A DNA stretch of 33,726 bases, from contig JAQCJQ010000015.1 of NCBI GenBank assembly GCA_027593035.1, positions 1-33,726 of the forward strand, read 5' to 3'. Every line of letters begins with the position of its first letter. Within the stretch, counting starts at the first letter, position 1. Under the pieces are notes generated by a model. That model was not told the origin of the DNA and ran no database searches. It worked only from the letters and a program-made list of their open reading frames with translations. The stretch comes from Bacteroidota bacterium. GTDB lineage: Bacteria; Bacteroidota; Bacteroidia; Flavobacteriales_D; Sanyastnellaceae. The translations under genes were made by a program, and so were the position numbers. Below are positions 1 to 33,726 of this stretch, one piece after another.

Positions 1-11
1 ACGGAGGTTCA

Positions 12-28
12 AACCACCCTTGGTGGTT
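12..28. terminator. Hairpin just downstream of murF
   Basis: A perfect 7-bp stem (AACCACC / GGTGGTT) with a 3-base loop starts 11 bases beyond the murF stop codon. In the minus-strand transcript only a short UUU follows, so it lacks a good U-tract. It may be a weak terminator or a 3' stabilising hairpin for murF mRNA. Confidence 0.35.
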
Positions 29-39
29 GTATGTTGGGA

Positions 40-1377
40 TTAGAGGAGATCGACGAGTTGTTCCAATGCGATAGAGCGTGAACCTTTGAGGAGAACGCGA
101 CGATCCGACCACGCGGCGAGCTTCAATGCCGCTGCTGCAGATTCCGTGTTATCGAACGATTTGATTGGACCGGATTGATTCGAAGCAGCATGCTGGAAAA
201 GGGGCCCTACCGTCCAGACATCCAAACCTAAACCAACGGCCAGTCCAAGAATTCGTTCATGGGCTTCGCGACCAAAATCTCCGAGTTCGGCCATGTCTCC
301 CAAAATGCAGACGCTCGGTTCTTTCCCGCTTTCTTCAGTATGTGCGAAATGCTCCAAGGTGGTCGACATGCTACTGGGATTGGCGTTGTATGCATCCATC
401 AGAACCAAATTTCGTTCGGTTTGTCGCCATTGCGATCGGTTGTTATTCGGGTTGTAGCCTTCAATGGCCTGAGAGCATTGTGCTGCGCTCACACCGAAAT
501 GGCGTCCAATGGCGACGGCAGTCATCATGTTATCATGATTGTGATGCCCGGTGATGCATGGATTCAACGGCCCTTGCATGCTACCATCCACGTCAATCCA
601 TGTCACTGCCCGATCATTGGATGCGGTCGTTTGGATAAAAGGGGGATGCGCGGGATTGCCATAGCAGGTTCGTTCCAATGCCGTGGAAATCTCTAAGAGG
701 ATGGGGTGGTTGGCATGAACGAAAACACGTTCGCCACGTGATCCGGGGTGTTCGAAGTACCGGAACAATTCTTGCTTTCCCTTGATGACGCCCTTGATCC
801 CTCCAAATCCTTCAAGATGGGCCTCACCAATGTTGATGATGACTCCGTGGGTTGGCTGTGCGATTCTAGCCAATTCGGCGATTTCTCCTTGAGCATTGGC
901 GCCCATTTCAATGATGGCCATGTCAGCTTCGACTGGGATTTCCAATATTGTGAGGGGCACACCGATGTGGTTGTTCAAGTTGCCACGTGTCGCGTAAGTA
1001 TGGGTGAATGCAGTCTTCAAAACGGCATAAAGTAACTCCTTCGTTGTGGTTTTCCCATTGCTTCCAGTCAGGCCGATGACAGGGAAATTCCATCGTGAAC
1101 GGTGGAGATAAGCCAGAGATTGGAGTGCGATCAAGACATCCTTTACTTCGATGCACCGCTCAGATTGCTGGGAAACCGTCGCGTCATCAACGACGGCTAG
1201 TGTGCATCCTGCTTCCAATGCTTGCAAGGCAAATTCATTGCCGTTGAATCGATCTCCTTTCAGAGCAAAAAACAACTTTCCTGGGCTGGCTTGCCGCGTG
1301 TCGGTCGTCACACCGTTGGACTGTTGGAAGGCAGCATCTATTTGCGCCAAAGCAGAATTCGTAGCATCCATAAGCAT
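40..1377 (-). CDS. murF: UDP-N-acetylmuramoyl-tripeptide--D-alanyl-D-alanine ligase (MurF)
   Basis: MurF is a cytoplasmic ATP-dependent ligase that adds D-Ala-D-Ala to the UDP-MurNAc-tripeptide, the last soluble step of peptidoglycan precursor synthesis. The 445-residue product has the Mur-ligase order: an N-terminal substrate domain with VTTDTRQ (23-29), the ATP P-loop GSNGKTT (105-111), a central segment with NIGEAHLEGFG, and a C-terminal domain with DAYNANPSSM and LLKGSRSIALE. Length is normal for the family. Two start codons lie close together (1377 and 1371), and nothing clear decides between them. It follows gldJ on the same strand, but a strong terminator at 1426-1453 separates them, so murF probably has its own promoter in the roughly 50 bases before the start. 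gldJ-murF adjacency is, from memory, common in Flavobacteriia. Confidence 0.96.
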   Translation of the reverse strand: MLMDATNSALAQIDAAFQQSNGVTTDTRQASPGKLFFALKGDRFNGNEFALQALEAGCTLAVVDDATVSQQSERCIEVKDVLIALQSLAYLHRSRWNFPVIGLTGSNGKTTTKELLYAVLKTAFTHTYATRGNLNNHIGVPLTILEIPVEADMAIIEMGANAQGEIAELARIAQPTHGVIINIGEAHLEGFGGIKGVIKGKQELFRYFEHPGSRGERVFVHANHPILLEISTALERTCYGNPAHPPFIQTTASNDRAVTWIDVDGSMQGPLNPCITGHHNHDNMMTAVAIGRHFGVSAAQCSQAIEGYNPNNNRSQWRQTERNLVLMDAYNANPSSMSTTLEHFAHTEESGKEPSVCILGDMAELGDFGREAHERILGLAVGLGLDVWTVGPLFQHAASNQSGPIKSFDNTESAAAALKLAAWSDRRVLLKGSRSIALEQLVDLL

Positions 1378-1425
1378 GTGTCCAAATTACGATTTCAAGA
1401 GGTGCAGGCGCATGTTTTAGAAAAG

Positions 1426-1453
1426 AAAAAGGCTCCTGCGAAGGAGCCTTTTT
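1426..1453 (-). terminator. Rho-independent terminator between gldJ and murF
   Basis: Perfect 12-bp stem AAAAAGGCTCCT / AGGAGCCTTTTT around the loop GCGA. On the minus strand the stem runs into a T-rich tract (TTTTTCTTTT, 1421-1430), so it should terminate gldJ transcription 23 bases after the stop codon. The A- and T-rich ends make it formally bidirectional, but no plus-strand gene reads into it. Confidence 0.85.
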
Positions 1454-1475
1454 GAATGCATTCTAAACAATGAGT

Positions 1476-3212
1476 TTAACGCGGTCCAGCCAATACTTGT
1501 GCCCCCATTCGATCCATAGCACATCGGAAACCAATCGCCGCAGAGGCTTTGTCCTCATCTAGGAAACGTCGCGTGCCTGGGCTCAACCAATAGCTGCGAT
1601 CATTCCATGCGCCGCCTTTGTATACACGAGAGCGGTTGTTGATGAGGGTGGTTTCCCCATATCCATACATGCGGCTCTTGTTCACATCGAAACCTTCTTG
1701 ACCGTAGTCAATGCTGGATTCCAAATCGCCATCCCGGAAATCAATGTTGTCCGCTTGGCGATAATTCTCACGCTCAAGACTTTCCTCGACCGAGACATCT
1801 CGGTAACGCAGATCGCCTGGGCTCGATGAAATGTTGTCTGTGAAAATTCCCAACAAGTCCGGTGCAACAAGGAGGTCGCTGTCCAAAATGAGTTCCTTTC
1901 CCTCGTTCATTTGCTCTTGGGACTCTTCTTGACGTTTCAGTTTGCGCTCAGCTTTCGCGGCCTCAATGTAGGTAAACACATTGTCCACAAGGTTCTGTTC
2001 CTCTTCGATGAAGTTCTTCGCAGCGGCTTTTTGGTAGGCCTTCAAATTGCCGTCAATGGCATCAATGTCATAAACGACGTAATCGAATTTGTCGGCAATC
2101 TGCCCCTCTGAATTGAGTTGCTTCGTTTGGTATACGTTGCCTCGGAATGGGCGGAATTCTTCAGTATCCATTGCGCTCAAAGGACGGTATACGTCCATGC
2201 ACCACTCGTTGACGTTGCCCGACATGTTGTAGAGACCGTAGTCATTTGGGGCGTATTGATAGACTGCGGCCGTAGCGGCTGCACCGTCATTCAAACTACC
2301 AGCAACTCCCATGTAATCACCACGTCCTCTTGCGAAGTTGGCATTCATGTTGCCGTAAGAGCGATCACGACCGTTGTCATTTCGCGTGTAGTGACCATCC
2401 CAAGGGTAGGTCCGACGGTCGGTGATGAGTTCAGCATAGCTATTGCCAATGAGACCGAGTGCGGCAAATTCCCATTCGGCTTCGGTAGGTAAACGATAAG
2501 CTGGCTGCAGTAACCCGTCTTCATAAGAGACGTTGCGGTATCCTGAACTTCCTGGACGCAAGTCACGAAGTCCTTCAGCGACGCTTTCGCCTTGATATTG
2601 ACCGTTGAGGTACGCTTCGGTGGTGAAGTGATCCTCATCCAATTGGCCGTCAGGATTGTGTGCAATCAGCCCTTCTCGAACGAGCAATTGCTCATTGACT
2701 CGATCCGTTCTCCACTTGCAAAAGTCATTGGCTTGATTCCAAGAAATCCCAACAACCGGATAATCGCGATAGGCTGGATGGCGCAGGTAGTAATCAACGT
2801 AAGGCTCGTTGAAAGCTAGCTTTTCTCTCCAAACCAAGGTGTCCGGAAGGGCCCGTCGGACAACTTCTGGATAGCTGCTTCCATAGACTCTTTGGAGCCA
2901 AGAAAGGTATTCCAACCAATAGTGATTGGTGACCTCCGTTTCATCCATGTAGAAGGAGGGGACCGTGACGCGACGAGGGATGTTGTCCCAATTGAAGGTC
3001 AAGTCATCTTCAACTTGGCCCATCGTGAAGGTTCCTCCTTCAATAAAGACCAGTCCAGGGGCCGTTTCTTGCTCAAAGAAAGGTTGCCGTTCAAATCCTC
3101 CGTTAGCCGGATCATTGTAGGCCCATCCTGTGGCGCCGGAACGATCTCCGATGCATCCTGAAAGCAGGAGTGCGCCTAAGAACATCAAGGGGGCTGTGAA
3201 CTTCCAATTCAT
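1476..3212 (-). CDS. gldJ: Gliding motility lipoprotein GldJ
   Basis: GldJ is an envelope lipoprotein needed for gliding motility and for stability of other Gld/type IX secretion parts in Flavobacterium johnsoniae (family knowledge). The 578-residue product begins with a lipoprotein signal whose lipobox ends LLLSGC, so Cys20 is the likely acylated residue. A formylglycine-generating-enzyme-like (FGE/sulfatase-modifying) fold follows. Its usual signatures are visible: GGTFTMG near the start, MDETEVTN, LPTEAEWEFAA, NMSGNVNEW and, at the C-terminus, YKGGAWNDRSYW and IGFRCAMDRMG. Between NVNEW and the last FGE strands lies a long insertion rich in Lys, Glu and Gln (about residues 365-520) that may be partly coiled coil. 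This split FGE layout is typical of GldJ and GldK. It lies directly downstream of a porP/sprF-type gene and close to divergent porU-porV. It ends at a strong terminator. Confidence 0.93.
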   Translation of the reverse strand: MNWKFTAPLMFLGALLLSGCIGDRSGATGWAYNDPANGGFERQPFFEQETAPGLVFIEGGTFTMGQVEDDLTFNWDNIPRRVTVPSFYMDETEVTNHYWLEYLSWLQRVYGSSYPEVVRRALPDTLVWREKLAFNEPYVDYYLRHPAYRDYPVVGISWNQANDFCKWRTDRVNEQLLVREGLIAHNPDGQLDEDHFTTEAYLNGQYQGESVAEGLRDLRPGSSGYRNVSYEDGLLQPAYRLPTEAEWEFAALGLIGNSYAELITDRRTYPWDGHYTRNDNGRDRSYGNMNANFARGRGDYMGVAGSLNDGAAATAAVYQYAPNDYGLYNMSGNVNEWCMDVYRPLSAMDTEEFRPFRGNVYQTKQLNSEGQIADKFDYVVYDIDAIDGNLKAYQKAAAKNFIEEEQNLVDNVFTYIEAAKAERKLKRQEESQEQMNEGKELILDSDLLVAPDLLGIFTDNISSSPGDLRYRDVSVEESLERENYRQADNIDFRDGDLESSIDYGQEGFDVNKSRMYGYGETTLINNRSRVYKGGAWNDRSYWLSPGTRRFLDEDKASAAIGFRCAMDRMGAQVLAGPR

Positions 3213-3305
3213 TTTTTATGAGGTTCCAATGGGTTTCTTGCAGATTGTTGAGTCTGTGCTTTGGAAGATAGAGTGAGAATGCTTCCAGTGCACGGTTGTT
3301 CAATT

Positions 3306-4304
3306 TTAGAATGACGGGCAGTTGATTGTTCTAAATTTAGAACGCTTACCGCGGCAATCAAATTGTATGGTCATACTGATTTCATGGGCTCCTCCCGTGG
3401 AAGGGGTCAATTCTGAAATCGTCAAATCGTAACTGTAGCCGAATTGTACCACATCGGTTTTGATGCCGAGGGTAACAATGAAGGCATCGCGGTAGTCCGT
3501 GAACATGATTCCTCGGTACCAAATCCCTCCAACGAGTGGGCCTTTGTTGACATAAAGTCCAACATTGAGCTGCTCGAATTCGCCTTGTTTTCGATAGAAA
3601 ATGTTGGGTGAAATGGTCGACTCAATTCCAGTGACCGATCGTTGCAAAGGCAATACCGCACCAGCGTGGAAGGTGTACTTCATCGGCAGGCGACTTGTTC
3701 CAACGACCAACGACTCATTGGGCTCATTGAGGTGATGCACCGCAGCTCCGAAGTAATAACGATCTGTAAACCCGATGATGCCCGAACTGAAATCCACCGT
3801 CTTGACCATGCCACCTCTCGGAATGTCTTGAGTCTCATAAATGAACCCTCGTCGAGGATCAATCATGTCGCCAAAGGTGAGGCGATCCCAATCCAAAGCC
3901 TTCTGCATGTAGGTCACCTGCATGGCGGCCTTGATGGAGAGCTTGCGCGTTACGGCCTGTTGATAGCTGTATATTCCACTAGCAGTGGTTGTGCTCAGCG
4001 TTCCGCGACCCGCTTGATCATTCATTACAATGAAGCCCAATCCACCAGACAGTGTTTCCACGTGTTGGTCATAGGCGGCTGCCGTGGTAACGAAAGATCC
4101 ACTCATGGCAGGCCACTGGTTCCGGTATGACATGGTCAAACGCGGGCAGCGTGCCGACCCTGCGAAAGCAGGATTGAGGTAGAGCGGATTCGCGAAGTAT
4201 TGCGTAAACTCAGGGTCTTGAGCTTGCGCAGTATTCGTATGCAGTGTCAAAAAAGACGCCATTAGCAGAATGCCAATGGTGGGGATTGTCAGGAGTTGCT
4301 TCAT
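3306..4304 (-). CDS. PorP/SprF-family type IX secretion outer-membrane protein
   Basis: The 332-residue product has a cleavable signal peptide (hydrophobic stretch about 8-25, then AQAQDPEF) and the family opening QYFANPLYLNPAFAGS, followed by RNQWPAM. This is the hallmark of PorP/SprF proteins. The rest alternates in beta-barrel style, for example YYFGAAVHHLNEP, FHAGAVLPL and FGYSYDLTISEL. Members are outer-membrane beta-barrels that work with the type IX system; many act as partners for one secreted adhesin (as SprF does for SprB), while PorP helps anchor the machine. No adhesin gene adjoins this copy, so a core role beside GldJ is more likely than an adhesin-specific one (inference). gldJ follows after 93 bases on the same strand and may be cotranscribed. 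A one-mismatch -7 box (TATTCTTG, 4334-4327 on the minus strand) lies upstream. Confidence 0.9.
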   Translation of the reverse strand: MKQLLTIPTIGILLMASFLTLHTNTAQAQDPEFTQYFANPLYLNPAFAGSARCPRLTMSYRNQWPAMSGSFVTTAAAYDQHVETLSGGLGFIVMNDQAGRGTLSTTTASGIYSYQQAVTRKLSIKAAMQVTYMQKALDWDRLTFGDMIDPRRGFIYETQDIPRGGMVKTVDFSSGIIGFTDRYYFGAAVHHLNEPNESLVVGTSRLPMKYTFHAGAVLPLQRSVTGIESTISPNIFYRKQGEFEQLNVGLYVNKGPLVGGIWYRGIMFTDYRDAFIVTLGIKTDVVQFGYSYDLTISELTPSTGGAHEISMTIQFDCRGKRSKFRTINCPSF

Positions 4305-4326
4305 GTAGAGGGACCCAATGAATTCA

Positions 4327-4334
4327 CAAGAATA
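4327..4334 (-). promoter_or_regulatory. Candidate -7 box for the porP/sprF-type gene
   Basis: Reading the minus strand gives TATTCTTG, one mismatch from the Bacteroidetes consensus TAnnTTTG, about 23 bases before the ATG at 4304. A TTTTTG that could serve as the -33 element lies 22 bases further upstream. The assignment rests on motif and position only. Confidence 0.3.
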
Positions 4335-4446
4335 AGAAAAAAACCAATGCCTACCCCAAAAATCATCTCAATGAGATTGCATTTCGAGCATACGTTTTCA
4401 TCTTTAACGCACGTTTGGAGCTTTGCGTTGCATCTATTTTTTCAAC

Positions 4447-4454
4447 CAACTTTG
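4447..4454 (+). promoter_or_regulatory. Candidate -7 box for porU-porV
   Basis: CAACTTTG differs from TAnnTTTG only at its first base. A TTTG at 4422-4425 lies 21 bases upstream, a suitable -33 spacing. Transcription would begin near 4461, inside the divergent porP-porU gap and ahead of the preferred porU start. Confidence 0.35.
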
Positions 4455-4523
4455 CAGCACGGAATGAATTCAATGAAAATGCGAGGATATCGAGCAGCTC
4501 AACCAAGCTTAAAAAGCATTGCC

Positions 4524-7500
4524 ATGAGGTTTAGGGTGGTGATAGTCTCGGCGAGTCTCTGCGTCGCAATGTGTTTGTCTGTGGGGGTTTTGGCACAGTC
4601 GTCGGTTCAGGGGGCTGTTTCTCAGGGAGTTTGGGAAGTGGATTGGTTGCCGAAAGGAACGGAATCCGCTCCGGTGGGCATATGGGCTCCAATGGATGGT
4701 TTCTGGCTGGATGAAATTCCTTGGGTCTTGTGGGAGGCAGAACTGAACGGTTTTGAAGCAGGAATGGAACGTTTGGTGGACACGGAGTCCTGGGCCGAAG
4801 TAGCCGCCGATGAGCTGACTCCTCGCCAGCGCCAGCTGCTCATGGCCAAAACAATCATTCCCCAATGGCGCCATGTGGTGATTGAGGACCTGGTCTCGGT
4901 TCAATACGAATCGCCGCTTTTTCGGTTTGTCGCCAGCCGCGATGTCTTTGAACGTCTCATGGGAGTAGAATGGGCCTTGGGAGCGTCCGTAGCGACCATT
5001 GATCGCCAGGAGCGGGAGCGTGAATGGCCGACTGACGGTCCTTTGGAAAGGGATAACCTGTATCGCTTGTCCATTGCCCAGGACGGGGTGTATCGAATTG
5101 ATCGCAATTGGATGGTTGCCGCGGGATTGAATCCAGACACATTGGATCCACGGAGAATCCGCCTTTGGGGCAATGGTGGAGAGTTGCTGCCTATGGTAAA
5201 CGACCAAGACCGTCCGCTAGGAGTAGAGCCTACAGCGATCTTGTTTCAAGGAGAAGAGGACGGTGTGTGGAACGCGGAGGATGCGCTGTTGTTTTTTGGT
5301 CAAGGTCCCAATAGTTGGATTCCTGGATCCGCTGAACGGAATTGGAAGCATGAGCGGCACGCATACAGTGATTCTGCTTGGTACTTTTTGGAAATCAACG
5401 GCGACATCGCCGATGCGGAGTCTAGAATTCAAAGCGCTTTGCCGACCGGGGGGACTCCAGACACGTTGATTGACACATATTGGAAGCGATCCTTTCATGA
5501 ATTGGAGCTGGAAAGTCCCAATCGATCGGGTCGTGAATGGTTCGGCGAGTCCTTTCAAAACAACAGTTCTCGGGTGGTGAGCTTTGACGTGCCGTTTGCC
5601 ACGGCATCTCCTGCTCGATTGGACATTCAAGTTGCCGCTCAATCGATGGGAGCTGCTAGCACGTTTAAATTCGACGTCAACGGCGTGTTGTTTGAGGCCT
5701 CTCCATCTTACACAAGCAACGGCTCAGTGAGCAATGTTGCCAATTTGTCCAGCGGCAGTTTCGATTTGGGTTCGGCAACGGGAACCGACCTAACGGCGCA
5801 GCATCAAGTTGAGATTTCTTTTGATCCCGCTGTTCCTGATGCGATCGGATGGTTGGATTTTATACGCATTGCTCAGGAGTGTTCATTGCGGATGGCACAA
5901 TCCCAATTGATTTTTGATGCCGAGAACATTGGAGAGGTTGCGGTCGCTGGGTATGCCGTTCAAAATTCAGGAAGCCTCGTAGGTATTTGGGACATCACCG
6001 AGCACAAACAACCAGTCTGGTTGACTTGGGAAAGCAGCGAAGAAGGGGAGGCTGTTTTTTATTCTCAAGCGAATGAGGCGAAGCGATTCGCCTTGTTCTC
6101 CGGTTTTAATTTTAAGACGCCTGACTTTCATGGTGCGGTTCAACCCGTGAATTTGCATGGAGTTGAACAAGCTGATTTGGTCGTGGTGACACGTTCGGAT
6201 TATTTGCCTGCTGCGGAACGATTGGCGCAGTTGCATGCAGCGGAAGGTCTGAGCGTCTTGGTCACGACCCAACGGGCCGTGTTCGATGCGTTTTCATGTG
6301 GAAACACCGATCCAACAGCATTGAAAATGTTGCTCATGATGCTTCGGGATCGGGCGAGTCAAAACGGTCTAGAGCCTCCGAAATATCTGCAAATCATGGG
6401 GGACGGGACCTTTGCGAATCGTTTCAATTTGATGCAATCGCCGTATGTCATTACCTACCAAAGCGAAAACTCCGTCAGCCCAACGGGGAGCTATGTGAGC
6501 GATGATTTCTTCGGCTTCCTTGAGGATCAATACGGAGATGGAATTGGGGATAAAATGGCAATAGGGGTGGGGAGAATCCCCTGTTCCAGTAAGACAGAAG
6601 CGGATGCGATGGTGGATAAGGTAGAAGCATACATGCAACGATCTGTGCCGGTGCTTCCGGGACTGGACTGTGAAGATGCGAGTGCCAGCGCCTCGGGGGC
6701 TTGGAAGAATGTGATCTGTTTTGTTGCCGATGATATGGATGGAAACGGTGGTCCGACCGAAAACGAGCACATGGTGAATTCGGATGAGCATGCAAATACA
6801 CTGGCCGAGGATCATCCGGAATACGATGTGAATAAGATTTATTTGGACGCCTATCCGCAGTGGAGCACTCCCGGAGGAGAGCGGTATCCGGAGGCCGAAG
6901 AATCCATCGATCGGCAGGTGCAAGACGGCGCCTTGATCATGAATTACATTGGCCACGGAGGGGAGCGTGGCTGGTCCCATGAACGGGTCCTCAACACCAC
7001 GACCATTCAAGAATGGGACAAATTGGGAAACATGCCGCTGTTCATGACGGCCACGTGTGAGTTGGCGCGTTTTGATGATCCCGACGTTGATTCTGCCGGT
7101 GAAATGATGGTCATGAATCCCGCAGGTGGAGCGATTGCCATGCTCACCACAACTCGGGTCGTATTCAGCGGCTCGAATCAACAATTGAATCGAGCGTTCT
7201 ACGGCATTGCATTGCATGACACCGAATCGGAGCCACTCCGCCTAGGGGACATTGCCCGTGTGACTAAAAACGACCCGCAGGTGTCAAACAGTTCCAATAA
7301 ACGAAACTTCACCTTGCTTGGAGATGTGGCTCTTCGTCTCAATTATCCCCGCAAAAATGTGGTGATGGAATCACTTCCAGATACCATCCGTGCATTGGAC
7401 GTTGTTTCCGTTGGTGGGACCGTTCGAGACGAGGCCGGAGACCTGATGCCCGATTTCGATGGGCTGGTCTACGTCAAAGTTTTTGATAAGCCATCTCAAA

Positions 7501-8414
7501 TCACATCGCTCAACAACGACAACGGCCCAAACTCACATGTGTTTGAGGTCTTTCGAAATGTGTTGCACCAGGGCATTGCGAGTGTAGATTCTGGGGCGTT
7601 TGCATTTGAATTTGTGGTGCCGAGAGACATTGATTTTTCATTCGCTGAAGGTCGGATTAGCTGCTATGCCGTTTCCGATAGCACGGATGCGCATGGATCG
7701 TATCAAGACTTTGTTATTGGTGGTATTGGTGAGGGATTCCTGGAGGATACGACGCCGCCTACGGTTGAGCTCTTCCTCAATGACACGCTTTTTCAATCGG
7801 GAGGCATCACGCACAGCCACCCCATGCTCTTGGCTCGTGTCTTTGATGAAGGGGGGATTAACGCGGCTGGCGTCGGGATCGGACATGACATCAAGGCTAC
7901 ATTGGATGGGGAATCCAGTGAAAGCATTGTTTTGAATGGATTTTACACCGCAGATTTGAACACGTATGTCCGGGGCACCGTGCGGTATCCATTCGAGGAG
8001 CTAGAAGCTGGGCCGCATCAGTTGGAGCTGGTGGTTTGGGACGTTCAAAACAACAAGGGAAAGGCGGAAATCACGTTTGAAGTCTTTGATGACTTTGAAT
8101 CGGCTTTGGGGCATGTTTCGGCCTATCCAAATCCCTCTGCTGACGTTTTTCGGTTCTCTTTAGAACACAACCAGGCTTGTCAACCGGGTGTCGCAACGTT
8201 GGAAGTCTTTTCAAGTGCGGGACAACTGGTTTATCGATCGGAACAGCCTTGGGAACAAGAAGGATTTCGTTCGGAATCTCTGCAGTGGAATTCTGCCGCA
8301 GGACCAGACGGTAGTGCAGTGCCAGCAGGCGTTTATGTATTTCGGTTGACCTTGAATACAGAAACTGGGGGTGTGGTGCAATATGCCGACCAAATTGTCG
8401 TTCTGCGACCATAA
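4524..8414 (+). CDS. porU: Type IX secretion system sortase PorU (C25 gingipain-like peptidase)
   Basis: PorU removes the C-terminal sorting signal of type IX cargo at the outer membrane and links the cargo to its surface anchor. The reading frame extends up to 4296 and would overlap the divergent porP gene. The ATG at 4524 is preferred because it opens a clean signal peptide: MRFR, a hydrophobic core, then VLAQSS. This gives 1296 residues. ATGs at 4464, 4473 and 4479 are alternatives. The C25 domain is clear: PKYLQIMGDGTF, then the catalytic His in NYIGHGGERGW (His811 in this numbering) and the catalytic Cys in TATCELA (Cys845). The C-terminus carries a sorting-domain-like segment with AYPNPS and GVYVFRLTL, as known for PorU, which keeps its own CTD. 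porV follows after 39 bases, and PorV is PorU's known partner in the attachment complex. Confidence 0.95.
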   Translation: MRFRVVIVSASLCVAMCLSVGVLAQSSVQGAVSQGVWEVDWLPKGTESAPVGIWAPMDGFWLDEIPWVLWEAELNGFEAGMERLVDTESWAEVAADELTPRQRQLLMAKTIIPQWRHVVIEDLVSVQYESPLFRFVASRDVFERLMGVEWALGASVATIDRQEREREWPTDGPLERDNLYRLSIAQDGVYRIDRNWMVAAGLNPDTLDPRRIRLWGNGGELLPMVNDQDRPLGVEPTAILFQGEEDGVWNAEDALLFFGQGPNSWIPGSAERNWKHERHAYSDSAWYFLEINGDIADAESRIQSALPTGGTPDTLIDTYWKRSFHELELESPNRSGREWFGESFQNNSSRVVSFDVPFATASPARLDIQVAAQSMGAASTFKFDVNGVLFEASPSYTSNGSVSNVANLSSGSFDLGSATGTDLTAQHQVEISFDPAVPDAIGWLDFIRIAQECSLRMAQSQLIFDAENIGEVAVAGYAVQNSGSLVGIWDITEHKQPVWLTWESSEEGEAVFYSQANEAKRFALFSGFNFKTPDFHGAVQPVNLHGVEQADLVVVTRSDYLPAAERLAQLHAAEGLSVLVTTQRAVFDAFSCGNTDPTALKMLLMMLRDRASQNGLEPPKYLQIMGDGTFANRFNLMQSPYVITYQSENSVSPTGSYVSDDFFGFLEDQYGDGIGDKMAIGVGRIPCSSKTEADAMVDKVEAYMQRSVPVLPGLDCEDASASASGAWKNVICFVADDMDGNGGPTENEHMVNSDEHANTLAEDHPEYDVNKIYLDAYPQWSTPGGERYPEAEESIDRQVQDGALIMNYIGHGGERGWSHERVLNTTTIQEWDKLGNMPLFMTATCELARFDDPDVDSAGEMMVMNPAGGAIAMLTTTRVVFSGSNQQLNRAFYGIALHDTESEPLRLGDIARVTKNDPQVSNSSNKRNFTLLGDVALRLNYPRKNVVMESLPDTIRALDVVSVGGTVRDEAGDLMPDFDGLVYVKVFDKPSQITSLNNDNGPNSHVFEVFRNVLHQGIASVDSGAFAFEFVVPRDIDFSFAEGRISCYAVSDSTDAHGSYQDFVIGGIGEGFLEDTTPPTVELFLNDTLFQSGGITHSHPMLLARVFDEGGINAAGVGIGHDIKATLDGESSESIVLNGFYTADLNTYVRGTVRYPFEELEAGPHQLELVVWDVQNNKGKAEITFEVFDDFESALGHVSAYPNPSADVFRFSLEHNQACQPGVATLEVFSSAGQLVYRSEQPWEQEGFRSESLQWNSAAGPDGSAVPAGVYVFRLTLNTETGGVVQYADQIVVLRP

Positions 8415-8424
8415 CCGATTGTTT

Positions 8425-8432
8425 TACATTTG
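8425..8432 (+). promoter_or_regulatory. -7 box (TAnnTTTG) before porV
   Basis: TACATTTG matches the Bacteroidetes -7 consensus exactly and sits between porU and porV. It would start transcription near 8439, leaving a leader of about 15 bases before the ATG at 8454. It overlaps the upstream ATG at 8430, which argues against that ATG being the start of porV. No clear -33 TTG lies at normal spacing. Confidence 0.42.
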
Positions 8433-8453
8433 CGCTTTACCTTTCACGTCGCC

Positions 8454-9722
8454 ATGCGATTGAACAACAATTTCTCTTTACTCCGCTGCTTCGCCTTAGC
8501 CGGGGTGTTCCTCACCTCAGGTTTGACAGGGCTTCAAGCCCAATTGACACCGGGTGAAGTTTCTCAGCAAGTCCAGCTCAACACCATCACTACGGCTGTC
8601 CCTTTCCTCATGATTGGACCGGATTCGCGTTCTGGAGCTTTGGGAGATGCGGGTGTGGCGCTTTCGGCGGACGCCAATAGCCTGCATTGGAATCCCGCTA
8701 AGATGGCCTTTAGCGAAAATGAAGTGGAATTTAGCTTGAGCTATGCGCCTTGGTTGCGCGCGTTGGTGGATGACATGAACTTGGCCTATCTATCCGGGGT
8801 CAAGCGCTTGAATGACCGTCAGGCATGGGGAGCGGCGCTTCGATACTTCAGTCTTGGAAACATCACGTTCACAGATGAAACCGGCACAACCATTCGGGAT
8901 TTCCAACCCGCGGAATTTAGTTTGGACGTGGGCTATAGTCAGAAATTGAGTAAGCGATTCAGTGGCGGTATCGCGGGGCGTTTTATCAATTCGAATCTCA
9001 CGGGAGGGACGAATGTGTTGGGAGCCAACTCCAAGCCAGGGCGATCGGTCGCAGTTGATATCAGCGCCTTTTACACCAATCCGAAAACCAAATTTGCAGG
9101 CCGGGATGCGGCATTCAATTGGGGGTTGAACATTTCGAACATCGGGGCCAAGATGAGTTATTCCGAATCAGCAGATCGCGACTTCATCCCCACCAATTTG
9201 AAATTGGGTTCGGCGTTGACGATGAAGTTGGATGATTACAACAGCCTGACATTTACAGCGGATGCGAACAAGCTTTTGGTGCCAACCACGCCCATTTATG
9301 ATCAGGAAAGTGGGGTCAACATTGTGAGTGGTTACGACTCGAATGTGGGGGTTGCGTCCGGTATGATTCAAAGTTTTTACGATGCTCCGGGCATCGTAAA
9401 TTTCAATCAAGACGGAACGTATACGATTGAGGATGGCAGTGTCTTCCGAGAGGAACTGCGAGAATGGAATGTTGGTGGAGGAATTGAATACCTCTACAAT
9501 GATGTCTTTGCATTCCGAACAGGGTTCTTCAATGAGCATTATTCCAAGGGAGCACGTCAATTCATTACGTTGGGCGCAGGGATCAAGTACACGGTGTTTA
9601 CGGTGGATTTGAGTTATCTGATTTCCACCCGACAGCAGAATCCACTGGCGAACACGTTGCGCTTTACGTTGCGCCTGCAGTTCTCTGATTTGGTCAGCGT
9701 TAGTGATGATTCAGGGGAATAA
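8454..9722 (+). CDS. porV: Type IX secretion outer-membrane shuttle PorV (LptO)
   Basis: PorV is a FadL-like outer-membrane beta-barrel that takes type IX substrates from the translocon and delivers them to PorU. From the ATG at 8454 the product has 422 residues and a signal peptide ending near GLQAQLTPG. An in-frame ATG at 8430 would add eight residues but overlaps a probable -7 box. Family signatures include AVPFLMIGPDSRSGALGDAG, then ADANSLHWNPAKMAF, features shared with PorV/PorQ-type barrels. The C-terminal strands (FTVDLSYLIS, NTLRFTLRLQF) fit barrel closure. It follows porU at operon distance and is followed 18 bases later by ispF. Confidence 0.94.
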   Translation: MRLNNNFSLLRCFALAGVFLTSGLTGLQAQLTPGEVSQQVQLNTITTAVPFLMIGPDSRSGALGDAGVALSADANSLHWNPAKMAFSENEVEFSLSYAPWLRALVDDMNLAYLSGVKRLNDRQAWGAALRYFSLGNITFTDETGTTIRDFQPAEFSLDVGYSQKLSKRFSGGIAGRFINSNLTGGTNVLGANSKPGRSVAVDISAFYTNPKTKFAGRDAAFNWGLNISNIGAKMSYSESADRDFIPTNLKLGSALTMKLDDYNSLTFTADANKLLVPTTPIYDQESGVNIVSGYDSNVGVASGMIQSFYDAPGIVNFNQDGTYTIEDGSVFREELREWNVGGGIEYLYNDVFAFRTGFFNEHYSKGARQFITLGAGIKYTVFTVDLSYLISTRQQNPLANTLRFTLRLQFSDLVSVSDDSGE

Positions 9723-9739
9723 GACAACGAAGGCAGACG

Positions 9740-10225
9740 ATGGCATTTCGAATCGGTTACGGATATGACGTACACCAACTAAAAGACGATCATCCTTTTT
9801 GGCTGGGGGGGATTCAAATTCCGCACGCCAAAGGAGCTTTTGGTCACAGCGACGCGGATGTCGTGCTGCATGTGATTTGCGATGCTCTGTTGGGCGCACT
9901 CGCGCTGAGAGACATTGGTTATCACTTCCCGGATACGGATCCTGAATACAAAGGGATTGACTCCAAAAAGTTGCTTCAGAGGACGTATGACTTGATCACA
10001 GATGCTGGCTGGGAACTCGGGAACTTGGATTGTACGCTGTGTCTCCAGCTTCCCAAAGTATCTCCACACATTGATTCCATGCGCAAGTGCATTGCGGGAT
10101 TGCTTGGAGTGGAGATGGATCAAGTGAGCATCAAAGCGACAACGACTGAAAAGCTCGGGTTTATCGGCACTCAGGAAGGCGTCAGTGCCCACGCTGTGGT
10201 GTTGATCCAGAAGAAGAGGGCTTGA
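9740..10225 (+). CDS. ispF: 2-C-methyl-D-erythritol 2,4-cyclodiphosphate synthase (IspF)
   Basis: IspF closes the ring of 4-diphosphocytidyl-2-C-methyl-D-erythritol 2-phosphate, releasing CMP, in the MEP route to isoprenoids. The 161-residue product is full length. The metal ligands fit the family: Asp10 and His12 in GYGYDVHQL and His44 in DADVVLH, all shifted by two from the E. coli enzyme. GHSDAD, DIGYHFPDTDP and KATTTEKLGFIG are also present. It begins 18 bases after porV and is probably cotranscribed with it. The neighbouring gene on the right converges, with 32 bases between stop codons and no obvious terminator. Confidence 0.97.
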   Translation: MAFRIGYGYDVHQLKDDHPFWLGGIQIPHAKGAFGHSDADVVLHVICDALLGALALRDIGYHFPDTDPEYKGIDSKKLLQRTYDLITDAGWELGNLDCTLCLQLPKVSPHIDSMRKCIAGLLGVEMDQVSIKATTTEKLGFIGTQEGVSAHAVVLIQKKRA

Positions 10226-10257
10226 CCCTCGCAGCCCATTCTCGGAGACGTTCTTGG

Positions 10258-10872
10258 TTAGCTTTCTCCTGATCCGCCTTCGAAATGTCCTGGTTGCTTG
10301 TCCCCATCGAAGTGGACTTTGATCACGGCCGTATCGCGCAAAAGGTCCACTTTCCCGATTTCAATGCGCACGATTTCGACGCCGGTGCGGGACTCCAAGT
10401 CACGAATCAATTCGTCACGTTTCCCCTCATGCAACAAGTCGACTCGATCGTAAACGACCACTTTGGTCGCTACGTGTCGAATGGACCACAAGCGATCCAA
10501 AACGAGTGTCAAAATCCATACCAACACATTGGCTGTTGCAATCAACAAGAGTGAGGTTGAGCCGGGAGCCAGTGCATTGAGCACAGCTAAAGCGATGACA
10601 ATGAAGAGATAGGTCATCTCTCGAATGGGGATGGCATCCGTTCGATAGCGGATGATGCCGAAGATGGCAAATAAGCCCAATGCAAAGGCGAGATCGATTT
10701 CGACGCCCATCAGCAAGTTGCAAAGCAAGAAAATGGCTGTACTTACCAGTATAAACGTGAAGACGAAATCTCGACGTTTTGATACTTGGTGGTATATGCC
10801 CAAAATGAGCACAAGGCTAGAAAGTAGATTCCCGCCGAACGCAATTAAAAAAGAAGTGAGTGTTTCGTTCAT
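10258..10872 (-). CDS. DUF4956 family membrane protein
   Basis: The 204-residue protein has a hydrophobic N-terminal half with about four to five membrane segments (roughly residues 5-25, 35-52, 56-71, 86-104 and 108-125) and a soluble C-terminal half. The motif FALGLFAIFGIIRYRTDAIPIREMTYLF, here named by its core IIRYRTDAI and IREMTYL, identifies DUF4956, a family without an assigned reaction. The start codon overlaps the stop of the upstream VTC-domain gene (ATGA, 10869-10872), so the two are translationally coupled. From memory, DUF4956 and VTC-domain proteins are often neighbours in bacteria, which suggests a shared membrane-linked task, possibly linked to polyphosphate. The last residues are Gly/Ser/Glu-rich and probably disordered. 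Confidence 0.85.
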   Translation of the reverse strand: MNETLTSFLIAFGGNLLSSLVLILGIYHQVSKRRDFVFTFILVSTAIFLLCNLLMGVEIDLAFALGLFAIFGIIRYRTDAIPIREMTYLFIVIALAVLNALAPGSTSLLLIATANVLVWILTLVLDRLWSIRHVATKVVVYDRVDLLHEGKRDELIRDLESRTGVEIVRIEIGKVDLLRDTAVIKVHFDGDKQPGHFEGGSGES

Positions 10873-11654
10873 CGCTTAGGTCTATAATCAATTAATCCTC
10901 GAATGCTCCTTAACAAAGAGCGATAAGTCCTCGGGGGTAAATCCGGGTTCAAAAGTAATGTCCCAATGATGTACTTGGACATGCTCGTCGATCTAGCGAG
11001 CGGAGGAGGGTGCCCCATAAAGGTTTTTAAAGCCTCGTGAATGGGTGAAAAGCGGTCGATCTTCACCTGCTTTACTTCCAAGATCGCCAAGCCCTGCAAG
11101 GAGGAACTTTCTTGATCTGACTGGAATCGAATGTTGGAGTCAATGGTCACGCGCTCTTGCCGTTTTGTTGAGACCAGGGTGCATCGATCGAAAGAACACT
11201 GCATGGAAGTGAGCTCACCTTTTTTATAAGGATAATGAGCATGCAAGAAATCCCATTCGCTCTCATTCAAGGGCGCGTTCCAATCCCGATTTTTAGAACG
11301 GAGAAGCCGATCCTTCAGCGTTCGACCATGCACCGTTTTGTGCTTGACCTCTAAAAATGAAATGCCATTGGAGCCATAACGGCGAATGCGTGCCTTGAAG
11401 CGGTCCTTTCGTCCTCTGGTGTGATTCTCAAATGAATCGAGAGCGGGCGTCTCTAAAAATTGATTTTCGTACTTCGTGATGCGTTCACCTTTCACTTCGA
11501 GAATTTCATAATGCTCGCTGCAGTGGCTGACCAATGAAGGAATCCACTCCGAGAGAATCAGAAACTTCTCATCGAGCCGATTCATCAACTCAACACCCTC
11601 CATCGCTTCTAAGCCAATGGGGTTCAATTTCGCAAGGGTTTCAGGCAGGTTCAA
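10869..11654 (-). CDS. VTC-domain (polyphosphate polymerase-like) protein
   Basis: The 261-residue soluble protein matches the VTC fold of the triphosphate-tunnel superfamily, known from the yeast vacuolar polyphosphate polymerase Vtc4. Tunnel-type charged motifs appear in order: NRLDEKF (25-31), TKYENQFLETP (60-70), RGRKDRFKARIRRY (80-93), FLEVKHK (100-106), and near the C-terminus LEVKQVKID then MSKYIIGT. Alternating Arg, Lys and Glu residues are what a nucleotide or polyphosphate tunnel needs. It has no membrane segment of its own but is coupled by a 4-base overlap to a DUF4956 membrane protein, which may supply it. Catalytic activity is not shown by sequence alone, as some VTC relatives are regulatory. 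Its start faces pdhA across a 221-base gap. Confidence 0.82.
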   Translation of the reverse strand: MNLPETLAKLNPIGLEAMEGVELMNRLDEKFLILSEWIPSLVSHCSEHYEILEVKGERITKYENQFLETPALDSFENHTRGRKDRFKARIRRYGSNGISFLEVKHKTVHGRTLKDRLLRSKNRDWNAPLNESEWDFLHAHYPYKKGELTSMQCSFDRCTLVSTKRQERVTIDSNIRFQSDQESSSLQGLAILEVKQVKIDRFSPIHEALKTFMGHPPPLARSTSMSKYIIGTLLLNPDLPPRTYRSLLRSIRGLIDYRPKR

Positions 11655-11768
11655 GCAGGTAAAGTTAACGAACTCTTGGCTTAGGACTCACCGGGTTGAT
11701 GTGGTTTAACAGGATGTCAAGATTTGGTTAATTCTGTGCGGTCAATGCCGTCGTCTATTGGCAATTTA

Positions 11769-11787
11769 TCGTGTCGATAAGACACGA
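11769..11787. promoter_or_regulatory. Dyad symmetry TCGTGTC-N5-GACACGA
   Basis: A perfect 7+7 inverted repeat with a 5-base centre (GATAA) lies in the divergent gap between the VTC gene and pdhA, about 60 bases upstream of the pdhA -7 box. No T-tract follows on either strand, so a terminator is unlikely. The form suits a dimeric regulator's operator, but no regulator is identified here. Confidence 0.45.
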
Positions 11788-11846
11788 CCTGAATTGTTTC
11801 TTGCGGTTTGCCAATCCGTTTGCATAATTCGTCTGAAATCGACCTT

Positions 11847-11854
11847 TATATTTG
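11847..11854 (+). promoter_or_regulatory. -7 box (TAnnTTTG) of the pdhA-pdhC operon
   Basis: TATATTTG is an exact match to the Bacteroidetes -7 consensus. A TTTG at 11819-11822 lies 24 bases upstream, slightly long for a -33 element. Transcription would start near 11861, giving a leader of about 15 bases before the pdhA ATG at 11876. Confidence 0.55.
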
Positions 11855-11875
11855 CTTGTACAGAAATGATTAGTC

Positions 11876-12961
11876 ATGGCCACTACTACGCAAGCGAAGC
11901 GACAAAAAAAGATGGATTCTCCTGAGAAATCCGTTAGTAAGAAGGTTGGGAAAGGAGAGCGCAATGTCTCGGTTTTAGAGCATGATCAAAGCGTTTATAG
12001 GCGCTGGTTTCGCGACATGTACCTCATGCGAAAGTTTGAGGAGCGCTGTGGACAGCTATACATTCAACAGAAATTTGGTGGTTTTTGCCATTTGTACATT
12101 GGACAAGAAGCGATCCTGGCGGGGATATCAGAAGCCATCCGGCCAACTGATCGCATGGTGACGGCATACCGGGACCATGCGCATCCTTTGGCACTCGGTA
12201 CAGACCCAAAGTTTGTGATGGCTGAGCTGTACGGTCGGACCACAGGAACGAGCAAGGGCAAAGGCGGATCGATGCACATGTTTGACAAAGAGCGCAATCT
12301 TTTTGGAGGCCATGGCATCGTCGGAGGTCAGATTGGCTTGGGTGCTGGCATTGCCTTTGCGGACAAATACCGCAAGGAAGACCATGTGACGTTGTGTTTC
12401 TTCGGAGACGGCGCGGCACGTCAAGGCATCCTGCACGAAACGTTTAACATGGCGATGATGTGGAAACTCCCCGTCATCTTCATCGTTGAAAACAACAAGT
12501 ACGCCATGGGTACCTCAGTGGAGCGTACGTCCAATGTGACGGACTTGGTGATGTTGGGAGCCAGTTATAGGATGCCTGCGGAATCAGTCGATGGGATGAG
12601 TCCAGAATTGGTTTGTGCCGCAGTGAAGCGTGCCGCCGATCGTGGACGTGCGGGCGAAGGCCCAACCCTCTTGGATATCCAAACGTATCGCTACAAAGGA
12701 CATTCCATGTCGGATCCTCAGAAGTACCGAACGAAGGATGAGCTGCATGATTACCAAGAAAAGGACCCCATTCTCCACGTGCGCAATACGTTGCTCAAGC
12801 AGGGCTGGAATTCGGAGGATGAGCTCAAGCAGGTCGAGAAAGAGGTAAAAGCACAGGTGGAAGAAGCCATCGTTTTCGCCGAAGAAAGTCCGTATCCAGA
12901 AGCTCACGAATTATACGAGGACGTTTACATGACGAAGGATTATCCTTTCGTCAAAGACTGA
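11876..12961 (+). CDS. pdhA: Pyruvate dehydrogenase E1 component, alpha subunit
   Basis: E1-alpha, together with E1-beta, decarboxylates pyruvate on thiamine diphosphate and passes the acetyl group to the lipoyl domain of E2. The 361-residue product carries the core YIGQEAI, GGHGIVGGQIGLGAG and the ThDP/Mg motif starting GDGAARQG and ending VENN, plus the phospho-loop region YRYKGHSMSDPQKYR. The first 40 or so residues are Lys-, Ser- and Thr-rich and extend beyond the usual start of the fold (RDMYLMRKFEERC). This tail is supported by the promoter at 11847 but is probably disordered. pdhC follows after 30 bases. The E1-beta gene is not in this window, which from memory is the usual split arrangement in flavobacteria. 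Confidence 0.95.
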   Translation: MATTTQAKRQKKMDSPEKSVSKKVGKGERNVSVLEHDQSVYRRWFRDMYLMRKFEERCGQLYIQQKFGGFCHLYIGQEAILAGISEAIRPTDRMVTAYRDHAHPLALGTDPKFVMAELYGRTTGTSKGKGGSMHMFDKERNLFGGHGIVGGQIGLGAGIAFADKYRKEDHVTLCFFGDGAARQGILHETFNMAMMWKLPVIFIVENNKYAMGTSVERTSNVTDLVMLGASYRMPAESVDGMSPELVCAAVKRAADRGRAGEGPTLLDIQTYRYKGHSMSDPQKYRTKDELHDYQEKDPILHVRNTLLKQGWNSEDELKQVEKEVKAQVEEAIVFAEESPYPEAHELYEDVYMTKDYPFVKD

Positions 12962-12991
12962 CCATCCCATCACAACGAATCATTCGAAAAC

Positions 12992-14239
12992 ATGGCTGAG
13001 ATTATACGCATGCCGAAATTGAGCGACACGATGACCGAAGGGGTTGTTGCTTCATGGCTAAAAAAAGTAGGTGATGAAGTCGAAAATGGCGAACTCATTG
13101 CCGAAATCGAGACCGACAAAGCGACCATGGAATTTGAGTCCTTCTTCGATGGTGTTTTGCTGCACATCGGCGTAGAACAAGGCGGAATGGCTCCTGTGGA
13201 CAGTCTCTTGTGCATTCTTGGAGAAAAGGGTGAGGACATCTCGGCTTTGCTTGAGGCAGCCAACAATGAAACCGCAGCTCCGGAAACTCCAAAGGCACCG
13301 GCTCCAGCGCCAGCACCTGTTGCTACTGTGCCGGCACCTGTTGCTGCGACATCAGCACCCGTGGTTGCGGCTCCAGCACCGGCGATCCCCGCCAACGGTC
13401 GCCTGAAGGCATCACCGCTGGCTAGGAAATTGGCCGAGGAGCGTGGAATCAATGTGGCGCAAATTCCCGGTTCAGGAGAAGCTGGTCGCATTGTAAAACG
13501 TGATGTGGAGGCCTTCAATGGTTCAACTGCCGCGGCGGCACCAGGAGTGGAACGATTCACGGAGGTCGGTGTGAGCCAAATGCGTAAAACCATTGCGCGA
13601 CGATTGGCGGAGAGCAAATTCACAGCACCGCACTTCTATTTAACGGTGAGCATCGAAATGGACACCGCCATGGACGCCCGGAAATCCATCAACGATGCCG
13701 GCGAGGTGAAGGTCAGCTTCAACGACATGGTAGTGAAAGCAGCGGCATTGGCGTTGAAGAAGCATCCTGCCGTCAATAGCAGTTGGTTGGAAGACCGCAT
13801 TCGATACAACGAGCACGTGCACATTGGTGTAGCGGTGGCAGTGGAAGACGGATTGCTTGTGCCGGTTGTGCGCCATGCTGATGGGAAACGCTTGTCTCAA
13901 ATTGGAACGGAGGTCCGGGCATTGGCAGGAAAAGCCAAGGACAAGAAATTACAGCCAAGTGAATGGGAAGGGAACACCTTTACCATTTCGAACTTGGGCA
14001 TGTTCGGCATTGACGAGTTCACAGCCATTATCAATGCACCAGATGCGTGCATTTTGGCTGTTGGAGGAATCAATGCGGTTCCCGTTGTTCGCGACGGCGC
14101 AGTGGTGCCAGGTCATGTCATGAAAGTCACTTTAAGCTGCGATCATCGGGTCGTTGATGGCGCTTCCGGCGCAGCCTTTTTACAGGATTTCAAATCCTTG
14201 TTGGAGAATCCAGTACGGATGTTGGCCAACGGCTACTGA
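12992..14239 (+). CDS. pdhC: Pyruvate dehydrogenase E2, dihydrolipoamide acetyltransferase
   Basis: E2 forms the core of the PDH complex and transfers acetyl from lipoamide to CoA. The 415-residue protein has one N-terminal lipoyl domain (lipoylated Lys43 in ETDKATMEF), an Ala/Pro-rich swinging linker (about 95-134), a peripheral-subunit-binding domain (138-172, ASPLARKLAEERG then GEAGRIVKRDV) and a catalytic domain ending in SCDHRVVDGASGAAF with the active His385 and Asp389. Many relatives carry two or more lipoyl domains, so one is on the short side but fully workable. It lies 30 bases after pdhA and ends at a strong terminator (14262-14295). Confidence 0.95.
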   Translation: MAEIIRMPKLSDTMTEGVVASWLKKVGDEVENGELIAEIETDKATMEFESFFDGVLLHIGVEQGGMAPVDSLLCILGEKGEDISALLEAANNETAAPETPKAPAPAPAPVATVPAPVAATSAPVVAAPAPAIPANGRLKASPLARKLAEERGINVAQIPGSGEAGRIVKRDVEAFNGSTAAAAPGVERFTEVGVSQMRKTIARRLAESKFTAPHFYLTVSIEMDTAMDARKSINDAGEVKVSFNDMVVKAAALALKKHPAVNSSWLEDRIRYNEHVHIGVAVAVEDGLLVPVVRHADGKRLSQIGTEVRALAGKAKDKKLQPSEWEGNTFTISNLGMFGIDEFTAIINAPDACILAVGGINAVPVVRDGAVVPGHVMKVTLSCDHRVVDGASGAAFLQDFKSLLENPVRMLANGY

Positions 14240-14261
14240 CCACTGCTCCATGATGAAATTT

Positions 14262-14295
14262 ACAAAGCCCTCTTCGGAGGGCTTTGTTGTTTTTC
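14262..14295 (+). terminator. Rho-independent terminator of pdhA-pdhC
   Basis: An 11-bp stem (ACAAAGCCCTC / GAGGGCTTTGT) closes on a TTCG loop, the very stable UUCG tetraloop, and is followed by TTGTTTTT. It starts 22 bases after the pdhC stop codon and sits just before recG. Confidence 0.88.
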
Positions 14296-14342
14296 CCCCT
14301 ATGTCAACCGACCTTGTTGCCGGTTCATTTGTCCATCCTATC

Positions 14343-16448
14343 ATGCCGGCATCGCCTCTCGAAACCCCCATTGAATACGTCAAAGGTGTAGGCCCCAAGC
14401 GGGCCGAATGGTTGCGTGTGGAGTTGGGCATTCACGCCGCCGGAGATTTGTTGGAGTATCTGCCATTTCGGTATGAGGACCGTTCCAAATTTGCCAACGT
14501 ATCTGACATTGTTTCGGATGTAGCCTCTTTACAATTCCGTGGCGTCATCACAGGACTGCAACAGGTTGGCAGTAAACGAGGCTCACGCTTGGTTGCGCGC
14601 TTTCAGGACGAAAGCGGTTCGTTGGAATTGATCTGGTTCAAAGGAGCGAAATGGATCGCATCGCAGATCCCCGTTCAACAAAAAGTGGTGGTTTTTGGAA
14701 AGCCGACCTCGTACCAAGGAAAATGGAACATTTCCCATCCGGAGGTGGAGCTGGAATCCGCATTTGAACGGCGTCAGGGTTTGGGATTGCAACCCATATA
14801 CCGCACCACGGAAAAATTGACCAATCGTGGTATGGCCACGGCCGGCATTGCCCGACTCATTCGAAGTTGGATTGCGCAGCCGGAATTCCAGGTGGAGGAG
14901 GTTCTGCCACAAGCGTTGTTGGACGAATTGAAAATGCCTGGCCGAGAGGAAGCTTTTCGCAAAGTACACGCGCCAAAATCACCTGAAGAGGCTGATTGGG
15001 CGAGGAAACGCTTGAAATTTGAAGAGTTGTTGTTTCTGCAGCTTTCCCTTTTACAGCGAAAGAAAGAACAAACTCGAGATGTGCCGGGCGTCCGATTCAA
15101 AGCGGTTGGCGACTTGTTCAATGCCTTTTATAGCAACCACTTGTCATTCGAGTTGACCGGGGCTCAAAAGCGGGTGATGCGGGAGATTCGAGTCGATGTG
15201 AATACAGGCTGGCACATGAACCGCTTGCTCCAAGGTGATGTGGGCAGCGGCAAAACCATGGTGGCCTTATTGACGGCTTTATTGGCCTTGGATAACGGAT
15301 ATCAAGCGTGCGTTATGGCGCCGACCGAAATCTTAGCCAATCAGCATTTGGTGTCCTTCCGAGATGCGTTGGAAGGGCTCCCGATCCGCATCGAGTTGTT
15401 GACAGGATCCGTAAAAAATGCCGCGCGAAAACCTATTTTAGACGGGTTGGCTTCGGGTGAAGTCAACATCCTGATCGGTACCCACGCGTTGATTGAACCC
15501 AAGGTGATTTTCAAGACGTTGGGATTGGCCATCATTGATGAGCAACATCGTTTTGGTGTCGCACAACGAAGTAAGCTGTGGGCAAAATCGGATCCTCCAC
15601 CGCATGTGTTGGTCATGACGGCTACGCCCATTCCGAGAACGTTGGCCATGACGGCCTACGGAGATTTGGATGTCAGTGTCATCGATGAAATGCCCCCAGG
15701 GCGTAAACTCATCAAAACCGTTCACCGATCCGATGCGGCGCGTTTGCCCGTCTTCCAGTTCATGGAAGAGGAGGTCAAAAAAGGACGGCAAGTCTATGTC
15801 GTGTATCCGTTGATTGAAGAGAGTTCAATGTTGGATTACAAAGATTTGATGGACGGGTATGAGAGCATTTCCAGGCGATTTCCGCTTCCAGAATTCCGAT
15901 TGGGCATCGTTCATGGCCGCATGAAATCAAAGGATAAGGACATCGAAATGGAGCGTTTCATCAATGGAACGAGCCAAATCTTGGTGGCAACAACGGTGAT
16001 TGAGGTCGGGGTGAATGTCCCCAATGCGTCCGTGATGGTGATCGAGAGTGCCGAACGATTTGGATTGGCTCAACTGCACCAGTTGCGAGGCCGCGTGGGC
16101 CGAGGAGGGGACCAGAGCTATTGTGTTTTGATGACTTCGGATGAGTTGTCTAAGGATGCGACCTTGCGCATGGAAACCATGTGCCGTACCAATGACGGTT
16201 TTGAGATTGCAGAAGTCGACATGGACTTGCGCGGTCCGGGGGATCTAATGGGGACGCAACAATCGGGTGTTCCCGATTTGAAAATGGCGGACTTGATGCG
16301 CGATCGGGAGCTGTTGACAACAGCCCGTTACATCGCTTCCAGAATTTTGGAGGAGGATCCCAACTTGGAAAATCCCCAGCACGCTATCCTCAATTCAACG
16401 TTGAAACGTGTTCAATTGGGAAGGCCGGATTGGTCTCGGATATCCTGA
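14343..16448 (+). CDS. recG: ATP-dependent DNA helicase RecG
   Basis: RecG remodels stalled forks and branch-migrates Holliday junctions. The frame stays open back to 14154, inside pdhC and across its terminator, so those upstream ATGs are rejected. The ATG at 14343 (MPASPLETPIEYVKGVGPKR) fits the family start; 14301 is an alternative. The product has 701 residues, normal for RecG. Domains in order: the N-terminal helical segment, the OB-fold wedge (about 60-150), Walker A GDVGSGKT (298-305), the DEQH box (399-402) followed by RFGVAQR, MTATPIPRTLAM, and the C-terminal helicase lobe with TTVIEVGVNVPNA and HQLRGRVGR, then the RecG-type tail with RGPGDLMGTQQSG. The next gene starts 11 bases after its stop. 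Confidence 0.96.
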   Translation: MPASPLETPIEYVKGVGPKRAEWLRVELGIHAAGDLLEYLPFRYEDRSKFANVSDIVSDVASLQFRGVITGLQQVGSKRGSRLVARFQDESGSLELIWFKGAKWIASQIPVQQKVVVFGKPTSYQGKWNISHPEVELESAFERRQGLGLQPIYRTTEKLTNRGMATAGIARLIRSWIAQPEFQVEEVLPQALLDELKMPGREEAFRKVHAPKSPEEADWARKRLKFEELLFLQLSLLQRKKEQTRDVPGVRFKAVGDLFNAFYSNHLSFELTGAQKRVMREIRVDVNTGWHMNRLLQGDVGSGKTMVALLTALLALDNGYQACVMAPTEILANQHLVSFRDALEGLPIRIELLTGSVKNAARKPILDGLASGEVNILIGTHALIEPKVIFKTLGLAIIDEQHRFGVAQRSKLWAKSDPPPHVLVMTATPIPRTLAMTAYGDLDVSVIDEMPPGRKLIKTVHRSDAARLPVFQFMEEEVKKGRQVYVVYPLIEESSMLDYKDLMDGYESISRRFPLPEFRLGIVHGRMKSKDKDIEMERFINGTSQILVATTVIEVGVNVPNASVMVIESAERFGLAQLHQLRGRVGRGGDQSYCVLMTSDELSKDATLRMETMCRTNDGFEIAEVDMDLRGPGDLMGTQQSGVPDLKMADLMRDRELLTTARYIASRILEEDPNLENPQHAILNSTLKRVQLGRPDWSRIS

Positions 16449-16459
16449 ACTTGTCCTCC

Positions 16460-18244
16460 ATGCGATCTCCACAAATATGGGCGGTGATGTTGACCTTGGC
16501 GCTGGCCTGTGGTAGTGCTTGGTTGCTGATTGCCCTCCAACGCAATTCAACGGAATTGGCAGACCCGACGGACTTTGCTTCGGATCGATATGATCGTTGG
16601 GAACAAACCTCTAGGATCCCCAGCGGCTTGGTCCTTGCGGATTCATTGGAAGGGGCAATGCTAACAGTCTTTGAGAGGCAGGCGCAACCGGAGTTGGCGG
16701 TTTGGCACGCTCAACGGTTGCCCGCGGCTCTGCCTGAAAATTGGTTGTCCCAATCGTGGCGTGGAGGATGGCTGCTTGGTCTGCCCGAAGCGTTGGACGG
16801 ATGGGAAGAAAACCCGGGCCAGATGGCCTCGAAATGGCACCCAAGAACTGATGGAGCCATACAGCTGCAACAAGCATCTGAAGATTATTTCGAGTCGCAA
16901 TTCACGCCTTTTCAGCCACATGTTGTCGGTACCGAGACGACCTGGTTGCCGCCTCAAGCTGTGATGAGTCCGACGCCGCTGCCCAATGCTTGGTTGGCGG
17001 CTTGGGACATTGCGCAATCCGGCGGGCATGGTTTGGTGGCCTGTCACATGGCCCGTTGGGGAAGCCCGCAAGGTGTTCCTGTTGATTCTTCGTTGCTCTC
17101 AGTTTGGAACGGAACGTGGTCAACGTGGGAATGGAAATCAGGTGAAGTATTGGAAATCTGGGGATGGGCGGACAGCACGGGTTTCAAATCGATCGAATCG
17201 GATGGTGTATACCCGGACGGATGGTATCGTTGGGAAGGGGGTCAGAAACCGGCGTCTTGGAGTCAGTTTGATCGGTTGTTGCATCAATCAGAACCCAGCA
17301 TGTTGAACTGGGATGCAGTGGATTGGACGCTCGAACGATCCCGACTGGGTCAAGTGAAATCCAATCACCGCGTTGCTTGGATTGTCAAAGGTGATCATGT
17401 GCAGAAGCGCATTGCCACTGAGCAAATGGCAGAGCTCGTTCCAGCGAATTCATCCTCCCCATCGGACCCCCTCGCATGGGTTCGCAATCATCGATTGAAG
17501 CAAGAAATGGCCATTGTGTGGGAAAGGCCTTCGGTCACCGCAACCGCAAAGGACCGGGAGGTTTGGCGAATGGATTTGACTGGAGAGCGGGCACCGCAGG
17601 CCTGGGAAGTCGATTTGTATCGAAATGGGAAATACCAAGTCGCTTTGGCCAATGAAACAGCCTTCCATGTCATCGATATTTTGGGGAGGGAAGTGAAGGG
17701 CTACCCCATTTCCCCTTCAAGTGGAATTGCCGCCGCCGGGGTCATTGATTACGATCGGAATCGGAACTATCGCATTTTGATTGGAACAGGGGATGGCCAA
17801 CTGTTGAATTATCGCGAAGAAGGGAGCCGCACTCCCGGGTGGGACTTCAGTCCTCAGCCTGGTCGCGTGATCGTGCAAGTGCATCACTTGCGAGTCGGCA
17901 ACCGGGATTACCTCTATGCGGGTCAAGAAGACGGGAGCATTCGGTTGCTCAAGCGTTCCGGTGCTGACCGGTTTGAATCGCCGGTTAAGGTTCCTCCAGA
18001 TCAGACTCCGTGCTTCCGATTGTCCCAATCGATTGCTTCCTCGACTGTTCTCTACACGGATGAACAAGGCTGGGTTCAAGAGCGGACATTCGGGGCCAAC
18101 GAAGCCGTGGGGATGAGCCGCATGACCCGAGGGGTTTCCGTTTCAGTGGAAGACCGCGATGGCGATGGGATCCAAGAAGTCATTGTGCAGACGGCCGATG
18201 GAGAGGAAGTCTGGAATGCGCGAAATCAGCGGATCAGTCCTTGA
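16460..18244 (+). CDS. Tryptophan-rich membrane-anchored beta-propeller-like protein, unknown function
   Basis: The ATG at 16460 gives 594 residues and opens a signal peptide or membrane anchor (IWAVMLTLALACGSAWLLIAL). The rest is predicted extracytoplasmic. About 32 residues are Trp, far above a normal proteome level. The C-terminal half (about 330-590) has repeating beta-propeller-like units: VDLYRNGKYQVALANE, then VIDILGREVKGYPIS, GVIDYDRNRNYRILIGTGDG and HHLRVGNRDYLYAGQ. It ends with a calcium-loop-like DRDGDGIQEV as in FG-GAP repeats. This half resembles an uncharacterised flavobacterial family with VKGFP and FDYDKNRNYR motifs that I recall near rnhB. The N-terminal half may be a DUF3352-like fold, but this is weak. 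It starts 11 bases after recG. Its last 11 bases overlap the convergent acyl-CoA dehydrogenase gene. Confidence 0.75.
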   Translation: MRSPQIWAVMLTLALACGSAWLLIALQRNSTELADPTDFASDRYDRWEQTSRIPSGLVLADSLEGAMLTVFERQAQPELAVWHAQRLPAALPENWLSQSWRGGWLLGLPEALDGWEENPGQMASKWHPRTDGAIQLQQASEDYFESQFTPFQPHVVGTETTWLPPQAVMSPTPLPNAWLAAWDIAQSGGHGLVACHMARWGSPQGVPVDSSLLSVWNGTWSTWEWKSGEVLEIWGWADSTGFKSIESDGVYPDGWYRWEGGQKPASWSQFDRLLHQSEPSMLNWDAVDWTLERSRLGQVKSNHRVAWIVKGDHVQKRIATEQMAELVPANSSSPSDPLAWVRNHRLKQEMAIVWERPSVTATAKDREVWRMDLTGERAPQAWEVDLYRNGKYQVALANETAFHVIDILGREVKGYPISPSSGIAAAGVIDYDRNRNYRILIGTGDGQLLNYREEGSRTPGWDFSPQPGRVIVQVHHLRVGNRDYLYAGQEDGSIRLLKRSGADRFESPVKVPPDQTPCFRLSQSIASSTVLYTDEQGWVQERTFGANEAVGMSRMTRGVSVSVEDRDGDGIQEVIVQTADGEEVWNARNQRISP

Positions 18245-19376
18245 GAATTGAACGGCTGATCACGATTTTTTGAACTTCCGAAGTGCCTTCGTAGATCTGG
18301 GTGATTTTGGCATCCCGCATCAAACGCTCGACATGGTACTCCTTTACAAAGCCATATCCACCATGGATTTGGACCGCCTCGATGGTGTGCCGCATGGCGA
18401 TGTCGGAGGCGTAGAGTTTGGCCATGCTCGAAGCGAGGTCATAGTCTTCACCCGCATCTTTCAGTGCAGCGGCTTTAAAAACCATCAAAGGAGCCGCTTC
18501 CACTTGCGTGGCCATGTCTGCCAATTTGAAGGCAATGGCCTGGTGCTGGTGAATGGGTTTACCGAAGGTTGTCCGCTCTTTGGAATAGGCTAAGGACAGC
18601 TCAAGAGCTCCAGACGCAATGCCAAGCGCTTGAGCGGCGATGCCAATCCGGCCGCCCGCCAACGTTTTCATGGCGAATTTGAAGCCAAAGCCATCTTCGC
18701 CAATGCGATTTTCTTTGGGGACTTTGACATCCTGGAACATCAGCGTGTGCGTATCGGATCCTCGAATGCCCAGCTTATCTTCTTTGGCGCCAACGGTAAA
18801 TCCGGGCATGTCACGCTCCACAATCAACGCATTGATGCCGTGGTGGCCTTTTTCAGGATTCGTTTGCGCAATCACCAAATAAAAAGAAGCGCTGTTGCCA
18901 TTGGTGATCCAATTCTTGGTGCCGTTGATCACATAATGATCGCCGCAATCGACAGCGGTGGTGGATTGGGAGGTGGCGTCTGACCCCGCTTCCGGTTCAG
19001 ACAAACAGAAAGCTCCGATTTTTTGACCGGAGGCCAAAGGGTGAAGGTATTTTTTCTTTTGAAATTCGCTGCCATATTCCTTTAAGCCATAACAGACCAA
19101 GGAATTGTTGACACTCATGCAGACGGAAACTGAGGCGTCGACTTTGCTGATCTCTTCCATCGCTAACACATAGCTGACGGTGTCCATGCCGCTGCCTCCA
19201 TATTCTTCGTCGACCATCATGCCCATGAACCCCAGTTCACCCAATTGCCGAATTTCTTCCGTAGCAAATCGTTGCGCGTTGTCGCGTTCGATGATGGTGG
19301 GCTTCAGTACATTTTGAGCAAAGTCGCGAGCGGCATCCCGCACGGCGATGTGTTCTTCCTTGAGGTCTAGGTTCAT
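18234..19376 (-). CDS. Acyl-CoA dehydrogenase
   Basis: The enzyme is an FAD flavoprotein that forms the alpha-beta double bond of acyl-CoA in fatty-acid or branched-chain amino-acid breakdown, passing electrons to ETF. The frame stays open to 19583, but the family begins at MNLDLKEEHIAVRDAARDF (ATG at 19376), giving a normal 380 residues. Signatures: CLSEPEAGSD near the substrate/FAD site, INGTKNWITNG, KLGIRGSDTH, RTTFGKPIHQHQAI, and the C-terminal IYEGTSEVQ with the likely catalytic Glu363, as in short- and medium-chain enzymes. Exact chain-length preference cannot be told. An exact -7 box at 19445-19438 leaves a leader of about 55 bases. Its 3' end overlaps the convergent propeller-like gene by 11 bases. 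Confidence 0.94.
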   Translation of the reverse strand: MNLDLKEEHIAVRDAARDFAQNVLKPTIIERDNAQRFATEEIRQLGELGFMGMMVDEEYGGSGMDTVSYVLAMEEISKVDASVSVCMSVNNSLVCYGLKEYGSEFQKKKYLHPLASGQKIGAFCLSEPEAGSDATSQSTTAVDCGDHYVINGTKNWITNGNSASFYLVIAQTNPEKGHHGINALIVERDMPGFTVGAKEDKLGIRGSDTHTLMFQDVKVPKENRIGEDGFGFKFAMKTLAGGRIGIAAQALGIASGALELSLAYSKERTTFGKPIHQHQAIAFKLADMATQVEAAPLMVFKAAALKDAGEDYDLASSMAKLYASDIAMRHTIEAVQIHGGYGFVKEYHVERLMRDAKITQIYEGTSEVQKIVISRSILKD

Positions 19377-19437
19377 TTCCTGGCTTGCTTTCGGATATCC
19401 ATTCAGAATTGGAGAAATTACTCCATCTTTCGTCTTG

Positions 19438-19445
19438 CAAAGATA
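19438..19445 (-). promoter_or_regulatory. -7 box (TAnnTTTG) of the acyl-CoA dehydrogenase gene
   Basis: On the minus strand the sequence reads TATCTTTG, an exact consensus match, with transcription expected near 19431. TTTC at 19467-19464 could be a weak -33 element. This also supports the short start at 19376, because the longer reading frame would lie upstream of the promoter. Confidence 0.52.
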
Positions 19446-19511
19446 CACATGTCTCCTCCGTTGAAATCCTCTACTCGCCTTCCGAACGATTCCACAGGCG
19501 CAAAACCAGCC

Positions 19512-20603
19512 ATGTTTCGGGTCATGGGATTGATGAGCGGCACCTCCTTGGATGGATTGGACATCGGAGTGTCGGTTTTTCAAAAGGCTGAAAAACAGGG
19601 TGATTGGTCGGGGAAATTAGAGCGCTTTAAGAGCGTTCCGTTTCCGGATTCTTGGAGAACTCGATTGAGCGAATTGCCGACGGCATCCGCTGAAAATTGG
19701 TTCATTGCAAGCAAGGAATGGACCCAATGGTGTGCGGACCAGATTGGTTTGACGGGTTGGCTGGGCGAGGTGGACTTGGTCGTGTTCCATGGGCAAACCG
19801 TGTTTCACCGACCCCATGAAGGGTGGACGGGACAATTGGGCTCAGGAGCCCATTTGCATGCGGCTTTGAAAGGCATCCCAGTCGTTTGTGATTTGCGGTC
19901 CTTGGATGTCGCCTTCGGAGGGCAAGGCGCTCCTTTGGTGCCCGTTGTTGAAGGGCATTTGTACGCTGAATACGAGGGGTGTTTGAATTTGGGTGGTTTT
20001 GCGAACTTCAGTTGTCAGGATGAATCCAATTCAAATCGAGTCGCTTGGGATGTGGGGCCTTGCAATCTTTTATTGAATCACCTCGCCGCCCGAAAAGGAC
20101 ATGCTTTTGATGAAGGGGGGCGGTTGGCGTCAAGCGGTCAAGTCATTCCGGTCCTTCTCGCTCAGTGGTTGGCCTTGGAATTTCATGCGATGTCTCCGCC
20201 CAAAAGCCTTGGAAGAGAATGGTTGGAGCAGGCTGTTTTGCCCCTGTTGCAAACGCATGCTGAGGCCTCTGTTGAAGACCTCATGGCAACTGCCGTGGCT
20301 TACATTGCCTCCATTGTGCGCCTCTCAGCCAAGGGGAAACGCACCCTGGTGACGGGTGGAGGAGCGTTCAATGAAGCGCTGATGACGGCATTGCAATCGC
20401 AAGCGGTTCATCTACAGGGGTTGCCTTTGATCGCGGTGCTTCCATCAGCAAATCAGATTGAAGGCAAGGAGGCGCATGCCTTTGCTTTTATTGGTTTGCT
20501 GCGTGCTTTGGGGGAGCCGAACGCGTTGCCATCGATCACGGGAGCGAGCCAAGCGAGCTCTGGAGGAGCCCTTTGGGGAATGCCGCGTTTTCTTCGCCGG
20601 TGA
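19512..20603 (+). CDS. anmK: Anhydro-N-acetylmuramic acid kinase (AnmK)
   Basis: AnmK phosphorylates and opens 1,6-anhydro-MurNAc released during cell-wall turnover, giving MurNAc-6-phosphate for recycling. The ATG at 19512 places GLMSGTSLDGLD, the ATP-binding opening of the family, near the N-terminus; an ATG at 19449 would add 21 poorly typical residues. The 363-residue product also has FHGQTVFHRP, RSLDVAFGGQGAPLVP, LNLGGFANFS and WDVGPCNLLLNHLA, where the Asp is the expected catalytic base, and VTGGGAFNEALM. It is divergent from the acyl-CoA dehydrogenase gene and is followed 38 bases later by a dehydrogenase gene with its own -7 box. Confidence 0.95.
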   Translation: MFRVMGLMSGTSLDGLDIGVSVFQKAEKQGDWSGKLERFKSVPFPDSWRTRLSELPTASAENWFIASKEWTQWCADQIGLTGWLGEVDLVVFHGQTVFHRPHEGWTGQLGSGAHLHAALKGIPVVCDLRSLDVAFGGQGAPLVPVVEGHLYAEYEGCLNLGGFANFSCQDESNSNRVAWDVGPCNLLLNHLAARKGHAFDEGGRLASSGQVIPVLLAQWLALEFHAMSPPKSLGREWLEQAVLPLLQTHAEASVEDLMATAVAYIASIVRLSAKGKRTLVTGGGAFNEALMTALQSQAVHLQGLPLIAVLPSANQIEGKEAHAFAFIGLLRALGEPNALPSITGASQASSGGALWGMPRFLRR

Positions 20604-20609
20604 TGGGCA

Positions 20610-20617
20610 TATCTTTG
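20610..20617 (+). promoter_or_regulatory. -7 box (TAnnTTTG) of the dehydrogenase gene
   Basis: TATCTTTG, an exact consensus match, lies just after the anmK stop codon. Transcription would begin near 20624, which suits starts at 20642 or 20648 and excludes the upstream in-frame ATG at 20573. No clear -33 element is visible. Confidence 0.55.
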
Positions 20618-20641
20618 CCTCGCCAAAAATCCATCATACCA

Positions 20642-21886
20642 ATGATCATGAAAGAGATGCTCGAGGCCTACGCCCAGCGAGAGCCTGAAATCGTTTTCGA
20701 GTGGAATGACGCCGAAACGACAGCCAAAGGTTGGGTCGTCATCAATTCGCTTCGCGGAGGTGCTGCCGGTGGCGGGACCCGCATGCACACGCGCGTGGAT
20801 CGTCGAGAGGTGGTCAGCTTGGCCAAGACCATGGAAATAAAATTCACGGTCAGCGGCCCTCAAATCGGGGGAGCCAAATCGGGGATCAACTTTGATCCCA
20901 ATGACCCTCGAAAGGAGGGTGTTTTGCGCAGATGGTACCATGCCGTGACGCCCTTGCTTCGTCAGTATTACGGAACGGGAGGCGACATGAATGTGGACGA
21001 AATCCATGAGGTGATTCCCATCACAGAAGATTGTGGCATCTGGCACCCGCAAGAAGGCGTGTTCAATGGTCATTTCAATACCAAGACTGCCGAGAAGGTG
21101 AAGCGCATCGGTCACCTTCGACAAGGTGTTTCGCAGGTGGTGGAGAATTCCATGTTCACCCCTTCCGTAGACCGAAAATTCCGCGTGGCGGATTTGATTA
21201 CGGGGTATGGCGTGAGTGAATCCGTGCGTCATTATTACAACGTGTATGGCGGCGATGTCCAAGGCAAGCGAGTGGTTATTCAAGGATGGGGCAATGTTGG
21301 CGCCGCCGCTGCATACTACCTCGCTCAAGAAGGAGCCGTCCTGGTCGGTATCATTGACCGGGCCGGAGGATTGATCAAAGAGGAGGGGTTTTCACAAGAA
21401 GAAGTCACTGCGCTGTTCGAAAAGAAGCAGGGAAATAGCTTGGTGGCGGATGGTCTATTGACATTCGATGAGGTGAATGCCCGGATTTGGGATGTTCCAT
21501 GCGACGTTTTTTTGCCATGCGCTGCATCCCGACTGGTGACGGAAGACCAGGTGAGTCGATTGGTAAAAGCCGGGCTGGAGGTGATCTCAAGTGGAGCCAA
21601 CGTTCCTTTTGCGGATGATGAAATCTTCTATGGCGCCATCGCGGAAAAAGCGGATCGAACCGTGGCGGTGATTCCTGATTTCATTGCCAATTGTGGCATG
21701 GCCAGGGTGTTTGCCTATTTGATGAGCGACGCCCAAGTGGACATGAGTGACGAGGGCATCTTCAGGGACACTTCTGCCACCATAGAGCGCGCCTTGAAAG
21801 CGACCCACGCGAAGAACCCCGGAACGACCATGCTTTCTGCCACGGCCTTTGAGATTGCTTTGGACCGTCTGATGAACAATGCTTGA
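20642..21886 (+). CDS. Glu/Leu/Phe/Val dehydrogenase family protein
   Basis: This NAD(P)-dependent enzyme oxidatively deaminates an amino acid, or aminates the keto acid in reverse. From the ATG at 20642 it has 414 residues; 20648 is equally possible. The dimerisation/catalytic domain shows RGGAAGGGTRMH, the substrate region MEIKFTVSGPQIGGAKSGI with the catalytic Lys of GGAKSG, and YYGTGGDMNVDE with the catalytic Asp. The Rossmann domain follows with VVIQGWGNVGAAAA. LPCAASRLVTEDQV and SSGANVPFADDE are also typical. The substrate (Glu versus Leu and others) cannot be settled by eye. The usual annotation for close flavobacterial relatives is simply Glu/Leu/Phe/Val dehydrogenase. The spacing to nhaD is 73 bases. 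Confidence 0.93.
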   Translation: MIMKEMLEAYAQREPEIVFEWNDAETTAKGWVVINSLRGGAAGGGTRMHTRVDRREVVSLAKTMEIKFTVSGPQIGGAKSGINFDPNDPRKEGVLRRWYHAVTPLLRQYYGTGGDMNVDEIHEVIPITEDCGIWHPQEGVFNGHFNTKTAEKVKRIGHLRQGVSQVVENSMFTPSVDRKFRVADLITGYGVSESVRHYYNVYGGDVQGKRVVIQGWGNVGAAAAYYLAQEGAVLVGIIDRAGGLIKEEGFSQEEVTALFEKKQGNSLVADGLLTFDEVNARIWDVPCDVFLPCAASRLVTEDQVSRLVKAGLEVISSGANVPFADDEIFYGAIAEKADRTVAVIPDFIANCGMARVFAYLMSDAQVDMSDEGIFRDTSATIERALKATHAKNPGTTMLSATAFEIALDRLMNNA

Positions 21887-21959
21887 ATTAAAACTTCCTA
21901 GCCCATGAGGCAGGAGGCCTGAGTTTGCGCTGCAAATTGGGGATCAATTAAATGATACG

Positions 21960-23342
21960 ATGGAATATTTGATTCTTGTAGTTTTTGTGTTGGGTTATGT
22001 GTTCATAGCACTTGAGCACAATTTCAAAGTGGATAAAGCGGCCAGCGCTCTGCTAACGGGCACCATTTGTTGGGGCTTATTTGTCACAGGAATCCATGAA
22101 GTTCCGGCTCACTTGGCTGAAGATTTCGCTTCGTTTCAATTGGGTTTTATCGGCGATGCAAAGCTGGCTTTGAACACGTTTTTTGAGCACCGACTCCTCC
22201 ACCACATGGAGGACATTTCGTCCATTCTGTTTTTCCTTTTGGGTGCAATGACCATCGTGGAATTGGTGGATGCCCACGAGGGTTTTTCGGTCATCACGGA
22301 TCGGATCAAGACAAAAAACAAGGTGGTTTTGATGTGGATTTTGGCCTTGCTCACATTTTTCTTTTCGGCGGTATTGGACAACCTCACCACGTCCATTGTC
22401 ATGATTTCACTCTTGCGGAAATTGATTGCTGACAAGGAAACCCGCTGGTTGTATGCCGGCATTGTCATCATTTCAGCCAATGCGGGTGGCGCTTGGTCAC
22501 CGATTGGAGACATCACGACAACGATGCTTTGGATAGGCAATCAATTGTCATCGGGTGTCATCATCACGCACCTATTCCTTCCATCGCTGGCCTGTTTGAT
22601 TGCGCCATTGGCGATTCTGTCCTTCACGATGAAAGGGGACTTCGAGCGGCCACAAATTGATGACAAAGATCGGGTGGATCCGACGTCCCAAGGCGAACGG
22701 AACTTGGTGTTCATCTTGGGTGTGGCAGGTCTGCTGTTTGTCCCCGTTTTCAAAACAGTGACGCACTTGCCTCCTTTCATGGGCATGATGCTTTCATTGG
22801 GAATGATGTGGGTGGTGACAGAAATCATTCACCGATCTAAGAACCATGAGGAGCGGGATCACCTCTCTGTGATCGGGGTTCTTCGCAAAATTGATTCAGC
22901 CTCGGTGCTGTTTTTCTTGGGCATCTTGTTGGCGGTTGCAGCCTTGCAGGAAATCGGCCACTTGCTTGCCGCCGCCGCTTGGTTGCGTGACAACTTGGGA
23001 GACGTGTATGCCATCAATGTGACCATTGGTTTTTTATCGGCAATCGTCGACAACGTGCCGCTGGTAGCCGCATCCATGGGCATGTATGACATCACGCCTG
23101 CGACTGCTGATGTGGTCGCTGGGAGTTGGGAGAGTTACTTTGTGCAAGACGGAATCTTCTGGCAGTTCTTGGCGTACTGCGCTGGAACGGGAGGGTCTGC
23201 TTTGATCATCGGGTCTGCTGCTGGCGTAGCCGTCATGGGTCTGGAGAAAATTGATTTCATGTGGTACGTCCGCAAAATCAGTTTGCTAGCCATTGTAGGG
23301 TATTTATCAGGGGCATTGGTGTTTTGGTTGATGTACCGTTAA
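21960..23342 (+). CDS. nhaD: NhaD-type Na+/H+ antiporter
   Basis: The 460-residue integral membrane protein belongs to the ArsB/NhaD branch of the ion-transporter superfamily, which exchanges cytoplasmic Na+ (and Li+) for H+. About 11 to 13 hydrophobic segments run from residue 3 to the end. The two inverted-repeat signatures are visible: SAVLDNLTTSIVMISLL with ANAGGAWSPIGDITTTMLWI in the first half, and SAIVDNVPLVAASMGMY with AGTGGSALIIGSAAG in the second. These are the discontinuous-helix regions that bind the ion. Sodium antiport is expected in marine bacteria. It stands alone, with its start 73 bases after the dehydrogenase. No consensus -7 box was found before it. Confidence 0.93.
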   Translation: MEYLILVVFVLGYVFIALEHNFKVDKAASALLTGTICWGLFVTGIHEVPAHLAEDFASFQLGFIGDAKLALNTFFEHRLLHHMEDISSILFFLLGAMTIVELVDAHEGFSVITDRIKTKNKVVLMWILALLTFFFSAVLDNLTTSIVMISLLRKLIADKETRWLYAGIVIISANAGGAWSPIGDITTTMLWIGNQLSSGVIITHLFLPSLACLIAPLAILSFTMKGDFERPQIDDKDRVDPTSQGERNLVFILGVAGLLFVPVFKTVTHLPPFMGMMLSLGMMWVVTEIIHRSKNHEERDHLSVIGVLRKIDSASVLFFLGILLAVAALQEIGHLLAAAAWLRDNLGDVYAINVTIGFLSAIVDNVPLVAASMGMYDITPATADVVAGSWESYFVQDGIFWQFLAYCAGTGGSALIIGSAAGVAVMGLEKIDFMWYVRKISLLAIVGYLSGALVFWLMYR

Positions 23343-23476
23343 CCCACAGCAGGCATTCAATACAGCTGTTTACCAACGTTGGCAAGTCGAAAATTGTCCT
23401 TGGGTCACACCTGACCGTCCAATAATTGCAAGAACTTTCCCGTTCAATACAACGGTTACCTTCTAGCAATTCCCCA

Positions 23477-24193
23477 ATGTGGACATCCATTCTTCTTCAA
23501 ACCTTAACGACGGGTACTGATGCCGTCGAAACCCTGGCTTCTGAAGTGTCGACTGACGCGATTCAGCAGGTGGATGTGAGTCTTTTGGACTTGTTGATGG
23601 AAGGCGGATGGTACATCATGTCGCCGCTAGCGCTCATGTCCATCATGGCCATCTATGTCTTCTTTGAACGGAGCCTTGCCATTCGCAAGGCAGAGCGGGT
23701 GACACCGGACTTCATGAACAAATTGCGGGACTACATCGGTCAAGGCAGCTTTGACAGCGCAAGAAAATTGTGTCAGCAATCGGACACGCCGATGGCCCGG
23801 ATGTTGGACAAAGGCATTAGCCGCATTGGCAAGGACCTGAAGGACATCAGCGTATCAATTGAAAACATTGGCAAGCTGGAGATTTACAATTTGGAGAAAA
23901 ACTTGAGCTCCTTGGCGACGGTTTCCGGCGCAGCGCCCATGGTTGGATTCTTGGGGACCGTGATTGGAATGGTCAATGTGTTCTTGGACATGGAGATGGC
24001 CGGTACGGTACGTGTAGAGGACATTTCCAGTGGAACCAAGCAAGCCATGATCACCACCATCGTTGGTTTGATTGTGGGAATTATCGCCTTCATGGCATAC
24101 AACCACTTGGTGAGTAAAGTATCCAAAGTGGTTCACCAAATGGAGGCGACGAGCATCGAATTCATTGACATTCTTGAAGAGCCTGCCTCATGA
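23477..24193 (+). CDS. exbB: ExbB/TolQ/MotA-family proton channel protein
   Basis: ExbB forms the pentameric inner-membrane channel that, with ExbD, turns proton flow into force on TonB. The frame opens at 23426, but the ATG at 23477 gives a better 238-residue protein. Three membrane segments are visible: about 45-65 (YIMSPLALMSIMAIYVFF), then a pair including SGAAPMVGFLGTVIGMVNVF and TTIVGLIVGIIAFMAYNHLV. Between segments 1 and 2 is the typical cytoplasmic loop with ARKLCQQSDTPMARMLDKG. It overlaps exbD by four bases (ATGA, 24190-24193) and heads the exbB-exbD-tonB-folC run. No exact -7 box was found in the 134 bases before it. Confidence 0.93.
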   Translation: MWTSILLQTLTTGTDAVETLASEVSTDAIQQVDVSLLDLLMEGGWYIMSPLALMSIMAIYVFFERSLAIRKAERVTPDFMNKLRDYIGQGSFDSARKLCQQSDTPMARMLDKGISRIGKDLKDISVSIENIGKLEIYNLEKNLSSLATVSGAAPMVGFLGTVIGMVNVFLDMEMAGTVRVEDISSGTKQAMITTIVGLIVGIIAFMAYNHLVSKVSKVVHQMEATSIEFIDILEEPAS

Positions 24194-24582
24194 ATTTGGG
24201 TCAACGCAATAAAATCAGCGTAACCGGCAACATGTCCTCCATGACGGACCTGGTGTTCTTGCTGTTGATTTTCTTCATCATTCTCTCCACATTGGTGAGC
24301 AATGGGGTCAATGTCGAATTGCCACAAGCGAAGGGCACGAACTCCGTTACATCCAAAATGACGGTGAGCATCAAGCCAGATGGCACGTACTACCTCAATG
24401 GTGGGCAGGTCGCTTCCGATGATTTGGAATCACTGATTCGCATTCGCATGGCCGGTACCACGGACCCGGTCATCTACCTGCAGGTGGATGAAGCAGTGCC
24501 AACCGGACAGACAGTCGAGGTCATTGGCATGGCGAAGGCCAATCAATGGAAGGTCATGCTCGGCGCTACACCCAAGAAGTAA
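24190..24582 (+). CDS. exbD: ExbD/TolR-family biopolymer transport protein
   Basis: This 130-residue protein has a short cytoplasmic tail, one membrane segment (about 21-40) and a periplasmic domain. Asp20 in SMTDLVFLLLIFFII is the conserved proton-carrying residue of ExbD/TolR/MotB-like partners. The periplasmic part has VNVELPQAKG and VSIKPDGTYYLNGG, then IYLQVDEAVPTGQ and VIGMAKANQWKVML, as in ExbD. It is translationally coupled to exbB and is followed after four bases by the TonB-like gene, so all three are surely cotranscribed. Confidence 0.95.
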   Translation: MNLGQRNKISVTGNMSSMTDLVFLLLIFFIILSTLVSNGVNVELPQAKGTNSVTSKMTVSIKPDGTYYLNGGQVASDDLESLIRIRMAGTTDPVIYLQVDEAVPTGQTVEVIGMAKANQWKVMLGATPKK

Positions 24583-24586
24583 GAGC

Positions 24587-25393
24587 ATGAGCGCTCCCAT
24601 GGAAATGCGCCGCCAAGCGGTGGAAAAGAAAAACCAACAGAAGGCTGCTGGCGTGACGGCCCTGTTGTTTATCCTGGGCGTTGTCGGCTGTTTTTTCATC
24701 ACAGCGTTTACCATTTCGAATCCGCCTCCAGGCGAACAATATGTGGCCGTTGGGTTTGCCGATCTTGGTGATTCGGTAGAAGCTTCAGGCGATGTGGAGT
24801 CGGAGGTTCCGTCAGAAACCGTCGAAGAATCAGTCCAACCGGCCGAATCGCAAGCGGTCTCGGAGGAAGCGCCAGCGGTCGATCCCATCGTGACCCAAGC
24901 AGCATCAGAAGTTTCGGTGCCGACGGAGCCTGCGCCGATTGAAAAGAAGCCAGAACCCGTCGAGCCTGAGCCTGAGCGAACCGTTTCGTCGGCACTTTCG
25001 AATGCGTTCAGTTCATTGGCCGCTTCAGGTGGTGGTGGATCACAAGGAGCCAATGAGCAAGGTGCCGGAAATGAAGGCAATGAAACCGGAAAGATTGACG
25101 GAAAGGGCGTGGTCAGTGGTGACAATGGAGACTCGGTACTAGAGGGTGGAAGGCAAATTGGGAAGCCGGTGTTGGATGAAAAACCCCAGCAAGAAGGAGT
25201 GATTCGGGTGAACATTATCGTCGATAAATCAGGTGCTGTGACCTCGGCCAGATTTGATGTCTTGAATTCAACCCTTACGGACTCCCATCACATTGCATTG
25301 GCCATTCGAGCGGCGAAAACCGCCAGGTTCACAGCCAATCCAGCGATGCCGGCGCGTACAGGCTATCAGATCATTCGCTTCGAGCTCGAATGA
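24587..25393 (+). CDS. tonB: TonB-like energy transducer protein
   Basis: The ATG at 24587 follows exbD by four bases and gives 268 residues; the longer in-frame ATG at 24488 lies deep inside exbD and is rejected. The protein has one N-terminal membrane anchor (about 20-43, VTALLFILGVVGCFFITAF), then a long Glu/Pro/Val-rich periplasmic stretch typical of TonB spacers, and a Gly/Asn-rich section (GGGGSQGANEQGAGNEG). It ends in a TonB C-terminal-like fold (about 200-268: IRVNIIVDKSGAV to YQIIRFELE). It lacks the classic YPxxA motif of E. coli TonB, so it could alternatively be a TolA-like spacer protein; the ExbBD context favours TonB function. It overlaps folC by four bases (ATGA). Confidence 0.85.
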   Translation: MSAPMEMRRQAVEKKNQQKAAGVTALLFILGVVGCFFITAFTISNPPPGEQYVAVGFADLGDSVEASGDVESEVPSETVEESVQPAESQAVSEEAPAVDPIVTQAASEVSVPTEPAPIEKKPEPVEPEPERTVSSALSNAFSSLAASGGGGSQGANEQGAGNEGNETGKIDGKGVVSGDNGDSVLEGGRQIGKPVLDEKPQQEGVIRVNIIVDKSGAVTSARFDVLNSTLTDSHHIALAIRAAKTARFTANPAMPARTGYQIIRFELE

Positions 25394-26616
25394 CGTATTT
25401 GGAGTCAACGGATTGGCTGTTCCAGCAGCTGCCCATGTTTCAACGGCAAGGTCCGGCGGCCTACAAAGCCAATTTGGACGGTACAAAGTATGTCCTGGAG
25501 AAGATGGGTCGTCCCGATTTACACTTGGATGGCATCATCCATGTCGCCGGCACCAATGGCAAAGGGTCCGTTTGCACGGCGGTTTCGAATGCCTTGGTTG
25601 AGACGGGATACCGCGTGGCACTTTTCACCTCTCCGCACCTCGTTGATTTCAGAGAACGGATGCGGGTTTGTGGTGAGATGCCTTCGGAGTCGTGGGTGGC
25701 TGAGCGCGTCACTCGATTCAAATTGGAGTTGCCCGAATGGTCGTATCAGCCGTCTTTTTTCGAATGGACTTTCGGGTTGGCATTGCTTTGGTTTGTCGAA
25801 GAGCAAGTGGATGTGGTCGTGCTGGAAACGGGCATGGGAGGGCGGTTGGATAGCACCAATGTTTTCCCCTCGCCCCTTGTGACAGCCATTACCAACATTG
25901 GGTTTGATCATCAGCAATTCTTAGGCGATGACATTCGCAGCATCGCTGGAGAAAAAGCGGGGATCTTGAAAGATGGTGTTCCTGTTGTCTTGGGGCGCAT
26001 GCGTCCGGAAGCGCAATCGGTGATTTTGGCTGCGGCATTGCGCACAGGGAGTGAAATGCATTATGCGGAACCGGCCAAGGTGATGACGCCGGAATTCGGC
26101 CCCTATTGGCCGGAGAATGAAGCGACGGCATTGAAGATTTTGGAGGTCTTGGCGGATCAGCCCGGATGGCGGAACTGGAATCTACCGCTCAAGGTGCACG
26201 CCACGGGGCATCGAGGAAGATGGGAGTGGATGCGTCCGGCGCCTTCGGGCGCTAAAATTTTGGTCGACTGCGCTCACAATGTGGACGGTCTTGAGCGATT
26301 GATTGCGGCCATTGAAACCATCGATCGGGATCGTTTGTTGCTTGTGTTCGGAACGGTCTCGGACAAGGACCTCACGGATGTTTGGCCTCTGCTTCCCCCT
26401 GAGGCAATCTATTTCTTTTGCGCAGCGAACATTCCACGGGCACTCGATGCCGCAGAATTGCATGAAAAGGCGCGGCAATCCGGACTGAATGGTTCAGCGT
26501 TCGATTCCGTTGCTGACGCGTTGAATGCCGCGACCAAGGACGCTGGTCCCAAAGATTTAGTGGTTGTTCTGGGCAGCATCTTCATCGCTGCAGAAGCCCT
26601 GCAAACGGCTCAATAA
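25390..26616 (+). CDS. folC: Bifunctional dihydrofolate/folylpolyglutamate synthase (FolC)
   Basis: FolC joins Glu to dihydropteroate and lengthens the polyglutamate tail of folates, using ATP. The 408-residue product is of normal length. Its P-loop is GTNGKGS (54-60), followed by LFTSPHLVDFRERM, the Mg/folate-site stretch ETGMGGRLDSTNV, ITNIGFDHQQFLG then IAGEKAGI, and the C-terminal Mur-ligase-like domain starting with GHRGRWEW and DCAHNVDGLERL. The start overlaps the tonB stop (25390-25393), so translation is coupled even though the pathways differ; this tonB-folC order is, from memory, common in Flavobacteriia. Its stop overlaps that of the convergent gpmI by seven bases, with no terminator between. 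Confidence 0.96.
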   Translation: MTYLESTDWLFQQLPMFQRQGPAAYKANLDGTKYVLEKMGRPDLHLDGIIHVAGTNGKGSVCTAVSNALVETGYRVALFTSPHLVDFRERMRVCGEMPSESWVAERVTRFKLELPEWSYQPSFFEWTFGLALLWFVEEQVDVVVLETGMGGRLDSTNVFPSPLVTAITNIGFDHQQFLGDDIRSIAGEKAGILKDGVPVVLGRMRPEAQSVILAAALRTGSEMHYAEPAKVMTPEFGPYWPENEATALKILEVLADQPGWRNWNLPLKVHATGHRGRWEWMRPAPSGAKILVDCAHNVDGLERLIAAIETIDRDRLLLVFGTVSDKDLTDVWPLLPPEAIYFFCAANIPRALDAAELHEKARQSGLNGSAFDSVADALNAATKDAGPKDLVVVLGSIFIAAEALQTAQ

Positions 26617-28124
26617 AGGGCGCGGCCTGTCATGGCGTCCGGTTGTTGGACATCCATCAATTTCAAGATCGTCGGTGCCACATCAGCCAGGATTCCGTCC
26701 CTGACGGTTTGAACCCGGTCCGATAAGAGGATGACCGGGACGGGGTTGGTGGTGTGTGCGGTGTGCGGCGATCCATCGGGATTGCGCGCGTAATCAGCAT
26801 TGCCATGGTCGGCGATGATGATGAAATGATAGCCCTGGCTTTGTCCGGCTTCAACCACCTCCCTTAAACAAGCGTCTGTCGTTTCTACCGCTTGAACAAT
26901 CGCGTCAAATACCCCTGTATGTCCCACCATATCGGGATTGGCAAAGTTCAGACAAACAAAATCGGGTCTTCCCGCTTTCAATTCGGGAACAATCGCCGCG
27001 ACAATATCATGCGCGGACATCTCGGGTTGGAGGTCGTAGGTCGCCACTTTTGGGCTGTGTGCCATCAACCGAGATTCCCCTTCAAACGGCTCTTCACGGC
27101 CGCCATTGAAGAAGAAGGTCACGTGCGGATATTTTTCAGTTTCAGCAATCCGGATTTGTGTTTTTCCCGCCGTCGCTAAAGTCTCACCCAACGTATCCTC
27201 AAGATTGGGTTTGTCATAGATGGTGTGGACGCCTTCAAAGGTGTCGTCATAATTGGTCATGGTCACATAGTGCAGCTGCAACGGGACCATGTCAAATTCG
27301 GGATAGGCTTTTTGAGTCAACGCGGAGGTGATCTCCCGGCAACGATCGGTTCGGAAATTGAAGCAAATGACCACGTCGTTGGCTGAAATCGGTGTTGGTT
27401 GACCGACGATAAAAGGAGGGATGAATTCATCGGTAGTTCCTGCGGCATAATGTGCTGCAATGCCAGTATCCGCCGATTCGTAGACATTGCCTTCACCGCG
27501 AACCAACGTGCGATAGGATTGGCCAATGCGTTCCCAACGGTTGTCGCGGTCCATACTGAAATAGCGTCCGTGAACGCTGGCAATGCGTCCGCCCGTAGCT
27601 TCCAATACCTCCTCCAACTCTGCAATGTAACCTCGCCCAGTTTGCGGCGCTGTGTCCCGACCGTCGGTGAACGCATGCACAACAAATTCACCCACTCCGG
27701 CTTCATTCGCGGCATGGCAGAGCGCATTGAGATGAGCCAGTTGGGCATGGACACCTCCTTCGGATACCAGACCCATGAGATGCAATCGAACGCCGGGAAC
27801 GCGCGCGGCTTCAAAGGCAGTTTGCAAGGCGGCTTCTTGTTTGAACGACCCGTCAGCAACAGCGCGATCGATGCGCAACAAATCCTGATACACAACGCGC
27901 CCTGCCCCAATGTTCATGTGGCCCACTTCGCTATTGCCCATTTGCCCTTCAGGCAATCCAGCGTGTTCGCTGTCCGTCCGCAAGGTGGCATTCGGTGCGC
28001 TACGCAGCAGACCATCCATGAATGGAGTGTTGGCGGCCGCGATGGCATTGGAATCGTCCTTGTTTCCGATGCCCCATCCGTCGAGGATGATCAGCGCGCA
28101 TTGGGAGATGTTGGTTGAGTTCAT
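26610..28124 (-). CDS. gpmI: 2,3-bisphosphoglycerate-independent phosphoglycerate mutase
   Basis: GpmI interconverts 3- and 2-phosphoglycerate in glycolysis and gluconeogenesis through a phosphoserine intermediate and two Mn ions. The 504-residue protein is full length. Asp15 in LIILDGWG is a metal ligand and Ser65 in QMGNSEVGHMNIGAGR is the phosphorylated residue. FTDGRDTAPQTG, YFSMDRDNRWER, FNFRTDRCREI, FFFNGGREEPF, NFANPDMVGHTG and IADHGNADYA complete the substrate and metal sites. The start codon overlaps the stop of the upstream histidine kinase (28121-28124, ATGA on the minus strand), so it is translated from the same message. Confidence 0.97.
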   Translation of the reverse strand: MNSTNISQCALIILDGWGIGNKDDSNAIAAANTPFMDGLLRSAPNATLRTDSEHAGLPEGQMGNSEVGHMNIGAGRVVYQDLLRIDRAVADGSFKQEAALQTAFEAARVPGVRLHLMGLVSEGGVHAQLAHLNALCHAANEAGVGEFVVHAFTDGRDTAPQTGRGYIAELEEVLEATGGRIASVHGRYFSMDRDNRWERIGQSYRTLVRGEGNVYESADTGIAAHYAAGTTDEFIPPFIVGQPTPISANDVVICFNFRTDRCREITSALTQKAYPEFDMVPLQLHYVTMTNYDDTFEGVHTIYDKPNLEDTLGETLATAGKTQIRIAETEKYPHVTFFFNGGREEPFEGESRLMAHSPKVATYDLQPEMSAHDIVAAIVPELKAGRPDFVCLNFANPDMVGHTGVFDAIVQAVETTDACLREVVEAGQSQGYHFIIIADHGNADYARNPDGSPHTAHTTNPVPVILLSDRVQTVRDGILADVAPTILKLMDVQQPDAMTGRALY

Positions 28125-29062
28125 GGATTGAATGGAATGGTCGTAGTAATGAGGCAGCCGCCGCGCTGGCTGGATTCAATGGTGAGGCGGCCGCGGTGCA
28201 TGCGGATGATTTGATGGGCCAAGTACAACCCGAGGCCCGTGCCTTCAATGTCCTTTTGTCCTGGATGCTCGACGCGTTTGAATTGCTCCAAAACGTGTTT
28301 CCTCATGGAAGGGGGGATGCCCATTCCCCCGTCATCGAATTGACACAGAAGGGCATCGTCTTTCCATTGCAACCGGATGTCAAGGAACGCTGAATCAGGG
28401 CTGTATTTCAAGCCATTTTCAATCAAATTGCCCCAAGCAAGCAACAGCGCGTCGGAATCGCCTTGCAACAAGCCGTGTGCATTGCCCTCGTGTGCGATGT
28501 TGATCTCCCGATGCCGAAAAGGGCCAATCCGATGGCGCCGGACGGCTTCAGCTATAATTTCTTCCGCGTCGTACGCCTCGCTGCTCAGGTTCTTGCCAAA
28601 GACCAGGCGGTTGCTTTGTAAGATATTTTCAACACGTTGCTCGAGTCGTTGTGTTCCGATTTGCGCTTCGTTCAGGAGTTCCTCCGAAGTCTCCGCGTCC
28701 ACGCGATGTTTTTGTAGCGTATCCAAAGCGAGGCGAACGGCCGCAATGGGGGTTTTCAATTCGTGGGTAACCGCGAGGAGGAAATGCCGTTCCCTTCTGG
28801 CGCGCTCACGATCGCGTTGGAGGCCTTTCCAGATTACACGAAACCCAAGGGCGAGCAACAACAAAAACACCAAGCCTTCCCCAAGAATCATTTCGGTAGA
28901 GCGCGCTCGCAATTGCGGTGCTTCTCCCTGTGCAATGGCGATATTTTCGGCTTGTAGTGATACCAATAACCAAGCCCACCAGCTGAATTGCAACAGGATG
29001 TAACCACCCAAAAACGCCGTTAGCCAGATCCTTTGCTTGGCACCAAATCGCTTCATCCCCAT
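28121..29062 (-). CDS. Orphan sensor histidine kinase
   Basis: The 313-residue protein has two membrane segments (about 13-35 and 59-77) around a short external loop of some 23 residues, then a cytoplasmic kinase core. The phospho-accepting His100 sits in VTHELKTPIAAV, the N box is LIENGLKYSP (Asn216), the G1-like box is DDGGMGIPPSM (243-253) and the G2 box is GTGLGLYLAH (275-284). The loop is too short for a large sensor domain, so it may sense membrane state or a partner protein. No response-regulator gene adjoins it, unlike many flavobacterial pairs. It is coupled by a 4-base overlap to gpmI. ATGs at 29062 and 29056 are both possible; a -7 box at 29074-29067 would make the first almost leaderless and favours the second. 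Confidence 0.9.
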   Translation of the reverse strand: MGMKRFGAKQRIWLTAFLGGYILLQFSWWAWLLVSLQAENIAIAQGEAPQLRARSTEMILGEGLVFLLLLALGFRVIWKGLQRDRERARRERHFLLAVTHELKTPIAAVRLALDTLQKHRVDAETSEELLNEAQIGTQRLEQRVENILQSNRLVFGKNLSSEAYDAEEIIAEAVRRHRIGPFRHREINIAHEGNAHGLLQGDSDALLLAWGNLIENGLKYSPDSAFLDIRLQWKDDALLCQFDDGGMGIPPSMRKHVLEQFKRVEHPGQKDIEGTGLGLYLAHQIIRMHRGRLTIESSQRGGCLITTTIPFNP

Positions 29063-29066
29063 GGCG

Positions 29067-29074
29067 CAAAATTA
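29067..29074 (-). promoter_or_regulatory. -7 box (TAnnTTTG) before the histidine kinase gene
   Basis: On the minus strand the sequence reads TAATTTTG, an exact consensus match, only a few bases before the kinase ATGs. It would give a very short leader, and no -33 element stands at normal spacing, so it may be a chance match. Confidence 0.35.
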
Positions 29075-29111
29075 CAGCAGAAGACCATGGGCATGCGTTC
29101 GTCCAAAGACC

Positions 29112-29894
29112 TTAAAGTCGGATGCAGCGGATTTCCTTGGATAAATCAGGATTGGCTGTGAGCATGCCCCATTCATAGAAGTCCACAGCCTGCGTCCAAT
29201 GCGCATCTTGGGTCAGTTGATTCCAAGCGTGTTCCATGTCTGCGGACCAATGGATGTCATCGCAGACGAGCACGCCGTGCGGTCGAAGCCAAGGCGTAAG
29301 TTGCTTCACATAGGCCAACAAGGCGCTGCCAATGTGGTGGCCGTCGATGAAAATGAGGTCAAAACCGGGATGGTTTGAGGCCTTCCATTGATCGATCAGC
29401 AGAGGGAGGGATGCGGAAAAGGTGCCTTCGCTCAACACAATGTTGTTTAGGCCCAAGGTCTCCCATTGCTCGCGCGCCAGTTCCGCAATGGCGGGATCGC
29501 CTTCACATGTCATCACAGAGTCAGCGCTTTGGGCCAAATAGGCGGTGGTCAAACCGAGTGAGGTTCCCAGTTCGAGAACATGCTTTGCCTGGATGCTCTT
29601 GGCAAGATTCCCCAAAGCAACGGCATGCTTCGTACGCTTGAGCGATTTCCTCGCTATGTCACGGATGGTCTGTGCTGGTCCTTGTGACCCAGCACCAAAA
29701 TCGAGGCGCTGGATTTTGGTGGAGTTGGCTTTCAGTTGCTTTCGACACGCCTCAATCGCGGGATTTCCGCCCTCCATTTGGTTCATGGATTGCAGCAAAC
29801 CAAACAACCAGGGGGGGTGAACGGCTCTCCAGGAATTGGAGTTTTTGCGCCATTGAACCCAGCTTCGAATGCGATGTGACCAAATATTTTCCAC
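29112..29894 (-). CDS. Class I SAM-dependent methyltransferase
   Basis: The product has a Rossmann methyltransferase core: motif I VLELGTSLGLTTAYL (residues about 106-120 from the GTG start), CEGDPAIAELAREQW as the acidic strand 2, FDLIFIDGHH as motif IV region, and VCDDIHWSADM. This resembles the O-methyltransferase-3-like branch found in Bacteroidota. The motif RAVHPPWLFGLL before it matches the family's usual HxVHSPFVF-type N-terminus. The frame runs up to an ATG at 29948, but a -7 box lies at 29907-29900. A GTG at 29894 is therefore my preferred start (260 residues), which would make the message nearly leaderless; the ATG at 29948 (278 residues) is the alternative. The substrate is unknown. 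It is divergent from tRNA-Val, and the histidine kinase gene follows 49 bases downstream on the same strand. Confidence 0.8.
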   Translation of the reverse strand: MENIWSHRIRSWVQWRKNSNSWRAVHPPWLFGLLQSMNQMEGGNPAIEACRKQLKANSTKIQRLDFGAGSQGPAQTIRDIARKSLKRTKHAVALGNLAKSIQAKHVLELGTSLGLTTAYLAQSADSVMTCEGDPAIAELAREQWETLGLNNIVLSEGTFSASLPLLIDQWKASNHPGFDLIFIDGHHIGSALLAYVKQLTPWLRPHGVLVCDDIHWSADMEHAWNQLTQDAHWTQAVDFYEWGMLTANPDLSKEIRCIRL

Positions 29895-29899
29895 CTGAC

Positions 29900-29907
29900 C
29901 AAAAGTA
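29900..29907 (-). promoter_or_regulatory. -7 box (TAnnTTTG) of the methyltransferase gene
   Basis: The minus strand reads TACTTTTG, an exact match. Transcription would begin near 29894, exactly where a GTG codon opens the methyltransferase fold. It stands 26 bases from the divergent tRNA -7 box, so the two promoters share upstream DNA. Confidence 0.45.
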
Positions 29908-29933
29908 CAATGCAGAGAACATGAAAATTGGAT

Positions 29934-29941
29934 TATCTTTG
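29934..29941 (+). promoter_or_regulatory. -7 box (TAnnTTTG) of tRNA-Val
   Basis: TATCTTTG is an exact consensus match ending nine bases before the mature tRNA 5' end, a plausible distance for a stable RNA promoter. The second tRNA copy near 33661 lacks an exact equivalent. Confidence 0.6.
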
Positions 29942-29950
29942 CCCCCATTC

Positions 29951-30028
29951 GGGCGATTAGCTCAGTTGGTTCAGAGCACCTCGTTTACACCGAGGGGGTC
30001 GGGAGTTCGAGTCTCTCATCGCCCACCA
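29951..30028 (+). tRNA. tRNA-Val (anticodon UAC)
   Basis: A complete cloverleaf can be drawn: acceptor GGGCGAT / ATCGCCC, D arm GCTC / GAGC, anticodon stem CCTCG / CGAGG around the loop TTTACAC (anticodon TAC at 34-36, reading GUN valine codons), T stem GGGAG / CTCTC around TTCGAGT, discriminator A and a genomically encoded CCA. Position 8 is T and position 9 is A, as usual. It has an upstream -7 box and a downstream terminator, so it is probably a single-gene transcript. Confidence 0.96.
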
Positions 30029-30031
30029 AAG

Positions 30032-30074
30032 CGGAATCTTTCTCTTTACGAGATCGGTTCCGTTTTTTTTTTTT
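30032..30074 (+). terminator. Terminator downstream of tRNA-Val
   Basis: Outer arms CGGAA (30032-30036) and TTCCG (30058-30062) enclose a second small stem TCTC / GAGA, and the structure runs directly into twelve T residues (30063-30074). It begins four bases after the encoded CCA end of the tRNA. Confidence 0.7.
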
Positions 30075-30156
30075 GGCTTGAAATGAATGCCAATTCCGAT
30101 TTCACATCGGCGAGAGTCTTTGGGATTTCTTTGAAAAGGCTAGGATCATCAATTGG

Positions 30157-30900
30157 CTAGGGGTCTGGCCTGTCAGCGTTTATGGCTTGTTCAAGTGTTT
30201 TTAGATGCTCATCTTTTTTGGCCTCCACAACTTTCTGCATGCGTCCTTCGATCAAGGTGATGTCGTCATCACCAAACAAACCCTGTTGGATAGCTTGAGC
30301 GGTGAGGATGTTGATTTGGGATTTGCTTCCCAATTGCATTTTTAGCAGTGGGGAAAGTTCGACCCCAATCTTCCCCATGTCCTGAATCCTGTTTGGTACA
30401 GTTCAACGACACTTTAGATGACACAGCTATGGTATTCAGCACATCGAACTGGGCGTTGAATCTGGAAATGCCATGACGCAATTCCGTGATGGATGCTGTG
30501 TCAACTAAAATGTTGTGAGCCTTTTGCAGGAGATGCCCACTTGTTTGGCCCACTGAATGTTTGCCGCACGGGTCTTTTCCTTCAATTCTTTTTTCTCTTC
30601 TGACATCATGCTCATGTTGCCAATGAAAGGAATGCCGACGGCTATAAATGAGGCAAACGACGGACCCATTGATTTAACCTAATCAATGATTTCAGGAACC
30701 ACGGGTGCGAGGGCATTTCCAATTTGGATTTGCGCTCCTTCAAGGGCTGACGATCCAATCACTACAGATACGGCCTGGACGCTACGGTTGGCTCCGCGAT
30801 AACGAACCCCAAATCAACACTTCTGTCATTGCCAATGTGAGCTGGGGCTTACCGGCACTTTGCCATTGGTAATCGAAGGACCCAACATAAGTGTTGATTC
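30157..30900 (-). pseudogene. Decayed gene with several frameshifts and a nonsense codon
   Basis: Coding-like peptide runs through changing minus-strand frames. From upstream to downstream these are: about 30900-30785 (contains SFDYQWQSAGKPQLTLAMTE), 30813-30682 (contains SSALEGAQIQIGNALAPVV and ends in an in-frame TAG at 30679-30681), 30669-30505 (54 codons, GPSFASFIAVGIPFIG, then SEEKKELKEKTRAAN), about 30545-30400 (HLLQKAHNILVDTASITEL), and 30404-30157 (GVELSPLLKMQLGSKS, LFGDDDITLIEGRMQKVVEA, stop). Joining them needs at least three frameshifts and one read-through. The pieces give a plausible alpha-helical protein with one hydrophobic segment and a Lys/Glu-rich helical part. I do not recognise the family. 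A phage tape-measure-like or toxin-like origin is conceivable but unsupported. It lies between the two tRNA-Val copies. Confidence 0.5.
30812..30899. repeat. Nested inverted repeats near the pseudogene's upstream end
   Basis: AATCAACACTT (30812-30822) and AAGTGTTGATT (30889-30899) form a perfect 11-bp inverted pair. Inside it, CCAATG (30832-30837) and CATTGG (30864-30869) form a second pair, with centres five bases apart. No transposase is present. It may be a remnant of a small mobile sequence or a chance structure. Confidence 0.4.
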
Positions 30901-31045
30901 AGCTAAATCACGGAGATGTCCAAGTCATGGAAAATCTTCAAGAAGAATAGGTGCATGCCTTGCCCACATGATTGGGGTAGGCGCGCCTCGCGTGAACCTG
31001 ACCTTTCGTCGCCTTCCGGTGAAGTGAGCAGGCGGCCTGAAAAAA

Positions 31046-31077
31046 AATCGGCCGCTCTCAACAGAGAACGGCCGATT
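31046..31077 (-). terminator. Terminator of the Ig/FISUMP surface protein gene
   Basis: The stem AATCGGCCG / CGGCCGATT, a mismatch, and then TCTC / GAGA close on the loop AACA. On the minus strand the stem runs into eight T residues (31040-31047 on the plus strand are A). It begins about 35 bases after the stop codon of the 31113 gene, so it should end that message. Confidence 0.85.
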
Positions 31078-31112
31078 ATAAATTCAAGAAATTATCTTGC
31101 CATCAATTGCTA

Positions 31113-33434
31113 TTAATCCTGAATGCAACGAACAGAATGCCCGTAGGTCGCGTCTTCTGTCGGAATAGAATAACCAGTCGAAGTTGATTGAAGGTGGAGA
31201 AACTTCAAAGTGGTGGAGCTCGGAGCGTCTTGCAGCCAAAACTTTCCATCTGTTCCACCTTCAAAGGATGACCCCCCACCAGAGGAATCACCATTCTTTA
31301 TGCCTCCAGGTTGGAGGTTTAAACCAACATCATTCGTGCCATTCCAATCAACGATGGACTTCATTTGTGTGCCTGCAATAGAAGGATCCGGAAGGATAGC
31401 TGCAAGGGTAGTCACATTAGCTTGGGTTGGGACACTCCAGCCAGCTGGACAAAGCCCAAGTGCGTCTGTGGCAGCATACCCATTGTAGAGCCTGCCGTAG
31501 GCAGCAGATGTGGCATCTTCAAAATAATCTTGGATTGGCGAAGTGCTGTACCAAGAGGCATTAGTCGTCGCCTCCGAAATAACGGTGCCATCACGAAATT
31601 TGGCAGTCTGCAAGTTCTCCGCAAACCAGCATTGATTTCCGATTGAAACCGTAGCATATGAGTAGCCATTATAGGTATAAAGATCGCCACAGTTGACAAA
31701 CGCTGGTGGTGGAGCATTGTACGTCCAGGTGAACTGTGTTGCTGCGGTGTTGTTATTGCCTGCGGCATCCGTGAATGCGCTACCAAGAACATCGATGGCA
31801 CAAGCTCCAGAAGCGGTTGGCGTGAATGTCGCTGTGTAGGTTGTTCCAGATCCTGCAAATGAAGACAATGAACCATTGGTCACGCTAATGTCCCCTACGG
31901 CAAAGTCCGTTGTGCTTTCTGAGGACGTGAAAGTCAAAGAAAGTACGGCGTTATTTGAAGTTGCATTGTTTGAAACCTCCGCTGCGACAATGGTCATCGT
32001 TGGTGCTGTACCATCGTACGTCCAATTGAACGACTGAGATGTCCCAGTGCCATAAACGTAAAGCTCGGTAAGTTGGGTCACTACGCTACCAGGGTGGGAA
32101 GTAGCACCCCCATGGCTACTGCGAGCACCAATTGCATGCCACCAGCTACCACCGACGCTGCCGTCCAGAAATGTAGACCCAGGATCGGTTGATATACTTA
32201 GTCCCTCAAAAACATGTGTCATTGGACCAGTGGTGGATATTAAGTTGAGGGCGATAACGTTAGCATTAGTGCATGCACCCACAACCGGGTTGCAGCTTTG
32301 TTCCCAGACTTTCTCAACACCCTCATTCGGGTTGGTGTACTTGAATTTGTATACACCATTGATGTTCCCCAAAGTCGCCACCTCAGCAAGTCTTGAGAAC
32401 TTATCCGCTGTAGGGTTAGACGTGTTCGTGCTTTTGGCTTCTGCGTAATCGTTCGCATTGCTGAAAAAGGCGCCATTGGCTGAATTGTGCCGAAATACTT
32501 TTATCCACTCCTGCTGTGTGTTCCCTGATGCATCAGAAAAGGTACCGGAAATGCTAATTTCATAGGCCGCATCGCCGGATGGCGTGAATTTCGCTGTGTA
32601 TACAGTGGAAGATACAGGCGTAAAATCTGATAAAGTTCCGCTCGACACCGTGATGTCAGCAGAAGCGAAGTCCGTGGTGGGTTCACTAGACGTGAAAGTC
32701 AAAGTGAGGAAAGCATCGTTAGATGTGGCTCCGTCGCTCACTCCCGCCGCGGCAATGGTCATCGTCGGTGCAGTGGAATCGTACGTCCAGGAGAATGAAT
32801 TGGAAGCCGTATTCCCGTCCCCTGAGGGGTCGGTAAATGCACTCGGTGCAACATAAAAAGTACAAAGTCCGTCTCCCACCGGCGTAAATGTCCCTGTGTA
32901 TATATTAGAAGATACAGCCGTAAAACCTGATATCGCTCCGTTCGTTACCGTGATATCACCACCAACGAAATCACCAGTTGCCTTATTTGAAGTGAACGTC
33001 AAAGTAAGTGTGCCGTCATTGGAAGTTGCACCGCTCGAAACCTCTGTAGCGCTGATTGCCATCGTTGGTGGAAGCAGGGCCGTGGAATGGTCCGATTGCA
33101 AGGCCTGGATATCCTGAATCAACTCAGAGCAATCGTACGTCAAGTAGATCATCGTCCCCGAAACCGATTTCGATACATAGGTAGTGGCAGCAGAGGTCAG
33201 TCCTGTTTCGGTTTCTATTGCCGCCTCAAACTCATTGATCATGGCCATCATCTTCTGCCACTCGCAATACTGATTCACAACGCCATTTGACTCGCTACCC
33301 AGGCTCGAACTCGATAAAATAGGATCGTTCGTGTAAGGAAAAGACGTCGACTGGGCAAAGGACACCATGGTCGCAAACAAACAAACAATCAACAACGTTG
33401 TCTTGCTAAGGGAGTATAAACACTTGTAATCCAT
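31113..33434 (-). CDS. Secreted modular protein with Ig-like repeats, inserted domain and FISUMP domain
   Basis: The 773-residue protein starts with a signal peptide (TTLLIVCLFATMVSFAQS), so it is exported. A helical, Cys-containing head (about 30-118) comes first. Three Ig-like repeats follow, of the type with TxDFxxxDITVxxG, YTxxFTPxxxG and a final SFxWTYD: Ig1 about 122-219, Ig2 222-305 continued at 464-473, and Ig3 476-573. Between the last strands of Ig2 lies a foreign domain (about 306-463) with EWIKVFRHNSANGAFF, KVWEQSCNPV, SWWHAIGAR and TELYVYG. The C-terminus (580-773) is a Fibrobacter succinogenes major paralogous (FISUMP) domain: GNQCWFAENLQT, AYGRLYNGYAA, LCPAGWSVPT and YGHSVRCIQD. 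No type IX sorting domain is seen. Surface adhesion or glycan binding is likely but inferred. It has its own terminator and lies between the tRNA-Val copies. Confidence 0.85.
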   Translation of the reverse strand: MDYKCLYSLSKTTLLIVCLFATMVSFAQSTSFPYTNDPILSSSSLGSESNGVVNQYCEWQKMMAMINEFEAAIETETGLTSAATTYVSKSVSGTMIYLTYDCSELIQDIQALQSDHSTALLPPTMAISATEVSSGATSNDGTLTLTFTSNKATGDFVGGDITVTNGAISGFTAVSSNIYTGTFTPVGDGLCTFYVAPSAFTDPSGDGNTASNSFSWTYDSTAPTMTIAAAGVSDGATSNDAFLTLTFTSSEPTTDFASADITVSSGTLSDFTPVSSTVYTAKFTPSGDAAYEISISGTFSDASGNTQQEWIKVFRHNSANGAFFSNANDYAEAKSTNTSNPTADKFSRLAEVATLGNINGVYKFKYTNPNEGVEKVWEQSCNPVVGACTNANVIALNLISTTGPMTHVFEGLSISTDPGSTFLDGSVGGSWWHAIGARSSHGGATSHPGSVVTQLTELYVYGTGTSQSFNWTYDGTAPTMTIVAAEVSNNATSNNAVLSLTFTSSESTTDFAVGDISVTNGSLSSFAGSGTTYTATFTPTASGACAIDVLGSAFTDAAGNNNTAATQFTWTYNAPPPAFVNCGDLYTYNGYSYATVSIGNQCWFAENLQTAKFRDGTVISEATTNASWYSTSPIQDYFEDATSAAYGRLYNGYAATDALGLCPAGWSVPTQANVTTLAAILPDPSIAGTQMKSIVDWNGTNDVGLNLQPGGIKNGDSSGGGSSFEGGTDGKFWLQDAPSSTTLKFLHLQSTSTGYSIPTEDATYGHSVRCIQD
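31716..33071 (-). repeat. Three Ig-like repeat units within the surface protein gene
   Basis: The units lie at 33071-32778, 32771-32520 (continued after the insertion at about 32043-32016) and 32009-31716. Corresponding stretches stay alike at DNA level. Plus-strand blocks reading GTGAAAGTCAAAG occur near 31926 and 32692, with a close variant near 32992, and blocks with TCGTACGTCCA occur near 32014 and 32780, with a variant near 31718. Such similarity points to duplication with recent homogenisation. Confidence 0.6.
32046..32516 (-). other. Domain inserted inside the second Ig-like repeat
   Basis: This encodes about 157 residues (307-463) placed between FSDASGN and SFNWTYDGTAPT, which are contiguous in the other repeats. 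Trp- and aromatic-rich motifs (EWIKVFRHN, WWHAIGAR) and the closing ELYVYG suggest a compact beta-sandwich, perhaps carbohydrate-binding. The family name is not known to me. Confidence 0.55.
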
Positions 33435-33449
33435 GTCGATAATTTTATA

Positions 33450-33482
33450 GCGTTAATATAGTCATTAATCGATTAATAACGC
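33450..33482. promoter_or_regulatory. Palindrome upstream of the surface protein gene
   Basis: ATTAATCGATTAAT (33464-33477) is a perfect 14-base palindrome about 30 bases before the start codon at 33434. GCGTTA (33450-33455) and TAACGC (33477-33482) form a further inverted pair around it. The AT-rich dyad could be an operator or part of the promoter; no consensus TAnnTTTG was seen between it and the start. Confidence 0.4.
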
Positions 33483-33499
33483 TAATTAAGCCGGCATAA

Positions 33500-33526
33500 A
33501 TTGCTCATTGCTCATTGCTCATTGCT
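33500..33526. repeat. Tandem heptamer repeat (ATTGCTC)
   Basis: Three full copies of ATTGCTC are followed by ATTGCT, in the 226-base gap between the surface protein gene and the second tRNA copy. The rest of that gap holds the palindrome and no reading frame I can support. Confidence 0.75.
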
Positions 33527-33660
33527 ATGGAGAAGATGTGTTGCTATCGCAATGGCAGCACGGACAAATCAGGGCGAACGTTATCACCTTTTACGATCGG
33601 CTGGACTCAAGCTAGATGCCTTTGTTGGGTCGGCTTAGACGAATGGCTTTTGCTCAAAGT

Positions 33661-33726
33661 GGGCGATTCGCTCAGTTGGTTCAGAGCACCTCGTTTACAC
33701 CGAGGGGGTCGGGAGTTCGAGTCTCT
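33661..33726 (+). tRNA. Second tRNA-Val(UAC)-like copy, cut by the window end
   Basis: The visible 66 bases match the tRNA at 29951 at every position but one: position 9 is C where the first copy has A. The D arm, the anticodon arm with TAC and the T arm as far as CTCT are present; the 3' acceptor strand lies beyond the window. No exact -7 box precedes it. TGCCTTTG at 33617-33624 is one mismatch away but 36 bases upstream of the tRNA. It could be a working second gene or a duplicated remnant. Confidence 0.7.

Follow-up and report, generated by a model that had tools for sequence, protein, structure and literature searches.

A domain shared with phage gp35 connectors is nested in an Ig-like repeat of a secreted-looking Bacteroidota protein

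FReD domains (PF00147) bind acetylated sugars or proteins, and their features include a second disulphide around GWWY and a calcium run of the DxDND type. The carrying of one domain inside another is known from the pilin RrgA, in which the inserted domain is a von Willebrand A domain and the host is a CnaA-type isopeptide domain of a pilus, i.e. another inserted fold and a host that is not the Big_12 repeat considered here. The relevant passages of PMC12617251 describe a large inserted domain carried by the Ig-like CnaA domain of RrgA, and name vWFa inserts in general as inserted domains. Another described system is gp35 of phage T4, which the passages of PMC3004832 that deal with it present as the knee of the fibre that binds gp36, and not as a receptor binder. 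The protein reported here likewise holds a large domain within an Ig-like surface domain, and the relatives of this domain lead both to phage gp35 and to proteins with a fibrinogen-like cap.

The window (the whole stretch of DNA that was analysed, 33,726 nucleotides of a Bacteroidota genome) encodes on its minus strand a 773-residue protein which, judged from its sequence, looks secreted. An N-terminal region precedes three Ig repeats, and the protein ends with a FISUMP domain; the coordinates of all features are collected in Table 1. Big_12 was found above the Pfam cut-off in three stretches of the protein (E=3.8e-40), and the FISUMP model TIGR02145 scored 79.7 bits against a cut-off of 41.65. 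In a Pfam scan of the ten genes neighbouring 31113-33434 no phage gene was seen: eight belong to ordinary cellular families and two had no match. We found that an inserted domain splits the second Big_12 Ig-like repeat, separating the last turn of the repeat from its closing strand.

Table 1. Features of the gene in the window and of its protein.
Feature	Residues	Position	Strand	Basis
Whole gene, multidomain, secreted-looking protein	773 aa	31113..33434	-	Open frame; Big_12 and Fib_succ_major (Pfam), FISUMP (NCBIfam)
Putative signal peptide	1-28	33351..33434	-	By eye from the sequence
Ig1, unbroken Big_12 repeat	122-219	32778..33071	-	Repeat HMM (all 97 model positions); Pfam
Ig2, first part, to SDASGN turn	222-305	32520..32771	-	Repeat HMM, 91.3 bits, positions 1-85
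Inserted domain	306-461	32052..32519	-	Family with phage gp35; probably a cap-less fibrinogen-like body
Ig2, closing strand, end SFNWTYD	462-474	32013..32051	-	Best join 305/462; structural alignment
Ig3, unbroken Big_12 repeat	477-573	31716..32006	-	Repeat HMM (all 97 model positions); Pfam
C-terminal FISUMP / Fib_succ_major	590-773	31116..31667	-	PF09603 E=2.6e-27; TIGR02145 E=4.1e-22

The insert is one autonomous domain of a genuine family. With the window row left out, a family HMM still scored the insert at 111.7 bits and the whole protein at 106.3 bits (aligned at 309-460); among 200 shuffled inserts the highest score was 5.8 bits. The first-pass annotation had spoken of an otherwise uncharacterised module, and this was borne out: the isolated insert passes no cut-off in Pfam or NCBIfam, and no description of the domain was found among the titles and abstract starts listed by keyword searches of one open-access library. 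A PDB search with the family alignment A8 returned a ribosomal protein at E 1.3 only. Two leads were discarded, the Pfam model pAdhesive_17 (E 0.0078, below cut-off) and the Pseudomonas fluorescens agglutinin (E 0.061). PHROG 16097, the gp35 hinge connector of KVP40-type phages, matched the insert at E=2.4e-14 in two stretches, and both halves of the domain are aligned. Three longer pieces of the protein gave 1.1e-14 to 2.9e-13 with the same profile, the last value belonging to residues 122-573 (452 residues). The full 773-residue protein had no match to PHROG 16097 in hmmscan, which we read as an effect of the filter, because the family HMM does find the domain in the full protein. By its sequence the insert is assigned to the gp35 domain family (PHROG 16097, N-terminal third). 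Among the residues conserved in at least 11 of the 12 aligned members are W310, F314, S347, W377, Q379, P383, D424, G425, W431, P448 and L458, with D424 and W431 being the best candidates for binding residues.

Relatives in phages were sought by tblastn in 50,697 phage records. With the insert as query, four records were found at E≤0.01, from the Cronobacter phages S13 and LPCS28, and 55 records at E≤10, of which 50 are Vibrio phages; a match to VP4 of Microviridae covering 22% of the query was taken as probably due to chance. Gp35 of Cronobacter phage S13 (PHROG 1154) shows 27.8% identity over 96% of the query (E=2e-4), and those Vibrio phages that were matched in two pieces show 37-41% identity to the insert. 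A viral relative used as query yielded 55 phage records at E≤0.1, all except one covering at least 80% (54 records), and another such query added the Citrobacter phage Ci1. The domain is the C-terminus of S13 gp35; in KVP40 gp35 it stands at the very start of the protein and is in turn interrupted by about 180 residues. The gp35 connectors of KVP40-like Vibrio phages and of Cronobacter phage S13 hold the same domain as the window protein, but Pfam names neither an Ig repeat nor FISUMP in them, and the window protein in turn lacks the rest of gp35 and its tail-fibre neighbourhood, only two stretches being matched, the best of them at positions 9-81 of the 896 in the profile. In scans of IMG/VR a relative was found on twelve contigs, counting KVP40 and VH7D. 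Among the candidates, viral contig L009 shows 38-39% identity over query residues 3-154 (E=8e-28). On four contigs (L009, L010, L011, L032) the domain accompanies Laminin_G_3 domains, and on six others (L033-L037 and L040) it fills most of a stop-to-stop open frame of 177-200 codons with little else in it, which speaks for an autonomous domain. Seven of ten neighbour genes scanned on the viral contigs have a PHROG match, including tail fibre, DNA primase, nucleotide pyrophosphohydrolase and transaldolase, so the contigs look like those of tailed phages. A library of viral protein models gave four matches below 1e-3: two are nameless, one is from Vibrio phage phi-pp2 and one is a LamG protein of Pyramimonas orientalis virus.

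Bacterial relatives were far fewer. A search of 399 genomes of the order with an 11-row alignment matched five, namely the window's own genome and four of the seven genomes of genus g218. Earlier alignments had found the own genome only, among 114 genomes of the family and 395 of the phylum; a deeper alignment gave two matches in the 395 phylum genomes, the own one and G143, the latter taken as doubtful (2.7e-4 over model positions 56-139, the frame having 2273 codons). With the insert sequence alone as query, no match was obtained in viral contigs, genome contigs, 59 other genomes near the window or plasmids, and plasmids likewise gave nothing with the viral-relative query. A second scan of genome contigs also found none; the two genome-contig scans, with six and two short patterns, are weak evidence of absence. 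PF00147 was found in none of 198 genomes, a result without weight because the control genomes did not respond either. The suggested likeness to modules of marine bacteria and invertebrate extracellular proteins stood in part: many of the phage relatives have Vibrio hosts or come from seawater and oysters, and the relatives as a whole belong to phages, to viral contigs and to a single further genus of this order, while on the invertebrate side the likeness is that of the fold to animal fibrinogen-like domains. In all four g218 relatives (L042-L045) the domain is directly preceded by the bacterial fibrinogen-like cap YCDxxxxGGGW. NF040941 (GGGWT_bact) passes its cut-off at all four caps, with values of 1.4e-17 to 1.6e-14. 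Pfam Fibrinogen_C is over its cut-off of 22 in the two relatives scanned, L042 and L045 (26.7 and 35.3 bits), over its first 51 positions only; L045 is cut off by the contig end.

As to function, the insert is plausibly a binding module, and we lean somewhat towards the reading that it is related to the FReD fold, lacks the cap and serves as a ligand-binding head. The three Ig repeats would form a stalk outside the cell and would hold the module sideways, where it would bind a glycan or glycoprotein on the surface of a particle or host, in the manner of fibrinogen-like lectins, with FISUMP as a further outer module. The strongest competing explanation is structural, T4 gp35 being the fibre knee: the insert might be a spacer, knee or docking part which bends or joins fibres as phage gp35 does, instead of a ligand-binding head. 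Most of the named phage relatives are indeed gp35-type hinge or tail connectors, the domain sits at the extreme N-terminus of KVP40 gp35, and the passages on T4 gp35 in PMC3004832 have it form the knee and bind gp36; the relatives in phages are therefore not necessarily lectins. Other relatives were judged more head-like than hinge-like, however, both those in short viral frames with little else or behind LamG and those which follow a GGGW cap at the C-terminal end of bacterial proteins, and a module placed side-on in an Ig stalk needs no bending role. We consider a structural part unlikely, and a ligand-binding head the better account of the insert.

The fold is probably the body (B/P) of a fibrinogen-like domain without its cap. 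The GGGW strand which ends the cap in g218 aligns with EWIKVFRH of the window, and the domain would begin at this strand and finish on an adjacent one. A structure model of the viral member L030, built without capped sequences, has a pLDDT of 64.6 and a pTM of 0.69. In a Foldseek search of the PDB with this model ranks 1-19 are all fibrinogen-like, with E values of 0.033-0.13 and none below 1e-3. VIA-align lists 50 rows for it, 47 of them fibrinogen-like, a count which is not independent support because many rows are copies of few proteins; the best is Angptl3 with Z 6.5, rmsd 3.8 and 129 residues aligned, where a Z below 8 may reflect merely a shared arrangement. The remaining rows are two of NCOA7 (TLDc) with Z of about 5 and a nameless third, 8ar9, which has NCOA7 numbering. 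The aligned part of the targets starts past the cap and extends almost to the C-terminus (Angiopoietin-2 316-493).

The window protein differs from FReD domains in several respects. Pfam Fibrinogen_C gave no listing for the protein or the insert up to E 10, a cap with SGxY and YCDxxxxGGGW is absent from the window, and NF040941 was not listed there. The insert has cysteines only at 381 and 388, the cap cysteines being absent, and the calcium run is absent except for the conserved D424-G425, which leaves one Asp in the calcium region. We do not class the insert as a FReD domain proper because of the lacking Pfam match, cap, disulphide and calcium features; the resemblance lies in the relatives that carry the cap directly ahead of the domain and in the fold search, which ranks FReDs first. 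The insert probably adopts the fold of a FReD body, and it may function as one too.

An alternative is a separate family, with a beta-rich fold only loosely like the fibrinogen-like (or TLDc) one and with the g218 cap fused on separately. It agrees with the weak fold scores of Foldseek and VIA-align, with the presence of TLDc among the matches, and with the insert having no Pfam match over cut-off. It also agrees with comparisons of profiles with capped phage and bacterial proteins, none of which was significant (best probability 9.5%, E 0.0034). Against this, the GGGW strand that ends the cap also forms strand one of the domain, and the aligned relatives agree in this register; the top 19 Foldseek rows are fibrinogen-like though no capped sequence went into the model. 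The family HMM moreover finds capped phage proteins that are collinear with it and keep the register between GGW and YSIL, with a best E of 0.0019 among 82, a match that is aided by 3 of the 12 rows of the HMM coming from capped proteins. We regard a separate family as doubtful, slightly more so than a structural role, and keep to the cap-less fibrinogen-like body.

The nesting itself was measured with a repeat HMM of six Ig repeats, namely Ig1 and Ig3 of the window and two each from the genomes G008 and G016, with Ig2 excluded. Ig1 and Ig3, both in the training set, scored 159.3 and 155.6 bits over all 97 positions. Ig2, outside the training set, was matched at residues 222-306 up to model position 85 only, and the end of the model was matched again by a weak second fragment ending at residue 474 (2.9 bits). 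In a join scan 164 later positions were tried: the 14-residue piece taken at each was appended to the left half of Ig2, and the product was scored with the repeat HMM. The top score, 112.7 bits, was obtained at 305/462, compared with at most 97.4 bits for the left half without a tail; the median of the per-position best scores was 98.2, and the top seven positions are 461-467. Because the scan peaks at 305/462, the insert comprises residues 306-461, at most two residues off the limits in the first-pass annotation, which gave 32046-32516 (residues 307-463 on the minus strand) for an insert of about 157 residues breaking the repeat. A structure model of Ig2 plus insert (residues 218-478, the insert being model residues 89-244) has a pLDDT of 67 and a pTM of 0.62, and a Foldseek search of the PDB with it gave nothing below 1e-3. 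In VIA-align the alignments of all 50 listed matches, mostly Ig-like, begin at model residue 1-23 and end at 254-261; they comprise 77-98 residues each, and the highest Z among the matches listed is 8.4. VIA-align reports the first and last aligned residues only, so these rows support nesting and do not prove individual strand pairings. The proposed position within the last loop of the repeat is borne out by the joins and the structural alignments together, and two ordinary consecutive domains were not seen in the model or in the repeat-HMM analysis. That no nesting exists, and that behind a truncated Ig2 there is an ordinary domain which chances to end in a strand resembling SFxWTYD, is very improbable: the closing-strand fragment is weak by itself and the model is of moderate confidence, but SFNWTYD stands at the expected place and gives the best join among the 164 positions, the family profile stops at residue 460 ahead of it, and the insert is crossed by the alignments in every listed row.

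Nesting at this site would be eased by the ends of the domain. From the known FReD topology the first and last strands, 309-316 and 456-462, would be neighbours, and with neighbouring end strands the domain could sit in a loop without breaking its host. It would then be insertable in loops, as in Ig2, and able to host other domains in its own loops, as in KVP40 gp35. A more tentative and rather unlikely extension is that an undescribed, nestable family with a cap-less fibrinogen-like body moves between phage fibres and bacterial surface proteins and, in the bacterium, binds the same kind of surface glycan as that touched by phage fibres. The analysis as a whole names a family for a domain that lies below every Pfam and NCBIfam cut-off here and connects the knees of phage tail fibres with surface-type proteins of bacteria. 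The rule for nesting that it puts forward is a simple one, namely that the cap is lost and the ends are adjacent. If glycan binding were true, the small viral versions of 177-200 codons would hint at the role of the KVP40-like fibre knee.

Genome G008, of the same genus, has an equivalent gene of 536 codons in an open frame. It resembles the window gene in the N-terminal region, the Ig repeats and the FISUMP end, but has two Ig repeats and is without Ig2 and the insert. Ig1 of the window shows 88.2% identity to the first Ig of G008 and Ig3 75.0% to the second, whereas Ig2 reaches 63.9% at best with either. Since Ig1 and Ig3 pair with the Igs of G008 and Ig2 with its insert is left unpaired, Ig2 plus insert is an extra cassette relative to G008. 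The cassette would have been gained by a two-Ig ancestor or lost from G008, two courses that a comparison of only two genomes does not separate. Direct transfer from a phage was considered and not adopted: in the tree the window row is on a long branch, in no starred (supported) set and with no supported neighbour, so the tree does not place it, and composition does not mark the insert. The GC content of insert and gene is the same (0.489 and 0.489), and it is the gene as a whole that is low at third positions, so composition does not single out the insert; third-position GC of the whole gene is 0.484, compared with a mean of 0.586 (sd 0.039) in 121 overlapping windows from eight neighbouring genes.

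The relative of the insert that is carried by gp35 of phage KVP40 is itself interrupted, as about 180 residues separate its NNF and GVRGYEAI stretches: a nestable domain here has something nested within it. A comparison of this gp35 with Pfam, at E-values up to 1, gave no match. In gp35 of Cronobacter phage S13, an ILEI match slightly below the cut-off was noted (24.7 bits vs 27; E = 3.3e-5); this domain takes its name from an animal protein. The positions of both proteins are listed in the table below, together with two tRNA genes of the window.

Positions of the two gp35 relatives and of the tRNA-Val genes
Feature	Position	Remark
KVP40 gp35	L003 2474-3490	holds insert relative
S13 gp35	L002 2924-4426	ILEI match in N-terminal part
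tRNA-Val (TAC), copy 1	29951-30025	same direction as copy 2
tRNA-Val (TAC), copy 2	33661-33726	same direction as copy 1; cut by contig end

Beyond phages, the model of a family member matched A0A7M3UP39 in BFVD at E = 4.3e-4. This LamG-like protein belongs to the algal virus Pyramimonas orientalis virus, which hints that the domain is also present in viruses of eukaryotes.

Fibrinogen-like proteins were found on viral contigs as well. On one of them (L040) a short family member is followed, two open frames later, by a protein (5104-5940) whose Fibrinogen_C match exceeds the cut-off (E = 1.2e-5). Altogether 102 stretches with the pattern CDMxxxGGGWT were found on viral contigs (L056-L135), and 37 of the 69 bodies examined have a YSIL-like motif within 90 residues. 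For eleven such proteins the bodies were compared with Pfam, where nothing scored better than E = 0.66. These proteins apparently constitute a large group of fibrinogen-like phage proteins without annotation. In bacteria, the YCDxxxxGGGW cap seems to be joined to differing bodies within one genome, since proteins of genomes G591 and G565 (L049 and L050) combine this cap and a similar leader with a different body.

The gene under study (31113-33434) lies in a segment of 3.6 kb bracketed by the two tRNA-Val copies, which are 98.5% identical over 66 bases; the pair may reflect a real duplication, an element boundary or an effect of the assembly. Third-position GC of the whole gene is 0.484, below that of the eight neighboring genes (mean 0.586, sd 0.039; 121 windows).
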